Shown piece by piece: positions 1 to 64,000 of a stretch of 64,000 bases of DNA. The DNA comes from Alphaproteobacteria bacterium. GTDB taxonomy: Bacteria > Pseudomonadota > Alphaproteobacteria > UBA828. Below the pieces are notes generated by a model, which saw only the letters and a list, made by a program, of their open reading frames with translations, did not search any database and was not told the origin of the DNA. The translations under genes were made by a program, and so were the position numbers. The stretch is taken from the NCBI GenBank assembly GCA_011523425.1, contig WTGU01000050.1, forward strand, positions 39,965 to 103,964, in the 5' to 3' direction. Within the stretch, counting starts at the first letter, position 1. Every line of letters starts with the position of its first letter.

Positions 1-1
1 G

Positions 2-976
2 ATTCGCTACGCGCTCGGCGCGATCAGGAACGTCGGCGTGCAGGCGATGGCGGCGCTCGCCGAGGAGCGGGCCGCGAACGGGCCCTATCGCGATCCCTTC
101 GACCTCGCCGGCCGCGTCGATCCGCAGCAGATCAACCGCCGGCTGATCGAGAACCTGGCGAAGGCGGGCGCCTTCGACAGCCTGACGCCGAACCGCCGGC
201 AGGTGGCGGACGGCGCCGACGTGCTGCTCGCCTTCTCCGGCGCGGCGCGGCACGGGCGCGAGCAGGCGTCGCTCTTCGACGGCGACGATGCGGCGCTCGC
301 GCCCCGGCCGAGCCTGCCGTCGCAGGAGGAGTGGGACCAGAACGAGAAGCTGGCCGCCGAGTACGAGGCGGTCGGCTTCTATCTCTCCGCCCATCCGCTG
401 GATTCCTACGAGGCGGCGCTCGCGGGCCTCTCGATCACGCCCGCCGCGCAGGTGGCGCAGCAGGCCAGGGAAGGGGTCACGCGCTTCCGCCTGGCGGGCG
501 TGGTGCTGTCGGTCAGGGAGCGCGGGCCCGGCTCGCGGCGCTACGCCTTCATCCAGCTCTCCGACCCGAGCGGCAGCTTCGAGGTGGCGGCCTTCCGCGA
601 GACCTACGGCGACGGCCGCGGCATGCTCGAGACGGGCCGGCACGTCATGGTCACCGCCCAGGCCCGCATCGAGGGCGAGGAGGTCAAGCTCTCGGCGCAG
701 AGCTTCGACGACCTGGATGCCCGGCTGGCGCGCGGCATGAGCGGGCTCGCGGTGTACCTGGACGACCCGGCCGCGCTGGAGCCGCTGGATGCGATCCTCG
801 CCGGCCGTTCGGCGGGCAGCGGCCGCATCGCGCTCTTCGTCGAGACCGGCGAGGCCTGCACCGTGGAGATCGAGCTGCCGGGCGCCTACGAGATGAGCCC
901 CGCGCTCGGCAGCGAGATCGCCGCGCTCGCCGGGGTCTCGTCTGTCCGCGAGCTCGCGCCGGCCCGCGCCGGCTGA
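2..976 (+). CDS. dnaE: DNA polymerase III subunit alpha, C-terminal part (partial)
   Basis: This is the C-terminal 324 residues of the replicative polymerase catalytic subunit; the gene begins before the window. The reading frame is open from base 2 and starts with IRYALGAIRNVG, the conserved end of the fingers/helix-hairpin-helix region of bacterial DnaE. QQINRRLIENLAKAGAFDSL then marks the tandem helix-hairpin-helix segment. From about residue 155 an OB-fold follows (RFRLAGVVLSV to EEVKLSAQSFDDLD), the single-strand DNA-binding domain of DnaE. The catalytic PHP and palm domains lie outside the window. In alphaproteobacteria dnaE commonly sits just upstream of rpsB, as here. Confidence 0.95.
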   Translation: MRYALGAIRNVGVQAMAALAEERAANGPYRDPFDLAGRVDPQQINRRLIENLAKAGAFDSLTPNRRQVADGADVLLAFSGAARHGREQASLFDGDDAALAPRPSLPSQEEWDQNEKLAAEYEAVGFYLSAHPLDSYEAALAGLSITPAAQVAQQAREGVTRFRLAGVVLSVRERGPGSRRYAFIQLSDPSGSFEVAAFRETYGDGRGMLETGRHVMVTAQARIEGEEVKLSAQSFDDLDARLARGMSGLAVYLDDPAALEPLDAILAGRSAGSGRIALFVETGEACTVEIELPGAYEMSPALGSEIAALAGVSSVRELAPARAG

Positions 977-1004
977 GCGGCGCTCGCGCTCTTCCGCGCT
1001 CTCG

Positions 1005-1032
1005 GGCACGGGCCGCTCGGGCCTTGCGTGCC
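1005..1032 (+). terminator. GC-rich hairpin after dnaE
   Basis: GGCACG-GGCC pairs with GGCC-(TTG bulge)-CGTGCC 29 bases after the dnaE stop. There is no U-tract, so this may be a weak or Rho-dependent end rather than a classical terminator. Confidence 0.3.
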
Positions 1033-1094
1033 GGGGGCAGCGGCGCTATCAAGCCCGCACCTGCCTTGGGCAGGAATTCACACGCGGAAGACGG

Positions 1095-1173
1095 CACCCC
1101 ATGGCGTGCCGATCCGGTGCCCGGCCAGACCGGGGCATGATCCGCGGAGGACGAACCGGAGAAAGGACGACCA
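1095..1173 (+). promoter_or_regulatory. rpsB 5' leader with hairpin and ribosome-binding site
   Basis: The leader before rpsB holds two GC-rich stems: GGCAC pairing with GTGCC around 1095-1112, and TGCCCGG pairing with CCGGGGCA around 1118-1138. A purine-rich GAGAAAGGA lies just before the ATG. S2 often represses its own operon through its leader in bacteria, so these stems are candidate regulatory structures. No consensus promoter is obvious. Confidence 0.3.
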
Positions 1174-2205
1174 ATGGCTCTGCCAGAGTTCACCATGCGC
1201 CAGCTTCTCGAAGCCGGCGTGCATTTCGGGCATCAGACCAGACGCTGGAATCCGAAGATGCGCCCCTATCTGTTCGGCGCGCGGAACGGCGTTCACGTCA
1301 TCGACCTGCAGCAGACGGTGCCGCTGCTCCATCAGGCGCTGGTGGCGCTGCGCGACGCTGCCGCAGGCGGCGGGCGCATCCTCTTCGTCGGGACCAAGCG
1401 CCAGGCGTCCCGGCCGATCGCCGACACGGCGCGCCGCTGTGGCCAGTACTACGTCAACCACCGCTGGCTCGGCGGGATGCTGACGAACTGGAAGGCCATA
1501 TCGGGCTCGATCAAGACGCTGGCCGACCTGGAGGCCACGCTCGCCGACGAATCCGCCGGCCTGACCAAGAAGGAGATGCTGCAGCTCGTGCGCCGGCGCA
1601 ACAAGCTGGAGCTCGCGCTCGGCGGCATCCGCGAGATGGGCGGCGTGCCCGACCTGCTGGTGGTCATCGACACCAACAAGGAGGACATCGCGATCCTGGA
1701 GGCGCGCAAGCTGGGAATCCCGGTCGTCGCCATCATCGACAGCAACTGCGACCCGGACCTCATCACCTATCCGGTTCCCGGCAACGACGACGCGATCCGC
1801 GCGATCAACCTCTACTGCGACCTGTTCGCGCGCGCGATCATCGACGGCCTGCAGGAGGAGCTCGCCGCCTCGGGCGCCGATATCGGCGCCGCCGAGGAAG
1901 GGCTGGCCGAGAACCTGCCGCCGTCCGAAGGGGATGGGTCGAAGGAGTCGCCGGCCGAGGCGGAGACGCCCGCCGCGGCGGACGCGCCCGTTGCGGCCGA
2001 GGAGGCGTCTGCGGCCGAAGAGGCGCCTGCGACGCCCGCGGATACGCCTGCCGCTGCCGACGGGGCCTCGGAGGGGGCGCCGCCACCGGAGGCCGAGGCC
2101 GCAGCCGATGCGCCCGCCGAGGCGGAAACCGCAGCCGAAGCGCCTGCCGATGCACCCGCAGAAGCGCCGGAGGGCGGCGACAAGGAACTGGCGGCGGGCG
2201 CGTGA
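1174..2205 (+). CDS. rpsB: 30S ribosomal protein S2 with long acidic tail
   Basis: Small-subunit ribosomal protein S2. The N-terminus [21 protein letters not shown] and the core segments ([54 protein letters not shown]) are textbook S2. The family is normally about 240-260 residues; this one is 343. The extra part, from about residue 245, is a low-complexity Ala/Glu/Pro tail with recurring [22 protein letters not shown] units. Such tails occur in some alphaproteobacterial S2 proteins. It is the first gene of the S2 translation operon and is followed 29 bases later by tsf. The ATG at 1174 has a good Shine-Dalgarno sequence. Confidence 0.97.
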
Positions 2206-2234
2206 GCGCGCCTTACACCGGGGAGTAGCGAACG

Positions 2235-3161
2235 ATGGCTCAGATCACGGCCGCGCTGGTCAAGCAGCTGCGCGACAAGACTGGCGCCGGCATGATGGAT
2301 TGCAAGAAGGCGCTGACGGAAACCGGCGGCGACCTGGAGGCGGCGGTCGACTGGCTGCGCAAGACCGGCCTCGCCCAGGCCCAGCGCAAGGCCGGCCGCA
2401 CCGCGGCCGAAGGGCTGATCGGGATGGCCTCGGGCCCGGGCAGGGCGGCGCTGGTCGAGATCAACGCCGAGACCGACTTCGTGGCCCGGAACGGCGATTT
2501 CCAGACCGTGGTGCGCGAGGTCGCCCGGCTCGCGCTCGACTGCGATGGCGACCTCGACCGCCTGTCCCAGGCGCCCTACCCGGAGACCGGCCGAACCGTC
2601 GCCGAAGAGATCACCAATCTCGTCGCGACCATCGGCGAGAACATCCAGCTCAGGCGGACCGCGGTGCTCTCCGTGCCGACCGGCGTCGTCGGCCACTACG
2701 TGCACATGGCCGCGACCGAGGGGCTGGGGCGGCTCGGCACGTTGGTCGCCCTCGAATCGCCGGCGCCGGCCGAGAGCCTGGAGCGTCCGGCCCATCAGCT
2801 CGCCATGCACGTCGCGGCCGCGAGCCCGCAGGCGGTCTCGCGCGAGTCGCTCGATCAGGCGACGGTCGAGCGCGAGCGCGCCGTGCTGGCCGAGCAGGCG
2901 CGCGCCGAGGGCAAGCCCGAGAAGATCATCGAGAAGATGATCGAGGGCAGGCTGCGGAAGTTCTTCGAGGATGTCGTTCTGCTCGAGCAGACCTGGGTCA
3001 TCGACGGCGAGAGCCGGGTGAAGTCGGTGCTGGACGAGCTGGCCGGAACCCTCGATGCGCCGGTGACCGTGACCGGGTTCGTGCGCTACCAGCTCGGCGA
3101 GGGGATCGAACGGGAGAGCACGGACTTCGCGGCCGAGGTCGCCGCGCAGCTCGGCTCCTGA
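2235..3161 (+). CDS. tsf: Translation elongation factor Ts
   Basis: EF-Ts, the guanine-nucleotide exchange factor for EF-Tu. The N-terminal UBA-like domain carries the signature [16 protein letters not shown], and the second signature [12 protein letters not shown] follows near residue 75. The 308-residue length is normal for the family and covers the N-terminal, core and dimerisation subdomains. It lies between rpsB and pyrH in the conserved order and is probably co-transcribed with them. The ATG at 2235 follows GGGGAGTAGCGA. Confidence 0.98.
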
Positions 3162-3189
3162 GCGCCCGGCCGCAACGCAGGAGCCCGCC

Positions 3190-3915
3190 ATGACAGCCCT
3201 TCCCGCCTTCAGGCGCATCCTGCTCAAGATCTCGGGCGAGGCGCTGAGGGGGGATGCGCCCTACGGCATCGACGGGGCGGCGGTGGAGCGGCTGGCCGGC
3301 GAGATCGCCGAGGTCCACGAACGCGGTGTCGAGGTGTGCGCCGTGGTCGGCGGCGGCAACATCTTCCGCGGCTCGTCGGACGACGCGGCCGGCATGGAGC
3401 GGGCGACCGCCGACTACATCGGCATGCTGGCGACCGTGATGAACGCCGTCGCCATGCAGCACGCGCTGGAGCGGCTGGGCAAGGCGACGCGGGTCCTCTC
3501 GGCGCTGCCGATCGCGCCGGTCTGCGAGCCCTACATCCGCCGGCGCGGGCAGCGCCACCTGGAGAAGGGGCGGATCGTCCTCTTCGCCGGCGGCACCGGC
3601 AATCCCTTCTTCACCACCGATACCGCAGCCGCGCTCAGGGCGGCGGAGATGGGCTGCGACGCGCTGCTCAAGGGAACCAAGGTCGACGGCGTCTATGCCG
3701 CCGATCCCGAGGTCGATGCCGGCGCCTCGCGCTTCGAGCGGCTCTCCTACATGGACGTGCTGTCCAAGGACCTGAAGGCCATGGACGCGTCGGCGATCTC
3801 GCTGGCACGCGAGAACGCGATTCCGATTGTGGTATTCTCCATCCGTCGGAAGGGCGGACTTGCCGCCGTGCTGGACGGCAACGGGCCCTTCACCGTCATC
3901 TCCGACGAGGGCTGA
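3190..3915 (+). CDS. pyrH: Uridylate kinase (UMP kinase)
   Basis: Bacterial hexameric UMP kinase of the amino-acid kinase fold; it phosphorylates UMP to UDP in pyrimidine nucleotide synthesis. [13 protein letters not shown] at the N-terminus is the phosphate-binding start. [30 protein letters not shown] and [14 protein letters not shown] are diagnostic segments. The 241-residue length matches the family. It sits 28 bases after tsf and 4 bases before frr, so translation is probably coupled within the S2 operon. Confidence 0.98.
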
Positions 3916-3919
3916 CGCG

Positions 3920-4477
3920 ATGGCCGATCCTGACCTTGACGATCTTGAACGCCGCATGAACGGCGCCGTCGAGGTCCTGCGGAGGGAGCTGGCAGGGCTG
4001 CGGACCGGGCGCGCGTCGCTGAGCCTGCTGGAGCCCATCACCGTCGAGGCGTACGAGACGGAGATGCCGCTCAACCAGCTCGCCACCATCAACATACCGG
4101 AGCCCCGCATGCTCACCGTCCAGGTCTGGGACAGGAGCCAGGTGAAGGCGGTGGAGAGGGCGATCCGCTCGTCGGATCTCGGGCTCAACCCGATCGTCGA
4201 CGGCCAGTCGCTCCGCATCCCGATTCCGGAGCTGAACGAGGAACGCCGCCGCGAACTCGCCAAAGTTGCCGCGAAGTATGCCGAGCAGGCCAAGGTGGCG
4301 GCGCGGAACGTCCGGCGCGACGGCATGGACCAGCTCAAGAAGATGGAACGCGCCGGCGATCTGGGCGAGGACGAATCGCGGCTGTGGGCATCGGAGATCC
4401 AGGAGATGACCGACGGCATCGTCGAGAAGCTGACCGAGATGTTCGAGGCCAAGGAACGCGAGATCATGCAGGTCTAG
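3920..4477 (+). CDS. frr: Ribosome recycling factor
   Basis: RRF of 185 residues, the standard length; with EF-G it splits post-termination ribosomes. [14 protein letters not shown] and the C-terminal helix region ([27 protein letters not shown], then [10 protein letters not shown]) are conserved. The ATG at 3920 was chosen because it follows the pyrH stop by four bases and gives the family N-terminus. An upstream in-frame extension would overlap pyrH and has no homology. uppS starts two bases after its stop. Confidence 0.98.
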
Positions 4478-4479
4478 AC

Positions 4480-5211
4480 ATGGCGCTCGCGCAGTCACTC
4501 GACGGAGAGAGCGCGGCTCTCCATGTCGGCATCATTCTGGACGGCAACGGGCGCTGGGCGCGGGCGCGCGGCCTGCCGCGAACCGCAGGGCACCGGCGCG
4601 GCGCCGAGGTCGTGCGGACGATCCTCAAGGGCTGCCCCGCCCGCGGGGTTCGCTATCTCACCATCTACGCCTTCTCCTCCGAGAACTGGAAGCGCCCCGT
4701 CGGCGAGGTCGCGGACCTCATGGGGCTGCTGCGCCTCTACCTCCGGCGCGAGGTCGCCGATCTGCGCGGCAACGGCGTGCGCATTGCCTTCATCGGCGAC
4801 CGCTCGCGGCTGAGCGCGGAGATCAACGCCCTGATCTGCGAGGCCGAGGAGAGCACCCGGCACAACGCCGAGCTGACGCTCACGGTCGCGCTCAACTATG
4901 GCGGGCGGCAGGAGATCGTCGATGCCGTCCGCCGCATCGCCGAGCAGGTCCGCGACGGCGCGCTCGATCCGGACGCGCTCTCCGAGGAGACGTTCCAGCA
5001 TCACCTCCAGACCCGCGACCTGCCGGACCTCGACCTGGTGATCCGCACCAGCGGCGAGCAGCGCCTCAGTAACTTCCTGCTGTGGCAGTCGGCCTATACC
5101 GAGCTCGTCTTCGTGCCGACCCTCTGGCCCGACTTCACCCTCGACCATCTGGATCGGGCGATCGGCGAGTTCCAGCGCCGCGAGCGCCGCTACGGCGGGG
5201 CGCGCGGGTAG
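4480..5211 (+). CDS. uppS: Isoprenyl transferase (undecaprenyl diphosphate synthase)
   Basis: Cis-prenyltransferase that makes the C55 lipid carrier for peptidoglycan from FPP and IPP, at the cytoplasmic membrane. The signature HVGIILDGNGRWARARGLPR carries the Mg-binding Asp. YAFSSENWKRP and the C-terminal DLVIRTSGEQRLSNFLLWQS are the other family motifs. The product is 243 residues, as usual. In most alphaproteobacteria cdsA, dxr and rseP/bamA follow directly; here the conserved block stops and an amidase comes next. Confidence 0.97.
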   Translation: MALAQSLDGESAALHVGIILDGNGRWARARGLPRTAGHRRGAEVVRTILKGCPARGVRYLTIYAFSSENWKRPVGEVADLMGLLRLYLRREVADLRGNGVRIAFIGDRSRLSAEINALICEAEESTRHNAELTLTVALNYGGRQEIVDAVRRIAEQVRDGALDPDALSEETFQHHLQTRDLPDLDLVIRTSGEQRLSNFLLWQSAYTELVFVPTLWPDFTLDHLDRAIGEFQRRERRYGGARG

Positions 5212-5256
5212 GCCCCGGGCGACCGGTGCGGTGCGGCGCGTGACAGCCGGCCGGCG

Positions 5257-6678
5257 ATGACTCTCTCCACCCGCACGCTCTGCACCATCACCGCCGGCGA
5301 GGCGCTTGCCGCGTTCAGGGCCGGCACGCTCTCGCCCGTCGCGCTGATGGAAGCCACGCTCGCGCGCATCGACGCCGTCAACCCGAAGCTCAACGCGCTC
5401 ACGGCGGTCCATGCCGAGCGCGCGCTCGACCAGGCACGCGCGGCGGCGGCCGCCTATGCGGGCGGGACGGCGCGGCCGCTGGAAGGGATCCCCGTCGCCA
5501 TCAAGGACTTCCACGCCGTCGCCGGCGAGCGCACCACCTTCGGCTCGAAGGCGTTCGCCGAGCACCGGCCCGACCGTTCCGCGCCCACCGTGGCCCGCCT
5601 GCTCGATGCCGGCGCCATCATGCACGCGCGCACCACCACGCCGGAGTTCGCCTACGCGCCCACCACCGCGAGCCCGCTCTGGGGTATCACCCGCAACCCG
5701 TGGAGCCTGGAGCACGCGCCCGGCGGCTCGTCCGGCGGCGCCGGCGCAGCGCTTGCGGCCGGCATGACGGTGCTCGCCGACGGCACCGATGCGGGCGGCT
5801 CCGTGCGCATACCGGCGGCGGCCTGCCACGTCGTCGGCTACAAGCCGCCGTTCGGGCGCAACCCGCTGGACCGCGACCACCCCATCGAATCGCTGCTCCA
5901 CTACGGGCCGATGACGCGCAGCGTCGGCGATGCGGCGCTGATGCAGAACGTGATGTCTGGCGTGCACGGCGACGACATGTGCTCGCTCAGGGAGCGGGTC
6001 GTGCTGCCCGAGAGCTTCCCGCCCATCGAGGGCTGGACGGTCGCCGTCTCCATGGACCTCGGCATGTTCGAGATCGACCCGGAGGTCGCCCGCAACACCC
6101 AGGCGGCCGTGGAGGTCTTCCGCCGCCTCGGCTGCACCGTCCGCGAGATGACACCGGACTGGGGCGGGCTCGACCTGCCGCACCCCTATCTCCGCTACTG
6201 GGAGGGCATGGCCGCATCGAGCCTCGGCGGGATGCTGGACGAGTGGCGGGACGCCATGGACCCTTACATGGTCCGCATCATCGAGAACGGCCTCTCGCAC
6301 TCGGCGGAGACGATGTACCGCTGCGCCGTCGTGCGCGGCGCCATGTACCGCTCGCTCGCGCCGATCCTAGAGAGCTGCGACGTGCTGGTCTGCCCCGCGC
6401 TCGCCGTGCCCACGGTGGCGGCGGAGCACGACTGCGGGGCGGAGGATTTCCGGGTCAACGGCAAGCCGGTCCACGCCTATCTCGGCTGGAACCTCTGCTA
6501 CCCCTTCAACATGGTGAGCCAGTGCCCGGTGATCGCGGTGCCGAGCGGTCTGACCCAGGCGGGCCTGCCCACGGGCATCCAGATCGTCGGCCGCACCTAC
6601 GACGACGCTGGCGTCTTCCGCGCCGCGGCGGCCTACGAGGCGGCGAGCCCCTGGCGCGACGTACTCCCCCCGCTCTGA
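5257..6678 (+). CDS. Amidase (amidase-signature family)
   Basis: A 473-residue amidase-signature enzyme hydrolysing a C-N amide bond. The Ser-cisSer-Lys triad is visible: Lys in IPVAIKDF, the first Ser in the GGSSGGAGAALAAG glycine-rich motif, and the nucleophile Ser in GTDAGGSVRIPAA. Length and layout match standalone amidases rather than GatA (no GatB or GatC nearby). The substrate cannot be read from the sequence. It is followed 34 bases later by a class III aminotransferase, so the two may act on the same nitrogen compound (inference). Confidence 0.9.
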   Translation: MTLSTRTLCTITAGEALAAFRAGTLSPVALMEATLARIDAVNPKLNALTAVHAERALDQARAAAAAYAGGTARPLEGIPVAIKDFHAVAGERTTFGSKAFAEHRPDRSAPTVARLLDAGAIMHARTTTPEFAYAPTTASPLWGITRNPWSLEHAPGGSSGGAGAALAAGMTVLADGTDAGGSVRIPAAACHVVGYKPPFGRNPLDRDHPIESLLHYGPMTRSVGDAALMQNVMSGVHGDDMCSLRERVVLPESFPPIEGWTVAVSMDLGMFEIDPEVARNTQAAVEVFRRLGCTVREMTPDWGGLDLPHPYLRYWEGMAASSLGGMLDEWRDAMDPYMVRIIENGLSHSAETMYRCAVVRGAMYRSLAPILESCDVLVCPALAVPTVAAEHDCGAEDFRVNGKPVHAYLGWNLCYPFNMVSQCPVIAVPSGLTQAGLPTGIQIVGRTYDDAGVFRAAAAYEAASPWRDVLPPL

Positions 6679-6712
6679 CGGGCGGCACGAGAAGAAGAGT
6701 TAGGATCGGACC

Positions 6713-8032
6713 ATGACCCAGGACCTGCTGGCCCGCGACGGGCGTGCCATCGCCGACATCGAGCGGATTCGCTTCTTCCCGGCTACGACGGTGGGGGGCG
6801 AGGGCTCTTACGTGATCGAGGCGGATGGCCGGCGGGTGCTCGACTTCAGCGCCTCGTGGGGCGCGGCCAGCCTCGGCTACGGCCACCCGGCGGTGGCCGA
6901 GGCGGTCAGCGAGGCCGTCGGCAACATGGGAGCGATCAGCCTTGCCTCCTGCGCCGTCGGGCACGCCGTCGACTTGGCGGAAGACCTGCTGGCGCACTTT
7001 CCCGATGGCAGCGAGCGGCGGGTGTGGTTCGGCCACGCAGGCTCCGACGCCAACGACACCGTGGTGCGTCTGATCGAGGCCGCATCGCCCCGCCGCGGCA
7101 TCCTCTCCTTCGTCGGCGCCTATCACGGCGGCAGCGCCGCCTCGATGTCGGTGTCGGGCCACAGCTCGCAGGCCCACGCGCCGGCGCGTCCCGGACTCAC
7201 CCGCCTGCCCTATCCGGATCCCTATCGCCCGCAGTTCGAGCCCGACCTCGTCGCCGGTGCGCTCGCCGACCTCGACCGGCGCTTCGAGAGCGAGATCAGG
7301 CCGGAGGAGGTCGCCGCCGTCTTCATCGAGCCGATCCAGTCGGACGGCGGCGTCATCGTGCCGCCGCCCGGTTTCCTCAAGGGGCTGGAGGAGCGCTGCC
7401 GGGCGCACGGCATTCTGATCGTCGTCGACGAGGTCAAGGTGGGCGTGGGGCGGACGGGCCTCTATCACGCCTTCGAGGACGAGGGGCTTACTCCCGACAT
7501 CGTCGTCTACGGCAAGGGTCTGGGCGGCGGGTTGCCGATCTCGGCCGTGGTCGGCCCGGCGGAGCTGATGAACCTGCGGCCGGCCTTCGCCATCATGACC
7601 GCCGCCGGCAACCCCGTGTGCGCCGCCGCCGGCCGCGCCGTGCTGCGCACCATCGAGAAAGAGAATCTGACTGCGAACGCCGCCCGCATGGGCGAGCACC
7701 TGCAGGCGGGTCTGGCCAGGCTCGCCCAGCGCCATGCGTTGATCGGCCACGTGCGAGGGCGCGGGCTTACCGTGGGCGTCGAGCTCGTCCGCGACCCGGC
7801 GACCAAGGAGCCCGCAAGCGCCGAGACCGCGAAGGTCGCGTTCCGCGCCCACCAGCTCGGGCTGGTCTTCTATTACGTCGGCATGGAATCCAACGTGCTC
7901 GAGCTCACGCCGCCGCTCACGATCTCCGAAGACGAGATCGACGAGGGGCTCGCGATCCTTGACCGGGCGCTGGAGGACGTGGCGGCAGGCCGGGTCTCCG
8001 ACGAGGACGTGGCCGCCTTCGCCGGCTGGTAG
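6713..8032 (+). CDS. Class III PLP-dependent aminotransferase
   Basis: A 439-residue fold-type I aminotransferase of the omega-amino acid/ornithine/GABA class. The PLP lysine lies in VVYGKGLGGGLPIS; the cofactor Asp is in VVDEVKVGVGRTG; FIEPIQSDGG is also typical. A glycine-rich phosphate-binding segment (GHAGSDANDTV) is near residue 105. Substrate is not assigned. It is plus-strand, close behind the amidase, and convergent with the next gene. Confidence 0.9.
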   Translation: MTQDLLARDGRAIADIERIRFFPATTVGGEGSYVIEADGRRVLDFSASWGAASLGYGHPAVAEAVSEAVGNMGAISLASCAVGHAVDLAEDLLAHFPDGSERRVWFGHAGSDANDTVVRLIEAASPRRGILSFVGAYHGGSAASMSVSGHSSQAHAPARPGLTRLPYPDPYRPQFEPDLVAGALADLDRRFESEIRPEEVAAVFIEPIQSDGGVIVPPPGFLKGLEERCRAHGILIVVDEVKVGVGRTGLYHAFEDEGLTPDIVVYGKGLGGGLPISAVVGPAELMNLRPAFAIMTAAGNPVCAAAGRAVLRTIEKENLTANAARMGEHLQAGLARLAQRHALIGHVRGRGLTVGVELVRDPATKEPASAETAKVAFRAHQLGLVFYYVGMESNVLELTPPLTISEDEIDEGLAILDRALEDVAAGRVSDEDVAAFAGW

Positions 8033-8063
8033 CCGCGCCGCGGCTTGTCGCGGCCGAGCGCCC

Positions 8064-9059
8064 TCAGTTTGGCGCGCAGGCCCTGATGGTGGTCTCGACC
8101 ATCGCCCTGGCGTCGGGGCCGGCGGCCATCGGCGCGATCATCGGCAGGTCGATGCCCGACGCGTGGTAGGCCGCGATCCGTTCCTTGCAGCGCGCGGGCG
8201 TGCCGGCGATGCAGACCGAATCGATGTGTGCGTCGCTCACCGCCCGTATCGCGGCGTCGTGGTCGCCGCGCGCCCAGGCCTCGGCGATCGTCGCCGCCTC
8301 CTCGCCGAAGCCCTGGTCCACCGCCACCCGGTTGTAGCGGGGGAAGAACCCCGTATACATCGCGACGCCGGGCCTGAGCGCGTCGAACGCCTCTGTGGGA
8401 TCGTCGGCGGCTGCGGTCGGGATGAGTGAGGTCACGTCGACCGCGCTGGCGTCGCGCCCGGCTCTCTCGGCGCCCGCCACGATGTGCCGGCGCGCCTCGG
8501 CGCCGGTATCGAGGGTGGTGAAGACCATGATCAGGCCGTCGGCCTCCTCGCCGCAGACCCCCATCATCTTGGGAAAGACGCCGGAGAAGTAGATTGGCAG
8601 GCTGGGGCGGAACGGCTGGAACCAGAGCTCGTAGTTCTCGATCGAGACGGTCTCGCCCTGGAAGGAGACCCGGCCGTCCCTGAGCAGGCGGCGCACGACC
8701 TCGGCGGTCTCCCGCACCCGCGTCACCGGCTTGGCGTAGGGGACGCCGTGCTCCGGCTCGACCTGGACCTTGTGGCTGGAGCCGAGGCCGAGGATGAAGC
8801 GGCCGCCGGAGAGCTGATCGACCACAGCCGCCGACATCGCGATGGTCGGCGCCGAGCGCACGAAGACGCTGGAGATGCAGGTGCCGAGCGCGACCCGCTC
8901 GGTCTGCGCCGCGACCGCGGCGAGCACCGCGAACTGATCGCCGCCGTGCCCCTCCGCCATCCACACCGAGTCGTAGCCCAGCTCTTCGGCGAGGCGCGCG
9001 CAGTCCACGATCTCCGACGCATTCAACCCGGCCGAGAACGCGACGCCGACCCTGCCCAT
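8064..9059 (-). CDS. LLM-class flavin-dependent oxidoreductase
   Basis: Luciferase-like TIM-barrel flavoprotein of 331 residues, related to F420- or FMN-dependent reductases/monooxygenases. MGRVGVAFSAGLNASEIVDCARLAEELGYDSVWMAEG is the classic N-terminus, with LGTCISSVFVRSAPTIAMSAAVVDQLSGGRFILGLGSSH in the core. I chose the ATG at 9059 because GGAGAGAGG precedes it at ideal distance; a longer frame upstream adds residues without homology. Substrate unknown. It diverges from the amidohydrolase at 9197. Confidence 0.88.
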   Translation of the reverse strand: MGRVGVAFSAGLNASEIVDCARLAEELGYDSVWMAEGHGGDQFAVLAAVAAQTERVALGTCISSVFVRSAPTIAMSAAVVDQLSGGRFILGLGSSHKVQVEPEHGVPYAKPVTRVRETAEVVRRLLRDGRVSFQGETVSIENYELWFQPFRPSLPIYFSGVFPKMMGVCGEEADGLIMVFTTLDTGAEARRHIVAGAERAGRDASAVDVTSLIPTAAADDPTEAFDALRPGVAMYTGFFPRYNRVAVDQGFGEEAATIAEAWARGDHDAAIRAVSDAHIDSVCIAGTPARCKERIAAYHASGIDLPMIAPMAAGPDARAMVETTIRACAPN

Positions 9060-9196
9060 GCCCTCTCTCCCCGGCTGTTCGGTTGCCACCAGCCGCTCGC
9101 GATCGTACAGAGAGCGGGAGGCAAATCCAAACCCGCCGGGGTCTAACGGCATCCCCCGGCGGGCAGAGACGCGGGCAGGCATGAGAGAGCAGGACC

Positions 9197-10609
9197 ATGG
9201 GCGTGCACACGGGCGGATATCTGATTGCGGGCGCGCGGCTCCTCGACGGGACCGGCGCCGCGCCGGCGGACGGCGTCTCCGTCCTGGTGGAAGGCAACCG
9301 CATCCGCAGGATCGGCCCCGATGCCGAGATCGCGGCCGCGGCCGAGACCCTCGGCGGCTACGAGGTCATCGACGCCGCAGGCCGCACCGTCATGCCGGGC
9401 ATGATCGACGGCCACTGCCACATCTCCTACGGCGACATCCTGTCGTTCGAGGAGCTCGACCTCTATGCGGGCGTGGAGTACCGCACGCTCCGCGCCGCCA
9501 ACAACGCGCGCAAGGTGCTGCGCGCGGGCGTCACCGCGTTCTCCGATCCGGGGTCCACCTGGAACATCTCGGTGGCGGTCCGCGATGCCGTCAACGCCGG
9601 CCTGATCGAGGGGCCGCGCATGGCGTCCGCCGGGCGCTACATCACCACCTACAACGCGATCGGCTCGCCCTGGCCGTCCTGGATGGAGCACCCGAAGTCG
9701 TCGTTCGCCGTGCTCTGCAACACGCGCGACGAGATGGTCACGGAGGTGCGTCGCGAGATCAAGGACGGCGTCGATATCGTGAAGGTGGCCGGCGACGGCG
9801 ACGTGCTGACCGGCGAGGCGGAGCTTGCCGGCAGCATCGGCCTCGACGACCTGCGGGCCATCGCCGAGGTCACCCACCGGCTCGGCAAGGTCTGCACCAT
9901 CCATGCCCGCTCGGGCCGCGCGGCGGCCGATGCGATCCGCGCCGGCTTCGACTGGATCATCCACGGCTCCTACATGTCGGACGAGGACCTGGACGTGCTC
10001 TTCCGCAACCCGACGCCGCTGATCCCGACCTTCTCGCTGCTCGCGAACACGCTGGACTGGGGGCCGGATCTCGGCTGCTCGGACTTCATCCTCGATGCCT
10101 ACAAGGACGAGGTCGAGCGGCTCGCCGCCGTCGTCGCCCGCGCGCATGCCGAGGGGATCACCATTATCGCCGGCACCGACAGCGGCCAGGGCTCCGTTCC
10201 CTACGGCGAGTGGCACGCGCGCGAGATGGAGCACCTGATGACCTACGGCGGGCTCAGCGCCATGGAGGCGATCCGCGCGGGCACCGCCAACGCAGCGCTG
10301 ACGCTCGGCATGGAGGACGAGATCGGCACGCTGGAGGAAGGCAAGCTTGCCGACATCCTGGTGGTGAACGGCGATCCCCTCGCCGATATCGCGGTGCTGC
10401 AGGACAGGAGCCGGCTCGAGGTCGTGATGAAGGACGGCGCGGTGATCGACACCGATGCGCCGATCCCCGAGCCCGCCCCCTACAACTGGGAAAAGCCCAT
10501 GCTCTACTGGCAGGACCCGCGCATGCCCACCCAGGCGTTCGTGCGCGAGCACGCGGCCAGCAAGCCCGGCTGGATGCAGCGGGAGCGCCGCCTCGACGCG
10601 GCCGAGTAG
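9197..10609 (+). CDS. Metal-dependent amidohydrolase
   Basis: A 470-residue amidohydrolase-superfamily enzyme of the prolidase/imidazolonepropionase-like group. PGMIDGHCHIS carries the HxH metal ligands. DIVKVAGDGD holds a likely carboxylated lysine. HARSG and IHGSYM supply further histidines, and GTDSGQG the catalytic Asp. The C-terminal EEGKLADILVVNGDPLADI is the small beta-sandwich domain typical of the superfamily. The true substrate is not evident. Its neighbours (amidase, aminotransferase, flavin oxidoreductase) suggest a catabolic island. Confidence 0.87.
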   Translation: MGVHTGGYLIAGARLLDGTGAAPADGVSVLVEGNRIRRIGPDAEIAAAAETLGGYEVIDAAGRTVMPGMIDGHCHISYGDILSFEELDLYAGVEYRTLRAANNARKVLRAGVTAFSDPGSTWNISVAVRDAVNAGLIEGPRMASAGRYITTYNAIGSPWPSWMEHPKSSFAVLCNTRDEMVTEVRREIKDGVDIVKVAGDGDVLTGEAELAGSIGLDDLRAIAEVTHRLGKVCTIHARSGRAAADAIRAGFDWIIHGSYMSDEDLDVLFRNPTPLIPTFSLLANTLDWGPDLGCSDFILDAYKDEVERLAAVVARAHAEGITIIAGTDSGQGSVPYGEWHAREMEHLMTYGGLSAMEAIRAGTANAALTLGMEDEIGTLEEGKLADILVVNGDPLADIAVLQDRSRLEVVMKDGAVIDTDAPIPEPAPYNWEKPMLYWQDPRMPTQAFVREHAASKPGWMQRERRLDAAE

Positions 10610-10635
10610 CCGCCGAGTAGGGGAGAGCCCGCCTC

Positions 10636-11841
10636 TCAGCGCCGGAGGGACGGGGCCGAGCGCGGCGGGAACTCGGGCAGCGGGCATGCCGGCGCCGTGC
10701 CGGCGTCGTCGCGGTAGTCGAACCAGCCCCAGACGGCCCAGTGGTCGGAGAGGTCGCAGTAGTCCTCTCCCCGCACCACCGAGAACAGCGTGCGGTCCTC
10801 GAAGTCGTAGAGGGTGCGGAAGACCATGGGGCAGTTGTGGCTGCGGGTCGGCTCCCGCCAGCCCTTCTTGGCGAGGACGTAGTCGACGTAGCCGTTGCCG
10901 CGCCGCGCCCACTCGCTCTGCGATTCGCGGGTGTAGCGGTGGCCGGGGAAGGCCGGTGCCAGCACGCCCAGTGTATCGTCGTCCAGCAGGCTCCCGAACT
11001 CGTGGCGCAGCACGTTGAAGTCGCCGCCGACGATGACGGGCTCAGAGCGCGGGATTCCCGATTCGTCCTCGATGAAGCGCCGGACGGCGCGTAGCTGCGC
11101 CTGCTTCGCCGTGCGCTGCTCCGGGCTCCAGCCGAACTGCGCATGGGTGCCGATGACGTGGTAGGGCCGGGCGCCCTTGTCGATCCGCGCATAGACGAAG
11201 CCCTTGGCCGCGTTGCAGTCGGGCTCGACGCAATCGTCGTAGACCCATTCGCTGGCGGCGCCGATGGGGTGCTTGCTGGCGATGAGCACGCCGCCGTCCT
11301 CGGCGAACCAGCCGTCGCCCTCGCCGCCGCGCGGCGCGTCGCCGTCGCCGAGAGGCTGGTCGTAGACCTGGCCCTTCTCGCAGCTCCAGCCGGCACGGCA
11401 GGCGCTGCCCAGGATGTGCGTCATGTGGCGGAAGCCCTGCGCCCTGAGCCCGTCGAGGAGTAGCGCGCGCGCATCGTCGTCGTAGGCCTCGGACAGGATC
11501 ACCACGTCGTAGGGAGCGAGGAAGGGCGGGATGCGCGCGGCCCGCTCCTCCTGCGCGATGGCGAAGCGCTCGCCCATGAAGGGTATGGCGCGCACGTGCG
11601 AGGGCAGCAGGTAGACGTTGTAGGCGACGACGCTGAGCACCTCGTCGGAGCTCGCCGGGGGCGGCAGGTGATTGATGCCGGGGCCCGCGCACTCGCGCGC
11701 GGCTGCCGCGCCGCCGGCGAGTCCCAGCGCCAGGGCCGCGGCGAGGGCGAGCGCGCCAGCCGCCCGTGCCGCCGCGCCCGCGCGGCGTGTCCGCATGCGA
11801 GGCCTGTCGACGGGCGGCAGGTCGCGGCCTGGATGCTTCAT
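10636..11841 (-). CDS. Secreted sphingomyelinase-like phosphodiesterase (EEP family)
   Basis: Exported endonuclease/exonuclease/phosphatase-fold protein of about 400 residues. An Ala/Leu-rich signal segment lies near the N-terminus (after MRTRRAGAAARAAG). SVVAYNVYLLP (metal Asn), VVILSEAYDDDARALLL (metal Glu), IGTHAQFGW, VGGDFNVLR and CDLSDHWAVWG are the five EEP motifs in the form seen in bacterial sphingomyelinase C. The likely reaction is phosphodiester cleavage of a phospholipid in or beyond the periplasm. The start may be the ATG at 11841 or 11796; neither has a strong ribosome-binding site. Confidence 0.8.
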   Translation of the reverse strand: MKHPGRDLPPVDRPRMRTRRAGAAARAAGALALAAALALGLAGGAAAARECAGPGINHLPPPASSDEVLSVVAYNVYLLPSHVRAIPFMGERFAIAQEERAARIPPFLAPYDVVILSEAYDDDARALLLDGLRAQGFRHMTHILGSACRAGWSCEKGQVYDQPLGDGDAPRGGEGDGWFAEDGGVLIASKHPIGAASEWVYDDCVEPDCNAAKGFVYARIDKGARPYHVIGTHAQFGWSPEQRTAKQAQLRAVRRFIEDESGIPRSEPVIVGGDFNVLRHEFGSLLDDDTLGVLAPAFPGHRYTRESQSEWARRGNGYVDYVLAKKGWREPTRSHNCPMVFRTLYDFEDRTLFSVVRGEDYCDLSDHWAVWGWFDYRDDAGTAPACPLPEFPPRSAPSLRR

Positions 11842-12087
11842 CGCCTTGCTCGGTCCGATTGTCCGACAGTCGCCCGGTGCCGTGCCGTCACGAGGGCGGC
11901 GCGGGCCGGTCCTCCCTGAGCGGCAACAATCGCAACAAGTCCGTCGTATTGTCGATTCCGAATCTGCCGCGTCGGCGGCCGGGGCGGCTCGCGCGATGGC
12001 GACGGGTGGGCCGCGCCTGCTATGGTCGCGTATCGCCGGCCCGCGCGGTCGATGGGCGGCCGTCGGGCGGCGGGAGGAGTTCCGGGG

Positions 12088-12891
12088 ATGGCGCAGGCGG
12101 AGCCGTGGCGAGAGCATCTTCCCCTGGCGCACCGGCTCGCCGATGCGTCGGGCGCGGTCATCCTGCGCTACTTCCGGCAACAGCTTTCGATCGAGGACAA
12201 GGACTACATCGACGGCTACTCGCCGGTGACGAAGGCCGATCGCGAGGCCGAGGCCGCGATCCGCGCGCTCATCAACGAGACCTGCCCGGACCACGGCATC
12301 CTCGGCGAGGAGTACGGGCACGAGCGGCCCGATGCCCGTTTCACCTGGGTCATCGATCCCATCGACGGCACCAAGGCGTTCATCTCCGGCATGACGACAT
12401 GGGGCACACTGATCGCGCTGCAGGACCGCGGCCGGGGCATCGTCGGCGTTCTCGACCAGCCCTTCCTCGGCGAGCGCTTCGTCGGCCACGGCGAGGGCGC
12501 TTGGCTGGGCGAGCGGCGGCTCGCGGTGCGGGATTGCCCCGATCTCGGGGCGGCGACCCTCTATGCGACCGAGCCCGACATGTTCGCGCCGGGCGAGCGT
12601 GCCGCCTTCGATGCGCTCGCCGGCCGCGTCCGGCTGCGCCGCTACGGCGCCGATTGCTACGCCTACGGGATGCTGGCACTCGGCTTCGTCGACTTGGTGG
12701 TCGAGGCCAGCATGAAGCCCTGGGACATCGCGGCGCTGATCCCCGTCGTCGAGGGCGCGGGCGGTCTCGTGACGTCCTGGGAGGGCGGCCCGGTCGGCGC
12801 CGATGGCCGGGTGCTGGCGGTCGGCGACCGCCGCCTGCACCCGCTCGCGCTCGAGATCCTGGCGGTCGCCGGTGAACCCGAAGCCGCATGA
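12088..12891 (+). CDS. hisN: Inositol monophosphatase-family phosphatase, HisN type
   Basis: A 267-residue Mg-dependent phosphatase. LGEEYG and WVIDPIDGTKAFISGMTTWGTLIAL are the metal-binding motifs, in the version typical of histidinol-phosphatase HisN; a second motif is EASMKPWDIAALIPVVEGAGG. HisN dephosphorylates histidinol phosphate in histidine synthesis, but inositol-phosphatase activity cannot be excluded. The ATG at 12088 follows CGGGAGGAG; the longer open frame upstream has no homology. It lies 31 bases before the molybdenum hydroxylase genes, with no obvious functional link. Confidence 0.82.
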   Translation: MAQAEPWREHLPLAHRLADASGAVILRYFRQQLSIEDKDYIDGYSPVTKADREAEAAIRALINETCPDHGILGEEYGHERPDARFTWVIDPIDGTKAFISGMTTWGTLIALQDRGRGIVGVLDQPFLGERFVGHGEGAWLGERRLAVRDCPDLGAATLYATEPDMFAPGERAAFDALAGRVRLRRYGADCYAYGMLALGFVDLVVEASMKPWDIAALIPVVEGAGGLVTSWEGGPVGADGRVLAVGDRRLHPLALEILAVAGEPEAA

Positions 12892-12922
12892 CGATCCGGC
12901 GCACTAGCGGGGGACCGCGCTG

Positions 12923-13783
12923 ATGAAACCTGCCCCATTCGCCTATGTCAGGCCGGAACGCCTCGAAGACGCCGTCGGCGTGCTGGAGGAGCGCGGGGAG
13001 GGCGCGCGAGTCCTCGCCGGCGGCCAGAGCCTGATGGCCACCCTCAACATGCGGCTCTCCGCCCCTGAGGTGCTGGTCGACATCGGCCGCGTGCCCGGCC
13101 TTGCGGGTATCGAGGCGACCGGCGACGGTCTTCGGATCGGCGCCATGACCCGCCATGCGGAGGTGGAGGCCTCGGAGCTTGTCGCCTCACGGGCGCCTCT
13201 CATCGCCAGCGCCATGCCGCACATCGCCCATCCGGCGGTGCGCAATCGCGGCACGTTCGGCGGCTCCATCGCGTTCGCCGACCCGGCGGCCGAGCTCCCG
13301 GCCTGCGCGGTTGCCCTCGGCGCGCGGATGACGATTACGGGGAAGGGCGGCACCCGAACGGTGGAGGCGGACGCCTTCTTCCGGGGCCTCTACGAGACCG
13401 CTCTCGAGCCGGGCGAGGTGCTGACCGCGGTCGAGGTTCCCGGCATCGCTGCGGGCTGGAAGTCGGGCTTCATGGAGCTGTCGCGGCGGCACGGCGACTA
13501 CGCGATGCTCGGACTCGCCGCCCATGTCGAGATGGAGGACGGCAGGTTCGGCCGCGGCCGCCTCGTGTTCTTCGGGGCGGGCGAGCGGCCCGTCTCCGCC
13601 GTGCGGAGCGCGGCGCTGCTCGAAGGCGAGAGATGGTCGGACGCCCTCGGCGCAGGGCTCGCCGATGCGCTCAGGGAGGAGCTCGACCCGTTCGAGGACC
13701 TGAATGCGGATGCGGCGATGCGCCGGCATCTCGCCGGGGTGCTCGCCCGGCGGACCCTGGGTCCGCTTGCGGCGGCGACCTGA
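12923..13783 (+). CDS. Molybdenum hydroxylase, FAD-binding medium subunit (CoxM-like)
   Basis: A 286-residue FAD subunit of a xanthine dehydrogenase/CO dehydrogenase-family hydroxylase. LAGGQSLMATLNMRL and AHPAVRNRGTFGGSIAFADPAAELPA are the two FAD-binding motifs of this subunit. It passes electrons between the Fe-S subunit and the final acceptor. First of three genes in the order M-S-L, separated from the S gene by 12 bases including GGAGGGGAG. Confidence 0.92.
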   Translation: MKPAPFAYVRPERLEDAVGVLEERGEGARVLAGGQSLMATLNMRLSAPEVLVDIGRVPGLAGIEATGDGLRIGAMTRHAEVEASELVASRAPLIASAMPHIAHPAVRNRGTFGGSIAFADPAAELPACAVALGARMTITGKGGTRTVEADAFFRGLYETALEPGEVLTAVEVPGIAAGWKSGFMELSRRHGDYAMLGLAAHVEMEDGRFGRGRLVFFGAGERPVSAVRSAALLEGERWSDALGAGLADALREELDPFEDLNADAAMRRHLAGVLARRTLGPLAAAT

Positions 13784-13795
13784 GGGAGGGGAGCC

Positions 13796-14278
13796 ATGGA
13801 CAGGACCGTTGAGATCGGCCTGCGGGTCAACGGCGAACGGGCGATGCGCCGTATCGAGGCGCGCATGAACCTGGTGGACTTCCTGCGCGAGGAGCTCGGC
13901 CTCACCGGCAGCCATGTCGGCTGCGAGCACGGCGTGTGCGGCGCCTGCACCGTGCGGGTGGACGGGCGCATCGTGCGCGGCTGCCTCATGCTGGCGGCGC
14001 AGGCGGACGGTGCCGACGTCTGGACCATCGAGGGGCTGAGCGACACGGGCGAGATCCGCGATCTCCAGGATGCGTTCGTCGAGCGCAACGCGCTCCAGTG
14101 CGGCTACTGTACCCCCGGCATGCTGCTGACCCTGGCCGAGCTGAGGGAGCGCAATCCCGCCGCGAGCCGGCAGGAGATCCGCGAGTTCATCGCCGGAAAC
14201 TACTGCCGGTGTACCGGCTACGAGGCGATCGTGGATGCGTTCGAGATGGCGCGCGTCCGCGAAGGAGGCCCGTCATGA
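13796..14278 (+). CDS. Molybdenum hydroxylase, 2Fe-2S small subunit (CoxS-like)
   Basis: A 160-residue iron-sulfur subunit. The plant-type 2Fe-2S cluster motif GCEHGVCGACTVRVDG is in the N-terminal half. The second cluster is bound by QCGYCTPGM and NYCRCTGYEAIV in the C-terminal helical domain. It shuttles electrons from the molybdopterin site to FAD. Its TGA overlaps the ATG of the large subunit (ATGA), so the subunits are translationally coupled. Confidence 0.95.
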   Translation: MDRTVEIGLRVNGERAMRRIEARMNLVDFLREELGLTGSHVGCEHGVCGACTVRVDGRIVRGCLMLAAQADGADVWTIEGLSDTGEIRDLQDAFVERNALQCGYCTPGMLLTLAELRERNPAASRQEIREFIAGNYCRCTGYEAIVDAFEMARVREGGPS

Positions 14279-16662
14279 CCGATCTCATCGCGGACCGCTG
14301 GCTTCTCGATCGCCCGAACTCCTATATCGGCCGGTCCGTTCCGCGCCCCAATGCGCCCCGTCTCGCGGAAGGGCGCGGCGCCTTCGTCGACGATATCGAG
14401 ACCGGCGGGCGGGCGGGGCACGCGGCCTTCGTGCGCTCTCCCCACGCGCACGCCCGGATCAGGTCCATCGACGCGGACGCGGCCAGGGCGGCGCCGGGGG
14501 TGATCGCGGTCGTGAACGGGCGCGAGCTCGCGGAGATACACGACCCCTGGGTCGGCGTGCTGTCGCATCTCAAAGGCCTCAAGTCCGCGCCGCAATATGC
14601 GCTGCCGCTGGAAACGGCGACTTGGCAGGGCGAGGCGGTGGTGGCGGTGGTCGCTGAGAGCCGCGCCAGGGCCGAGGATGCGGCGGAGCTCGTGAAGATC
14701 GACTGGGAGGTGCTGCCGGCGGTCGCCGACGCCGAGACCGCGCTCGACCCCGGCACGACCGTCATCCACGAGAGCCTCGGCGACAACCTCGCCTGGAGGC
14801 GCGAGGCGGACTTCGGCGATATCGAGGCGGCTTACGCGGAGGCCGACCATATCGTCGAGGAAACCTATGTCTTCGCCCGGCATACGGGGGTATGCGTCGA
14901 ACCGCGCGCCATCCTCGCGGACTGGAACCCGGGGGAGGGACAGCTCACCGTGTGGCACAACAACCAGTGCCCGCACATGGTCCAGAACATCCTCGCGACC
15001 CACTTCCGCCTCGACGAGCACCGGGTCCGCGTGATCGCGCGCGATGTGGGCGGATCGTTCGGAATCAAGGTCCACACCTATGCGGACGAGATCGCGACCG
15101 TCGGGCTCTCGATCCTGCTCAAGCGGCCGGTCAAGTTCGTGGCGGACAGGCTGGAGAGCTTCCTCTCCGACATCCATGCGCGTGACCAGCGGGTCCTGGG
15201 GAGGATCGCCGTCAGGGAGGACGGCACCATCCTCGCGTTCGAGATCGACGCGCTCAGCGGAATCGGTCCCTATTCCATGTATCCGCGCACGAGCGGGATT
15301 GAGGCGAACCAGATCGTGAACCTGACGGGCGGCCCCTACGCCTTCGACCACTACCGGGCCCAGGCGACCGTCGTCTTCCAGAACAAGAACATGATGTGCC
15401 AGTACCGCGCGGTCGGACATCCGGTCAAATGCGCGGTGACCGAGGGGCTCGTGGATGCGGCGGCGCGCGCGACCGGCCTCGATCCGGCCGAGATTCGCCG
15501 GCGGAACCTGCGCGCGGACGACTCCTATCCCTGCCGCTCGGCGCAGGGGCTCCCGTTCGAGAACCTCTCGCACCAGGAAAGCCTCGCGAAACTGCTGGAC
15601 GCGATGGACTACGACGCCCTGACGGCGGAGCGCGACGCCCTTCGCGCCGAGGGGGTCTATCGCGGCATCGGCCTTGCAAGCTTCATCGAGGTGACGAACC
15701 CGTCCGCGATGTTCTACGGCGTGGGCGGCGCGCGCATCTCCGCGCAGGACGGGGCGACGCTGCGCCTCGATGCGCGCGGCAACGTGTTCGTAGCCACGGG
15801 CGCGACGGAGCAGGGCCAGGGCATGGAGGCGGTGATCTCGCAGGTCGCGGCGACGGCCGTCGGCGTGCCTCCCGAACGACTCAAGATCGTCACCGGCGAC
15901 ACGGAGCACACGCCCTATGGCGGCGGCACGTGGGCCTCGCGCGCGGCCGGCATAGGCGGAGAGGCGGTAGCTCAGGCGGGCCGCGCGCTCCGGCAGCAGA
16001 TCCTGCGCGCAGCCGCGGTCATGCTCCAGGAGGATGCGGAGAACCTGGACATCCGGGGCGGGGTCGTGGTGGACGGGGCGAGCGGCGAGGAACGTATCGG
16101 CCTCGATGAGGTCGGACGCATCTGCTACTACCGGCCCGATACCCTGCCGGACGGCTTCCAGTCGGAGCTGGTCGCGACCCGCCACTACGTCCCGCGCAAG
16201 TACCCCTTCGCCTTCACCAACGGCGCGCAGGCCTCGTACTTGGAGGTCGATGTCGAGACCGGCTTCATCTCCCTGCTGGATCACTGGTGCATCGAGGACT
16301 GCGGCACCGTCATCAACCCGCTGCTCGTGGACGAGCAGATCCGGGGCGGCATCGTGCAGGGGCTGGGTGCCGCGCTCTGGGAGCAGTGCGTCTACGACAG
16401 CGACGGCCAGATGCTGAACGCCACCATGGCGGACTATCTCGTGCCCATGGCGGCGGAGCTGCCCGACATGCGTTGCGGCCATGCGGTCTCGCCCACGCTG
16501 GAGTCCGATCTCGGCGCCAAGGGGGCGGGCGAGGCCGGCACCTGCGGCGCGCCGGCCGCGGTGATGAATGCGCTCAACGACGCGCTCTCGCCCCTCGGCG
16601 CGCGGCTCACCGACATGCCGTTCACGCCCCAGAAGGTGCTGCGCGCGCTCGGCAAGATCTGA
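14275..16662 (+). CDS. Molybdenum hydroxylase, molybdopterin-binding large subunit
   Basis: A 795-residue catalytic subunit of the xanthine dehydrogenase family. It shows the aldehyde-oxidase hammerhead start (PNAPRLAEGRGAFVDDI), the VGGSFGIK molybdopterin motif and the C-terminal GAKGAGEAGTCGAP with the catalytic Glu. The segment equivalent to the AYxCSFR loop of true aerobic CO dehydrogenase reads MMCQYRAVGHP, so it is not a form I CODH; the substrate is some N-heterocycle, aldehyde or similar (unknown). Translation is coupled to the small subunit by ATGA. A dispersed palindromic repeat follows the stop. Confidence 0.92.
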   Translation: MTDLIADRWLLDRPNSYIGRSVPRPNAPRLAEGRGAFVDDIETGGRAGHAAFVRSPHAHARIRSIDADAARAAPGVIAVVNGRELAEIHDPWVGVLSHLKGLKSAPQYALPLETATWQGEAVVAVVAESRARAEDAAELVKIDWEVLPAVADAETALDPGTTVIHESLGDNLAWRREADFGDIEAAYAEADHIVEETYVFARHTGVCVEPRAILADWNPGEGQLTVWHNNQCPHMVQNILATHFRLDEHRVRVIARDVGGSFGIKVHTYADEIATVGLSILLKRPVKFVADRLESFLSDIHARDQRVLGRIAVREDGTILAFEIDALSGIGPYSMYPRTSGIEANQIVNLTGGPYAFDHYRAQATVVFQNKNMMCQYRAVGHPVKCAVTEGLVDAAARATGLDPAEIRRRNLRADDSYPCRSAQGLPFENLSHQESLAKLLDAMDYDALTAERDALRAEGVYRGIGLASFIEVTNPSAMFYGVGGARISAQDGATLRLDARGNVFVATGATEQGQGMEAVISQVAATAVGVPPERLKIVTGDTEHTPYGGGTWASRAAGIGGEAVAQAGRALRQQILRAAAVMLQEDAENLDIRGGVVVDGASGEERIGLDEVGRICYYRPDTLPDGFQSELVATRHYVPRKYPFAFTNGAQASYLEVDVETGFISLLDHWCIEDCGTVINPLLVDEQIRGGIVQGLGAALWEQCVYDSDGQMLNATMADYLVPMAAELPDMRCGHAVSPTLESDLGAKGAGEAGTCGAPAAVMNALNDALSPLGARLTDMPFTPQKVLRALGKI

Positions 16663-16675
16663 GCCGCGAGACATT

Positions 16676-16853
16676 GGAGCGTGTCCGCCTTACACGGAAA
16701 CGCTCCAACCTCTTTGTCGCTCACGGCAGCCGGCCGTCCAGCGATTCCGCGCGCCTGCCGGCGCGACGGCCGGCGCCTGCGCGGGCGCGCCGCATAAGCG
16801 GCGGGGGCCGCAGTCGCGGCCTGTCGCGTATCCGTCAAAGACGGATGCGCTCT
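16676..16853. repeat. Dispersed palindromic element, copy A
   Basis: An intergenic repeat bounded by two hairpins: 16676-16706 (12-bp stem with one mismatch, loop CCTTACA) and 16826-16850 (11-bp stem, loop AAA). Between them are CTTTGTCGCTCACGGCAGCC and CGCAGTCGCGGCCTGTCGCG. The same order of blocks occurs at 37363-37508. It lies between convergent genes and may serve as a two-way terminator. Confidence 0.8.
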
Positions 16854-16912
16854 GGGGATCAACCGGTCGGGACTGCGGTCCGCGCCGAACCCGCGCACCG
16901 ACAAACGCCGGA

Positions 16913-17536
16913 TCAGAAGATCTGTATGCGAATCGGGGTCGGTCGGCCTCCGGCAGCCGGGTTGTTGACCTGGGGGCAGTTGGAGACGATCGCGAGGACG
17001 TCGCGCTCCGCCCGCAGGTCGACATGATCGCCGGGCCTGGACGGGCCGTCGACGAAGGTCCGCTCTGCCAGGCAGCCTCCTTCGTGGACCGGCACGGCGC
17101 AGAAGAAGTTCACGTTGGGCACGATATCCGTCCAGCCCAGGCCGTGCTCCGCCAGGGCGGTCAGGAAGTTCTCGCGGCATCCCGGCACGCCTTCCACGCC
17201 GTAGAGCATCGCGTTGCTCGGGGCGCTGCAGCAGCCGGCGATGGTGTCGTGATGGCCGCAGCTATCGGCCACGATCGTGAAGAGCGCCCGTCCCCGGTCC
17301 GAGTAGAGCGCATGGCCCGTGGTCAGGCGAAGAGTGCCGCTCTTCTTGATCGTGTTCGGCGCGTAGTAGCGTTCGCCCGGGTCGGCCGCGTCGTAACACA
17401 GGAAGTCGACGCCCTGCTCGCCCTCCAGGTCGACGATGCGCAGCACCTGGCCCCGCCGCACGCGGGCCGACCACGGAGCGCCCGGCGCCACGATCTCGTC
17501 GTGGACAACAGGCGACGCGCCCTCTTCGTTCATCAC
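16913..17536 (-). CDS. DUF1989 / urea-carboxylase-associated family protein
   Basis: A 207-residue protein of the DUF1989 family, often annotated as urea carboxylase-associated protein. VRRGQVLRIVDLEGEQGVDFLCYDA, ANTIKKSGTLRLTTGHALYSDRGRALFTIVAD and NFLTALAEHGL are the conserved segments. The Cys/His pattern CGHHD and CC suggests metal binding (inference). In this family members accompany urea or guanidine catabolic genes, but none is adjacent here. The conserved N-terminus and ATG at 17536 give a family-length product. Confidence 0.82.
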   Translation of the reverse strand: MMNEEGASPVVHDEIVAPGAPWSARVRRGQVLRIVDLEGEQGVDFLCYDAADPGERYYAPNTIKKSGTLRLTTGHALYSDRGRALFTIVADSCGHHDTIAGCCSAPSNAMLYGVEGVPGCRENFLTALAEHGLGWTDIVPNVNFFCAVPVHEGGCLAERTFVDGPSRPGDHVDLRAERDVLAIVSNCPQVNNPAAGGRPTPIRIQIF

Positions 17537-17704
17537 CGTGCCCTCCAGTCCGCTCCTTCGCCTACCCTAACCCATCCGGGCTGACGTTCGGCGCCTGAAA
17601 CGGTCGTCCCGCCATGCCGGCCCGCCAGCGCGTGGCCGGGAAACCGGCAATGCACTAGCATTCAGACCGGACCAGTCGCCGGAGGCGGGTCGAGGAGATA
17701 CCCC

Positions 17705-19075
17705 ATGCCTGCCATTCGCTGCCTCGTCGTCGCGTTCGGCATCTTGCTGATGCTGGCGGTGACCGCCGCTCACCTCCGGGCGGAGACCTCCGACCGCGCC
17801 GTCACCCGGGCGTTCCTGACCCTGCTCGTGGGCGATGCGGACGATACGGCGCGCGCCGCGGCGTTGATCGAGGCGCAGTGGCAGCCATCATTCCTGCCGA
17901 TGGCTCTCGAGGTGATGCGCCTTGGCGGCAGCGCGGCTGTCTCCGGCACCCTGGTGCGACTCATGGAACGGGAGACCGGCGCCGGGCACGGCCACGATCT
18001 CGACGCCTGGCAGCGCGCGATGTGGAATGCGCCCGAGGCGCGGCACCCGCGCTATGCCGCCTTCAAGAGCGCGCTCTACAGCCTCATCGACCCACGCTTC
18101 TCGGCGTATTTCGACACGGCCGGCGAGACGCTCATCCGGCTCGACGAGATCGTCTGGGGCGGCGTGCGGCAGGACGGCATCCCGCCGCTCCGCGACCCGG
18201 CGATGCTGGCCGCGGAAGACGCCGGCTATCTCGAGGACGATCACATCGTGTTCGGCATCTCCGTCGACGGCGACGCCCGCGCCTATCCGAAGCGCATCCT
18301 CGGCTGGCACGAGATGTTCGTCGACACCGTCGGCGGCGTGCCCGTCGCAGGCGTGTACTGCACGCTCTGCGGTACCGTGATCCTCTATCGCACCGAGCAC
18401 GAAGGCACCCGTCACCGGCTCGGCACGAGCGGCTTCCTCTACCGCTCCAACAAGCTCATGTACGACCAGGCCACCCAGTCGCTGTGGAGCACGATGCGGG
18501 GCGCGCCGGTCGTAGGCCCGCTCGTGGGCAAGGGCGTCGTGCTGGCGCGCGGGAGCGTGGTGACGACCACCTGGGGCGAGTGGCGCAGGCGCCACCCCGC
18601 AACCCGGGTGCTCTCGCTCGATACCGGCCACCGGCGCGATTACGCCGAAGGGGCGGCCTACCGCGACTACTTCGCGACCGACGAGCTGATGTTCTCGGTC
18701 CCGGTCCTCGACAGGCGGCTGAAGAACAAGGACGAGGTGTTCACGGTGCTGCTCGCCCGTCACCCCGAGGCACCGCTTGCCATGTCGGCCGCGTTCCTCG
18801 CCCGGACCCCGGTCCATCACGATGCGATCGAAGGCACGGCGCTCGTGGTGCTCACCGATCCCTCGGGCGCGAACCGCGCCTACGCGAGCGAGGACGTGAC
18901 GTTCACCCACTACGACGGCGACCGCAGCGTGGAGGACGAAACCGGCATGACCTGGACGATGGACGAGCACGCGCTCACCGCCGAAGACGGGCGCGTGCTC
19001 CGCCGCCTCCCGGCGCAGCGGGCGTTCTGGTTCGGCTGGTTTGCGGCGTTCCCGAACACCCGGCTGGTGCGGTAG
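17705..19075 (+). CDS. DUF3179 domain-containing exported protein
   Basis: A 456-residue protein with an N-terminal signal peptide (hydrophobic stretch in the first 25 residues, ILLMLAVTAAHLRA). The DUF3179 domain runs from about residue 150 to the end: GIPPLRDPAML, DGDARAYPKRILGWHEMF, the CTLCGT cysteine pair, and WSTMRG. The function of the family is not established; CxxC suggests a metal or redox role in the periplasm. It diverges from the DUF1989 gene. Confidence 0.85.
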   Translation: MPAIRCLVVAFGILLMLAVTAAHLRAETSDRAVTRAFLTLLVGDADDTARAAALIEAQWQPSFLPMALEVMRLGGSAAVSGTLVRLMERETGAGHGHDLDAWQRAMWNAPEARHPRYAAFKSALYSLIDPRFSAYFDTAGETLIRLDEIVWGGVRQDGIPPLRDPAMLAAEDAGYLEDDHIVFGISVDGDARAYPKRILGWHEMFVDTVGGVPVAGVYCTLCGTVILYRTEHEGTRHRLGTSGFLYRSNKLMYDQATQSLWSTMRGAPVVGPLVGKGVVLARGSVVTTTWGEWRRRHPATRVLSLDTGHRRDYAEGAAYRDYFATDELMFSVPVLDRRLKNKDEVFTVLLARHPEAPLAMSAAFLARTPVHHDAIEGTALVVLTDPSGANRAYASEDVTFTHYDGDRSVEDETGMTWTMDEHALTAEDGRVLRRLPAQRAFWFGWFAAFPNTRLVR

Positions 19076-19214
19076 CGGGCCGGAGGCGCCGGTCGAAGGC
19101 CGGCTTCCGTAGGTGAAAAATGGTGGGAGGCCGGGCGTGCTCAGGTTGCTGGCGATCAAGACTGTTGGCCAGGCGGTGTAGCGGAACGGCCAACCACACC
19201 GATTGCGCCCACCG

Positions 19215-19637
19215 CTATCGGACCGTCCAAAGATCCATAAAGCCCGTCGGCGTGAGTATCGGAATGTTCTGGAACGGAGACATCTCGAGAAGGTCCCGGT
19301 CGCCGGTGACCAGGCAGTCCACCGCGCCCATCAGCGCCGTCTCCAGCAGCTTGTCGTCATCGGGATCACGGCACCCGAGTTTCGCGCCGGCGATCGGAAC
19401 CCATTCGGAGACCGCTTCGAGCTGGGCCAGGTAGACGGCCCTCCCGTCACGGCCGACATAACGATCGAACTTCGGGAGAAGCAACCGCGTTCGCAACTCG
19501 TCGAACGTCTCGTCGGAGAACAGCAGCACGCCGCGCTCGTTCCGCACGGCATCGACGACCGCGCGTGGCGGCCCGCCCGGGCGAAGCGCCGCACTGATCA
19601 GGACGTTGGTGTCTAGGACGACACGCTCAGCTTTCAT
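19215..19637 (-). CDS. PIN-domain toxin of a type II toxin-antitoxin pair
   Basis: A 140-residue PIN-domain ribonuclease of the putative-toxin COG1569 type. VVLDTNVLISAAL supplies the first acidic residue; a middle acidic residue lies near LGCRDPDDDKLLETAL and the last in DCLVTGDRDLLEM. PIN toxins cleave RNA. The ATG at 19637 lies within the end of the antitoxin gene, so the two are coupled; a TTG six bases upstream is also possible. Confidence 0.87.
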   Translation of the reverse strand: MKAERVVLDTNVLISAALRPGGPPRAVVDAVRNERGVLLFSDETFDELRTRLLLPKFDRYVGRDGRAVYLAQLEAVSEWVPIAGAKLGCRDPDDDKLLETALMGAVDCLVTGDRDLLEMSPFQNIPILTPTGFMDLWTVR

Positions 19638-19878
19638 CCGCAAGCAGCGCGTCGAGCCGGGTCTCGGTCAAGCCCTTCGCGGAGGCTTCCTCGCCCAGGG
19701 CGTCCATGGTCGCGGTCAGGCGCTCCCACGCGGCGCCCCGAAGCCGCTCATACTGCTGGACCGACATCATCACGCCGACCGCGCGGCCCTTCCGCGTCAC
19801 GCGCACGGGCGCGCTCTGCGCAGCATCGAGCAGGTGGCCGAAGCGGTTCTTGGCGTCTCTGGCGGCTATTTCCTTCAT
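19627..19878 (-). CDS. Phd/YefM-family antitoxin
   Basis: An 83-residue antitoxin. MKEIAARDAKNRFGHLLDAAQ is the typical Phd/YefM DNA-binding N-terminus, followed by PVRVTRKGRAVGVMMSVQQYERL. The C-terminal half (ETRLDALLADES) would wrap the toxin. It precedes and overlaps the PIN toxin gene. Antitoxins of this family usually repress their own promoter, which would lie in 19879-19964. Confidence 0.88.
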   Translation of the reverse strand: MKEIAARDAKNRFGHLLDAAQSAPVRVTRKGRAVGVMMSVQQYERLRGAAWERLTATMDALGEEASAKGLTETRLDALLADES

Positions 19879-19964
19879 GTAGCCAAGATAGCCACAATGG
19901 CTTTACGCCGCAATTGCTCGCTATCCGACGAACACCACGTCAGGCTTCGGTGACTCCGTGGCGT

Positions 19965-21278
19965 CTACCGTGCCAACCGTTGACGCGGCATCGGAATGCC
20001 GTGTTCGCGCAGCGTGCCTTGCACGCTCGGACGCTGAAGCCGGATGCGCCTGTCGCTCAGCAGGTAGGAGCATACGTACCCGAGGCCCAGGATGAGCACG
20101 CCGATCAGGAAGCAGTAGATGATGGCGCGGTCGGGATACTGGTCCTTGAGATAGCCGATGTAGAGGGGACCGCAGACGCCGGCCGCCGCCCAGGCCGTCA
20201 GCATGATGCCGTAGACCGCCGACATCTTCCGCGCGCCGAAGACATCGAGGACGAACGAGGGCATGGTCGCGAAGCCGCCGCCGAAGCAGAGCATGATGTA
20301 GCAGACGAGAACCGAGAAGACCCACGGATCGCGCTCGGTCATCAGGATGCCGAAGACGATCATCTGGCTGGCGAGCAATATTCTGAAGACCCGGATGCGG
20401 CCGATGCGGTCGGACAGCAATCCCCAGAAGAGCCGCCCGAATCCGTTGCAGAGCGAGCTCGCGGCAATCAGCGTCGCGCCGTATTCGGCGAGCGTCTCCG
20501 GCTCCACGGACGGATCGGCAAGTCCCCATACGTCCTGGAGCAGCGGCGACTGGAAGCTGATGACGGCGATGCCCGCGGCGATGTTGAAGAAGAAGACGAG
20601 CCACATGACGGCGAACTCGCCGGAATAGAGGCACTGGGCGGTCGAGTCCGGCTCGTCCTGCGCGCCCGACGCCTGGTCTTGCTGGAGGCGCCTCGAGAGC
20701 GCCGCAGGCGGGTCCCGCAATGCCAGGCTGCACGGGATCAGGACCGCGGCGAACACCACGCCGAGCCAGACGAAGAGCATCGCCAGATCGCCCTCCGTCT
20801 GCACCACCAGCAGGGGTGCCAGCCCCTTGCTGAGCACGACTGCGCCGATCCCGAAGCCCATGACGACGATGCCCGTCGCCAGCCCCTTCTTGTCGGGGAA
20901 CCACTTGGCCACCGTGGCGACGGGCGTGACGTAGCCAAGCCCGATCCCGATGCCGCCGATCACGCCGTAGCCGAGGTAGAAGAGCACGAGACTGTCGAGC
21001 TGTAGGGCGAGGCCCGCGATCATGTAGCCGCCGGAGAACAGCACGCTGCCGGCAAGCGCCAGCGTGCGCGGCCCGGCCCTGGGCAGGATCATGCCCGCTC
21101 CCGCCGCGGACATGCCGAGCGAGAATATCGTGATGCTGAACGCGAGCGCGGTATCGGTGAACGACCAGCCGAGCTGCCTCACAAGGAGCGTCTGGAAGAA
21201 GCTCCACGCATAGACGGTCCCGAAGCAAACCTGCAGGACCGTGCAGTAGAGGATGGCCGCGACGCGCGAGTGAGCCAT
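19965..21278 (-). CDS. MFS transporter, oxalate/formate antiporter (OFA) family
   Basis: A 437-residue, 12-helix major facilitator of the OFA family. The N-terminal FGTVYAWSFFQTLLVRQLGWS and the GGIGIGLGYVTPVATVAKWFPDKKGLATGI block are diagnostic. Members exchange oxalate/formate or move related carboxylates across the inner membrane; this substrate is not proven. It is the last gene of a minus-strand series that also holds two solute-binding proteins, a kinase and a phosphatase, starting 7 bases after the stop of the gene before it. Confidence 0.88.
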   Translation of the reverse strand: MAHSRVAAILYCTVLQVCFGTVYAWSFFQTLLVRQLGWSFTDTALAFSITIFSLGMSAAGAGMILPRAGPRTLALAGSVLFSGGYMIAGLALQLDSLVLFYLGYGVIGGIGIGLGYVTPVATVAKWFPDKKGLATGIVVMGFGIGAVVLSKGLAPLLVVQTEGDLAMLFVWLGVVFAAVLIPCSLALRDPPAALSRRLQQDQASGAQDEPDSTAQCLYSGEFAVMWLVFFFNIAAGIAVISFQSPLLQDVWGLADPSVEPETLAEYGATLIAASSLCNGFGRLFWGLLSDRIGRIRVFRILLASQMIVFGILMTERDPWVFSVLVCYIMLCFGGGFATMPSFVLDVFGARKMSAVYGIMLTAWAAAGVCGPLYIGYLKDQYPDRAIIYCFLIGVLILGLGYVCSYLLSDRRIRLQRPSVQGTLREHGIPMPRQRLAR

Positions 21279-21285
21279 CGAAGGG

Positions 21286-22032
21286 CTATTCCTTCCCGCC
21301 CGGCTGCGCGAGCCCGCTCGCCTTGTCTCGATCCATCACCTGCGAGAAGTAGAGGAAGAGGCGCGCAAGCTCGCCGGCTTCGTCGTTGCGGGCGAGCAGC
21401 TTCTCGTTCCCCTTGCCGTCGGCCTCCCGTTCGCGCGCGAGCTTCACCGCAAAGGCGAGAACCCCGTCGACCGGCCTCGATGCCTGGCCGACGAGCCAGA
21501 TGGCGGCGAGGATGCCGACCACGAATATGATGGAGATGAGGTAGACCTGCTGGCCGATCGCTCTCTGGATCTTCAACGCGACCAGTCCGGTGTCCATGCC
21601 GATGTGCACCGCGCCGGCGACTCCCGCCAGGATCGGACTGGCGACTTCGACGAAATCGCCCATGCCCGGCAGGCTTCGCTCCACGGTCACCGTGCTGGTG
21701 GCATCCCCGGTCCTGATTTCCTCCGGAATTCCCGGAACGAAGGTATGGGCGAGAAACTCCCCCGTCTCGCTGGTGATGTAGATGTAGCTGATGCCCTGAA
21801 TCTCGACGAACTGGTCGATCAGGGACTGGAGCGCCGTCAGGTTCCTGTTCAGCAGGATGTCGACGCTGGAATCGGCGATCGTCTTGGCGATGTTCCGGCT
21901 GTTCGACTCGTACTCCTCGGACAGGTGCGTATCGACGGTGTAGATGCAGAGAACCGATGTCGATACGCCGATCACACCGAACAGGAAGAACACGCCGAAC
22001 AGCGTCTTTCGGAAGAGCTTCTGGATTCTCAT
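21286..22032 (-). CDS. Membrane sensor protein with periplasmic domain
   Basis: A 248-residue protein with two transmembrane segments (around residues 10-32 and 165-188) flanking a periplasmic domain. The latter reads NRNLTALQSLIDQFVEIQGISYIYITSETGEFLAH, like double-CACHE/PAS sensor modules. A HAMP-like cytoplasmic tail follows and ends shortly after. No kinase, cyclase or phosphatase domain is present, so it needs a partner. The ATG is one base after the stop of the upstream binding-protein gene (TGACATG). It probably senses the same ligand as its neighbours (inference). Confidence 0.65.
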   Translation of the reverse strand: MRIQKLFRKTLFGVFFLFGVIGVSTSVLCIYTVDTHLSEEYESNSRNIAKTIADSSVDILLNRNLTALQSLIDQFVEIQGISYIYITSETGEFLAHTFVPGIPEEIRTGDATSTVTVERSLPGMGDFVEVASPILAGVAGAVHIGMDTGLVALKIQRAIGQQVYLISIIFVVGILAAIWLVGQASRPVDGVLAFAVKLAREREADGKGNEKLLARNDEAGELARLFLYFSQVMDRDKASGLAQPGGKE

Positions 22033-22033
22033 G

Positions 22034-23314
22034 TCAGGCGAACCTGTCTTGCCAGCTGTCCAGGGGAACGAAGCGGCCCTCGTCGACAACGGTGTAGTAG
22101 ACCTTCTGCAGACCCTGGCGGCGCTCCGGTCCGAACGACACCAGCTCCCCGATCCCGAGATCGAAGTCGCTTATGCTGAAGACGGCGTCATCCAGCGCAC
22201 CTCTCGCCGGGCTGTCGCCCAGGCGGGCCAGTATCTCGACCATCAGCTTGGCGTTGAGGAAGCCCTCCAGGCTGACGAAGCTGTGCGGGAACGGCGCGTA
22301 ATCCTCTCTCAGCAGCTCCTGCGGCGGCTGAGGGTCGTGTTGCGCCATCAACTGCTGGTACTGCCCGACCGCCGGAATCGCCGCGTCGTGATAGCTCGGC
22401 ACGACCTGCGAGTTCACCAGCAGCTTGGTGTAGCGCTCGCCGTCGTCACGCCCCTGGGTGATGAGATTGAGGAGGTTCTCGCTGCCGACGAACGAGACGT
22501 TGGCGATGGGCACCCGCAGGCCGAGGTCCACCGCGTCGCGGAGGAACGCGGCACACGCGGCGTAAGCGCCGATGCAGATGACGGCATCGGGGCGCGATGC
22601 CTTCAGGATCTCCACCTGATCCCGCATGACGCCCGTGAACTTCGAGCCCCGCCGGTAGGTCGCCTCGCCGACGATCCGCTCGCCGAAGGGTCTCAGGGCC
22701 CGGCGAACGCCGGCCCAGCCGCTGCGGCCGTAGGCGTCGGCCTGATAGAAGACGGCGATGCGCTTGCGGCCGATGCCGACGAAGTTCTGAACCAGGCCGG
22801 CCGTCTCCTGCCGGTAGGACGCACGCAGATTGAAGGCGAAGGCGCCGTATGGCGGCTCCCGCTGCGGCTGCGCGCCGGTGAACGGAAAGAAGAGATAGAT
22901 CTCTCTCTCCTGAAACTTCTTGAGCATGGGAAGGACGCGCGTGACCGTCGGCGTGCCGACATAGCCGAAGAGCGCGAAGACCTCGTCCTCCAGCATCAGG
23001 GTCATGGTGTTCTGGACCGAGGGGTCGGGCTGATAGCCGTCGTCGTAGGTCCTGAGAACGACTCTCCGGCCCCTGACGCCGCCCTGGCGGTTGATGTGCT
23101 CGAAGTAGGCGCTGGCGCCGCGGAAGAGCTCGATGCCGAGACCGCGCGACGGGCCGGAGAACGCGGCGGACATGCCGAGCACGATCTCGCCGTCGGTCAC
23201 GCCCGATGACGCCGCCGCGCCGACGGGGCGCCAGCAGAGCCCTGTCAGGCATCCGGCAAGGCCGTATCGAAGGAAGCCTCTTCTCGTCGTCGATGTCCCT
23301 AGAGGTGCGCCCAT
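22034..23314 (-). CDS. Branched-chain-type substrate-binding protein, Tat-exported
   Basis: A 426-residue Peripla_BP_6 (LivJ-like) protein. A twin-arginine signal (TTRRGFLRYGLAGC) starts near residue 9. DGEIVLGMSAAFSGPSRGLGIELFRGASAYFEHINRQGGVRGRR is the family start. No ABC permease or ATPase gene is near, whereas a sensor kinase and membrane sensor flank it, so it may deliver ligand to a signalling receptor rather than a transporter (inference). The ATG at 23314 puts the RR motif at the right depth; a longer start exists at 23335. Confidence 0.87.
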   Translation of the reverse strand: MGAPLGTSTTRRGFLRYGLAGCLTGLCWRPVGAAASSGVTDGEIVLGMSAAFSGPSRGLGIELFRGASAYFEHINRQGGVRGRRVVLRTYDDGYQPDPSVQNTMTLMLEDEVFALFGYVGTPTVTRVLPMLKKFQEREIYLFFPFTGAQPQREPPYGAFAFNLRASYRQETAGLVQNFVGIGRKRIAVFYQADAYGRSGWAGVRRALRPFGERIVGEATYRRGSKFTGVMRDQVEILKASRPDAVICIGAYAACAAFLRDAVDLGLRVPIANVSFVGSENLLNLITQGRDDGERYTKLLVNSQVVPSYHDAAIPAVGQYQQLMAQHDPQPPQELLREDYAPFPHSFVSLEGFLNAKLMVEILARLGDSPARGALDDAVFSISDFDLGIGELVSFGPERRQGLQKVYYTVVDEGRFVPLDSWQDRFA

Positions 23315-23362
23315 CTGACCTCGCCCGCGCGGCATACCAGAGTAGCGGCTCGCCGCCGCGCT

Positions 23363-25624
23363 TCACGACGGCATCGGTGACTCTTCGGCCTGCTCCAACT
23401 CCGGGTCCGCCTCGTCCTCGTTCTCGTCCTCGATCTCGTCGCCGGCAGTCTCGGGAGGAGGACTCGCGGGCAGCGCGACGATCATTTCGGTGAACGCGCC
23501 GGGTTCGGATTCCACTCTCATCTCGCCGCCGTGCTGACGGACGATGTCGCTCGACAGCGCGAGGCCCAGTCCGGTGCCCTGGTCCGGCGGCTTGGTCGTG
23601 AAGAAGGGGTTGAAGATGTCGGCGATGATGTCGGGCGGGATCCCGTTCCCGTTGTCCCTGATTCGGATTTCCACGCCCTTGTCGGAGCGCCTGGTGACGA
23701 GAGTCAGCGTGGGCTCGTACGCGCTCTCGCCTGCGCTCTCGGGATCGGTTCCCTCCGCGCCTTTCGCGGCCTGCCGTTTTTCGACGGTCGCATAGCAGGC
23801 GTTGCTGACCAGGTTCAGGAAGACGCGGCCCACGTCCTGCGAGACGACGTCGAGCGATCCCACCGCCGGATCGAAGTCCTCGACGATCTCGAGCTGAAAC
23901 TCGTCATCGGTCGCCCGGGCGCTGTGGTAGGCGAGCCGGGCATGCTCGTCGAGCAGGGCGTTGATGTCCGTCGGCTGCCGGTCGCCCGTGCCCCGCCCCA
24001 TGCTGAGCATGTGCTGCACGATCTGGTTGGCGCGCTCGCCGTGCTCCCGGATCTCCTTGAGGTTTTCCGTGAGATCGGCGGTGATCTCCTCGATCAGCGC
24101 GCGGCGCTCCTTGTCCTTCTCGCCGTCCAGTTCGCCGAGAGCCGCCTGCAGCTCCTCCAGCAGCTCCTCCAGCAGCTCTTCCGACCCTTCGGCAAAGTTC
24201 TTGACGAAGTTCAGCGGGTTCCGGATTTCGTGCGCCACCCCGGCGGTGAGCTCGCCGAGCGCCGCAAGCTTCTCCTGCATGACGATCTGATCCTGTGCCC
24301 GCTGCAGGTTGGTGAGCGCGTCCTCGAGCTGCTCGTTCTTGCCCTTGAGCTCGTCGGCCAGCTTCTCGACCAGGTTCAGCCGCTGGACCTCGAGCGCGTG
24401 GCGGCGGAAGACCTCCAGAGCCGCCGCCATGTCCGCAACCTCGCCCCGGCCCGTGACCTGGACCTCGGCTTCGAGATCGCCCTCCGCCATCCCGCGCATC
24501 CGATCCGAGAGCCGCCCCAGCCTGCGCAGCAGCATGCGGCCGACGTAGAGCCAGGCGATCAGCGCCGCGCCGACGATGCTGATCACGCTGATCGCGATCA
24601 GAAGGTTGCGCCCGGTCAGGATCGCCGTCGACGAGGCGCGCGCCGCATCCTCGGTCTTCTCGCGCGCGGCACTGACCAGGCTCTCCGCCTCGGCGGCAAG
24701 CTCCAGGGCGAGGTTGCTGTTGGAGGCGAGCAGCTCCGCCTGACGCGCGGCGAGGACGAGTTCCCGAGCCCGCAGGTCGAAGCCCTGGCCCTGGTCGAGA
24801 CCCAGATCGACGAGCCGGGAGAGCGCGGGCGCGACCCTGTCGCGGAGCGGAGAGGGACCGAGAGACGAGAGGCCGCGCTCGATATTGCCGGCGGACGACT
24901 CGAAGCGCTCCCTGAGCGGCTCCAGCAGGGCGATGTCGGAAACGTCGAAGGCGCTCGCGAGAAGCTGGATCGCGATCGTGGCGTTCTCCTGCAATCCCGC
25001 AAGATGGCGGTAGCGGGTGAACTCCGCCTCCGACAGGTGATCCGCGCGCGCCGCCGGCGCCTCGCCGAGCTCCCGATAGCCGGTCATCGCGTAGAAAAGC
25101 TGGTCGTCGATGGCCGGGATCAGCGCGTCGGCGAGCTCTCTCTGCAGCGTTTCGACTTCGGCACGCAACGCGGTGCTGCGCTCGGCGAGCAGGAAGCCTT
25201 CCGCCACCGATTCCTCGATGGCCCCGACGTTCGCGACCAGGGCGCCGCCCTGCGTGCGAATGCGCGTGAAGCGCTCCTCACCCGCACCCTGATCCGGCAG
25301 CGCTGCTACCTGAGCCTCGAATGATTTCCGGTCATCGGAGATATCCTCGACGGTGCGGGCGAGCTCTTCCGGCGTCGCTGCGGCGGTCAGCCGCGGTCCG
25401 GCCGCCACAAGGGCGCCGCTTTGCTGCGCCACGCCGAACGCCGTCACCATCTCGGGCACGCTTCCTTCGTTGACGCGGCTCTGGACCTTGCCGACCTGAT
25501 CGAAGGATACGAGGCCCACCACGCTCGCGATGATGGTGAGCGCGACGGCGCCGCCGATACCCAGATAGAGCTGGGTCGAGAGCCGATAGCGGCTGTCGAG
25601 CAGCCGTCGGGCCAACGCGATCAT
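23363..25624 (-). CDS. Sensor histidine kinase
   Basis: A 753-residue membrane kinase. A first transmembrane helix lies near residues 18-40. A long helical periplasmic sensing region (about 40-335) is closed by a second helix (LLIAISVISIVGAALIAWLYVG), followed by HAMP, a coiled coil (LADELKGKNEQLEDALTNL), the phospho-acceptor box ELTAGVAHEIRNPLNF and an HATPase domain with NACYA and GTGLGLALS. An acidic, Glu-rich tail ends the protein. Its ATGA start overlaps the stop of the binding-protein gene upstream, and the receiver-PP2C protein is two genes upstream. Confidence 0.92.
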   Translation of the reverse strand: MIALARRLLDSRYRLSTQLYLGIGGAVALTIIASVVGLVSFDQVGKVQSRVNEGSVPEMVTAFGVAQQSGALVAAGPRLTAAATPEELARTVEDISDDRKSFEAQVAALPDQGAGEERFTRIRTQGGALVANVGAIEESVAEGFLLAERSTALRAEVETLQRELADALIPAIDDQLFYAMTGYRELGEAPAARADHLSEAEFTRYRHLAGLQENATIAIQLLASAFDVSDIALLEPLRERFESSAGNIERGLSSLGPSPLRDRVAPALSRLVDLGLDQGQGFDLRARELVLAARQAELLASNSNLALELAAEAESLVSAAREKTEDAARASSTAILTGRNLLIAISVISIVGAALIAWLYVGRMLLRRLGRLSDRMRGMAEGDLEAEVQVTGRGEVADMAAALEVFRRHALEVQRLNLVEKLADELKGKNEQLEDALTNLQRAQDQIVMQEKLAALGELTAGVAHEIRNPLNFVKNFAEGSEELLEELLEELQAALGELDGEKDKERRALIEEITADLTENLKEIREHGERANQIVQHMLSMGRGTGDRQPTDINALLDEHARLAYHSARATDDEFQLEIVEDFDPAVGSLDVVSQDVGRVFLNLVSNACYATVEKRQAAKGAEGTDPESAGESAYEPTLTLVTRRSDKGVEIRIRDNGNGIPPDIIADIFNPFFTTKPPDQGTGLGLALSSDIVRQHGGEMRVESEPGAFTEMIVALPASPPPETAGDEIEDENEDEADPELEQAEESPMPS

Positions 25625-26808
25625 GGCTGCGCGGCGAGCCGAAGCGTGTCGATGGGATTGTAGCGGCCGTCCCTGCCGATCACCGTGACGAAGACGGCGT
25701 CCGAGCCCTGGTTGTCGTCCTCGCCATAGCGAAGCGCGAAGCCTCCGAGATCGATGGCGTCGGCGCTGCGGAGATTGTCGAGCAGGCAGGACCGGTCGAC
25801 CTCGCGGCCGCAGCGTTCGAGCGCCTCGATCGCCAGGCGGCCCGCCAGATAGCCTTCGAAGGAGACGAAGCCCGGCACTGCTTCGGGCGAGTGGGCCGCG
25901 AGCGCCCGGCGATAGGCGACGGTGACCGCAGGCTCGTCGCCGTCGGGGAAGGGCACCACCTGGGTCACGAAGACGCCCGCTCCCGATTCACCCAGCTCTC
26001 TGGCGAGCGCATTGCTGCCCACGAAGGAGATCGTGAGGAACACCGGATCGAAGCCGGTGCCCCGCGCCCAGGCGATCGCCGTGGCGACGGGCTTGTAGGC
26101 CCCGACGAGGATCACCGCTCCAGGGTCCGCGCCGCGCACGTCGAGCAGTGCCGTCTTCACCGCGGTGGTATTGCGCGGATAGACGCCGATCGCCACGGGC
26201 TCCAGCCCCCGCCGCTCGAGCGCCAGGCGTACCCCGCGATAGCCGGCCTGTCCGAAGGAATCGTCCTGATAGATGACGCCCACGCGGTCGATGCCGAGAT
26301 CCTCGATCAGGCGAGCGACGATTTCCTCGGTTTCCTGGTAGTAGGACGCCCGCAGGTTGATCACGTTCCGCCAACCGGCGTCGCGCAGGAACGCGGCGCC
26401 GGTGAAGGGGGCGAGGTAGGGAACGCCCGCTTCCGCCGCGATGGGCGTGGCGGAGCGTGAGGTCGGCGTGCCGACGGCGCCGATCAGGGCGAAGACTCCG
26501 TCGTCTGCGATCAGCTGTCGGGTATTGGCTATCGCGGCTTCCGGTTCGTAACCGTCGTCGAGAGACCGGAGCACGAGCGTCCGCCCGTGCACGCCGCCCT
26601 GCCGGTTCGCTTCCTCGAACGCCGCCTCGATGCCGATCCGCAGGTTCCGGCCGAGGTCCTGGGCGGGGCCGCTGAACGCGGCGGATTGTCCGAAGAGGAT
26701 CTGCTGCTCGGTGACGCCGGGCTCCTCCGCCAGCGCCGGCCCGGCCGCCGCAAGCGCGACGCAGGCGGCCAGCAGGACGGCCGCGCCGAGGCCACCCGTG
26801 CGCCTCAC
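25621..26808 (-). CDS. Branched-chain-type substrate-binding protein
   Basis: A 395-residue Peripla_BP_6 protein with a Sec signal peptide (cleavage likely after AAGPALA). It parallels the product of 22034-23314: EQQILFGQSAAFSGPAQDLGRNLRIGIEAAFEEANRQGGVHGR, then ALIGAVGTPTS. The two are probably paralogues in one operon. Gene overlap with the histidine kinase (ATGA) argues that it works with the kinase as an extracytoplasmic ligand receptor. Confidence 0.88.
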   Translation of the reverse strand: MRRTGGLGAAVLLAACVALAAAGPALAEEPGVTEQQILFGQSAAFSGPAQDLGRNLRIGIEAAFEEANRQGGVHGRTLVLRSLDDGYEPEAAIANTRQLIADDGVFALIGAVGTPTSRSATPIAAEAGVPYLAPFTGAAFLRDAGWRNVINLRASYYQETEEIVARLIEDLGIDRVGVIYQDDSFGQAGYRGVRLALERRGLEPVAIGVYPRNTTAVKTALLDVRGADPGAVILVGAYKPVATAIAWARGTGFDPVFLTISFVGSNALARELGESGAGVFVTQVVPFPDGDEPAVTVAYRRALAAHSPEAVPGFVSFEGYLAGRLAIEALERCGREVDRSCLLDNLRSADAIDLGGFALRYGEDDNQGSDAVFVTVIGRDGRYNPIDTLRLAAQP

Positions 26809-26818
26809 CCGATCCCCC

Positions 26819-28015
26819 TCACCCCGTGGAGCGATAGAGGGTTATGCAGGTGATGTCGTCTGACTGGGGCGTGTTGCCCGCGAATGCCCTCACGGCCTCG
26901 AAGACCGCCTTGTTGACTTCCTCGGCGTTCTCCAGCGCCCCGCCGTCGAATATTTGACGCAGCCGCTCCATTTCGAACAGGTCGTTCTTGTGGTTTTCGG
27001 CCTCCGTGACGCCGTCGGTATAGAGCACGACGGCCTCGCCCGGCGCGATCTGCAGCCTGTCTTCCGCGTAGTCGATGTCGGACAGCACTCCGAGGGCGAT
27101 CCCGCCGGTTGCCGGCAGCTCGGTGGAGCTTCCGTCGGAACGAACGATCAATGGCGAATTGTGCCCCCCGTTGGCGTACACGAACTCACCGCTTCCCGGA
27201 TCGAAGACCGCATAGAAGAGCGTGACGAACATCTCCGCCTCGTTGTCCTCGTGGAGGAGATTATTCACCTCGCGCAGCACCGTGCCGGGGCCGATGGCGC
27301 CGATGGCTGCGCCCTTGAGCAGGGTCCGGCACGACATCATGAAGAGCGCGGCCGGAACGCCCTTGCCGGACACGTCGGCGACCGCGATGCCGATACGCCC
27401 TTGTCCGAGGCTCATGATGTCGAAAAAGTCGCCGCCGACCTCGCGCGCAGGCTCCATGCTTCCGAACACCTCGAAGTCCTGTCCCCGGGGAAATACGGTG
27501 GGCAGGATCGACTGCTGCATCTTGCTGGCGACGTCGAGTTCCTTCTGTATCGCCAGGAGCCTATCCCGCGATTCCGTCGCCTCTCTCCACGCGATCAGGT
27601 TGCGCAGCGTCCGCTCGATCGTCACCCGAAAATCGTCGAAATCGATGGGTTTGGTCACGAAATCGAATGCGCCCCGGTTCATCGCGGTGCGAATGTTCTT
27701 CATGTCGCCGTATGCGGACACGATCACGGAACGCACGTCCGGATGGACGTCCGGAATCTTCTCCAGGAGAGTAAGACCGTCCATCTTGGGCATGTTGATG
27801 TCCGAGACCACCAGATCGATGCCCCGATCCTCGTTGAGCCGATCAAGAGCCTCGACGCCATTGTGGGCGAAGACGAACTCGTACTGCTGGCGACGAATCT
27901 CCCGGCGCATGCGCTGCAGCACCAGGCGCTCCAGCGCAGGTTCGTCGTCCACGACGAGGATCTTGTAGGGATTCTCGCCCGCCAGCGTCGTGTCTGCGTC
28001 TGTTTCTTGTGCCAT
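26819..28015 (-). CDS. Response regulator with PP2C (RsbU-type) phosphatase output
   Basis: A 398-residue protein. The receiver domain (residues 17-140) has the acidic pair VVDDE, phospho-acceptor Asp72 in LVVSDINMPKMDG and the FVTKP lysine. The PP2C/SpoIIE phosphatase domain follows, with REVGGDFFDI, VADVSGKGVPAALFM and TPQSDDITC metal-binding motifs. Such proteins dephosphorylate anti-sigma factor antagonists when the receiver is phosphorylated. The upstream-flanking kinase and binding proteins would feed it; no partner-switch STAS or RsbW gene is seen in the window. Confidence 0.92.
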   Translation of the reverse strand: MAQETDADTTLAGENPYKILVVDDEPALERLVLQRMRREIRRQQYEFVFAHNGVEALDRLNEDRGIDLVVSDINMPKMDGLTLLEKIPDVHPDVRSVIVSAYGDMKNIRTAMNRGAFDFVTKPIDFDDFRVTIERTLRNLIAWREATESRDRLLAIQKELDVASKMQQSILPTVFPRGQDFEVFGSMEPAREVGGDFFDIMSLGQGRIGIAVADVSGKGVPAALFMMSCRTLLKGAAIGAIGPGTVLREVNNLLHEDNEAEMFVTLFYAVFDPGSGEFVYANGGHNSPLIVRSDGSSTELPATGGIALGVLSDIDYAEDRLQIAPGEAVVLYTDGVTEAENHKNDLFEMERLRQIFDGGALENAEEVNKAVFEAVRAFAGNTPQSDDITCITLYRSTG

Positions 28016-28028
28016 TGCTTAACTCGTC

Positions 28029-28229
28029 TCAGCCCTGCGTGACGACCGCCGGAATGCCTATGGCGCGATGCCCTACAAGTCCCTCCACGAGGAGCTTGTA
28101 TGGCAACTCTTCTGGTTCAAGTCCACTCGGCTTTTTCACCGTCAAGCCCGGCCCCATTCCTTGCTCTTTGCCGGAGGAACATGACGGGGCGATCGTTCTG
28201 GCCAACGATGCCGCCGCCCTCGACCGCAC
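28029..28229 (-). CDS. Possible small protein, unrecognised
   Basis: An open frame of up to 66 codons between the GPP34 gene and the receiver-PP2C gene, in the same direction. An internal start giving about 42 residues (MGPGLTVKKPSGLEPEELPY onward) is equally possible. No family is recognised and no good ribosome-binding site is visible. It may instead be untranslated spacer. Confidence 0.2.
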   Translation of the reverse strand: MRSRAAASLARTIAPSCSSGKEQGMGPGLTVKKPSGLEPEELPYKLLVEGLVGHRAIGIPAVVTQG

Positions 28230-28240
28230 GACGAAATGTC

Positions 28241-28897
28241 TCAGTAGGCGCCGTGGGCGCGCGCCGCCACGATCACGCGCTCGATCTCGGCAACGGCGCC
28301 GACCACGTCGCGGCCCACCAGATCCATCTTGCGGAGCTGACCGATCCGGGCGCCTGCGTTCTTCACCTCTCCCCCGGGGAAGACATAGGAAAGGATGTTA
28401 CAGGAATCCACCAGGGAGAGCAGCGCAACATCCCGAGGATCGGGTATCTCGTCCGAGAGAATGAGCGTCTTGATGCGCTCCTTGACCTCTCGCGCCGCCT
28501 CGCCGTCGGCCGTCTCGTAACGGCGGCTGCGGCGGCCCAGGAGCGATCTCTTCTCGCGCCGCTCCAGGATGCCGCGCTCCACGAGGCGGTCCAGCACCGC
28601 GGTCTGAAGGCCGGCCGCTTCGTCGGCGGACAACGTCTTGATCCAGGTCGACGTGTCGGTTGTTTCCGGATGATCCGCGATCCTGGCCAGGATGCGATCG
28701 AGTATGGCCTCTCCGGTCGGCGTGCGGTCGCTGACGACGAGCGTCTTCGGGTCGGTGTCGATCCGATACGCGAACGCCAGGTCCATCAGCACCGCACCGA
28801 CTAGGGCGCATTCCAGGATGTTGGGGTGGATGGCAAGGAGCTCGCCGCTCTTCTCGTCCAGCAGCAGGAGACAGGTCTCTTCGACGAATGTCAGCAT
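28241..28897 (-). CDS. GPP34 (GOLPH3-like) family protein
   Basis: A 218-residue protein of the GPP34 family, whose eukaryotic members bind phosphatidylinositol-4-phosphate at the Golgi; bacterial roles are unknown. MLTFVEETCLLLLDEKSGEL, ALVGAVLMDLAFAYRID and VERGILERREKRSLLGRRSRRYE are the family's conserved segments. The ATG at 28897 was chosen because the homology starts there. It is upstream of the sensory operon in the same direction and could be its first gene. Confidence 0.82.
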   Translation of the reverse strand: MLTFVEETCLLLLDEKSGELLAIHPNILECALVGAVLMDLAFAYRIDTDPKTLVVSDRTPTGEAILDRILARIADHPETTDTSTWIKTLSADEAAGLQTAVLDRLVERGILERREKRSLLGRRSRRYETADGEAAREVKERIKTLILSDEIPDPRDVALLSLVDSCNILSYVFPGGEVKNAGARIGQLRKMDLVGRDVVGAVAEIERVIVAARAHGAY

Positions 28898-29230
28898 GGC
28901 TCCGTCCGGTTCGGGAGTTGACGGCGGCAACGATGATCAGACGCCGGGAGAGGGTCGGAGGGAACGCCCTGCGACGCCATCAACGAGCAATTGGGGCATC
29001 CAGACCGAGAGCATGCATCACGCGTTCCCACATATTCAAATAGTTAATAATTGTAACGGCGATGTCGTCGGCGTCCTGCTCCAATAGTTTCCATCCATTT
29101 GCACGGCGCCCTTTCTGCTTCATGGCCGGACACGTGCCTGCCCCGATGATGTATCGTGCACCGACCCAGGGTCGCACATTGGCTGCCCGAATACGCAGCT
29201 CGACCCGCGCATCCCGGACCACGATTGCGA
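28898..29230. other. Divergent intergenic region
   Basis: The gap between GPP34 (minus) and an SDR gene (plus) holds an AT-rich dip around 29030-29060, a likely promoter zone, and the doubtful 47-codon frame listed separately. Nothing else is seen. Confidence 0.4.
28980..29123 (-). CDS. Small hypothetical protein (47 aa)
   Basis: A short frame beginning MKQKGRRANGWKLLEQDADD and ending in an amphipathic helix-like stretch (INYLNMWERVMHALGL). Composition is less GC-rich than the neighbours. It looks protein-like but has no clear Shine-Dalgarno sequence and no family I recognise. It lies 82 bases upstream of the GPP34 gene and would share its direction. Confidence 0.35.
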   Translation of the reverse strand: MKQKGRRANGWKLLEQDADDIAVTIINYLNMWERVMHALGLDAPIAR

Positions 29231-30091
29231 ATGGCGAACGGCGTGGACATGCACGGCAAGGTCTGCCTCGTCACGGGCGCGGCCTCGGGCATCGGCCGGG
29301 CGGCCGCGCTCGGCCTCGCTGAACGCGGTGCGACGGTGGTGACGATCTGCCGCAGCGAGGCGCGCGGCGCCCCGGTGCTGGAGGCGATCGGGCAGCGGGG
29401 CGGCAGCGGCAGGGCGGCGCTTCTCGCTGCCGATCTCTCTTCCCAGCGGCAGGTGCGCGCCGCGGCGGCGGCCTTCCGCGAGCGCTTCGACCGCCTCGAC
29501 GTGCTGGTGAACAACGCGGGCGTCGCCGGCGCAAAGCCCCGCCAGGTGACCGAGGACGGGCTGGAGCGGACCTTCGCGGTGAACCATCTCGCGCCCTTCC
29601 TGCTCACCGCGCTTCTCCGCGACATGCTCGAGGCGAGCGCGCCGGCGCGCGTGGTGACCGTGAGCTCGGCCGCGCACCGCTACGCCGCGCTCGACTTCGA
29701 CGACCTGCAGGGCGTCCGTCGCTATTCGCCCTTCGGCGCCTACTGCCGCTCGAAGCTCGCGAACGTGCTCTTCACCCGCGAGCTGGCGCGCCGGCTGGAG
29801 GGCACGGGCGTTACCGCCACCTGCATGCATCCGGGGGTCGTTGCGACGGCGCTCTTTCGCGACGCCCCGGGCTGGGTGCGGGCGTTCTTCGCCAGTCCCC
29901 TGGTGCTGACGCCGGAGCGGGGCGCGGACACGGTGCTCCATCTCGCCTCCGCGCCGGAGGTCGCCGGATTGAACGGATGTTACTTCGTGCGCCGCAAGCC
30001 GGTCCGCCCCTCGCGCGCTGCCCGCGATGACGACGCGGCCCGGCGCCTGTGGGCGGCGAGCGAGGCGCTGACGGCGGCGAGCGAGGCGTAG
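29231..30091 (+). CDS. Short-chain dehydrogenase/reductase (retinol-dehydrogenase-like)
   Basis: A 286-residue SDR. Cofactor motif KVCLVTGAASGIGRAAALGLAERGA, LVNNAGVAG, the catalytic Ser in VVTVSSAAHRYA and Tyr-Lys in YCRSKLAN are present. The downstream form (VNHLAPFLLT, THPG-like CMHPGVVAT) resembles retinol dehydrogenase/WWOX-type SDRs. The substrate is unknown. The ATG at 29231 or one at 29249 could start it. Confidence 0.88.
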   Translation: MANGVDMHGKVCLVTGAASGIGRAAALGLAERGATVVTICRSEARGAPVLEAIGQRGGSGRAALLAADLSSQRQVRAAAAAFRERFDRLDVLVNNAGVAGAKPRQVTEDGLERTFAVNHLAPFLLTALLRDMLEASAPARVVTVSSAAHRYAALDFDDLQGVRRYSPFGAYCRSKLANVLFTRELARRLEGTGVTATCMHPGVVATALFRDAPGWVRAFFASPLVLTPERGADTVLHLASAPEVAGLNGCYFVRRKPVRPSRAARDDDAARRLWAASEALTAASEA

Positions 30092-30136
30092 TCGAGGCGT
30101 CGGCGTGCTACGGTCGGGCCCTGGTGCGCTGGGAAG

Positions 30137-31165
30137 GTGAACCGAGTGCAGATCGAAACGAGAGCGCAGGCGCCGCTGGCGGTCGAGTGCACACGCGGGC
30201 CGGCGGTGGAGAGCCGGCATCTGGTCGATGCCGCGGTGGTCGACCCTGCGGGGCGGCTCGTGCAGGGCTGGGGCGAGACCGACGCGGTCGTCTATCCGCG
30301 CTCGGCCATCAAGTCGGTGCAGGTTCTGCCATTGATCGAGAGCGGTGCGGCCGAGCGCTACGCAGTGACCGACGAGGAGATCGCGCTCGCCTGCTCGTCG
30401 CATAACGGGCAGGCGGCCCATCTGGAGGTCGTGCGCGGCTGGCTCGCGCGCGCCGGGCTCGGCGAGAGCGACCTCGAATGCGGCCCTCACCTGCCCTACC
30501 ACACGCCCTCCGCCCACGCCTGCGTGCGTGCCGGCGAGGCGGGGCGCGCGGTCCATAACATGTGCTCCGGCAAGCACGCCGCGTTCCTGGTGACGGCGCG
30601 CGCGCTGGGCGAGCCGACGCAGGGCTACATCGCGCGCGACCACCCGGTGCAGCAGCGGGTCGCAGCCGCCATCGCCGCGCTCTCCGGCCACGATCTCGAG
30701 CGGGCGCCGTGGGCGATCGACGGGTGCAGCATCCCCACCATCGGCCTGCCGCTCTCGGCGCTCGCCCGGGCCGCGGCGCGCATCGCCGATCCCACCGGCC
30801 TCGAAGACGAACGGCGGGCCGCGATTGCGCGGGTACGCCGCGCGGTCGCCGGCCATCCCTTCATGGTCGCCGGCGACGGCCGCGCATGCACGCGCATCAT
30901 CGGGACGGCAGGGGAGCGCGTGCTGGTCAAGTTCGGCGCGGAGGGCGTGTTCTTCGCCGCGCTCTACGGCAGCGGCCTCGGCCTCGCGCTGAAGGTGCGG
31001 GACGGCGCCACGCGCGCCGCCGATGCTGCAGTCGCGGCGATGCTCGATCGTCTCGGCGCCCTCGACGGCCGCGACCGGGCGGCGCTCGCCGACATGCTGG
31101 ACAAGCCCCTGCACAATTGGGCGGGCCGATTGGTGGGAGCCGTCCGCCCCACGCAAGACGGGTGA
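30137..31165 (+). CDS. L-asparaginase, Rhizobium-type (class 3)
   Basis: A 342-residue asparaginase unrelated to the E. coli AnsA/AnsB fold. The Ser-x-x-Lys pair S56-A-I-K59 and the C143-S-G-K146 motif correspond to the catalytic and zinc-site residues known from the Rhizobium etli ReAV-type enzyme. CSSHNGQAAHLEVVRGWL and PHLPYHTPSAHACVRAGEAGRAVHN-like blocks are conserved. It would release ammonia from asparagine. The start is a GTG with GGGAAG upstream; the SDR gene ends 45 bases before. Confidence 0.88.
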   Translation: MNRVQIETRAQAPLAVECTRGPAVESRHLVDAAVVDPAGRLVQGWGETDAVVYPRSAIKSVQVLPLIESGAAERYAVTDEEIALACSSHNGQAAHLEVVRGWLARAGLGESDLECGPHLPYHTPSAHACVRAGEAGRAVHNMCSGKHAAFLVTARALGEPTQGYIARDHPVQQRVAAAIAALSGHDLERAPWAIDGCSIPTIGLPLSALARAAARIADPTGLEDERRAAIARVRRAVAGHPFMVAGDGRACTRIIGTAGERVLVKFGAEGVFFAALYGSGLGLALKVRDGATRAADAAVAAMLDRLGALDGRDRAALADMLDKPLHNWAGRLVGAVRPTQDG

Positions 31166-31186
31166 TCGAGAGGAAAGGGAGAAGCG

Positions 31187-31936
31187 ATGCTCAAGCTTTC
31201 GGATTTCGCAGGCCGGGTGCTGCGCGAGGACGATCTCGACGGTCTCGGCCGGCCCACCGGGGAGGTGATCGCCGAGGCCATCGACGAGGGCCGCACCGAG
31301 GAGGCCAAGACCCTCGCCCGCAACCTGATCCACGAGTGGAAGGGCCTCCACGACCTCTACTGCGACTGGGTCTGGGACCTGCTGACCAAGATCGGGCGCA
31401 AGTTCGGCGAGGGCGAGGTCTACGCCATGCTGCGCGCGACGCAGGAGACCTGGATGATGAAGCGGACCTGGAAGGGGTTCCGCAAGATGACCGTCGAGCG
31501 CCAGGTCACGCTCACCGCCGAGATGATGCGCGCGCATCGCTGCGGGCCCAGGCAGGAGGGTGACATCGAGGTGCTGGAGGACGAGGACCGCTACACCATC
31601 GTCATGGACCCCTGCGGAAGCGGCGGGCGCATGCGGCGGGGCGATCCCGTGGACGGCACCCCGTCCCGCCTCGGCCCGCCCTACAATTTCGGCGCGACGC
31701 AGGAGGCGCACTGGTGGAGCTGGGGCCGCAAGGGCGTGCCCTACTACTGCGTCCACTGCGCGCTCAACGAGATCCTGCCGATCGAGTGGGGCGGCGCGCC
31801 GCTCTGGGTCACCGACTTCGATCCCGACCACGCCAAGCCCTGCCGCTGGCACTTCTACAAGAAGCCAGGGCTGATCCCCGAGGAATACTGGACCCGCCTC
31901 GGCAAGGAGAAGCCGGCGCAATTCGACGAGGGGTGA
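31187..31936 (+). CDS. Conserved hypothetical protein, Cys/His-containing
   Basis: A 249-residue soluble protein I cannot name. It opens with a charged helical half (ARNLIHEWKGLHDLYCDWVWDLLTKIGRKFGEGE). The second half has MDPCGSGGRMRRGDP, YYCVHCALNE and KPCRWHFYKKPG. The Cys and His residues in these three blocks look like a metal site. It starts 21 bases after the asparaginase gene behind AGAGGAAAGGGAGAAGC, so the two are probably co-transcribed. Confidence 0.7.
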   Translation: MLKLSDFAGRVLREDDLDGLGRPTGEVIAEAIDEGRTEEAKTLARNLIHEWKGLHDLYCDWVWDLLTKIGRKFGEGEVYAMLRATQETWMMKRTWKGFRKMTVERQVTLTAEMMRAHRCGPRQEGDIEVLEDEDRYTIVMDPCGSGGRMRRGDPVDGTPSRLGPPYNFGATQEAHWWSWGRKGVPYYCVHCALNEILPIEWGGAPLWVTDFDPDHAKPCRWHFYKKPGLIPEEYWTRLGKEKPAQFDEG

Positions 31937-32016
31937 CGGGCACGGCGCGGCGGTATTCAAGACCTACCGAATTGGACTAAACTGGGAACATCGGGTCAAC
32001 GACGACCGTGGTGTTC

Positions 32017-32499
32017 ATGGTGCTTTCCGCCGCCACGCCTGCCCAGCTCGCGCTCGACCTCGCGCGCCCCTGCGTCGCCGAGGGGCGGGCAGAGGGGCTC
32101 GCCCGCGGCGTCTGCCGGCTGCTCGATTCCATGGGCATCTGCGCGCTCGTCGAGGTGCCGCTCGGCACCGGCCGCCGCGCGGACGTGCTGGGGCAGGACG
32201 GCAAAGGGCGCTTCACCATCGTCGAGATCAAGAGCGGGCTTGCGGACTTTCGCACCGACACCAAGTGGGAGGACTACCGCGACCATTGCGACCGGCTCTA
32301 TTTCGCGGTCGGCAGCGCGTTCCCGCTCGATGCGCTGCCCGAGAGCGCCGGCGTCATTGTCGCCGACCGCTTCGGCGCTGAGATCAGGCGCGAGGCGCCG
32401 CACCGGCCCATGGCCCAGGGGCTTCGCCGCAAGCAGGCGATCCGCTTCGGCCGCGTCGCTGCCCACCGCCTGCGCTTCTTCCACGAGGGACCGGGGTAG
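32017..32499 (+). CDS. mmcB: MmcB-family DNA repair protein
   Basis: A 160-residue protein of the MmcB family, named for its mitomycin C-sensitivity role in Caulobacter. GRRADVLGQDGKGRFTIVEIKSGLADFRTDTKWEDYRDHCDRLYFAV is the PD-(D/E)xK nuclease-like core, with Glu-x-Lys in VEIKSG. The likely start is the ATG at 32017, though GTG codons lie just upstream. A palindromic repeat begins at its stop codon. Confidence 0.87.
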   Translation: MVLSAATPAQLALDLARPCVAEGRAEGLARGVCRLLDSMGICALVEVPLGTGRRADVLGQDGKGRFTIVEIKSGLADFRTDTKWEDYRDHCDRLYFAVGSAFPLDALPESAGVIVADRFGAEIRREAPHRPMAQGLRRKQAIRFGRVAAHRLRFFHEGPG

Positions 32500-32552
32500 A
32501 GCGTATCCGTCTCTGACGGATACGCGACAGGCCGCGACTGCGAGCGACAAAG
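32499..32552. repeat. Dispersed palindromic element, copy C (shortened, inverted)
   Basis: Starts with a perfect 11-bp stem (GCGTATCCGTC, loop TCT, GACGGATACGC; 32501-32525). It continues as the reverse complement of the CGCAGTCGCGGCCTGTCGCG and TTTGTCGCT blocks of copies A and B. The central part present in the other copies is missing. Confidence 0.75.
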
Positions 32553-32596
32553 GGCTGGTGTCCCGATCGCGACGAACAAGGTCTCCCCCGCACGTC

Positions 32597-32674
32597 ATGG
32601 CCGGGCTTGTCCCGGCCATCCACGTCTCGCGGCCGCGCTAGGCCGATAGAGATGCCCGGAACAAGTCCGGGCAT
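32597..32674. repeat. Pair of REP-like palindromes in opposite orientation
   Basis: Two perfect 9-bp-stem hairpins: ATGGCCGGG-CTTGT-CCCGGCCAT (32597-32619) and ATGCCCGGA-ACAAG-TCCGGGCAT (32652-32674). The loops are reverse complements, so the two units are inverted copies of one type. Very similar palindromes are widespread in alphaproteobacterial intergenic DNA. Confidence 0.7.
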
Positions 32675-32683
32675 GACGAGGAG

Positions 32684-32706
32684 TTGACGGATGCGCGACA
32701 GGCCGC
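32684..32706. repeat. Fragment of the dispersed palindromic element, copy D
   Basis: TTGACGGATGCGCGACAGGC (start) matches the inverted right-hand end of copies A and C, including the half-stem and the GCGACAGGCC block. The other half of the hairpin is absent. Confidence 0.5.
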
Positions 32707-32749
32707 TCGCTTCCGCGCCGCTTCGCACCGTGCTAAAAGCCGCCTCGCC

Positions 32750-32823
32750 TGGGGCGTAGCCAAGCGGTAAGGCAACGGGTTTTGGTCCCGTGATCCCAGG
32801 TTCGAATCCTGGCGCCCCAGCCA
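32750..32823 (+). tRNA. tRNA-Gln (anticodon TTG)
   Basis: A 74-base gene including encoded CCA. Acceptor arms TGGGGCG and CGCCCCA pair fully with discriminator G. The anticodon stem ACGGG/CCCGT encloses loop TTTTGGT, giving anticodon TTG (reads CAA, Gln). The T arm holds GGTTCGAATCC. Confidence 0.96.
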
Positions 32824-32875
32824 CGCCCTGCCGCCGGCACCTGAGGAGAGGGCCGATCGCCCGCCGCGATACCCC

Positions 32876-34231
32876 ATGATCCCGCGCTATTCACGCCCGG
32901 AGATGGCTGCGGTCTGGGCGCCGGAAACCCGCTTCGCCATCTGGCTGGAGATCGAGCGCCACGCGCTGGACGCCCAGGTCGCGCGGGGCGAGGCGCCGCA
33001 GGCGGCGGCGGACGCGCTCGCCCGCGCGATCCGCGAGCACGGCGACGCCCTCGTCGACCCCGCCCGGATCGAGGCGATCGAGCGCGAGACCCGCCACGAT
33101 GTGATCGCCTTCCTCACCAACCTCGCCGACCATGTGGGGTCCGACGCCCGCTTCATCCACCAGGGCCTCACCTCGTCCGACGTCCTCGATACCTGCCTCG
33201 CCGTGCAGCTCGACCGGGCCGGCGCCCTGCTGGAGCAGGGCATCGCCGCCGTGGCGGCAGCGCTGGAGCGCCGCGCCGTCGAGCACAGGCACACGCTTTG
33301 CGTCGGCCGCAGCCACGGCGTTCATGCCGAGCCCACGAGCTTCGGCCTCAAGCTCGCCGGCCACCATGCGGAGTTCGCCCGCGCCGGCGAGCGCATGAGG
33401 GTTGCACGGCGCGAGATCGCCACCTGCGTCATCTCCGGCCCGGTCGGCACCTTCGCGAGCGTGGCGCCCGAGGTCGAGGCGCACGTCGCCGCCCGGATGG
33501 GGCTCGCGCCGGAGCCGGTCTCCACCCAGGTCATCCCGCGCGACCGCCACGCGATGTATTTCGCCATGCTCGGCGTCATCGCCGGCGCGGTGGAGCGGCT
33601 CGCGGTCGAGATCCGGCATCTGCAGCGGAGCGAGGTGGGGGAGGCGGCGGAGGCCTTCGGCAAGGGGCAGAAGGGCTCGTCCGCCATGCCCCACAAGAAG
33701 AACCCCATCCTGAGCGAGAACCTGACCGGGCTCGCCCGCATCGTTCGCGCGGCCGTGACTCCGGCGCTGGAGAACGTCGCGCTCTGGCACGAGCGCGACA
33801 TCAGCCATTCCGCCGTGGAGCGGGTCTTCGCGCCGGACGCGACCATCGCGCTGGACTTCGCGCTCAGCCGGCTCGCTGGCGTCGTCGACGGTCTCGTGGT
33901 GGACGCCGCCGCCATGCGGCGCAATCTCGAGAGCCGCGGCGGGCTGGTCTACAGCCAGCGCGTGCTGCTGGCGCTGGTCGAACGCGGGATCGGCCGCGAG
34001 GATGCTTACGCCATCGTTCAGGAGATAGCGCTCGACGTGTGGGAGGAGGGCGGCGACTTCGAGGCCGCGCTCGCCGCCGATGCGCGGGTCGCGGCCGTCC
34101 TCGACCGCGCCGCGCTCGCCGCGCTGTTCCGGCCCGAGCCCTGTCTCCAGCATGTCGATACGATCTTCGAGCGCGTCTTCGGGCGCACCACCGACGAATC
34201 AACCGAGAAGGAAGGGAGTGGACGTTCATGA
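32876..34231 (+). CDS. purB: Adenylosuccinate lyase
   Basis: A 451-residue fumarase/aspartase-superfamily lyase catalysing two fumarate-releasing steps of purine synthesis. MIPRYSRPEMAAVW is the typical N-terminus. TSSDVLDT, GRSHGVHAEPTSFG and the superfamily signature KGSSAMPHKKNPILSENL are all present, the last with the catalytic Ser loop. Length is normal. Its TGA overlaps the ATG of the following SDR gene (ATGA), an unusual partner for purB. Confidence 0.96.
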   Translation: MIPRYSRPEMAAVWAPETRFAIWLEIERHALDAQVARGEAPQAAADALARAIREHGDALVDPARIEAIERETRHDVIAFLTNLADHVGSDARFIHQGLTSSDVLDTCLAVQLDRAGALLEQGIAAVAAALERRAVEHRHTLCVGRSHGVHAEPTSFGLKLAGHHAEFARAGERMRVARREIATCVISGPVGTFASVAPEVEAHVAARMGLAPEPVSTQVIPRDRHAMYFAMLGVIAGAVERLAVEIRHLQRSEVGEAAEAFGKGQKGSSAMPHKKNPILSENLTGLARIVRAAVTPALENVALWHERDISHSAVERVFAPDATIALDFALSRLAGVVDGLVVDAAAMRRNLESRGGLVYSQRVLLALVERGIGREDAYAIVQEIALDVWEEGGDFEAALAADARVAAVLDRAALAALFRPEPCLQHVDTIFERVFGRTTDESTEKEGSGRS

Positions 34232-34974
34232 TCGAGATGCAGGACCACATTGCGGTCATCACCGGCGCCGGCAGCGGGTTCGGCGAGGCCACGGCGTATA
34301 GGCTCGCGCGCGAGGGGATGCCGATCCTCTGCCAGGACATCAACGAGGAGAACGCCGAGCGCACCGCCGCCAAGGTGCGCGAGGGCAACGGCCGGGCCGC
34401 GGCAGTCGGCGGTGACGTCTCCAGCGAAGCGGACGTGAAGGCCGTGTTCGAGGCCTGCCGCCAGTCCTTCGGCGACTGCACGCTGCTCTTCGCCAACGCC
34501 GGCTACGCCCGTCTCTCGCCCTTCGTCGAGATGCCGACCGAGGAGTTCGACCGCATGGTGGCGGTGCTGCTGCGTGGCGTCTTCCTCTGCGACCGCGAGG
34601 CGCTCGGCCCGATGCTGGAGAAGGGCGAAGGCGTCATCATCAACACCGCCTCGCAGCTCGGCCACAAGGGGGCCTTCGAGATGGCCCACTATGCGGCGGC
34701 GAAGGCCGGCGTCATCGGGCTCACCAAGTCGCTCGCGCTCGAGGTCGCGAGTCGCGGCGTCCGCGTCAACGCCATCGGCCCCGGCCCCTGTAACACCCCG
34801 ATCCTCGACGACATCTCCGACGAGTGGAAGGAGAGGAAGGCCGCCGAGCTGCCGCTCGGGCGCTTCGGCGAGGCCTGGGAGATCGCGGAGACGGTGGCAT
34901 TTCTCGCAGGCCCCGGCGGCGGCATCTACGTCGGCCAGACCCTCGGCCCCAACTCCGGCGACGTCATGCTGTGA
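34228..34974 (+). CDS. Short-chain dehydrogenase/reductase
   Basis: A 248-residue classical SDR. AVITGAGSGFGEATAYRLAREG binds NAD(P); LFANAGYA, NTASQLGHKG (Ser) and HYAAAKAGVIGLTKSLALEV (Tyr-x3-Lys) complete the active site. VRVNAIGPGPCNTPIL is typical of the FabG-like group. The substrate is unknown. Four-base overlap with purB implies coupled translation but not a shared pathway. Confidence 0.9.
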   Translation: MIEMQDHIAVITGAGSGFGEATAYRLAREGMPILCQDINEENAERTAAKVREGNGRAAAVGGDVSSEADVKAVFEACRQSFGDCTLLFANAGYARLSPFVEMPTEEFDRMVAVLLRGVFLCDREALGPMLEKGEGVIINTASQLGHKGAFEMAHYAAAKAGVIGLTKSLALEVASRGVRVNAIGPGPCNTPILDDISDEWKERKAAELPLGRFGEAWEIAETVAFLAGPGGGIYVGQTLGPNSGDVML

Positions 34975-35004
34975 CGGCCGCCGTGCCGCGACCCTGCGCC
35001 CGCG

Positions 35005-35184
35005 TCAGGCGCCCTCGCCGTTGCCGTCGCGCACCGGCGGCGGCGCGGTGGCGGCGCGCGCGCTCTTCTGGCGCTTGCGCCGGCGCAGGTTCTCGCGGAG
35101 CGCCGCGGCGAGCCGTGCCTCGCGCTCGCGGCCCTTGGCGCCCGCGGGCGCCTGCGGCTCGTCCTTGCGGCGGTCCGTCGTCAT
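35005..35184 (-). CDS. Small basic alphaproteobacterial protein
   Basis: A 59-residue protein. The core REREARLAAALRENLRRRKRQ is a basic helix of a type found in many small conserved alphaproteobacterial proteins of unknown role. The ATG at 35184 gives MTTDRRKDE; a slightly longer start exists. It is convergent with the SDR gene and divergent from metY. Confidence 0.6.
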   Translation of the reverse strand: MTTDRRKDEPQAPAGAKGREREARLAAALRENLRRRKRQKSARAATAPPPVRDGNGEGA

Positions 35185-35258
35185 GACGCTTGCCACGGTA
35201 GCACGGATGACCGAGCCTCGCGGCGCCGGGCGGGGACTCGCCGGGGAGAGAGGGTGAC

Positions 35259-36566
35259 ATGGCCGATCCGCTCGCCTTCAAGCGCGACACGCTCAGCCTG
35301 CATGCCGGGCAGAAGCCGGACCCGGCGACCGGCGCGCGCGCCGTGCCGATCTACCAGACCACCTCCTTCGTGTTCGACGACACCGAGCAGGCGGCCTCGC
35401 TCTTCAACCTGGAGCGCGCCGGCCACATCTACTCGCGCATCTCGAACCCGACGGTGGCGGTGCTGGAGGAGCGGATCGCGGCGCTCGAAGGCGGCGTCGG
35501 CGCGGTCTGCACCGCGAGCGGGCAGGCGGCGCTCCATCTCGCGGTGGCGACGCTGATGGATGCCGGCGGGCACATCGTCTCGTCGGCTTCGCTCTACGGC
35601 GGCAGCCACAACCTCTTCACCCACACCCTGCCGCGCTTCGGCATCGAGACGAGCTTCGTCGACCCCCGCGACACCGAGGGTTTCCGCAAAGCGATCCGTC
35701 CCGAGACGCGCCTCGTCTTCGGCGAGACGCTGGGCAATCCCGGCCTCGAGATCATGGACCTGCCGGCGGTCGCCGCCATCGCCCACGAGGCCGGCGTGCC
35801 GCTGATGCTCGACAACACCTTCGCCACGCCCTGCCTCTGCCGGCCCTTCGAGCTGGGCTGCGACATCGTCATGCACTCGGCGACGAAGTTCCTGGGCGGC
35901 CACGGCGTCGCCATCGGCGGCGTGCTCGTCGATGCCGGCACCTTCGACTGGGAGGCCTCGCGCCTCTTCCCGACGCTCACCGAGCCCTATGCCGGCTATC
36001 ACGGCATCGACTTCGCCGAGGAGTTCGGGCCGGCGGCCTTCATCGCCCGCGCACGCGCCGAGGGGCTGCGCGACTTCGGCGCCTGCATGAGCCCGACCAA
36101 CGCCTTTCACATCCTCCAGGGCGTCGAGAGCCTGCCGGTGCGTATGGCGCGGCACGTCGAGAACGCGCGCAGGATCGTCGCCTTCCTGGACGGACACGAC
36201 GCGGTCTCGTGGGTGAGTTATCCGGAGCTTCCCTCGCATCCAGATCACGAGCGGGCGAAGACGCTGCTGCCGGCGGGCGCGGGCGCGATCTTCTGCTTCG
36301 GCGTGAAGGGCGGGCGCGAGGCGGGCCGGGCCTTCATCGAGGCAGTGGAGCTTCTCTCCCACCTCGCCAACGTGGGCGACGCGAAGAGCCTCGTCATCCA
36401 TCCCGCCAGCACCACCCATCAGCAGATGGATGCCGCGGCGCTCGAGGCCGCCGGCGTCGGCGAGGACATGGTGCGGCTCTCGATCGGGCTCGAGGACCCG
36501 GACGACATTATCGCCGACCTCGAGCGGGGCTTGCGGGCGGCCGCGCGCGCGGCCGGGGGGCGCTGA
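35259..36566 (+). CDS. metY: O-acetylhomoserine sulfhydrylase (Cys/Met metabolism PLP enzyme)
   Basis: A 435-residue gamma-family PLP enzyme. GARAVPIYQTTSFVFDDTEQAASLF and YSRISNPTVAVLEERIAALEGG are typical of O-acetylhomoserine aminocarboxypropyltransferase. The PLP lysine is in MHSATKFLGGHG. It would make homocysteine (or methionine) from O-acetylhomoserine and sulfide. A short-chain or cystathionine substrate cannot be excluded by eye. It is followed two bases later by a hydrolase gene, so the two are co-translated. Confidence 0.92.
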   Translation: MADPLAFKRDTLSLHAGQKPDPATGARAVPIYQTTSFVFDDTEQAASLFNLERAGHIYSRISNPTVAVLEERIAALEGGVGAVCTASGQAALHLAVATLMDAGGHIVSSASLYGGSHNLFTHTLPRFGIETSFVDPRDTEGFRKAIRPETRLVFGETLGNPGLEIMDLPAVAAIAHEAGVPLMLDNTFATPCLCRPFELGCDIVMHSATKFLGGHGVAIGGVLVDAGTFDWEASRLFPTLTEPYAGYHGIDFAEEFGPAAFIARARAEGLRDFGACMSPTNAFHILQGVESLPVRMARHVENARRIVAFLDGHDAVSWVSYPELPSHPDHERAKTLLPAGAGAIFCFGVKGGREAGRAFIEAVELLSHLANVGDAKSLVIHPASTTHQQMDAAALEAAGVGEDMVRLSIGLEDPDDIIADLERGLRAAARAAGGR

Positions 36567-36568
36567 CC

Positions 36569-37363
36569 GTGGAGCTCACCGTAAACGGCGCGCAAGCCTT
36601 CGCCGCGACCGGCGGGCGGCCCTTCGATCCCGCCCTGCCGGTGACGGTGTTCGTTCACGGCGCCGCCTTCGATCACACGGTCTGGAAACTCCAGTCCCGC
36701 TACTTCGCCTGGCACGGCGGCAGCGTGCTTGCGGTCGACCTGCCCGCGCACGGCCGCTCGCAGGGGCCGCCCCGGCCGTCGATTCCGGCGATGGCGGACT
36801 GGCTGATGGCGCTGCTGGACGAAGCGCAGGTCGGCGAGGCCGCGCTGGTCGGCCACAGCATGGGCGCGCTCGTCACGCTGGAGGCCGCGGCGCGCAACAC
36901 CTCGCGGGTCCGCAAGCTCGCGCTGCTCGGCGCCGCCGCCGCGATCCCGGTCAACGACCTGCTGCTCGGCACCTCGGCCGAGAACGATCACCATGCGCTG
37001 GAGCTGCTCACCGGCTGGGGCTACGGCCGCCGCGCGCACTATGGCGGCCATCGCATGCCGGGCATGTGGATGACCGGCGGCGGGCTGCGCACGCTGGAGC
37101 GCGCGGCAGCGGGCGTGCTGCACACCGATCTGGTGGCGACCAACGACTACGACGGCGGCGAGGCGGCGGCCGCGGCGGTCGCGTGTCCTGCGCTGGTGCT
37201 GATCGGCGCGCGCGACCTGATGACGCCGGCGAAGCGGGGGCTGGCGCTGGCCGGCCTCATGGCAAGCGCGACCAGCGTGGTGATTCCCGAGGTCGGCCAC
37301 ATCATGCTCGACGAGGCGCCGGACGAGACCCTCGACGCGCTCCGGGATTTCCTCGCGGATTAG
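36569..37363 (+). CDS. Alpha/beta-fold hydrolase
   Basis: A 264-residue alpha/beta hydrolase. VTVFVHGAAFDHTVW has the oxyanion-hole HG. LVGHSMGALVTLEAA carries the nucleophile Ser in GHSMG. ALVLIGARDLMTP contains the catalytic Asp and EVGHIMLDEAPDE the His. The closest look is esterase/haloperoxidase type; the substrate is unknown. It starts at a GTG two bases after the metY stop. A MetX-like acetyltransferase role is unlikely given the short length. Confidence 0.85.
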   Translation: MELTVNGAQAFAATGGRPFDPALPVTVFVHGAAFDHTVWKLQSRYFAWHGGSVLAVDLPAHGRSQGPPRPSIPAMADWLMALLDEAQVGEAALVGHSMGALVTLEAAARNTSRVRKLALLGAAAAIPVNDLLLGTSAENDHHALELLTGWGYGRRAHYGGHRMPGMWMTGGGLRTLERAAAGVLHTDLVATNDYDGGEAAAAAVACPALVLIGARDLMTPAKRGLALAGLMASATSVVIPEVGHIMLDEAPDETLDALRDFLAD

Positions 37364-37508
37364 CGCGTTTCCGCTTCACACGGAAACGCGCTCTCTCTTT
37401 GTCGCTCACGGCAGCCGGCCTTCAGCCGGCGCCTCCGCGAGGGCGCCGCATGCGCGGCGGGCCGCAGTCGCGGCCTGTCGCGTGTCCGCCAAAAGCGGAC
37501 ACGCGCTA
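37363..37508. repeat. Dispersed palindromic element, copy B
   Basis: Left hairpin 37363-37391 has a perfect 11-bp stem (GCGCGTTTCCG, loop CTTCACA). Right hairpin 37480-37504 has a perfect 10-bp stem (GCGTGTCCGC, loop CAAAA). Between lie the TTTGTCGCTCACGGCAGCC and GCCGCAGTCGCGGCCTGTCG blocks shared with copy A. The left arm begins in the hydrolase stop codon and the element ends in the response-regulator stop, filling the whole gap between convergent genes. Confidence 0.85.
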
Positions 37509-38195
37509 GATCACCAGGCGGTAGCCGCCGCCCTCGGTGATCAGCAGGCGGGGATCGGAGGGCTCCGGCTCGATCTTCTGCCGCAGCCGGTAGATGTGGG
37601 TCTCCAGCGTGTGGGTGGCGACGTTGGCGTTGTAGCCCCACACCTCGCTCAGCAGCACGTCGCGGGCGATCGCCCGGTCGCGCGCCCGGTAGAGGTACTT
37701 GAGGATCGCCGCCTCCTTCTCGGTGAGCCTGATCTTGCCGGTGCCGTTCGGCCGGATCAGCAGCTTCGACGCCGGCCTGAAGGTGTACTGGCCGATGGTG
37801 AAGGTCGCGTCCTCGCTGTGCTCGTGCTGGCGAAGCTGGGCGCGGATGCGCGCGAGCAGCGCGCCGAGACGGAAGGGCTTGGTGACGTAGTCGTTGGCGC
37901 CGGAATCGAGGCCGAGGATGGTGTCGGCCTCGCTGTCGGCGGCGGTCAGCATAATGATCGGCACGGCGATCCCGCTCCGGCGCACGAGCTTGCAGACCTC
38001 CCGGCCGTCCATGTCGGGCAGGCCGATGTCCAGCAGGATGAGGTCGAAGCCCCCGCCCTTGACCGCTTCCAGCGCCTCCCGGCCGGTGGCCGCCTCGCTC
38101 GCCGCGAACTCCTCGTACATGTGGAGCTGCTCGGCAAGTGACCGGCGCAGGGCCTGGTCGTCGTCGACGATGAGGATGGTCTTGCGGGCGCTCAC
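37506..38195 (-). CDS. OmpR-family response regulator (orphan)
   Basis: A 229-residue two-domain regulator. The receiver has the acidic VDDD near residue 11, phospho-acceptor Asp56 in LILLDIGLPDMDG and FVTKP-type lysine in YVTKPF. The winged-helix DNA-binding domain carries LTEKEAAILKYLYRA and THTLETHIYRLRQKIEP. No sensor kinase is adjacent. The most likely start is the GTG at 38195, since the homology begins there; upstream in-frame codons give no recognisable sequence. Confidence 0.9.
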   Translation of the reverse strand: MSARKTILIVDDDQALRRSLAEQLHMYEEFAASEAATGREALEAVKGGGFDLILLDIGLPDMDGREVCKLVRRSGIAVPIIMLTAADSEADTILGLDSGANDYVTKPFRLGALLARIRAQLRQHEHSEDATFTIGQYTFRPASKLLIRPNGTGKIRLTEKEAAILKYLYRARDRAIARDVLLSEVWGYNANVATHTLETHIYRLRQKIEPEPSDPRLLITEGGGYRLVI

Positions 38196-38359
38196 GGCGG
38201 CGTTCCCATGGCGGCGTTCCGTCTTTCGTCGCACTATAGCACGACGCCGGGACCGTTGGAGGCGCCCGCGTCGGCGGTCTGCCGGCGTTCCCGCGCGGCA
38301 GGAGCCGTGATAAGGTGCGGCGAACTCTTCGGCATTCACCCTAACAGGTGGAAATCATT

Positions 38360-39244
38360 ATGAAAGCGCTCTCTGCAACGCTTCTTGCGATCGCGCTTGT
38401 ATCGGCTCTTGCCGCCTGTGGGGGCGGGGGCAAGCGAGCGCCCAGCATCGAGGAAATCCGGGAGCTGACCGGCCTGTCCGCGCCGGCCGAGACGCCGGAG
38501 GCCCAGCGCGTGCGAGCGCCTGACATCGAAGCGCGCGCCGACTCCCTGATCCTGTCCACGGTACACGGGGAGACGAGCCTCGCCGAGGTTCCCACCTTTC
38601 GATTGGAGTCACGATGCAGCGGAACCCGGTGCGCGATATCCGAGTCGAGCATCGGCCTCTCGGACACCATAGAGCTGTCCGATCTCGAGCCTGTGGAAGG
38701 CGCCGCCGACGCGATCGGTACCAGGTACGGCATCACCCTGATGTCGCAGACCGCGGAGCTGATGGATGCGAGATTCGTTTCGTTCGGCGCGTGGATGGAG
38801 CACGGTGCATTCGCGGTCCAGACCGAGGACGGCACGCTTGAAGGGACCAGGATCAGCGCCCGCTACGCGGCGGCCGGGGGAGATCTCACGGGAGCGGCGC
38901 CGGCCGGGAGCGCAACCTGGCTCGGCCTCATGGTCGGAACGCCGGCCACGGGGAGCAGCCGCGGCGAGCGGCTGCAAGGCGTCGCGGCCCTGAACTACGA
39001 CATGAATGCCGGCGGCGGGCTCGACGTCGCCTTCAGCAGCATCACCAACATCGAGCGCGGAACGGCGCACTCGACGGCCACCGTGATCTTCGCCGACGTG
39101 CCGATCGGCCCGGGAGGGACGTTCGAGACCGGCGTGGCCGGCAACCGCATCCAGGGCGGCTTCTATGGCCCCGGCCACGCCGAGGCGGCGGGCATCTTCG
39201 AGCAGTCGAACATCGTCGGCGCGTTCGGGGCGACGCTCCAGTAG
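38360..39244 (+). CDS. Lipoprotein with TbpB-like barrel C-terminus
   Basis: A 294-residue predicted lipoprotein: hydrophobic signal (LLAIALVSALAAC) with the lipobox Cys near residue 20. The C-terminal end (GGFYGPGHAEAAGIFEQSNIVGAFGA) matches the closing strands of transferrin-binding-protein-B/factor H-binding-type beta barrels, where a GxFyGpxAxExGGxF motif is usual. It is probably anchored in the outer membrane. The role is not known; no TonB receptor is nearby. The ATG at 38360 follows CAGGTGG. Confidence 0.75.
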   Translation: MKALSATLLAIALVSALAACGGGGKRAPSIEEIRELTGLSAPAETPEAQRVRAPDIEARADSLILSTVHGETSLAEVPTFRLESRCSGTRCAISESSIGLSDTIELSDLEPVEGAADAIGTRYGITLMSQTAELMDARFVSFGAWMEHGAFAVQTEDGTLEGTRISARYAAAGGDLTGAAPAGSATWLGLMVGTPATGSSRGERLQGVAALNYDMNAGGGLDVAFSSITNIERGTAHSTATVIFADVPIGPGGTFETGVAGNRIQGGFYGPGHAEAAGIFEQSNIVGAFGATLQ

Positions 39245-39771
39245 GAAGGGGGCTGCACGCCGGTTGTCGGGGCGGCAACCGGAGGCAGCGCGAGACCCTG
39301 GACCGAAGGACGCAAGAGAAAACTCCGGACGTCCAGGGCTGTCGGGGTCTCTGTGGGAACCTGCGGTCTACCGGAATGGTGGGGTCGGGATCTACCAAGC
39401 AGTGCACGCAACATGGTGATATAGCGTTCTATTCTTAGACATCGGCTCGCTCGCCCCCATAGTCATGCCCATGCTGGAGGCGAGCAGAGGCGCGACCTGC
39501 AACGGTGGGTTCTACAATGAAATCTTATGGGTGCTATCAGCATGATGTCTTGGACGCTATATGATCGAATTGCATAGATTGCGTCTTGTCTGGAGTCGTA
39601 CCGGCCCCGTCGGTACCGCGACCTTCCCGAAGTTGGAGGCACAGGCATGGAGATTCGCGGCAGGTGGGAGCGCGAAGGGGCGCGCATTCGCGCCGCCGCA
39701 GGAGCCCTCGTGATGCGACCGGCGGCTGCGCGGGATCGGCCCCCCGGTCCGCCTGACGGGAATCGGCATCG
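39245..39771. other. Long leader region before the sterol operon
   Basis: Over 500 bases without a recognised gene. The stretch 39500-39600 is AT-richer than its surroundings and has a candidate promoter (listed separately). A small leader frame begins at 39647. The first 200 bases hold only GC-rich sequence without a clear terminator. Confidence 0.5.
39550..39578 (+). promoter_or_regulatory. Candidate promoter of the sterol operon
   Basis: TTGGAC (39550-39555) and CATAGA (39573-39578) are spaced by 17 bases, within an AT-rich island, about 70 bases before the first Shine-Dalgarno sequence of the operon. The match to sigma-70 consensus is partial. Confidence 0.3.
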
Positions 39772-39775
39772 ATGA
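39647..39775 (+). CDS. Possible leader peptide overlapping sdmB-like gene
   Basis: A 42-codon frame, Arg-rich (10 Arg), that starts at an ATG with an ideal GGAGG seven bases upstream (39635-39639). Its TGA overlaps the ATG of the next gene (ATGA). No family is recognised. Because the dehydrogenase gene lacks its own obvious ribosome-binding site, reading through this small frame could drive its translation (inference). Confidence 0.4.
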   Translation: MEIRGRWEREGARIRAAAGALVMRPAAARDRPPGPPDGNRHR

Positions 39776-40932
39776 CTTCGGGATCGAGCATACCGGCGGG
39801 CTCTTCGATGCCGCCCGTATTCGTGACCGGTTCGGCCGGGCATGTCGGCGCCAACCTCGTGCGCCGGCTGCTCGACGAGGGCGTGCCGGTCCGGGTGCTG
39901 CTGAGACACGGCGACAACAACGAGGGCCTGGAGGGTCTCGAGGTCGAGCGCGCCTACGGCGACATTCGCGATCTGGATGACACCAGGCGGGCGATCGCGG
40001 GGTGTCGGGGCGTCTACCACTGCGCGGCCTACGTCTCGACCATCGCAGGCAACCGCGCCCATCGCCGCGACCTGTTCGAGTGCAACGTTCTCGGCACCCG
40101 CAACGTGCTGCAGGCGGCGCGGGAGGCGGAGGCCGGCCGGGTGGTCGTGACCGGCTCGTTCAGCGCGGTCGGATACGACCTGGACGATCCGTCCGCTCCC
40201 AGCAACGAGACCATGCAGTTCTATCCCATGGAGCGCACGATGCCCTACGAGCGCAGCAAGTCGCTCGTCGAGCAGGAGTGCTGGCGCGCGGCGGCAACGG
40301 GACAGGACGTGGTGGTCGCGACCTGTTGCGCGGTGGTGGGGGGCGCCGACTTTCTCCCCTCGCGACTGGGAAGAACCCTGTGCGACTACACCAACGGCAA
40401 GCTCCGTGCCTACGTCGATGGCGGGTTCGAATTCGTCGCGGCCCGCGACATCGTCGAGGGGCACGTGCTCTGCATGCGCCACGGCCGCTCGGGCGAAAAG
40501 TACATCTTCAGCACCGAGTACAAGACCATCTCCGATATCCTGGATCTCTTCGAGGAGGTCTCGGGCGTCCCGCGGCCACGCCGGCGCATGCCGACCCGCC
40601 TCATGCTCGTCTTTTCCGAGATCGCGAGCTTCTATCTGAGCCGGGTCCATCCGGGCTTTCCGCAGCGTTTCACCCCCGGCGCCATCCGCCTGTTGCAAAA
40701 GCGCCGCCATGCCGACATCTCCAAGGCGAAACGGGAGCTCGGCTATCGGCCGACCGGCCTCCGCGCCGCGGTTCATGAGGCCTACGCGTTCCACTACGGC
40801 CGCAACAAGATCGCGAACCCGCACGCGAAGCGCCCGCGCGACGACGGCGCGAGGCGCGTTGTCGCGCCTGAGGAGGGCGATCCCGTGCCGGACCAGGGCA
40901 TGCGGATGATGGCAGGCGGGAGCGCGACGTGA
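39772..40932 (+). CDS. NAD(P)-dependent 3-beta-hydroxysteroid dehydrogenase-like protein (SdmB-like)
   Basis: A 386-residue extended SDR. PVFVTGSAGHVGANLVRRLLDEG binds the cofactor; VYHCAAYVS and VVTGSFSAVGYD follow; the catalytic Tyr-x3-Lys is in PYERSKSLVEQ. Late segments (DILDLFEEVSGVPRP and RADISKAKRELGY-like HADISKAKRELGYRP) are typical of 3-beta-HSD/sterol-4-alpha-carboxylate dehydrogenases. In Methylococcus, SdmB oxidises the C-4 carboxylate/3-hydroxyl during C-4 demethylation. First main gene of the sterol operon; an internal start at 39808 is possible. It overlaps the Rieske gene by 4 bases (GTGA). Confidence 0.8.
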   Translation: MTSGSSIPAGSSMPPVFVTGSAGHVGANLVRRLLDEGVPVRVLLRHGDNNEGLEGLEVERAYGDIRDLDDTRRAIAGCRGVYHCAAYVSTIAGNRAHRRDLFECNVLGTRNVLQAAREAEAGRVVVTGSFSAVGYDLDDPSAPSNETMQFYPMERTMPYERSKSLVEQECWRAAATGQDVVVATCCAVVGGADFLPSRLGRTLCDYTNGKLRAYVDGGFEFVAARDIVEGHVLCMRHGRSGEKYIFSTEYKTISDILDLFEEVSGVPRPRRRMPTRLMLVFSEIASFYLSRVHPGFPQRFTPGAIRLLQKRRHADISKAKRELGYRPTGLRAAVHEAYAFHYGRNKIANPHAKRPRDDGARRVVAPEEGDPVPDQGMRMMAGGSAT

Positions 40933-42029
40933 AGGCGGCGGCCTCCTCGACACCGCCCGGCTTCGAGGATGCCGGCAACCTGCGCCAGCAGGCGCGCGCC
41001 GCGGGCATGGACCCGAACTACTGGTACCCGGTCGAGGAGGTGCGCCGGATCAAGCCGGAGACGGTGGTCGAGGTCGTTTTCTGGAAGCGCTCCATCGCGC
41101 TCTTTCGCGGTAAGGACGGCACCTTCCAGGCGGTCGAGGATCGCTGCGCGCATCGCCAGCTCAAGCTCTCCCTCGGCGATGTGCAGGGATGCCGGCTGGT
41201 CTGCGCCTACCATGGTTGGGAGTACGGCGGGAAGGGGCGTCCCGCCGGGGTGCCCCACGACCGCCAGGGGCAAGTCTTTCCGAACCTTGCGCTCAAGACC
41301 TACCCGGTGAAGGTCCGCTACGGCCTGATCTGGCTCTTCCCGGGGGATCCGGCGCTGGCGGAGGAGCGCCGGATTCCGGACATTCCCGAGCTCGAGGGAC
41401 CCGGCCGCTGGGCCTGCGTGCCGCTCTGCTTCACCTGGTCGGCACACCACTCGATGGTGATCGACAATGTGAGCGACTTCACCCACGCGCACCTGCACCG
41501 GCGCTACCGGCCCTTCGACGGAGCCACCCTCACCCGCTGCGAGACCCTCGGCGACGACGTGCATCTCGCCTACGACACGCACGTCGGTCGCGGGCCCATC
41601 TCGAGCCTCTTCGTCGATCATCGGCGGCTCGACACCAACCGCATGGAGCTTTGCTACGAGTACCCCTACCAGTGGTCGAACACCGATGACGCGATCAAGC
41701 ACTGGCTCTTCGTGCTGCCGGTCGATGAGCGCACCAGCCGGGTGTTCTTCCTGTTCTACTTCAAGTCTCTGAAGATTCCGCTGCTGCCCGTGCGCATTCC
41801 CCGTTTCGCCATGACCGCGGTCATGAAGGTCTCCAACCGTCTGCTCATCGCGCCCCTGCTCACCCAGGACCAGTTCGCGCTGGAGGCGGAGCAGGAGGGG
41901 TACGAGAGGCACTGGGACGCCCGTCCCGTCGAGTTCAATCCGGTGGTCCGCGCCTTTCAGAAGGTGACCGTGCGCAAGTGGCGGGAGCATCTGGCGCGCG
42001 AAGCGGAGAGCGGCGATGCCGCCGCCTGA
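40929..42029 (+). CDS. Rieske non-heme iron oxygenase (SdmA-like sterol C-4 oxidase)
   Basis: A 366-residue Rieske oxygenase. Cluster ligands are C73-x-H75 and C92-x2-H95 (RCAHRQ and CAYHGW). The mononuclear iron site follows in DNVSDFTHAHLHRRY. Sequence and context resemble bacterial SdmA, which oxidises a C-4 methyl group of sterols with oxygen; a neighbouring SdmB-like gene supports this. A general Rieske ring hydroxylase is the alternative. Start is GTG, overlapping the upstream stop. The 3' end overlaps the reductase gene by 14 bases. Confidence 0.8.
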   Translation: MKAAASSTPPGFEDAGNLRQQARAAGMDPNYWYPVEEVRRIKPETVVEVVFWKRSIALFRGKDGTFQAVEDRCAHRQLKLSLGDVQGCRLVCAYHGWEYGGKGRPAGVPHDRQGQVFPNLALKTYPVKVRYGLIWLFPGDPALAEERRIPDIPELEGPGRWACVPLCFTWSAHHSMVIDNVSDFTHAHLHRRYRPFDGATLTRCETLGDDVHLAYDTHVGRGPISSLFVDHRRLDTNRMELCYEYPYQWSNTDDAIKHWLFVLPVDERTSRVFFLFYFKSLKIPLLPVRIPRFAMTAVMKVSNRLLIAPLLTQDQFALEAEQEGYERHWDARPVEFNPVVRAFQKVTVRKWREHLAREAESGDAAA

Positions 42030-43116
42030 AGCGCTCGATCTCTCGTCGGCGCTCTCGGGCGAGACCTTGCTCGAGGCGGCGGCGATGGTGCTGGGGTTCA
42101 TCGCCCTCCTCTTCGTGGTTTCGCTGATCCTGCCGGGGCGCCGCATCACGGGCCCGGATGCCGACGGGAACGAGCGCGTCTACAAGCTCAACGGCCTTGC
42201 GCTCTTCGTCATCACCCTGCTCGTGGCGGGCCTCGCCCAGGGCTTCGGCTGGTTCTCCCTCTCGGTGCTGCACACCCACCTGCTCGCCCTCTTCGTCGTG
42301 GCGAACGGATTCGCGTTCGCGTTCTCCGGCTGGCTCTACCTGCGCGGGGTGCTCAGGCCCCGTTCGGAGTCCGGGTCCTGGCGGGACTTTTTCGACGGGG
42401 TGGACGCCGCTCCGTACTGGCTCGGGCTGGATATCAAGCTCTTCAGCTACTGCCCCTCCCTCATCGGCCTGGCGCTCTTCAACGCATCGTTTGCCGCCGT
42501 GCAGTACGAGACCTACGGCGAGCTGACCCTGGCGATGATGCTCTACCAGACCTTCACGTTCCTCTACGTGCTCAACTACTTCCAGTTCGAGCAGGGGATG
42601 ATCCATACCTGGGACATCGTCCGCGAGCGCTTCGGCTGGAATCTGGTCTGGGGCGACTACGTGCTGGTGCCCTTCTTCTACTGTCTCCCCGGCTGGTGGC
42701 TGGTCCACGCGCCGGAGCCGCTGTCGCCCGCCGCCGCCGGCGGGATCGTCGTGTTCTTCCTGTTCGGCTTCTGGATCTTCCGCGGTTCCAACCAGCAGAA
42801 GCACCGCTTCAAGCGCGACCCCACTGTCAAGATCTGGGGGCAACCCGCCAAGACCCTGGACGGGCGCCTCCTCGTCTCCGGCTTCTGGGGCATCGGGCGG
42901 CACCTCAACTATACGGGCGAGATCTGCGTCTACCTCACTTTCGCCCTCACTACCGGGTTTGTCTCCTGGGCTCCGTTCCTGTTGCCGGCGTGGGTCGCGG
43001 GTCTGCTGTGGCACCGTTCGATACGCGACGAGCGCCGCTGCCGCGCCAAGTATGGCGAGCTGTGGGAGCGCTACACGCAGAAGGCCCGCTTCGCGATGCT
43101 GCCCTTCATTCACTGA
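42016..43116 (+). CDS. Delta14-sterol reductase, ERG24/ERG4 family
   Basis: A 366-residue polytopic membrane protein with about eight hydrophobic segments. The C-terminal block is diagnostic of the ERG4/ERG24 family: LLVSGFWGIGRHLNYTGEI, then HRSIRDERRCRAKYGELWERYTQKARFAMLPFIH. The earlier FNFFYMFWYVI-like region reads KLFSYCPSLIGLALFN. These enzymes reduce a sterol double bond with NADPH; next to CYP51 the delta14 bond left by 14-alpha-demethylation is the natural substrate. A delta7 or delta24(28) reductase is not excluded. Confidence 0.88.
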   Translation: MPPPEALDLSSALSGETLLEAAAMVLGFIALLFVVSLILPGRRITGPDADGNERVYKLNGLALFVITLLVAGLAQGFGWFSLSVLHTHLLALFVVANGFAFAFSGWLYLRGVLRPRSESGSWRDFFDGVDAAPYWLGLDIKLFSYCPSLIGLALFNASFAAVQYETYGELTLAMMLYQTFTFLYVLNYFQFEQGMIHTWDIVRERFGWNLVWGDYVLVPFFYCLPGWWLVHAPEPLSPAAAGGIVVFFLFGFWIFRGSNQQKHRFKRDPTVKIWGQPAKTLDGRLLVSGFWGIGRHLNYTGEICVYLTFALTTGFVSWAPFLLPAWVAGLLWHRSIRDERRCRAKYGELWERYTQKARFAMLPFIH

Positions 43117-43124
43117 GAGCGGAG

Positions 43125-44534
43125 ATGGCCAACCCGTCCCACAGCATGGCGACCCTGCCTTCGGCGGATCTCCCGCCGCGGGCGGACGAGACACTTCCCG
43201 AGCTCGCGGGCAGGTGGCCGCTGCTCGGCCATCTGCCGGAGTTCCAGAGGGATCCGGTCGCCATGTTGAGCCGCGGCTGGCGCGAGCATGGCGAACTCTT
43301 CCGTTTCCGGCTCGGGACCCGCGCGTTCGTCCTCTTCACCGGGCCCCAGGCCCACGACTTCTATTTCAGGACGCCCGAGGAGCAGCTGAACGCCAAGGCC
43401 GTCTACCGCTTCACCGTCCCCATCTTCGGACGCGGCGTCGCCTACGACACCTCCCCCGAGATCATGGCGGAGCAGCTCGGCTTTCTCTTCCCTGCGCTTC
43501 GCGAGGCGGCCATGCGCAGGTTCGCCCTCATCATGTTCGAGGAGGCGCGGCAGTTCGCCGACGCCCTCGGCGACCATGGGGAAATCGATCTGCCGCACGC
43601 GATGAACGAACTCACGGTCAAGATCGCAAGCCGCTGCCTGATCGGACAGGAAGTCCGCGACCGGGTGGACACCGGCTTTGCCGAGACCTACCACGACCTG
43701 CAGAAGGGCATTAACACCCTGGGATTCTTTCTGCCCAATCTTCCCGTCGCGTCGCATCGGCGGCGCGACAGGGCCCGGCGAAGGGTGGCGGAGCTCTTCG
43801 GGCAGATCATGGCGGCGCGCCGGGACGCCGGGGCCAGCCCCGACGACTTCATGCAGACGCTCATGGACGCCCGGTACAAGAATGGCCGCGCTCTGAGCGA
43901 CGACGAGATCACGGGGATCCTGCTCACGGTGCTGTTCGCGGGCCAGCACACCAGCGCGGTGCTCGCGACCTGGACCGGTCTGGAGCTGCTCAGGGCGCCG
44001 TCCTACCTGGGGCGGGTGAGAGACGAGGCGCAGGACGTCTACCGCGAAGCGGGCTCCATGAGCATCGACAGCCTCCAGCGCCAGCCGGTACTGGAGAACG
44101 CCGTCCGCGAGTGCGAGCGGCTGCACCCGCCGCTAATATTGCTGATCCGGAAGGTGCTCGAGCCCCTGCGCTACGGAGACCGTGTGGTGCCCGCCGGCAC
44201 CATGGCCATGGTGTCGCCGGCGGTCTCGCATCGCCTGCCCCACATCTTCGCCGACCCCGAGCGCTTCTTCCCCGACCGTTTCGCGTCTCCCGCCTGCGAG
44301 GACAAGCAACACCGCTACGCCCTGATCGGCTTCGGCGGCGGCAAGCACGCGTGCATGGGGAAGAACTTCGCGTACATGCAGCTCAAGGCGATCTGGACCG
44401 TTCTGCTCGATCGCTTCGACTTCTCCCCCAGCGGCGCCTTTCCGCGTCCGAACTACGGCAGCTGGGTGACCGGACCCGAGAGACCGTGCCGCGTCCGCTA
44501 CCGTCGCCGCGCGCAGCCGAGCGTCTTCCGATGA
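43125..44534 (+). CDS. cyp51: Sterol 14-alpha-demethylase, cytochrome P450 CYP51
   Basis: A 469-residue P450 lacking a membrane anchor. AVYRFTVPIFGRGVAYD is the CYP51 B'-helix signature. The I-helix oxygen motif AGQHTS covers about residues 272-277. ExxR is in RECERLHPP, and the heme Cys410 in FGGGKHACMGK. CYP51 removes the 14-alpha-methyl of lanosterol-type sterols through three oxygen-dependent steps. Gene order between a delta14-reductase and an oxidosqualene cyclase confirms the pathway. Its TGA overlaps the ATG of the fused cyclase gene. Confidence 0.95.
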   Translation: MANPSHSMATLPSADLPPRADETLPELAGRWPLLGHLPEFQRDPVAMLSRGWREHGELFRFRLGTRAFVLFTGPQAHDFYFRTPEEQLNAKAVYRFTVPIFGRGVAYDTSPEIMAEQLGFLFPALREAAMRRFALIMFEEARQFADALGDHGEIDLPHAMNELTVKIASRCLIGQEVRDRVDTGFAETYHDLQKGINTLGFFLPNLPVASHRRRDRARRRVAELFGQIMAARRDAGASPDDFMQTLMDARYKNGRALSDDEITGILLTVLFAGQHTSAVLATWTGLELLRAPSYLGRVRDEAQDVYREAGSMSIDSLQRQPVLENAVRECERLHPPLILLIRKVLEPLRYGDRVVPAGTMAMVSPAVSHRLPHIFADPERFFPDRFASPACEDKQHRYALIGFGGGKHACMGKNFAYMQLKAIWTVLLDRFDFSPSGAFPRPNYGSWVTGPERPCRVRYRRRAQPSVFR

Positions 44535-47500
44535 GCGACGCCGCGTCGCGGCGTTACGACGTGGCCATTGTCGGCGCGGGGCCGGTAGGGAGCCTGTGCG
44601 CGCTCGCACACGCGCGGAAGGGCGCCCGGGTGGCCCTGCTCGAAGCGAACCCCAAGGCGTCCGGGCGCCTGGCGGGCGAATGGCTGCATCCGCCGGGCGT
44701 GCGGATACTGCAGGACTTCGGGATCGGGCTCGACACCCTGCCTCGCAGCACCGCGGGCAAGGGATTCGTGGTGTTTCCCGATGACGGCTCGGAGCCGATC
44801 GTCCTTCCCTACTTGAACGGCTCGCAGGGTCTGGCCTGCGAACATGCGCTGCTCGTCTCGAAGCTGCGGGAAGCCGCGGAGAACGAGACGGATGTGGACC
44901 TCTTCACCCACGCGCGGGTGAGTGCGGTCGAAGACGGGCGGTTGGCCTATACCAACAACGGCACGGTTCACTCCCTCGACGCCGAGCGGATCATCGGCGC
45001 CGACGGCCGGGTCTCGATCGTGCGCCAGTCCCTGGGCCTGTCGACGGAGCCGGTTCACTGCTCGCGGATGCTGGGGATCACCGTGAGCGACGTGAGCCTG
45101 CCCTTCGAGGGTCACGGGCACGTGCTGCTCGGCGGGCCGGGGCCGATTCTCGCATACGGTCTGGCAAACGATTGCGTCCGGATCATCGTCGACGTTCCGC
45201 TGGACCGCTGGACGCGCCAGGACCGGGTCGGCTTCCTGACGGAATCCTATGCAACGCTGCTGCCGGAGGCTCTCAGGCCGGCGTTCGTCGACGCGGTGCG
45301 CGCGGGGCAATTCCACGTTGCGGCCAATCAGTTGCGGCCGCGCGTCACGTACGGCACCCCGCGTCGCGTGCTGATCGGCGACGCGGCCGGGCACTACCAT
45401 CCCATGACAGCGGTTGGCATGACCCTCGGCTTCGGCGATGCGCTTGCCCTCGCCGAGGGCGGGAGCTTTCGCGACTTCGCCGCCGGGCGTTTCCGGGCGA
45501 CCCGCGTGCCGGAGATGCTCGCCATGGGGCTCTACGAGGTCTTTGCCGATCATCGGGCCGAGGCGGTGGCGATGAGACACGCGGTCTACTGGGGATTGCG
45601 GGCGAACTCCGATTACCGGGAGCGGACAACGCGGATTCTCGCCTGCGAAGACCGATCCGCGTTCGTCATGGGTCTCGCGTTTTTCGGAACGGCGGCCCGG
45701 GCGGCGGTTGTGGAGATTCCGCTCTCCTTCCGCCGGTTCGCGCCGCGTCAGGGCCTGAAGATCTTCGGGGCGCTCGCCGTTCGTCTCCTGTGGCTCCTGC
45801 GCTGGGCTCTGCAGCTGCGCCAGTCGCGACGCCAGGGCGGGCAGAATGACGAGCGGGCCCTGGACAGCCTGTCCCGCGCGCTTCTGCACTCCATGCCGCC
45901 GAGACTCGACGCGTCCGGGCAAGGCCGGCCGAAGGACGCCGAGGCGCCCGACGCCGGTCCGACGTTGGAGCGCGCGACCGCGCGCCTCCTGAGTCTCCAG
46001 GGCGAGGGCGGCGGCTGGGAAGGCGAGATGGTCTGGTGCCCCATGCTCACCGCGCAATACGTGCTGCTGCACCACATCATCGGGCAGCCGCTCGAGCCCG
46101 GCCGGCGCCGGCGCGTGCTGCGCTCCTTCGAACGGACTCGTCTCGAAGGGGGCTCATGGGGCCTGCACGAGCACTCGTCGCCCCACCTCTTCGTCACCGC
46201 CCTGGTCTACGTCGCGGCGAGACTGCTGGGCGTCGAGCGGGACGATCCCCTGATCGAGCCGGCCCGACGCTTCATTGAGGCCGAGGGGATCGTGGGCATT
46301 CCGAGCTGGGGGAAGTTCTGGCTGGCGCTCCTCAATCTTTACGACTGGCGCGGGGTCAACGCCGTTCTGCCGGAACTGTGGAGCCTGCCGCGCCGCTTAC
46401 CCCTGCACCCCTCGAACTGGTACTGCCACACCCGGCTCATCTACATGGCCATGGCGGCGATCTACCCCCATCGCTTCCAGGCGCCCGTCACGCCGTCGAT
46501 CGCGTCGCTGCGGGAGGAGCTGTTCCCCCAGGGATTTGCCGAGGTGGATTTCTCCGCCGCCCGCGATCGCCTGCGGGAGGCCGACCTCTACGCCCGGCCG
46601 GGCGTGTGGCTCAAGGTCGGATACAAGATTGCGCGCGTGTTCGATCGGCTCCACAGCAAGCGCCTGCGTGCCCGATGCACGGAGGCGATCGTCCGGCAGA
46701 TCAGATGGGAGCTGCGAACCACCAGCCATACGAGCATCTCTCCGGTGAGCGGCCTCCTCAACATGCTTGCGCTCTGGCTGCGCGATCCGGACGACGCCGA
46801 CCTCCACCGGGCGCTCGCGAAGCTGGACGACTGGATCTGGGAAGACGAGGAAGAGGGTGCGCGAGTCGTCGGCGCGAGAAGTGCCTCGTGGGACAGCGGC
46901 TTTGCGCTGCAGGCGCTGGCGGCGGTGCCCGCGTTCGACGGGGTGGGGGACGCGCTGCGGCGCGGCGCCGACTTCCTGCTCGGAGAGCAGATCGCCGCGA
47001 GCTTCGACGGGTTTCGCGAGGCCTATCGAAGCGACCCCAGGGGCGGCTGGTGCTTTGCCGGGGGATGGCACGGCTGGCCGGTGAGCGACTGCACTGCGGA
47101 AGCGGTGCTCGGACTTCACGCTGCCGGTCGCGGTGCTGCGCACGCGGGCGCGTTGCGCGATGCGGTCGGGTTCATGCTGCGCTGCCAGAACCGCGACGGC
47201 GGATTCGGCAGCTACGAGGCGCGGCGCTCGGCCTTCGGTCTGGAGTGGATGAATCCGGCCGAGATGTTCGGCGACTCGATGACCGAGCAATCCTACGTCG
47301 AGTGCACCGCGTCCTGCCTCGCGGCGTTCGCCGCCTGCGTGGAGGAGGTTCCGCACAGCGCGGATGGGGCGGTGACGGGCGCGATCGCTCGGGGCGATGC
47401 CTGGCTGCGCCGGACCCAGGCGAGCGACGGCTCCTGGCGCGGCGTGTGGGGGGTTCAGTTCATCTACGGCACGCTCTTCGGGGTCAGGGGTCTTCTCGCC

Positions 47501-47956
47501 GCCGGGGCCAGCCCCGGCGATCCGGCGCTGCGCTCGGCCTGCCGCTGGCTGCTGGAGCGCCAGCGGAAAGACGGGGGATGGGGCGAGCACCACAGCGGAT
47601 GCCTGAGCGGCCGGTACGTCCCGCACGAGGAAAGCCAGGTCATCCAGACCGCGTGGGCGTTGATCGCGCTGCTCGAGGCGGGCGAATCGAACTGGACCGC
47701 GATTGCGCGGGGCGCCCGCTTCCTGCTCGACACGCTGGACGAGGACGGGACATGGCCCAAGCAGGACATGGCGGGCGTGTTCTTCCGAACGGCGCTCCTG
47801 GATTACGTGCTCTATCGACAGTATTTCCCGCTGCACGCGTTGGCCCTCTACGAGCAGCGCCGCCGCGAGCGGCTGGGTCTCGCCACGCCCGCCCCCTGCA
47901 CCACCGCCGCACCGCCGCCCCCGCCGGAAGCGGCTCTCGCCTGTTCCCAGTCCTGA
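44531..47956 (+). CDS. Fused squalene epoxidase - oxidosqualene cyclase
   Basis: A single 1141-residue frame with two complete enzymes. Residues 1-~450 are an FAD monooxygenase of the squalene-epoxidase type: DVAIVGAGPVGSL at the N-terminus, ADG at 157-159, and GDAAGHYHPMTAVGMT from residue 283 (the second FAD motif). A hydrophobic segment (LLWLLRWALQL) then precedes a polar linker. Residues ~478-1110 are a triterpene cyclase: D853-C-T-A-E857 is the catalytic acid motif of oxidosqualene cyclases, with LEWMNPAEMFGDSMTEQSYVECT and several QW repeats (QNRDGGFGSY, QRKDGGWGEH). Val851 two residues before the Asp is the lanosterol-synthase choice. The ATG overlaps the CYP51 stop. An internal Met455 (base 45893) could in principle start a free cyclase but has no clear Shine-Dalgarno sequence. 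Confidence 0.93.
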   Translation: MSDAASRRYDVAIVGAGPVGSLCALAHARKGARVALLEANPKASGRLAGEWLHPPGVRILQDFGIGLDTLPRSTAGKGFVVFPDDGSEPIVLPYLNGSQGLACEHALLVSKLREAAENETDVDLFTHARVSAVEDGRLAYTNNGTVHSLDAERIIGADGRVSIVRQSLGLSTEPVHCSRMLGITVSDVSLPFEGHGHVLLGGPGPILAYGLANDCVRIIVDVPLDRWTRQDRVGFLTESYATLLPEALRPAFVDAVRAGQFHVAANQLRPRVTYGTPRRVLIGDAAGHYHPMTAVGMTLGFGDALALAEGGSFRDFAAGRFRATRVPEMLAMGLYEVFADHRAEAVAMRHAVYWGLRANSDYRERTTRILACEDRSAFVMGLAFFGTAARAAVVEIPLSFRRFAPRQGLKIFGALAVRLLWLLRWALQLRQSRRQGGQNDERALDSLSRALLHSMPPRLDASGQGRPKDAEAPDAGPTLERATARLLSLQGEGGGWEGEMVWCPMLTAQYVLLHHIIGQPLEPGRRRRVLRSFERTRLEGGSWGLHEHSSPHLFVTALVYVAARLLGVERDDPLIEPARRFIEAEGIVGIPSWGKFWLALLNLYDWRGVNAVLPELWSLPRRLPLHPSNWYCHTRLIYMAMAAIYPHRFQAPVTPSIASLREELFPQGFAEVDFSAARDRLREADLYARPGVWLKVGYKIARVFDRLHSKRLRARCTEAIVRQIRWELRTTSHTSISPVSGLLNMLALWLRDPDDADLHRALAKLDDWIWEDEEEGARVVGARSASWDSGFALQALAAVPAFDGVGDALRRGADFLLGEQIAASFDGFREAYRSDPRGGWCFAGGWHGWPVSDCTAEAVLGLHAAGRGAAHAGALRDAVGFMLRCQNRDGGFGSYEARRSAFGLEWMNPAEMFGDSMTEQSYVECTASCLAAFAACVEEVPHSADGAVTGAIARGDAWLRRTQASDGSWRGVWGVQFIYGTLFGVRGLLAAGASPGDPALRSACRWLLERQRKDGGWGEHHSGCLSGRYVPHEESQVIQTAWALIALLEAGESNWTAIARGARFLLDTLDEDGTWPKQDMAGVFFRTALLDYVLYRQYFPLHALALYEQRRRERLGLATPAPCTTAAPPPPPEAALACSQS

Positions 47957-47979
47957 GCATGAGTGGCCTCGCGCAGGGG

Positions 47980-47999
47980 CGCGCGGCCGAAGGCCCGCG
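47980..47999. terminator. Hairpin between convergent cyclase and methyltransferase genes
   Basis: CGCG-(C)-GGC pairs with GCC-CGCG around a five-base loop, in the 47-base gap between the convergent genes. There is no T-run; it could act as a weak two-way terminator. Confidence 0.3.
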
Positions 48000-48003
48000 T
48001 CGC

Positions 48004-49035
48004 TCAGTCGCGCGAGGGCTCGGGCTTGCGGGCCAGGAAATAGAACATCGGCGTGAAGACGCCGGACCTGCCGCCGTCCACCAGCGCGTCCGCTCCCGCG
48101 TTCAGGATCGTGCTGACCGCGCGGGCGCCCTCGGGAAAGAGCCGAAGCCTTTCCCCGACCCGCAAGGTCAGGTTGGCGAGCGCGCGGCCGGCAGGCGTGC
48201 GCGGAATGCTCGAGAGGCTGAAATCGCGGCCCTGCAAGGCACGGTACCAGGGCATCGCCGGGTCCGCTTCGGGCGCGCGGTCGCGCGCCTCCAGCAGCTC
48301 GAACCCCGCCCCTTGCAATGCGGCGGAGACCTCCGACGTGGTCGCGATATCCGGCAGCCCGTTCCCAATCATGATGTCGTTCTTGATTCGCTGGTGCTCC
48401 GCGTTGGCGGGATCGAAGCTCTCGGTGACGCACCAGTCGTAGCCCGCGAAGCAGGCGCCGGGGCGCAGCACGCGCAAGACCTCGCGGAACGCCGCCGTCT
48501 TGTCGGGCGCGTGGGGCATGGACTCGATCGCGATGGCGGCATCGTAACGGTCGTTATCATCGGGAATCTGCATGTAATCGCCGTGAATGAAGCGGCACAG
48601 CGAGTCGACGCCGCGGGTGTGAAGTTTGGCGCGCTCGATCTGATAGGCGTTGTTGTTGAGGCCGACAAAGCTGGCCCCGGTTTGGCGCGCCAGATTGCCC
48701 ATCGGCCCGCCGACCCCGCATCCCAGATCGATTACCTGCATACCCGGCTTCAGGGACAGATTTTCGGCGAGAAAATGCTGATGCCGGAGCAGCGATGCCT
48801 TGAAGCTCTCGCCCCGCCTTCGGGGAGCGAAGTGAAAGGATTGACCCCAGCCGAACTCGTAGAAGTCGGTGACCAGGTCGTAGTAGCGATTCACGAACGA
48901 GCGGTAATGCTCCTTCCTGCGCTCCGGGCCGGCGTCGTAGATTTCCGTGTATCCATCGACGGCGGACTTCACGTCGTCCGGGGCGAGGTCCGCGAGGGTG
49001 CGCGGTTTCGATCGCGTGGCGGAAGGACGGTTCAT
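48004..49035 (-). CDS. Sterol C-24 methyltransferase (ERG6/SMT family)
   Basis: A 343-residue SAM methyltransferase. HYRSFVNRYYDLVTDFYEFGWGQSFHFAPRRRGESF is the sterol-methyltransferase region I signature. VIDLGCGVGGPMGNLAR is the SAM site. YDAAIAIESMPHAPD corresponds to the conserved region with acidic sterol contact, and a sterol methyltransferase C-terminal domain ends in FTPMFYFLARKP. It would add a methyl to C-24 of the sterol side chain. It is read convergently to the operon, so its expression may be controlled separately. Such genes are rare in bacteria. Confidence 0.92.
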   Translation of the reverse strand: MNRPSATRSKPRTLADLAPDDVKSAVDGYTEIYDAGPERRKEHYRSFVNRYYDLVTDFYEFGWGQSFHFAPRRRGESFKASLLRHQHFLAENLSLKPGMQVIDLGCGVGGPMGNLARQTGASFVGLNNNAYQIERAKLHTRGVDSLCRFIHGDYMQIPDDNDRYDAAIAIESMPHAPDKTAAFREVLRVLRPGACFAGYDWCVTESFDPANAEHQRIKNDIMIGNGLPDIATTSEVSAALQGAGFELLEARDRAPEADPAMPWYRALQGRDFSLSSIPRTPAGRALANLTLRVGERLRLFPEGARAVSTILNAGADALVDGGRSGVFTPMFYFLARKPEPSRD

Positions 49036-49223
49036 CGGCTTATTGTGCCCGATTTGCCCCCCTTTCCCAAGACCCTGAAGTCATGCAAGGCCCTGGCGCC
49101 GCGCTTCCATGCGCCGCCATCGACGGCGTCCCGTGCGCGGCATCGTTGTCCGGGGCGCCAGGCTTTCCATAGGATACAATGCGACGCGCGGCAGCGCTGC
49201 AGCGTCTGAGAGGACCGGATCAC

Positions 49224-49958
49224 ATGCCAGAAGAGCAGGCGGACGGGGCCCCTTCCGAAGCCGGCGCGCACCGAAGCCGGTTGGCGATCCCGCCGGTCGC
49301 GTTCACGGGGCTTGTCATCGCGAGTCTGACCGCGGCCGGCATCGGGGCGCGCTACGGCGTCCGCGGGAATTTTGACGTTATCCATGGACTTCTGATCCTC
49401 TTCTTTTCCGTCAATCTGGTGATCTGCTATTGGGAAATCTGCCTGTTCTTCAGGCGCGACTACATCGAGAAGCGCGCCGAATACTGGCATGAACGCCGGC
49501 AGAAAACAGGCCGAACGTCGGGCATCGAGTTCCTTGTCGGACCTGTTCCGTTGAGGCGAATACTATCCTTGACGACATGGGCAGACGTCTGGGCCACGTA
49601 TTCGCAGTTCGACACTTCGTACACCGACCGGCGCACATATGGTTACAACGTGGACATCGCCAACGGCTTCGTAACGCCGGTGCCTATGCTGATCCTTTTC
49701 GCCGCCTTCACCGTCGACTTCCTGCCCGCCCTCGTCGCCGGCATCATCGGGGCGATGATGTTCTGGCAGTTGGCCTACGCGACATCGGTCTATTGGGTCA
49801 GCTTCTTCGTGGCCAAGCGGCAGAGCCGCATCCGCCGAAAGGACCTCTACATCTACATCTGGGCGCTGAACTGCCCGTGGGTGCTGTTCGCCCTGCTGGG
49901 ACTCTACGTCTCGATTCGCCTGATCGTGAACGGCGACTACAGCGTTCTCGGCTATTGA
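49224..49958 (+). CDS. Integral membrane protein, EBP/EXPERA-like (candidate sterol isomerase)
   Basis: A 244-residue protein with five or six transmembrane helices. I noticed similarity of layout to emopamil-binding protein (sterol delta8-delta7 isomerase): a W..YS.FDTSY segment after the second helix, and near the end LYIYIWALNCPW, where N-x2-W lines up with the Asn-x2-Trp of EBP. The first-helix His/Glu pair of EBP is not in the same place, so the assignment is tentative. Location next to the sterol genes strengthens it. Divergent from the methyltransferase; ATG at 49224 follows GAGAGGA. Confidence 0.45.
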   Translation: MPEEQADGAPSEAGAHRSRLAIPPVAFTGLVIASLTAAGIGARYGVRGNFDVIHGLLILFFSVNLVICYWEICLFFRRDYIEKRAEYWHERRQKTGRTSGIEFLVGPVPLRRILSLTTWADVWATYSQFDTSYTDRRTYGYNVDIANGFVTPVPMLILFAAFTVDFLPALVAGIIGAMMFWQLAYATSVYWVSFFVAKRQSRIRRKDLYIYIWALNCPWVLFALLGLYVSIRLIVNGDYSVLGY

Positions 49959-50226
49959 TCGCGGCATTTCGGGATCGCCTTCGGCAAGGCAGACGGCGAC
50001 ACGTCCGGGCACGGCGCCGCGTCGCGCGGGCCGGGCCGCCGGTGGGTCGCCCGGCGCCGCGGCGGCAATGCTGTGCCGATCCGGTCCGGGAGGTCCGCCC
50101 CGTTCCGGTCAGGCCGCCCCGCGCCGCCCGTTCCGCCGCCAGCCGAAGGGGCCTCGTCGTCGAACCTTTCCGCGCTCGAAGCTCAGACACCCCGCTGCTC
50201 GTCTTCCAGGAAAGTCGTCATAGATC

Positions 50227-50598
50227 ATGCAGAAGACAGCCGTCATAGACGGTCTCCGGTACGCCAACTGGTCGGACAAGGTATTTCGACAGATGCGCGA
50301 CGGACATGTCGTCGCCATCCATGTCACCATCTGCTACCACGAGAACTTTCGTGAAACCGTCGCGAACATTGCCGCCTGGAGCCGGCGTTTCGATCAGTTC
50401 TCCGAACTGATTTTCCCGCTCCACTCGGCGGACGATGTCGACAGGGCGATGAGGGAGGAACGCACGGCCATCGTGTTCGGCTGCCAGAACCGCTCACCGA
50501 TCGAGAACGACATCGATCTCGTTCGCATATGCCGGCCGCTCGCCCACGGCAACTGGCTGCACTTCTTCCGGGATTCGTTCAGCCCGCAGGGCTCGTGA
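50227..50598 (+). pseudogene. Truncated M19 membrane dipeptidase, N-terminal fragment
   Basis: 123 codons encoding the start of a renal-dipeptidase (M19) family protein: MQKTAVIDGLRYANWSDKVF, then GHVVAIHVTICYHENFRETV and TAIVFGCQNRSPIENDIDLVRI. Homology stops around ICRPLAHGNW and the frame ends soon after, whereas full proteins have over 300 residues with the metal site downstream. The stop overlaps the next start (TGATG). It is probably a deletion remnant; a short functional protein is unlikely. Confidence 0.75.
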
Positions 50599-52307
50599 TG
50601 GGCTGCCCGGCCGATGACCGCGCGATCGGCCCGCTGCGCGCGCCCGAGCACGTCATGCGGCTGGCGCGCATGGGGTCGTCGTTCCAGACACGCCTGAGCT
50701 TCATGCGCCAGTTGATCCGCCGCATGCGGAGCGAGCGGTGGCGGTTCGAGCGCCTCCGTTTCGACCTCGACGCGCGGGGATACGGCACCGCCGTCTACGC
50801 GGTCCACGGCCCGCAGCGGACCTACTCGCTCATCGCGTACACGCACGAGATCCGTCCGGAGCAGCGCACCGACCGCGTGATCGCGGAGGCCTGGGATGCC
50901 ACGTTCTCGTTCTTCGACGGCGTGCCGGACGATGCGGATATCGAACGGTTGCGCGCCAACACGCCGAGGCAGGAGGACGGCCGCTTCACCTCCCGCGAGC
51001 TCACGCTGGCGCGCGCCAACAAGAGCATGCGCCTGTTCGAGCACGTCGTCGAAAGCCTCGCTGCCGGCCGACAGCCCGACGCCGCCCGGCTGGCCGAGGT
51101 CGGCTACCTGATGCGCACGACGGCCGTCTACGGGAGCGGCAAGTTCGGCTGCGCCGACCGTGCCAAGATTGCGGACCGGACCGAGATGCGCGGACCCTTC
51201 CAGGCCGAGATGCTCACGGTCTACCTGATCCGCTGGCTCAGCATCGACCTGGTCAACCATGTGGCGCGTAGCCGGGGCGGCGCGCGGGCCGCTCCTCTGA
51301 ATGCCGACTACGCGCGCTATCTGGGCATCGGCAACGCCACCGGGCTAGGAATGGCGCCCTTCCTCATCAAGCACCCGGTGCTCATCAACAATTGGGTCCT
51401 GGCGCGGGAGACCGCGCTCGCGCGGGTGCGAGCGCTGCCGTCCGCGACCGCCGGTCAGGTCGTCGACTTCATGGCCCTGCTGGACCGCGCCCGCCGCTTC
51501 GTCGGCGAGTGGAACGTCGACGACGCAGCCCAGACGGCGCGCATACGCACGCTGCGCACCGAGCTCGGCGAGCTGGAGAACTGGAGCGAGGCCGGGCTTC
51601 GTCGCTCCCATCCGTGGGACGCGATGTACCGCCACGCCGAGGAAGCCTTCTCCGCCGAGGGGCAGGAGTTCGCCGTCTCGCTGCTGCTCGAGCAGCACGG
51701 CGCGGTCGTGGACGCGCTCGGCGACGAGATGAGCGCCCCGGAGCCGCCCAGGCTCAGGGCGGAGATGTCGCTGGGCGAGCTGCTCGGCATCATCGACGCG
51801 CATTATGGCTGGGCGTTGGCGACCGACTACTCGCGGCCCGAGGCCGTGCAGCGCTTCTGGTATTACTCCGAGGAGAAGCTCGAGCCTCGCGTGGGCGACC
51901 GCCATACCGAGCCGGGCGCCGACCTCGAAATGCCGATCGCGATCGCCCGGGACGTGAGCCGGCTCAGGGACCGGCTTCGCGAATACGACACGGCGCTGAC
52001 GGTCGCCGACTTTCTCGTCGCCGCGCCGGAGTACCGCAGCATCGTCTGGCGGGTGCAGACGGCCTCGGACTGTCCCTACGGCGAGATCCGCGACAATCTG
52101 CTCGGCGCCGGCCAGCGCCCGGTCGACATCCTGCGCTTCAAGCTCTCGTTTTTTGGCGTCGCCAAATTCGACCCGAAGTCCGATCTGTGGACGCGGGTCA
52201 ACATGTATCAGGGCGCGCCGCTGCCGCACGAAATCGCCGAGACGCGCGAGACCGAGTGGGTGTTTCCGACAGGGCCCGCGGCACCGTCGGCCGAGGCGAT
52301 GCCATGA
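50598..52307 (+). CDS. Large conserved hypothetical protein
   Basis: A 569-residue soluble protein, function not recognised. It has a basic N-terminus (MRQLIRRMRSERWRFERLRFD), a VYAVHGPQRTYSLIAYTHEI strand-rich segment, then YGSGKFGCADRAKI, IGNATGLGMAPFLIKHP and a long helical C-terminal part. No signal or membrane segment is seen. It overlaps the DUF3726 gene by four bases (ATGA), so the two probably act together. The ATG at 50598 overlaps the stop of the dipeptidase fragment, suggesting that the three once formed one operon. Codon use resembles the neighbours. Confidence 0.8.
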   Translation: MGCPADDRAIGPLRAPEHVMRLARMGSSFQTRLSFMRQLIRRMRSERWRFERLRFDLDARGYGTAVYAVHGPQRTYSLIAYTHEIRPEQRTDRVIAEAWDATFSFFDGVPDDADIERLRANTPRQEDGRFTSRELTLARANKSMRLFEHVVESLAAGRQPDAARLAEVGYLMRTTAVYGSGKFGCADRAKIADRTEMRGPFQAEMLTVYLIRWLSIDLVNHVARSRGGARAAPLNADYARYLGIGNATGLGMAPFLIKHPVLINNWVLARETALARVRALPSATAGQVVDFMALLDRARRFVGEWNVDDAAQTARIRTLRTELGELENWSEAGLRRSHPWDAMYRHAEEAFSAEGQEFAVSLLLEQHGAVVDALGDEMSAPEPPRLRAEMSLGELLGIIDAHYGWALATDYSRPEAVQRFWYYSEEKLEPRVGDRHTEPGADLEMPIAIARDVSRLRDRLREYDTALTVADFLVAAPEYRSIVWRVQTASDCPYGEIRDNLLGAGQRPVDILRFKLSFFGVAKFDPKSDLWTRVNMYQGAPLPHEIAETRETEWVFPTGPAAPSAEAMP

Positions 52308-53047
52308 GCGAGACGCTGACGCCTCTGTCCCTGAACGAGATCTGCTTCTACTTCACGCGGGCGGCTGTGGGCGCCGGTGCACCGTTCGGGATCGGCGAGG
52401 ACTTTGCGGAGGCGTCGAAGTCTCTGGCCTATCTGGGCTTCGATCCGGCCCAGGCTGCCGTGCCGGCTCTGCGTGGACTTAGCTGCGGCCTGAGCGGCAC
52501 GTCGCTCTCGCTGCGCTCCGAGGGAGATGCCGTTCGTGTCGGGAGTCCTGACGCTCCCATCCTGTCCGCGCTCTACGCCGGGCCGGCGGTCGCCGACCGA
52601 CTGTCGATCGAGGCGGGGTGCGGCAGGGAGCGGCATCTCCGGCTCGACGACACGGACCAGCCGCTGCTGATCGTGGGGGCGATCACTGCAGCGGGCATCG
52701 ATTCGGCCCGGATCGCCCTATCGTGGCCGTTGCGGAACGGCAGACGCGCCATGGTCGAGCTGAACGGCGGCATCGCGACAATCGCCGGCCTGTATGCCGG
52801 AGACATCGTTTCGCTTGAGCCTGCACCGGTCGATATTGTGCTCAACGGTTCCTCCCCGGAGATGTCGCCCGCGGACGCTGTCGTGTTGAAGCTCGCAGAG
52901 GGCAGGTCCAAGTCAGTCCGCCACGGTGTCGACGTGGATGAGGTGGCAAGATCGACAGTGCTGGCGTTCTTCGACAAGTGTCTCGTGCCTGCCACCGATC
53001 GGTCCCGCGATGCCGGGGCCGGGGCCGGTCTCACCGACAACGACTGA
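52304..53047 (+). CDS. DUF3726 family protein
   Basis: A 247-residue protein of the DUF3726 family. LSLNEICFYFTRAAVGAGAPFGIGEDFAEASKSLAYLGFD is the conserved N-terminal helical region; the rest is strand-rich (VGAITAAGIDSARIALSW). The function of the family is unknown. The overlap with the large protein upstream (ATGA) indicates a functional pair. Confidence 0.8.
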   Translation: MSETLTPLSLNEICFYFTRAAVGAGAPFGIGEDFAEASKSLAYLGFDPAQAAVPALRGLSCGLSGTSLSLRSEGDAVRVGSPDAPILSALYAGPAVADRLSIEAGCGRERHLRLDDTDQPLLIVGAITAAGIDSARIALSWPLRNGRRAMVELNGGIATIAGLYAGDIVSLEPAPVDIVLNGSSPEMSPADAVVLKLAEGRSKSVRHGVDVDEVARSTVLAFFDKCLVPATDRSRDAGAGAGLTDND

Positions 53048-53295
53048 GGCACCGTCACCCGACCCCGTATGAGGCCAGTCGGTGCGACGCCATGCGGGAC
53101 CTCTGCGGCAATGCGCCTCGCCTCCGGAACAATTCACATGAATCGAGAGAAACATGAGAACAAGGTCGTTTCGGCGTCGCCGAGCGTCGTGTATTCCGCG
53201 CGGCCGACGTGTACGAAACAGCGAGCCCGTGGCGCGGCCGCCGGTCAGCCCCTAGACTCCGTGTCGGCTGCAATCCGGCCGAAGGAGCGCCGTCG

Positions 53296-54183
53296 ATGGC
53301 TCGTATCGACATTCAGTTCACCCTGTTCTCCGCCTTCTACTCGCCGCTGATCGCGACGATGGCAGGCGGGTTCCTGGCCGAGGAGGGTCTGGAGGCGGAG
53401 TGGTCGGTCGCACCGCCGGGAGGTTCCGCCATCGCGGCTCTGAAAGACGGCACGGCCCATGTCGTGCAGTCGGCGCCGAGCCAGGCCTTCGGGCCGCTGT
53501 CGACGGGCGAGGACCCCGGCGTCGTCCACTTCGCTCAGATCAACGAGATGGACGGCTTTTTCCTCACCGGGCGGGCGGGCGACCCGGATTTCGACTGGCG
53601 CAAGCTGGACGGCGCCGAGGTCGTGCTGTTCGGCGGTGGCCAGCCGCTCGCCATGTTCAAGTATGCCTGCCACACGGCGGGTATCGATTACGGCCGGCTG
53701 AAGGCGATCCACCCCGGCAATGCCCTGGAGATCGACCGCGCCTTTCGCGACGGTGTGGGCCGGTATGTCCAGCAACAGGGACCGTTTCCCCAGCAGTTGG
53801 AAGCGGATGGCATCGGCCGCGTCGTGGCGCAAGTCGGTCGGCAGGTCGGCCGCTGCGGCTTCTCCAGCCTGTGCGCCCGGCCCGACTGGCTGGAAACGCC
53901 CATGGCGCGGGCCTTCACACGCGCGTATCGCAGGGCGCGGCTCTGGCTCAACGAAACGCCGGCCGCCGAGGTCGCCCGCGCCGAGCAACCCTACTTTCCG
54001 GAGATCGGGCTGCCGGCGCTCGAACGCTGCATCGCTGCCTACCAGCAACTCGGCTGCTGGGCGCCGCATATTGAGATCACCCGCGCAGCCTACGAGGCGA
54101 CGCTCGATATCTTTGCTTACAACGGCCTGATCTCCGAGCGCTTCGCCTACGAGCGGGTTTGTGCAGCACCGCCGGAGGACTAA
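53296..54183 (+). CDS. ABC-type substrate-binding protein, NMT1/THI5-like
   Basis: A 295-residue periplasmic-binding-fold protein of the SsuA/NMT1 group: FSAFYSPLIATMAGGFLAEEGLEAEWSVAPPGGSAIAALKDGTAHVVQSAPSQAF is the typical opening (ligand loop with GGSAIAAL). No signal peptide is visible, and no permease or ATPase gene is adjacent, so it may be a cytoplasmic or THI5-like form rather than a transporter component. GAAGGAGCG precedes the ATG. Confidence 0.75.
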   Translation: MARIDIQFTLFSAFYSPLIATMAGGFLAEEGLEAEWSVAPPGGSAIAALKDGTAHVVQSAPSQAFGPLSTGEDPGVVHFAQINEMDGFFLTGRAGDPDFDWRKLDGAEVVLFGGGQPLAMFKYACHTAGIDYGRLKAIHPGNALEIDRAFRDGVGRYVQQQGPFPQQLEADGIGRVVAQVGRQVGRCGFSSLCARPDWLETPMARAFTRAYRRARLWLNETPAAEVARAEQPYFPEIGLPALERCIAAYQQLGCWAPHIEITRAAYEATLDIFAYNGLISERFAYERVCAAPPED

Positions 54184-54514
54184 CCCAAGTTCCTCGCCAC
54201 GGTCACGTCCAAGACCGTCCTGGTGACCGAGAAGGGGTGGGAACCGCTGAACCATAGGCGGCACGAGAGAGTCCAGTGAGATTGGTCGCCTGGAACTGCA
54301 ACATGGCCTTGCATCGCAAGCTCGACGCGCTGCGGCGGCTGCGACCCGACGTGGCGGTGGTGAGCGAGTGTGCAGAACCCCAGGTAGTGGCTGAGCGGGC
54401 TGGCCTCGCTTCGTCGCCGGCGCCTGCGGCGGATCCGGCCGACGGTGATAGTAAGGCGAAGCTCGTTTCCGGATAGCTCACTCGCATGCGACGGTTTGGT
54501 GACGGGAGGCAGCC
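54184..54514. other. Decayed region between genes
   Basis: The first 70 bases can be read as KFLATVTSKTVLVTEKGWEP, which looks like the C-terminal end of a peptidase-like protein, without an intact gene. A truncated EEP-family start follows at 54276 (listed separately). This is consistent with past deletions here. Confidence 0.4.
54276..54476 (+). pseudogene. Remnant of an endonuclease/exonuclease/phosphatase gene
   Basis: 66 codons opening MRLVAWNCNMALHRKLDALR, then RPDVAVVSECAEP: the first two metal-binding motifs (Asn in WNCN, Glu in SECA) of an EEP-family protein. After about 40 residues homology ends and the frame closes, whereas the family needs over 220 residues with further motifs. 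It is interpreted as a truncated gene. Confidence 0.65.
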
Positions 54515-55648
54515 GTGGATAACCTGGAAAGACTCGATTCTCTTCTTCGAGAGATCGACGCGTTGAGCCGGCATTCCGTCGGCTATCCTTGCAATCACGA
54601 CTTCGACTACACGGCGCTGCTGCCCTTCATGCGCTACGTCATCAACAACGTGGGCGACCCTTTCCACGACAGCAACTTCCAAAGCAACACCCACGAGATC
54701 GAGCGCGAGGTCATCGGCATCTTCGCCGATCTGATGCACATCTCGCGCGAAGGCGTGTGGGGCTACGTCACGTCTGGCGGCACCGAGGGCAACATGTACG
54801 GCCTCTACCTCGCGCGGGAGCTCTATCCGGACGGCGTGGTCTATTTCTCGCAGGATACCCACTACAGCGTCGTCAAGATCATGAGCGTGCTCAAGGTGCG
54901 CAACATCATGATCAGGAGCCAGGACAACGGGGAGATCGACTACGACGACCTCCGCGAGACGATCCGCATCAACCGGGACGTGCCCGCAATCGTGCTGGCG
55001 AACATCGGCACGACGATGAAGGGCGCGATCGACGACGTGAGCAGGATCCGCGGCATCCTGGACGACCTCACGGTGACCCGGTCATACCTGCACGCGGACG
55101 CCGCCCTGAGCGGCATGATCTTGCCGTTCGTGGACGACCCGCAGCCCTACGGGTTCGATGCCGGGTTCGACAGCGTGTCGATCAGCGGGCACAAGATGGT
55201 GGGCTCGCCACTGCCCTGCGGCGTCGCCCTGACCCGGCGCGAGTACGTCTCGCGAATCGCGCGCGCCGTCGAGTACGTGGGCGTGCTGGATACCACCCTC
55301 ACGGGCTCACGCAACGCCATCACGCCGCTGATGATGTGGTACGCGTTCGAGCAGAAGGGGCTGGAGGGTTTCAGGCGCATCGTGAACGGATGCCTCGAGA
55401 CGGCGGAATACGCGGTCGGGCGCTTCAACGACGGCGGCATCCCGGCGTGGCGCAACAGGAACTCCGTCACCGTCGTGTTTCCCAGGCCGCCGGCAGACGT
55501 CGTGCGCAAGTGGCAGCTCGCGCCGTACGAGGACATCGCGCACCTCATTACCATGCCGCACATAACGCGCGCGACCATCGACGCCGTGGTGGACGACTGC
55601 ATGCGCGGAGCGACGGCACCGAGAGACGAAACGGAGACAACCGCATGA
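54515..55648 (+). CDS. hdc: Histidine decarboxylase, PLP-dependent
   Basis: A 377-residue group II decarboxylase very similar in layout to the 378-residue Morganella-type histidine decarboxylase. VTSGGTEGNMYGLYLARELYP, DTHYSVVKI, YLHADAALSGMILPFVD and the PLP Lys227 in SISGHKMVGSPLPCG are conserved, along with TGSRN near residue 267. It would form histamine from histidine. Serine or another amino acid as substrate is a weaker alternative. The GTG start follows GGGAGGCAG, and the ACT-domain gene overlaps by four bases. Confidence 0.87.
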   Translation: MDNLERLDSLLREIDALSRHSVGYPCNHDFDYTALLPFMRYVINNVGDPFHDSNFQSNTHEIEREVIGIFADLMHISREGVWGYVTSGGTEGNMYGLYLARELYPDGVVYFSQDTHYSVVKIMSVLKVRNIMIRSQDNGEIDYDDLRETIRINRDVPAIVLANIGTTMKGAIDDVSRIRGILDDLTVTRSYLHADAALSGMILPFVDDPQPYGFDAGFDSVSISGHKMVGSPLPCGVALTRREYVSRIARAVEYVGVLDTTLTGSRNAITPLMMWYAFEQKGLEGFRRIVNGCLETAEYAVGRFNDGGIPAWRNRNSVTVVFPRPPADVVRKWQLAPYEDIAHLITMPHITRATIDAVVDDCMRGATAPRDETETTA

Positions 55649-56037
55649 CCAGGATCGTCGTCATCGCCAACAACGAGGCGGGCGTCATCGCCGACATCGC
55701 CGGAGCCTTGGCCGAGCGCAACATCAATATCGAAACCATCAGCGCTGAGGCGCTGGGGGAGAAGGGCGCGATAACGCTCACCGCGGACGACCACGACGGC
55801 GCCCTGCGCGCGCTGACGGACGCAGGCTTCAAGACGGTATCCGACGAATCGCTGGTCCTCAGGCTGCGGGACGAGCCGGGTGCGCTGGCCAGGCTGGCGG
55901 AGAAGTTCAGGCAGGCCGGCGTGAACATCCGGAGCCTGCACATACTGGACCGCCGAAACGGCTACGCCACGGTCGCCATATCCGCAGATGATCGCGCCAG
56001 AGCGGAGTCGCTGGTGGAGCCGGATGCGGCGGTGTAG
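55645..56037 (+). CDS. Tandem ACT-domain protein
   Basis: A 130-residue protein made of two ACT modules (about 1-65 and 70-130): IVVIANNEAGVIADIAGALAERNINIETIS and LVLRLRDEPGALARLAEKFRQAGVNIRSLH. ACT domains bind amino acids and regulate enzymes allosterically. The ATGA overlap with the histidine decarboxylase gene suggests that it senses histidine or a related amino acid for that enzyme (inference). Confidence 0.85.
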   Translation: MTRIVVIANNEAGVIADIAGALAERNINIETISAEALGEKGAITLTADDHDGALRALTDAGFKTVSDESLVLRLRDEPGALARLAEKFRQAGVNIRSLHILDRRNGYATVAISADDRARAESLVEPDAAV

Positions 56038-56093
56038 GGGGAAGAGACGAGGCGCGAGTCGTGTCGCGGTGAAGGCGCCTTGATCGGCGGCCG

Positions 56094-56524
56094 CTACTCC
56101 CGGTTCTCCCTGACCCAGCCGTTCTCGAACGCCGGGCCGTCGCAGCCGCAGAAGCGGGCGATGCGGGCGAGCTCGCGCCCGATGCGCTCCAGCCGCCCCT
56201 TGCCGAGGCGCACGCCCCGCTCGGGCCAGAGCGCCCGCACGCTGAGGCGGCCCTCCCGGCGGCGCATGTCGATGCGCCCGACAAGCCGGTCGCCCTCCAG
56301 AAGCTGGAAGGCGTAGTATCCGTATTCGCGCTTCTCCTCCGGCACCTAGATCTCGATGCGATAGCGGAAGCCGAACAGCCTTCGGCGCGCCTGCGGTCGC
56401 GCAGCGGCGGGTCGAAGGGGCTGAGCACGCGCACCCCGGCGGGCGGCTCTGGCACCCGCTCGGCCTGCTCGCACAGGTCGGGGCGCGCGAGCAGTCGGCG
56501 GACCTCGCCGAGCTCGCGCGCCAT
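56094..56524 (-). pseudogene. Winged-helix YcaQ-like protein, truncated, frameshifted and stopped
   Basis: C-terminal remnant of a winged-helix DNA-binding (HTH_42/YcaQ) protein. One frame gives VRVLSPFDPPLRDRRRAE down to about 56383. After a one-base loss the next frame gives LFGFRYRIEI, then an in-frame TAG where a Tyr is expected, and PEEKREYGYYAFQLLEGDRL to the natural end GWVRENRE. The N-terminal half is missing. Two separate lesions plus truncation make function very unlikely. Confidence 0.88.
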
Positions 56525-56538
56525 GACCGGCCCTGGGT

Positions 56539-57000
56539 TCAGAGGGGCAGCTCGGTCGTCGATTTGATCTCTTCCATGGATAGCAGGGAGGTGATGTTGA
56601 AGATCTTCACTTGCGAGATGAGTGCCTGGTAGAAGTCGTCATAGGCCCTGGCGTTCTGGACACGGACTTTCAGGATGTAATCGACGTCGCCGGCCAGACG
56701 GTGGGCCTCCATCACTTCCGGGCGCCCCTTCAGAGTCTCCAGAAACCGGTCCTGCCATTCCTTTTGGTGCTCGGAGGTCCGGATGAGCACGAAGAAGCAC
56801 GCCTCCAATCCCAGCTTGTCAGGGTCCAGGAGAACCGTGTTCTGTCGAATGATCCCCGCGGCCCGGAGCTTTCGTATTCTGTGCCACACGGGCGTGCGCG
56901 AGGCGCCGGCAATCTCCGCGATGTCATCGAGGGAGCGTGAGGCGTCCTCCTGCATCGCCGCAAGAATTTTCCGATCGACGCCATCGAGCTGGACGGCCAT
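56539..57000 (-). CDS. Lrp/AsnC-family transcriptional regulator
   Basis: A 153-residue regulator. The N-terminal helix-turn-helix is LDGVDRKILAAMQEDASRSLDDIAEIAGASRTPVWHRIRKLRAAGII. The RAM ligand-binding domain follows with VMEAHRLAGDVDYILKVRV. These proteins respond to amino acids. It is divergent from cysG and faces a shared AT-rich promoter region, so it may regulate that sulfur operon as well as itself (inference). Confidence 0.93.
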   Translation of the reverse strand: MAVQLDGVDRKILAAMQEDASRSLDDIAEIAGASRTPVWHRIRKLRAAGIIRQNTVLLDPDKLGLEACFFVLIRTSEHQKEWQDRFLETLKGRPEVMEAHRLAGDVDYILKVRVQNARAYDDFYQALISQVKIFNITSLLSMEEIKSTTELPL

Positions 57001-57146
57001 TTCGATCTCCCCTGCAGAAAGAAAATTTCTTCTAATACTGTCACCATTTCACAGATGTTGTCCTTATTTTTCTACCATACTATCACGACGTTAGAAATTA
57101 TGTACTATTCGTCGCCACCAAGCGTAATCGGCGACAGGCGGCCCTG
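57001..57146. promoter_or_regulatory. Divergent promoter region lrp/cysG
   Basis: One of the most AT-rich stretches of the window. It contains the palindrome AGAAAATTTCT (57020-57030), of the kind Lrp-family proteins bind, next to the lrp start, and further AT tracts toward cysG (TTAGAAATTATGTACTAT). No single promoter can be fixed by eye. Confidence 0.45.
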
Positions 57147-58550
57147 GTGCAGCATTTCCCGATCTTTCTCTGTCTCACGGGCCGGCGCGTCGTCGTCTCC
57201 GGCGCCGGGCAGGCCGCGGTCGCCAAGCTGCGTCTGCTGCTGAAGACCGATGCCGAGGTCACCGTATTCGGCCCCGACCCGGAACCGGACATCCTGTCTT
57301 GGCACCGCGAAGGTGCGTTGCGCCACGACGAGCGCCGCGTGGACGCCGGCGACCTCGACTGCGCGGCGCTCCTCTATTGCGCGAGCGACGATCCCGCCGA
57401 CGATGCGCGCGCCGCCGCGCTGGCCCGCCGGCGACGAATCCCCGTCAACGTCGTCGACGATCTCGAAGGCAGCGACTTCATCACGCCCGCCATCGTCGAC
57501 CGCGACCCGGTCACGGTGGCGATCGGGACCGAGGGGACGGCCCCGGTGCTGGCGCGGAACCTCAAGGCGACACTCGAGGCCCAGCTGCCGGCGTCTCTGG
57601 GGCCGCTCGCACGCATCGGCCAGGCGTTCCGGAGCAGGTGCGAGAGCGTACCCGCGGGCCGCACGCGACGGGCGCTCTGGTCCGAGTATTTCTTCCGGCG
57701 TGGCCCGCGCGGCTATGCCAGGGAGGGCGAGAAAGGCGCACGCGAAGCGCTCCGCTCGTTGCTTGACGAAGCCGCGAGTGCAACCCGCCCTCCGGGCCTG
57801 GTCTCCTTCGTGGGCGCGGGGCCGGGCGCCCCGGAGCTGCTCACACTGAAGGCCCGCAACCTGCTGCACGAGGCGGACATCGTGGTGCACGACCGGCTGG
57901 TCTCCTCGCAGGTGCTCGAGCTTGCGCGGCGTGACGCGGAGCGGGTCTCAGCCGGCAAGTCGGGATACGGCCCGTCGTGGCCGCAGGCGCGAATCGACGC
58001 GCTGTTGGTCCATCATGCCCGGGCGGGCAAGCATGTGGTCCGCCTCAAGTCCGGCGACCCGGCGGTGTTCGGCAGGCTGGACGAAGAGATCGAGGCGCTG
58101 GAGGCGGCAGGCATCCCGTGGGAGGTCGTTCCGGGAATCACGGCGGCCGCCGGCGCGGCTGCGGACATGGGGGTCTCTCTCACCCGCCGCGGGCGCAACT
58201 CGGAGCTTCGTGTCCTCACTGGCCGCGACGTTGAAGGCTTCGCCGAGCACGACTGGGCCGCCCTTGCCCGCCCTGGATCAGTCGCCGCGATCTACATGGG
58301 CAAGCGGGCGGCCGCCTTCCTGCGCGGGCGCCTGCTGATGCGCGGGGCCGCGCCATCGACGCCGTTGACGATCGTCGAGAACGCTTCGCGCCAGGACAAG
58401 CGGATCGTCGCGACGACATTGCTCGGGCTGCCCGACGCGCTGGACGAGGCGCACCTTGCGGGACCGGTGGTGCTGATGCTCGGCATCCTGCCCCGCGATG
58501 CCATGAGCAAGGCGGAAACGGACTGCGCGGCCCAGCAGGAGGCGGTCTGA
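57147..58550 (+). CDS. cysG: Siroheme synthase (trifunctional CysG)
   Basis: A 467-residue fusion. Residues 1-~200 are the precorrin-2 dehydrogenase/ferrochelatase (FLCLTGRRVVVSGAGQAAVAKLRLLL, then ASDDPADDARAAALARRRRIPVNVVDD). Residues ~215-455 are uroporphyrinogen-III methyltransferase (VSFVGAGPGAPELLTLKARNLLHEADIVVHDRLVS, VRLKSGDPAVFGR, VPGITAAAGAAA). It makes siroheme, the cofactor of the sulfite reductase encoded two genes downstream. The start is GTG. DUF2849 begins at its stop codon. Confidence 0.96.
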   Translation: MQHFPIFLCLTGRRVVVSGAGQAAVAKLRLLLKTDAEVTVFGPDPEPDILSWHREGALRHDERRVDAGDLDCAALLYCASDDPADDARAAALARRRRIPVNVVDDLEGSDFITPAIVDRDPVTVAIGTEGTAPVLARNLKATLEAQLPASLGPLARIGQAFRSRCESVPAGRTRRALWSEYFFRRGPRGYAREGEKGAREALRSLLDEAASATRPPGLVSFVGAGPGAPELLTLKARNLLHEADIVVHDRLVSSQVLELARRDAERVSAGKSGYGPSWPQARIDALLVHHARAGKHVVRLKSGDPAVFGRLDEEIEALEAAGIPWEVVPGITAAAGAAADMGVSLTRRGRNSELRVLTGRDVEGFAEHDWAALARPGSVAAIYMGKRAAAFLRGRLLMRGAAPSTPLTIVENASRQDKRIVATTLLGLPDALDEAHLAGPVVLMLGILPRDAMSKAETDCAAQQEAV

Positions 58551-58852
58551 TGGCCCGCGCCTTCAGGCCCTGCGTTCTGACCGCGAACGACCTCTTCGAC
58601 GGCGACGTGGTCTACCTCGCGCCGGACGGCGCCTGGACGCGCCGCCCGGGCGGCGCGCGCCTCTTCGAGGACGAGGCGGAGGCCAATCGCAGCCTTGCGG
58701 CGGCCGAAGCGCAGGAGGACGTCATCGTCGGCCCCTATCTGGCGGCCGCTGCGCCCGGAGGGCGTCAGGGCCCCGAACCGGTCCACGTGCGGGAGGTGCT
58801 GCGCGCGGCCGGGCCCTCCAACTACTGCCACGGCAAGCAGGCGGGGAGCTGA
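58550..58852 (+). CDS. DUF2849 family protein
   Basis: A 100-residue protein of the DUF2849 family: VLTANDLFDGDVVYLAPDGAW at the N-terminus and VREVLRAAGPSNYCHGKQ-like end. In alphaproteobacteria this gene lies between siroheme synthase and the sulfite reductase hemoprotein, exactly as here. A role in assembly or electron supply is assumed but unproven. Overlaps the cysG stop by one base. Confidence 0.88.
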   Translation: MARAFRPCVLTANDLFDGDVVYLAPDGAWTRRPGGARLFEDEAEANRSLAAAEAQEDVIVGPYLAAAAPGGRQGPEPVHVREVLRAAGPSNYCHGKQAGS

Positions 58853-58855
58853 CCT

Positions 58856-60526
58856 GTGTACCGATACGACAGCTTCGACCGGGAATTCGTTCGCAATCGG
58901 GTCGCGCAGTTTCGCCAGCAGGTGGAGCGGCGGATCGACGGATCGCTCACCGAGGAAGAGTTCAAGCCGCTGCGGCTGATGAACGGGCTCTACCTGCAGC
59001 TGCACGCCTACATGCTGCGCGTGGCGATTCCCTACGGAACGCTCGACAGCCGCCAGATGCGGCAGCTGGCCCGAATCGCTGAGCGCTGGGACAAGGGCTA
59101 CGGGCACTTCACCACCCGACAGAACGTCCAGTTCAACTGGCCTAGGTTGAAGGACGTGCCGGACATCCTCGACGCTCTCGCGGACGTGGAGATGCATGCG
59201 ATCCAGACATCCGGGAACTGCGTCCGCAACGTCACCGCCGACCATTTCGCCGGCGCGGCCGCCGACGAGATCGCCGATCCCCGCCCGACCGCCGAGCTGC
59301 TCCGGCAATGGTCGACGGATCACCCGGAATTCGCGTTCCTGCCCAGAAAATTCAAGATCGCGGTGAGCGGCTCCCCGGTCGATCGCGCCGTGACACGCGC
59401 GCACGACATCGGCATCCGTATCGTCCGCAACGGCGCCGGTGAAATCGGCTACGAGGTCTCGGTCGGCGGCGGGCTCGGGCGCACCCCGGTGATCGGAACG
59501 GTCATCCGCGACTTCCTGCCCGAGGGAGATCTGCTCCCCTACGTCGAGTCCATCCTGCAGGTCTACAACGCCATCGGGCGCCGCGATAACAAGTTCAAGG
59601 CGCGCATCAAGATCACGGTGGGCGAGCACGGGATCGAGGCATTCCGGCAGCGCGTCGAGGAACGCTTCCGGATTCAGCGGAGGGCATTCGAGGGTGCGGA
59701 CCGGGCGCGCTTCGAGGACATCCGCACGATGTTCGCAGCGCCGGCATACATCGAGGCGCCGACCGGAGCGTTCGACGCGGCGCTCGCGCGCGATCCGGCG
59801 TTCCGGTCATTCGTCGACACCAATCTGCATCCGCACCGGAATCCGGACTACGCAATCGTCACCGTCTCGCTCAAGGCCCACGGAGCGACGCCGGGCGATG
59901 CCACCGCGGAGCAGATGCGCGTCATCGCCGACCTGGCGGAGCGCTACGGCCATGACGAGATCCGGATCAGCCACGAGCAGAACTGCATCCTGCCCCACGT
60001 GCACAGGCGCGACGTGCCGGCGGTTCATGCGGCGCTGCGGGAGGCGAACCTCGCCACCGCCAACGTCGGGCTGGCATCGGACATCATCGCCTGCCCGGGG
60101 ATGGACTACTGCAATCTGGCCACCGCCCGCTCCATTCCCATCGCCCAGGGAATCGCCACCCGCGTGAAGGAGCGCGGGGACGAACGCCAGGTGGGCGATC
60201 TCAAGATCAAGATTTCCGGCTGCGTCAATGCCTGCGGGCACCACCATGTCGGCCACATCGGCATTCTCGGCCTCGATCGCGCCGGCGCCGAGAACTACCA
60301 GATCACGCTCGGCGGTGACGGAACCGAGACCGCTGCCCTCGGCGAACGCACCGGCCCGGGCTTTGCCTCAGATGACGTCGTCCCTGCCGTTGACCGGCTG
60401 ATCGACACCTACCTCGAGCTCAGGTCAGACGAAGACGAAGCCTTTCTCGCGACCTACCGGCGCGTCGGCATGCAGCCGTTCAAGGCGGCGCTCTATCCCG
60501 ACGCCGCACTGGCCACAGGAGGCTAG
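58856..60526 (+). CDS. cysI: Nitrite/sulfite reductase hemoprotein
   Basis: A 556-residue siroheme/4Fe-4S reductase. GHFTTRQNVQFNWP is the first substrate-binding motif; the siroheme-Fe4S4 ligands are in CPGMDYCNLATARS and ISGCVNACGHHHVGH (C-x5-C and C-x3-C). It reduces sulfite to sulfide for cysteine synthesis; the association with cysG and DUF934 favours sulfite over nitrite. The GTG start is three bases after DUF2849. Confidence 0.95.
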   Translation: MYRYDSFDREFVRNRVAQFRQQVERRIDGSLTEEEFKPLRLMNGLYLQLHAYMLRVAIPYGTLDSRQMRQLARIAERWDKGYGHFTTRQNVQFNWPRLKDVPDILDALADVEMHAIQTSGNCVRNVTADHFAGAAADEIADPRPTAELLRQWSTDHPEFAFLPRKFKIAVSGSPVDRAVTRAHDIGIRIVRNGAGEIGYEVSVGGGLGRTPVIGTVIRDFLPEGDLLPYVESILQVYNAIGRRDNKFKARIKITVGEHGIEAFRQRVEERFRIQRRAFEGADRARFEDIRTMFAAPAYIEAPTGAFDAALARDPAFRSFVDTNLHPHRNPDYAIVTVSLKAHGATPGDATAEQMRVIADLAERYGHDEIRISHEQNCILPHVHRRDVPAVHAALREANLATANVGLASDIIACPGMDYCNLATARSIPIAQGIATRVKERGDERQVGDLKIKISGCVNACGHHHVGHIGILGLDRAGAENYQITLGGDGTETAALGERTGPGFASDDVVPAVDRLIDTYLELRSDEDEAFLATYRRVGMQPFKAALYPDAALATGG

Positions 60527-60527
60527 C

Positions 60528-60971
60528 GTGGAACGCGGGAGCCCCAGGATTCTCGTCCGCGACTCCGGGTTCCAGGACGACGACTGGCGCGGCGAATTCA
60601 TCCAGTGGAGCGGAGAGGGCGACCGTTCCGCTCTGCCTCACGGTGTCGCGTTGGATGTCGAGAACACCGTGCCGGCCGAGGACATCGTGCCCCTCTTCGG
60701 GCGCATCGCTCTGATCCGCATCGCCTTTCCCTCGCATATGGACGGCCGGGGGTTCTCGCTGGCCCGTTATCTGCGCCTGCTCGGCTACCGCGGTCGGCTT
60801 CGTGCATCCGGCTGCTTCCTCGCTGATCAATACGCCATGGCCCGGCGAAGCGGCTTCGACGAGGTCGAAATCGACCCGACGCTCGCCGAGCGGCAGCCGG
60901 AAGAGCAGTGGCTGTTTCGCGCGAATTGGCGGACACACGACTATCGGGAGCGGCTGGGCCGGCGCCTGTAA
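60528..60971 (+). CDS. DUF934 family protein
   Basis: A 147-residue protein of the DUF934 family, which regularly follows cysI in alpha- and betaproteobacteria: LVRDSGFQDDDW, VPLFGRIALIRIAFPSHMDGRGFSLARYLRLLGYRGRLRASGCFLADQYAMARRSGFDEVEI. It is assumed to serve sulfite reductase. The GTG start is one base after the cysI stop. In many genomes cysH comes next; here it does not. Confidence 0.88.
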   Translation: MERGSPRILVRDSGFQDDDWRGEFIQWSGEGDRSALPHGVALDVENTVPAEDIVPLFGRIALIRIAFPSHMDGRGFSLARYLRLLGYRGRLRASGCFLADQYAMARRSGFDEVEIDPTLAERQPEEQWLFRANWRTHDYRERLGRRL

Positions 60972-61663
60972 GGCGCACGCGGGCGTGGAGTTCGAGTATC
61001 ACACCACCGGGGGTGAGGTGACGCGGCTCGAGTTGGGGCTCACCGCCGAAGACGTAACGGAGCTTGGAGCGCAACTGGCGCAGCTCGGCGAGGAACCGTG
61101 CTCGACCGAGCACTGACGGGGAAGCCGGGCGGAGGGCGATGTTCGGTGGCGAGACGTTCATCGTGCGAATCGCCGAGGACGCCTTGGCCCCTCGCGGGCA
61201 TGGCCGTGGCGTAGGTACGTGGCGGGAAAGCGGCTCCGCCGGCGCATTGACCGGTGCCGAGCCGTTACCAGCTGTTGCGATGAGGGCGTAGGCGGCGAGC
61301 CGCGTCTCGTGCAGTTCAATGGCGGTGCTGGCCCTCGCGGGTGGACGCCTGCGTGGCATCTGGTATTCGTTCGGCGAAGCCGTGGTAGTTTGAGTGAGCG
61401 GCGGTTGTGTACGACCGCGCTGACCGGGAACCTCTTGGCCGCGCACCCAATCTCCTGCGCAGGCTCGGCGGTTCCACGGCTTGGCCGAACGGATTCCGCC
61501 GCAGAAGTCAGAAATGGGCTGGAGTTTACTTCTTCAAGCTTACTTGGTGTGTATGTTCCCAAATCCGCTGTCGCGGTCACACTCGCGCTGTCTTCCAACC
61601 CATTGAGTTGAAACGACTATTCGTGTCAGCGCGGCAGGCCGTGCCAGTGGTGAGAAATGCGGG
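60972..61663. other. Region without a convincing gene
   Basis: Nearly 700 bases. A short frame from a GTG at 60985 to 61116 (43 residues, with GGEVTRLELGLTAEDVTELG) looks protein-like but is not recognised. Beyond it, frames on both strands are Arg/Ser/Pro-rich and unconvincing, and base composition becomes less GC-rich from about 61500. It may hold the remains of a deleted segment, including the expected cysH. Confidence 0.4.
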
Positions 61664-62371
61664 CTAGTTCTTGACGAAGTGACCCAGGTAATGGCGGCTT
61701 TCCGCGCGAAGGTCGCCCGGACTTACGCGAGCATCGTGAACAAGACGCTCCGTACAGCAGACATACGCGACGTTCGCCGCCTGAAGCATGCGCAAACAGG
61801 GAACACCCCGCGCGTTCCGGATATACGTGTCGGCGACTTCGCAGGGATGGAGGCGTTCCGGTGACGGCACGCAGTCTGCCATTTCTTCGATCGGCACGGG
61901 CACCACGTAGACATGCCTGTCTCCAGGTCCCCTGTTGACGACTATCCGGTTCCGGCTCTTCCACCTCGAGGACAGGTCGAGTCCATCCCACGTGTCGAGG
62001 TGCAACCCCAGCCTCAGACCCGATCCGCGATCCACCGTGATCGAAGGATGAGTCCCGTGATCGACGGAAGCGTCGAGCGCAGCAACCGGCGACAGGCTGA
62101 GAAATGGCGTGAAGTCCAATTCCCTCTCGGAATTCACGTCGCAAGGGAAGAGCGCAACGAAGTCCAGCTCGTCCTCGATCGTCAGCGCGTCGAGAGAGGC
62201 GGTGTATCGTTCGATCTCACGTTCGCCCGGCCTTCGGAAGTCCACGGGCAACCTGGCGTCGGGTCGATAATCGACGGCGTCCGGACAAGACTCGTGCGCA
62301 CAGACGAGCGTTTCGCTGAACGAAATCAGATCGCGCACGTCGCCGAGCCTGCGGTCGACGTAGATTCTCAT
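61664..62371 (-). CDS. Candidate Fe(II)/2-oxoglutarate oxygenase, RiPP tailoring partner
   Basis: A 235-residue soluble protein in the radical SAM locus. The central block RLGLHLDTWDGL contains H124-x-D126; further on, NRIVVNRGPGDRHVYVVPVP brings an Arg and H153. HxD...H is the metal triad of Fe(II)/2-oxoglutarate oxygenases, and this local pattern is reminiscent of small oxygenases accompanying cyclophane-type RiPPs. It has several Cys residues near the C-terminus (CCTERL). The ATG at 62371 was chosen; a GTG at 62410 would add 13 residues. Function is inferred, not established. Confidence 0.5.
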   Translation of the reverse strand: MRIYVDRRLGDVRDLISFSETLVCAHESCPDAVDYRPDARLPVDFRRPGEREIERYTASLDALTIEDELDFVALFPCDVNSERELDFTPFLSLSPVAALDASVDHGTHPSITVDRGSGLRLGLHLDTWDGLDLSSRWKSRNRIVVNRGPGDRHVYVVPVPIEEMADCVPSPERLHPCEVADTYIRNARGVPCLRMLQAANVAYVCCTERLVHDARVSPGDLRAESRHYLGHFVKN

Positions 62372-62470
62372 CGAGGACTTGCTGATACCGGCGCGAGAAC
62401 GCGTTGCCACCGCGAATTACCTGGATTCATAAGGGCCCCCATGCCGCAGACCACAGGCATGTCGACTGCC

Positions 62471-63673
62471 TCAGATCAGGTCCGCGCCGATCTTTTCCAA
62501 CGGCTCGCCGTGCAAAGCCAAGTACTTCAACACGTGGGTGTAGAACCTGTCCAATCCTTCACAATAGACGGTGGGGTTGTCGAATCCATTGCTGCTCGCA
62601 TACCGGTGTACCGGCTGACCGCTGCCACAGACGTCACGCCAACAACAATCCGAACACGCAGATGCAGGCGTCTTCTTGAAATACTCGAATTCGTGAAACA
62701 ATGGATCCTGAATGATTTCCTCCAGGCTGGAGCTTTTCAGATCCCTGTACTCGTATCCGCTCCAGTACTTCGTGGATCTCAACGTGTCGTCCGGCCCGAC
62801 TCCGCCATCGGACGATACCGTAAGCAGAAGATAGTCCGGGTCACCTCTCCCGGCAGCGAAAAGGAAATTCCCGCTTCCGTAGAGTCGCGCCAGAAAATGA
62901 TCGATGAACCTGACGCCGACAGATTCCTCGTCATTCACCATCTGGTCGAAAATCTCGATCAGGAAATCCCCGTACGCTCCGGCATCGCCACCGAAATTGT
63001 CGTGGTTCAGGTCGGGGAGCAGGAAGTCGATGAGCCCCACGTGCAGGTCGCGGCGAAAGTGTTCGTAGATTTCCCTGGGATCGAAATTCTCCCCGATCAC
63101 GGCCAGGACCATGGGCGGCCGATGCAGGTGCTCCTGACATAGCGCCAGGCCGCGAACGGTCGCCCGGTAGGACGACCTGCCATGATGATCGAGACGATGG
63201 GCGTCGTTGTGCACCTGTGCGCCGTCAAGGCTGACACCCACCTCCACGCCATGTCTGTTGAGAATCTCTATCCACTCGAGATCGATCAGCATGCCGTTGG
63301 TCTGGATCGTCAGCGACAGGTCGACGATGCCCGCCAGACCCGATCTGATCTCATCGCAGATACCGTCGAGCCGGGCCTTCGGCATCAGGAGAGGTTCGCC
63401 GCCGTGCAGGTGGATCGCTATTCGTTGCAGCTCGTACTCTTCGGAGAATTGTCTGAGCCGCTGCACCAGCAGTGCGACCGTGTCATCCGATATGAACGCC
63501 GCATGATTCTTGTAGCTGTCGTCGCCCGCATTGAAGAAATAGCAATAGTCGCAATCCAGGTTACAGCGTTCGGTAATTTTCAATATGACTTCCAGCGTTT
63601 TGAGCTTGCGGAAGTTCACCGTTCTCCTATCGGTGGCGACAGGTGTCTTCGAGTCTTGCATCGCTGTGGCCAT
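62471..63673 (-). CDS. Radical SAM/SPASM peptide maturase
   Basis: A 400-residue radical SAM enzyme. C37-x3-C41-x2-C44 in TERCNLDCDYCYFF binds the SAM 4Fe-4S cluster. LHGGEPLL, TIQTNGMLID and VGVSLDG are the typical barrel motifs of the peptide-modifying group. The C-terminal SPASM region (CSDCCWRDVCGSG, later VYC) binds auxiliary clusters. Closest in style to FxsB/cyclophane-forming maturases. The likely start is ATG at 63673 or 63661. It is preceded by the repeat-peptide gene in the same direction. Confidence 0.87.
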   Translation of the reverse strand: MATAMQDSKTPVATDRRTVNFRKLKTLEVILKITERCNLDCDYCYFFNAGDDSYKNHAAFISDDTVALLVQRLRQFSEEYELQRIAIHLHGGEPLLMPKARLDGICDEIRSGLAGIVDLSLTIQTNGMLIDLEWIEILNRHGVEVGVSLDGAQVHNDAHRLDHHGRSSYRATVRGLALCQEHLHRPPMVLAVIGENFDPREIYEHFRRDLHVGLIDFLLPDLNHDNFGGDAGAYGDFLIEIFDQMVNDEESVGVRFIDHFLARLYGSGNFLFAAGRGDPDYLLLTVSSDGGVGPDDTLRSTKYWSGYEYRDLKSSSLEEIIQDPLFHEFEYFKKTPASACSDCCWRDVCGSGQPVHRYASSNGFDNPTVYCEGLDRFYTHVLKYLALHGEPLEKIGADLI

Positions 63674-63751
63674 TGGAGTCAGCGCGAACGCGCCGCTGCC
63701 ACGCCGCGCGCAAGTCTCGCGGCCGTCGGGCGGCCCTTTCGTCCGCAAAAG

Positions 63752-63790
63752 CCGATAACTCCCTCAAGCCTCTCCGGCTTCAGGGGCGGG
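63752..63790 (-). promoter_or_regulatory. Hairpin between precursor and maturase genes
   Basis: On the minus strand CCTGAAGCC and GGCTTGAGG flank a GGAGA loop, giving a stem with one mismatch and no U-run. In RiPP operons such a hairpin often lowers expression of the enzyme relative to the precursor. Confidence 0.35.
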
Positions 63791-63826
63791 CAACAGCCCT
63801 TAAGGCAGGCGACTACCCGCCGCTGC

Positions 63827-64000
63827 CTAGTCGGTCACGGACGGCGCAGAGACGAAATTGCCGCCCGACCCCGGATGACCCGCCGCCACCACGGACGGCG
63901 CCGAGACGAAGTTGCCGCCTGACCCGGGATGATTTGCCGCCACCGCGGACGGCGCCGAGACGAAGTTGCCGCCTGACCCGGGATGATTTGCCGCCACCGC
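63827..64000 (-). CDS. Repeat-containing RiPP precursor peptide, C-terminal part (partial)
   Basis: The last 57 residues of a protein that continues beyond the window. It consists of three 18-residue units, AVAANHPGSGGNFVSAPS twice and a variant beginning VVAAGHPGSGGNFVSAPS, then VTD and a TAG stop. The two distal units are identical over all 54 bases. The core FVS fits the F-x-S type of three-residue motif cross-linked by cyclophane-forming radical SAM enzymes, and the enzyme gene follows directly. Ser, Gly, Asn and His are also constant between units. Confidence 0.75.
   Translation of the reverse strand, partial: AVAANHPGSGGNFVSAPSAVAANHPGSGGNFVSAPSVVAAGHPGSGGNFVSAPSVTD

Follow-up and report, generated by a model that had tools for sequence, protein, structure and literature searches.

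The window, by which we mean the whole stretch of 64,000 nucleotides analysed from contig WTGU01000050.1 of an alphaproteobacterial genome (GCA_011523425.1), harbours sterol genes arranged around a single large frame. The bin that carries it comprises 3.62 Mb in 159 contigs, is 99.25% complete and likely represents a sponge-dwelling bacterium. Translation of 44531..47956 on the forward strand gives one frame of 1141 residues whose only stop is the terminal one, and its start codon overlaps the stop codon of the upstream P450 gene (ATGA at 44531). Four Pfam domains lie above their curated cut-offs in the protein: FAD_binding_3 (residues 9-308) and SE (squalene epoxidase, 154-391), followed by SQHop_cyclase_N (480-773) and SQHop_cyclase_C (784-1108). 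The motifs GDAAG and DCTAE begin at residues 283 and 853, where a preliminary description of this DNA had placed them, and its claim that two whole enzymes share one uninterrupted frame was confirmed. As judged by sequence, the fusion is real and conserved and looks like a working bifunctional enzyme, of a type that has already been published.

The genes on either side are candidate sterol genes (Table 1). For the two putative C-4 demethylation proteins the best NCBIfam models were SdmA (NF052579, 403.7 bits) for the Rieske oxygenase and SdmB (NF052578, 295.6 bits) for the oxidoreductase, both below the cut-off of 600. A sterol 14-demethylase is found at the same cluster place in the msb (PMC7074536) and Ircinia (PMC9531527) clusters, as far as the accessible text of the two papers describes them.

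Table 1. Positions of the fused gene's parts, its neighbours in the window and squalene/phytoene synthase genes elsewhere in the genome
Feature	Position	Strand	Basis
SdmB-like NAD-dependent oxidoreductase, C-4 demethylation candidate	39772..40932	+	Pfam Epimerase, 3Beta_HSD
SdmA-like Rieske oxygenase, C-4 demethylation candidate	40929..42029	+	Pfam Rieske, VanA_C
Sterol C-14 reductase candidate (ERG4/ERG24 family)	42016..43116	+	Pfam ERG4_ERG24 E 6.9e-67
Cytochrome P450, CYP51-type sterol 14-demethylase candidate	43125..44534	+	Pfam p450 E 1.1e-58 (43188-44531); start inferred from frame
Epoxidase half: FAD-dependent squalene epoxidase (squalene monooxygenase) domain, residues 1-384	44531..45682	+	
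Epoxidase C-terminal tail, residues 385-470	45683..45940	+	Model secondary structure, pLDDT, SQLE alignment
Cyclase half: oxidosqualene cyclase (lanosterol-synthase type), residues 471-1141; D853, C854, C925, H633, V851	45941..47956	+	
Sterol C-24 methyltransferase (SMT) candidate	48004..49035	-	Pfam Sterol_MT_C E 7e-19 and methyltransferase domains
Membrane protein, EBP fold, candidate sterol delta8-delta7 isomerase	49179..49958	+	
SQS_PSY genes, own genome	G000:C77:6095-7722 and G000:C101:17190-17951		

The predicted structure of the 49179-49958 protein matches the EBP fold. With Pfam EXPERA it scored 8.2 bits, below the cut-off of 25.7; 8 of 16 members of its family match EXPERA weakly (best E 0.0076), and one member matches DUF1673 (E 0.00096). 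A profile of this EBP-like family, searched against solved structures, did not find EBP. Further downstream, window positions 50227-50598 (+) encode a 123-residue piece of an M19 dipeptidase (covering profile positions 34-127 of 319) that overlaps a 592-residue frame without a Pfam match (50529-52307, +); the site resembles a dipeptidase gene that has been broken or truncated. Elsewhere in the genome there are three SQS_PSY (squalene/phytoene synthase family) genes, two of them in tandem, in a family that also takes in phytoene synthases. Such tandem genes are known from hopanoid operons, and the presence of the three genes also counts in favour of the enzyme function predicted below. Together with a hopene-cyclase-like gene (30% identity) they suggest that hopanoids are likely made as well.

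Occurrence of the fusion and its split relatives

Databases hold further fusions of this type. A search of 5.8 billion proteins returned 1285 matches, and among the 120 matches listed 119 were full-length fusions of 1104-1168 residues with 69-96% identity, the remaining one (P0024) being a 996-residue partial. In a scan of named genomes 261 stretches matched, 222 were confirmed and the best 80 were kept. In 76 of these best 80 of 222 loci the frame runs for 1100 residues or more without interruption; of the four exceptions, L080, L098 and L111 lie on contigs ending in or near the gene, and L033 is the same contig as L006, from a congener, with an in-frame TAG near residue 650 in the cyclase half that reflects either decay of this copy or a faulty assembly. 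By NCBI names, Pseudomonadota contributed 47 of the best 80 loci (25 Gamma- and 22 Alphaproteobacteria), followed by Actinomycetota (8), Nitrospirota and Chloroflexota (6 each), Gemmatimonadota (3), Acidobacteriota and Binatota (2 each), and Rhodothermota and Bacteroidota (1 each), with four loci without rank, giving at least nine phyla in total. A sponge is named in the record titles of L034 and L068, and for part of the other loci we take a sponge origin from the bin names.

The fusion at large is rare. Among 60 genomes of relatives, the own genome included, it was present in three of the seven congeners and absent from the other 52, whose matches were hopene-cyclase-like proteins or flavoproteins at about 23-54% identity. 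Counted as genomes with a match at E 1e-60, the own class gave 6 of 385 (own genome counted) and a sample of the phylum 1 of 398, again the own genome. A Gemmatimonadetes locus led to the phylum of G763, where 5 of 200 genomes matched, some of the matches being truncated at contig ends. A Pseudohongiella locus led to the class of G761 with 6 of 369 (three fused, one with the enzymes on separate contigs, two with a cyclase match only), a Chloroflexota locus to that of G765 with 15 of 197 (11 fusions, including a shortened one, and four hopene-cyclase-like matches at 30-33%), and an Acidimicrobiia locus to that of G762 with 1 of 148, which is G762 itself. On a quick tree of the named loci (79 rows, 12 without a class) the class label changed 9 times against a minimum of 7, by which the gene seems to have been largely kept within classes since its spread. 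A viral carrier was considered and rejected: eight stretches fit the pattern and none encodes a relative.

The surroundings of the fusion were compared over the same best 80 of 222 loci, scoring a neighbour as present at 40% identity or more, with both 10-kb flanks whole in only 47 of the 80. All four upstream genes accompany the fusion in 53 loci, the SMT in 40 and the EBP-fold type in 26. Neither CYP51 nor ERG24 was found in the DNA examined at 20 loci, eight of which have 10 kb on each side (L045, L055, L060, L065, L067, L083, L084 and L093, with Acidimicrobiia and Gemmatimonadetes among them); at L083 a 39% CYP51-like match begins just ahead of the fusion. Ten neighbour proteins scanned at such cluster-less fusions (four at L084, five at L093, one at L055) included no known sterol enzyme. 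The neighbours there include an LRR protein (L084) and a DUF2855 protein and a methyltransferase (L093).

In close relatives the two enzymes also occur as separate proteins, so that fusion is not required. We found 24 epoxidase/cyclase pairs, matched solely by the equal size of their longest contig and therefore only presumably adjacent. In 19 of them the first methionine of the cyclase aligns at or next to residue 471 of the fusion and the epoxidase ends just before it, while five other cyclases (P0184, P0211, P0169, P0203 and P0130) start elsewhere. In the pair of P0287 with P0192, for example, the cyclase is 72% identical to that of the window over the common part. The split epoxidases have the same tail as the fusion and keep most of it, but the enzymes are two proteins. 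Separate cyclases were also seen on plasmid p2 of the cyanobacterium Planktothrix agardhii (L123, NZ_LR882940.1; 57% identical to the window's), where a squalene/phytoene synthase, three P450 entries and an FAD monooxygenase lie nearby, and on a plasmid of Streptomyces sp. YIM 121038 (L124; 41% identical), adjoining a squalene/phytoene synthase and an FAD oxidoreductase.

The order of events was approached with several trees. A FastTree phylogeny rooted on hopene cyclases (329 rows: 245 fused, 67 split, 9 unclear, 8 outgroup) placed seven split cyclases basally and 46 in an inner clade, with a far outgroup and with fused and split labels assigned by length. Owing to the in-frame TAG this rule wrongly counted L006 and L033 as split, and several of the short entries may be fragments produced by gene calling. 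In a first round of hand-picked trees L134 and L124 fell out, as the cyclase frame was not found; the cyclase-only tree was given 46 hand-picked rows and used 45, L135 (branch length 10 earlier) being omitted and L134 dropping out. The combined tree of both enzymes, with the tail excluded (39 hand-picked rows, 1011 columns; L124, with a branch of 5.24 in the cyclase tree, omitted), placed the distant fusion L132 as sister to the split pair L133 with L136 (support 100/99) and the other 28 fusions with eight split pairs in one clade (100/100). An AU test rejected a single clade of all 29 fusions (p 5e-95), so that the fused and split states must have interchanged at least twice; neither a clade of the 28 main fusions (p 0.518) nor one of the eight split pairs (p 0.226) was rejected. 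Two fusions, or one older fusion followed by fissions, would both agree with these sequences. The gene had been proposed to arise by loss of a stop codon between formerly adjacent genes. Fusion of neighbouring genes is indeed plausible, since the protein comprises two whole enzymes of normal size that are two genes in close relatives; loss of a stop codon in this lineage and gain of one in the split relatives would both fit.

Integrity and predicted product of the fused protein

Each half matches its human counterpart in sequence and predicted fold, the epoxidase half SQLE (6c6n) and the cyclase half lanosterol synthase (1w6k), and the folds of both domains are predicted with fair confidence. 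The epoxidase half combines a Pfam SE score above the cut-off with the predicted SQLE fold. The general squalene/oxidosqualene cyclase model TIGR01787 scored 495.6 bits (cut-off 322.7), and the model for bacterial 2,3-oxidosqualene cyclases, TIGR03463, scored 746.8 bits, below its cut-off of 851. D853, C854 and C925 align to D455, C456 and C533 of human lanosterol synthase, which we take to be the catalytic Asp-Cys and a second Cys. All 162 fusions taken from the protein search keep these three residues as well as H633, Y895, V851, G283 and D284, and so do all 240 once the loci are added; the frames of the loci were chosen by the word DCTAE and thus add nothing for D853 and C854. One locus outside that selection, L050, reads DCTGE and keeps both the Asp and the Cys. 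G15 and G17 were invariant in the 228 rows long enough to cover them.

Residues 7-433 align to SQLE 122-571, with the alignment into the C-terminal part of the human enzyme ending at 433, so that most of the inter-domain stretch is the epoxidase's own tail. In the model the tail has helices at 405-432 and 438-450 and a low-confidence stretch at 460-468; the second helix and this stretch are what remains beyond the SQLE match. Tail length is 89-100 residues (median 94, n=240 fusions). Its dN is below dS against two congeners (L004, 0.100 versus 0.237; L005, 0.087 versus 0.224) and near dS against three more distant relatives (L034, 0.361 versus 0.407; L036, 0.435 versus 0.528; L038, 0.372 versus 0.358), and the latter values suggest that the tail is loosely constrained. 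The preliminary description had put the split point near Met455, leaving two enzymes of normal length. The two whole enzymes are there, but the junction lies near residue 471, around which the split cyclases mostly begin and the epoxidases end, and Met455 thus falls within the epoxidase tail.

A genome that is a bin in 159 contigs invites the suspicion of an assembly or sequencing artefact, and an error joining two genes had been named as a possible refutation. The same join is, however, present in three of seven congeners and in 76 of the best 80 of 222 loci, some of them on contigs of more than 1 Mb (L064, L085, L092), and since independent genomes carry it, chance or error is excluded and we regard an artefact as refuted. 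A translational restart at Met455, which would yield two separate enzymes, can appeal to the methionine in the window and in 183 of the 240 fusions and to the existence of relatives with split enzymes. Against it, the position is Ile (46), Val (8) or Leu (3) in the other 57, no Shine-Dalgarno-like stretch was found in the 20 bases upstream of Met455, and a methionine occurs at aligned positions 466-478, the start zone of most split cyclases, in just 16 of 240 fusions, a count of ATG codons rather than of GTG or TTG. We therefore reject the restart at Met455 as very improbable.

The product of the cyclase is a separate matter. In the alignment Val851 takes the position of human Val453, which suggests lanosterol as the predicted product. 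Human Cys449 and Trp230 correspond to His847 and Tyr631 in the fusion, and a product other than lanosterol is possible in view of these replacements; human Thr381 corresponds to Ala782. With His847 and Ala782 in place of Cys449 and Thr381, and with the fusion present at the eight loci whose 10-kb flanks show no CYP51 or ERG24 match of at least 40% identity, the cyclase half might instead yield another triterpenol, for example parkeol or cycloartenol. We consider this unlikely, as Val851 is invariant in the 240 fusions and a P450 and a C-14 reductase lie within the fusion's own cluster. A valine is also the residue by which MsbE was called a lanosterol cyclase in the accessible part of its description (PMC7074536).

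Known systems and proposed function

The fusion had been presented as a departure from the separate neighbouring genes of sterol-making bacteria, and in this respect its novelty did not hold. The same kind of protein was published in 2020 as MsbE of the msb cluster, from a symbiotic gammaproteobacterium in the sponge Melophlus sarasinorum (PMC7074536). The window protein shares with it the order of epoxidase and cyclase in one frame, and its neighbours (oxidoreductase, Rieske protein, sterol reductase, P450, fusion and SMT) are all present in the window, a likeness drawn from the published description; the host of MsbE (MT026193.1) belongs to Gammaproteobacteria, another class than that of the window. 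The accessible text of the msb paper names no isomerase and describes the genes at both ends of the locus as unlike sterol genes. Brown et al. 2023 (PMC10070321) included fused SMO/OSC homologs among the cyclases gathered for a study of SMT; in the available part of the paper the same fusion takes up one sentence of the methods, its N-termini being trimmed for the tree. Kelly et al. 2022 (PMC9531527) reported steroid gene clusters (CSG) in 115 of 537 Ircinia-associated genomes from 10 phyla and inferred transfer. There ERG24, CYP51 and LSS are consecutive, with SMT or FDFT1 downstream on the opposite strand, and the LSS alignment of 3765 positions fits the length of the fusion. Squalene epoxidase has no occurrence in the main text as available, and the gene is labelled lanosterol synthase alone. 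We infer that the Ircinia LSS is the fusion; a survey with lanosterol synthase and without squalene epoxidase would follow from both likely lying in the same gene. No biochemical test of the fusion was found in the accessible parts of six papers (PMC7074536, PMC10070321, PMC9531527, PMC4919349, PMC13277303 and PMC10202945), whose supplements may hold one, as may other papers. What is new here is the breadth of occurrence, the corrected junction, the natural split relatives, the minimum of two switches between the fused and the split state, and the EBP-fold neighbour.

We predict, with a probability of roughly 0.86, that the 1141-residue protein is a bifunctional membrane enzyme of the MsbE kind. 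The fused gene would yield a single protein of about 125 kDa, its epoxidase domain epoxidising squalene and its cyclase domain cyclising the resulting epoxide, likely to lanosterol. The neighbouring enzymes would act next, demethylating at C-14 and C-4, reducing at C-14, moving the double bond of the ring and alkylating at C-24. The human counterparts, SQLE and lanosterol synthase, are two separate proteins rather than one and sit on the same membrane face. If the epoxidase tail and the cyclase do likewise, oxidosqualene may pass through a shared membrane patch, and a hand-over of the epoxide within one protein is the hypothesis that we propose. The halves may equally well have been joined just for equal dosage and joint membrane targeting, with oxidosqualene escaping to the bulk membrane. 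The occurrence of both enzymes as separate proteins in close relatives and the partly low-confidence, loosely constrained inter-domain stretch agree with this alternative; the holding of tail length at 89-100 residues over 240 fusions argues weakly against it, since split epoxidases keep most of the tail too.

The prediction of a bifunctional enzyme offers a natural single-chain protein that may turn squalene into lanosterol, and the natural occurrence of these enzymes in fused as well as in split form would allow channelling to be compared side by side. The EBP-fold neighbour is a candidate for the step that the msb description, in its accessible text, leaves open and that the Ircinia description gives to ERG2. 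More tentatively, and with the odds against it as a whole, MsbE-type fusions may have spread over sponge symbionts of at least nine phyla, where they would catalyse the committing step of a complete bacterial pathway to sterols alkylated at C-24; the epoxide would be handed over inside the protein, and an EBP-fold isomerase overlooked by family searches would take part. Side-chain-alkylated steranes are taken as early animal fossils, a reading that bacterial sterol clusters complicate (PMC10070321, as available). If this account of spread and route were true, sponge sterols and their fossil biomarkers would stem partly from the symbionts rather than from the sponge alone. The arrangement, widespread but known, thus bears on the question of who makes the sterols of sponges.
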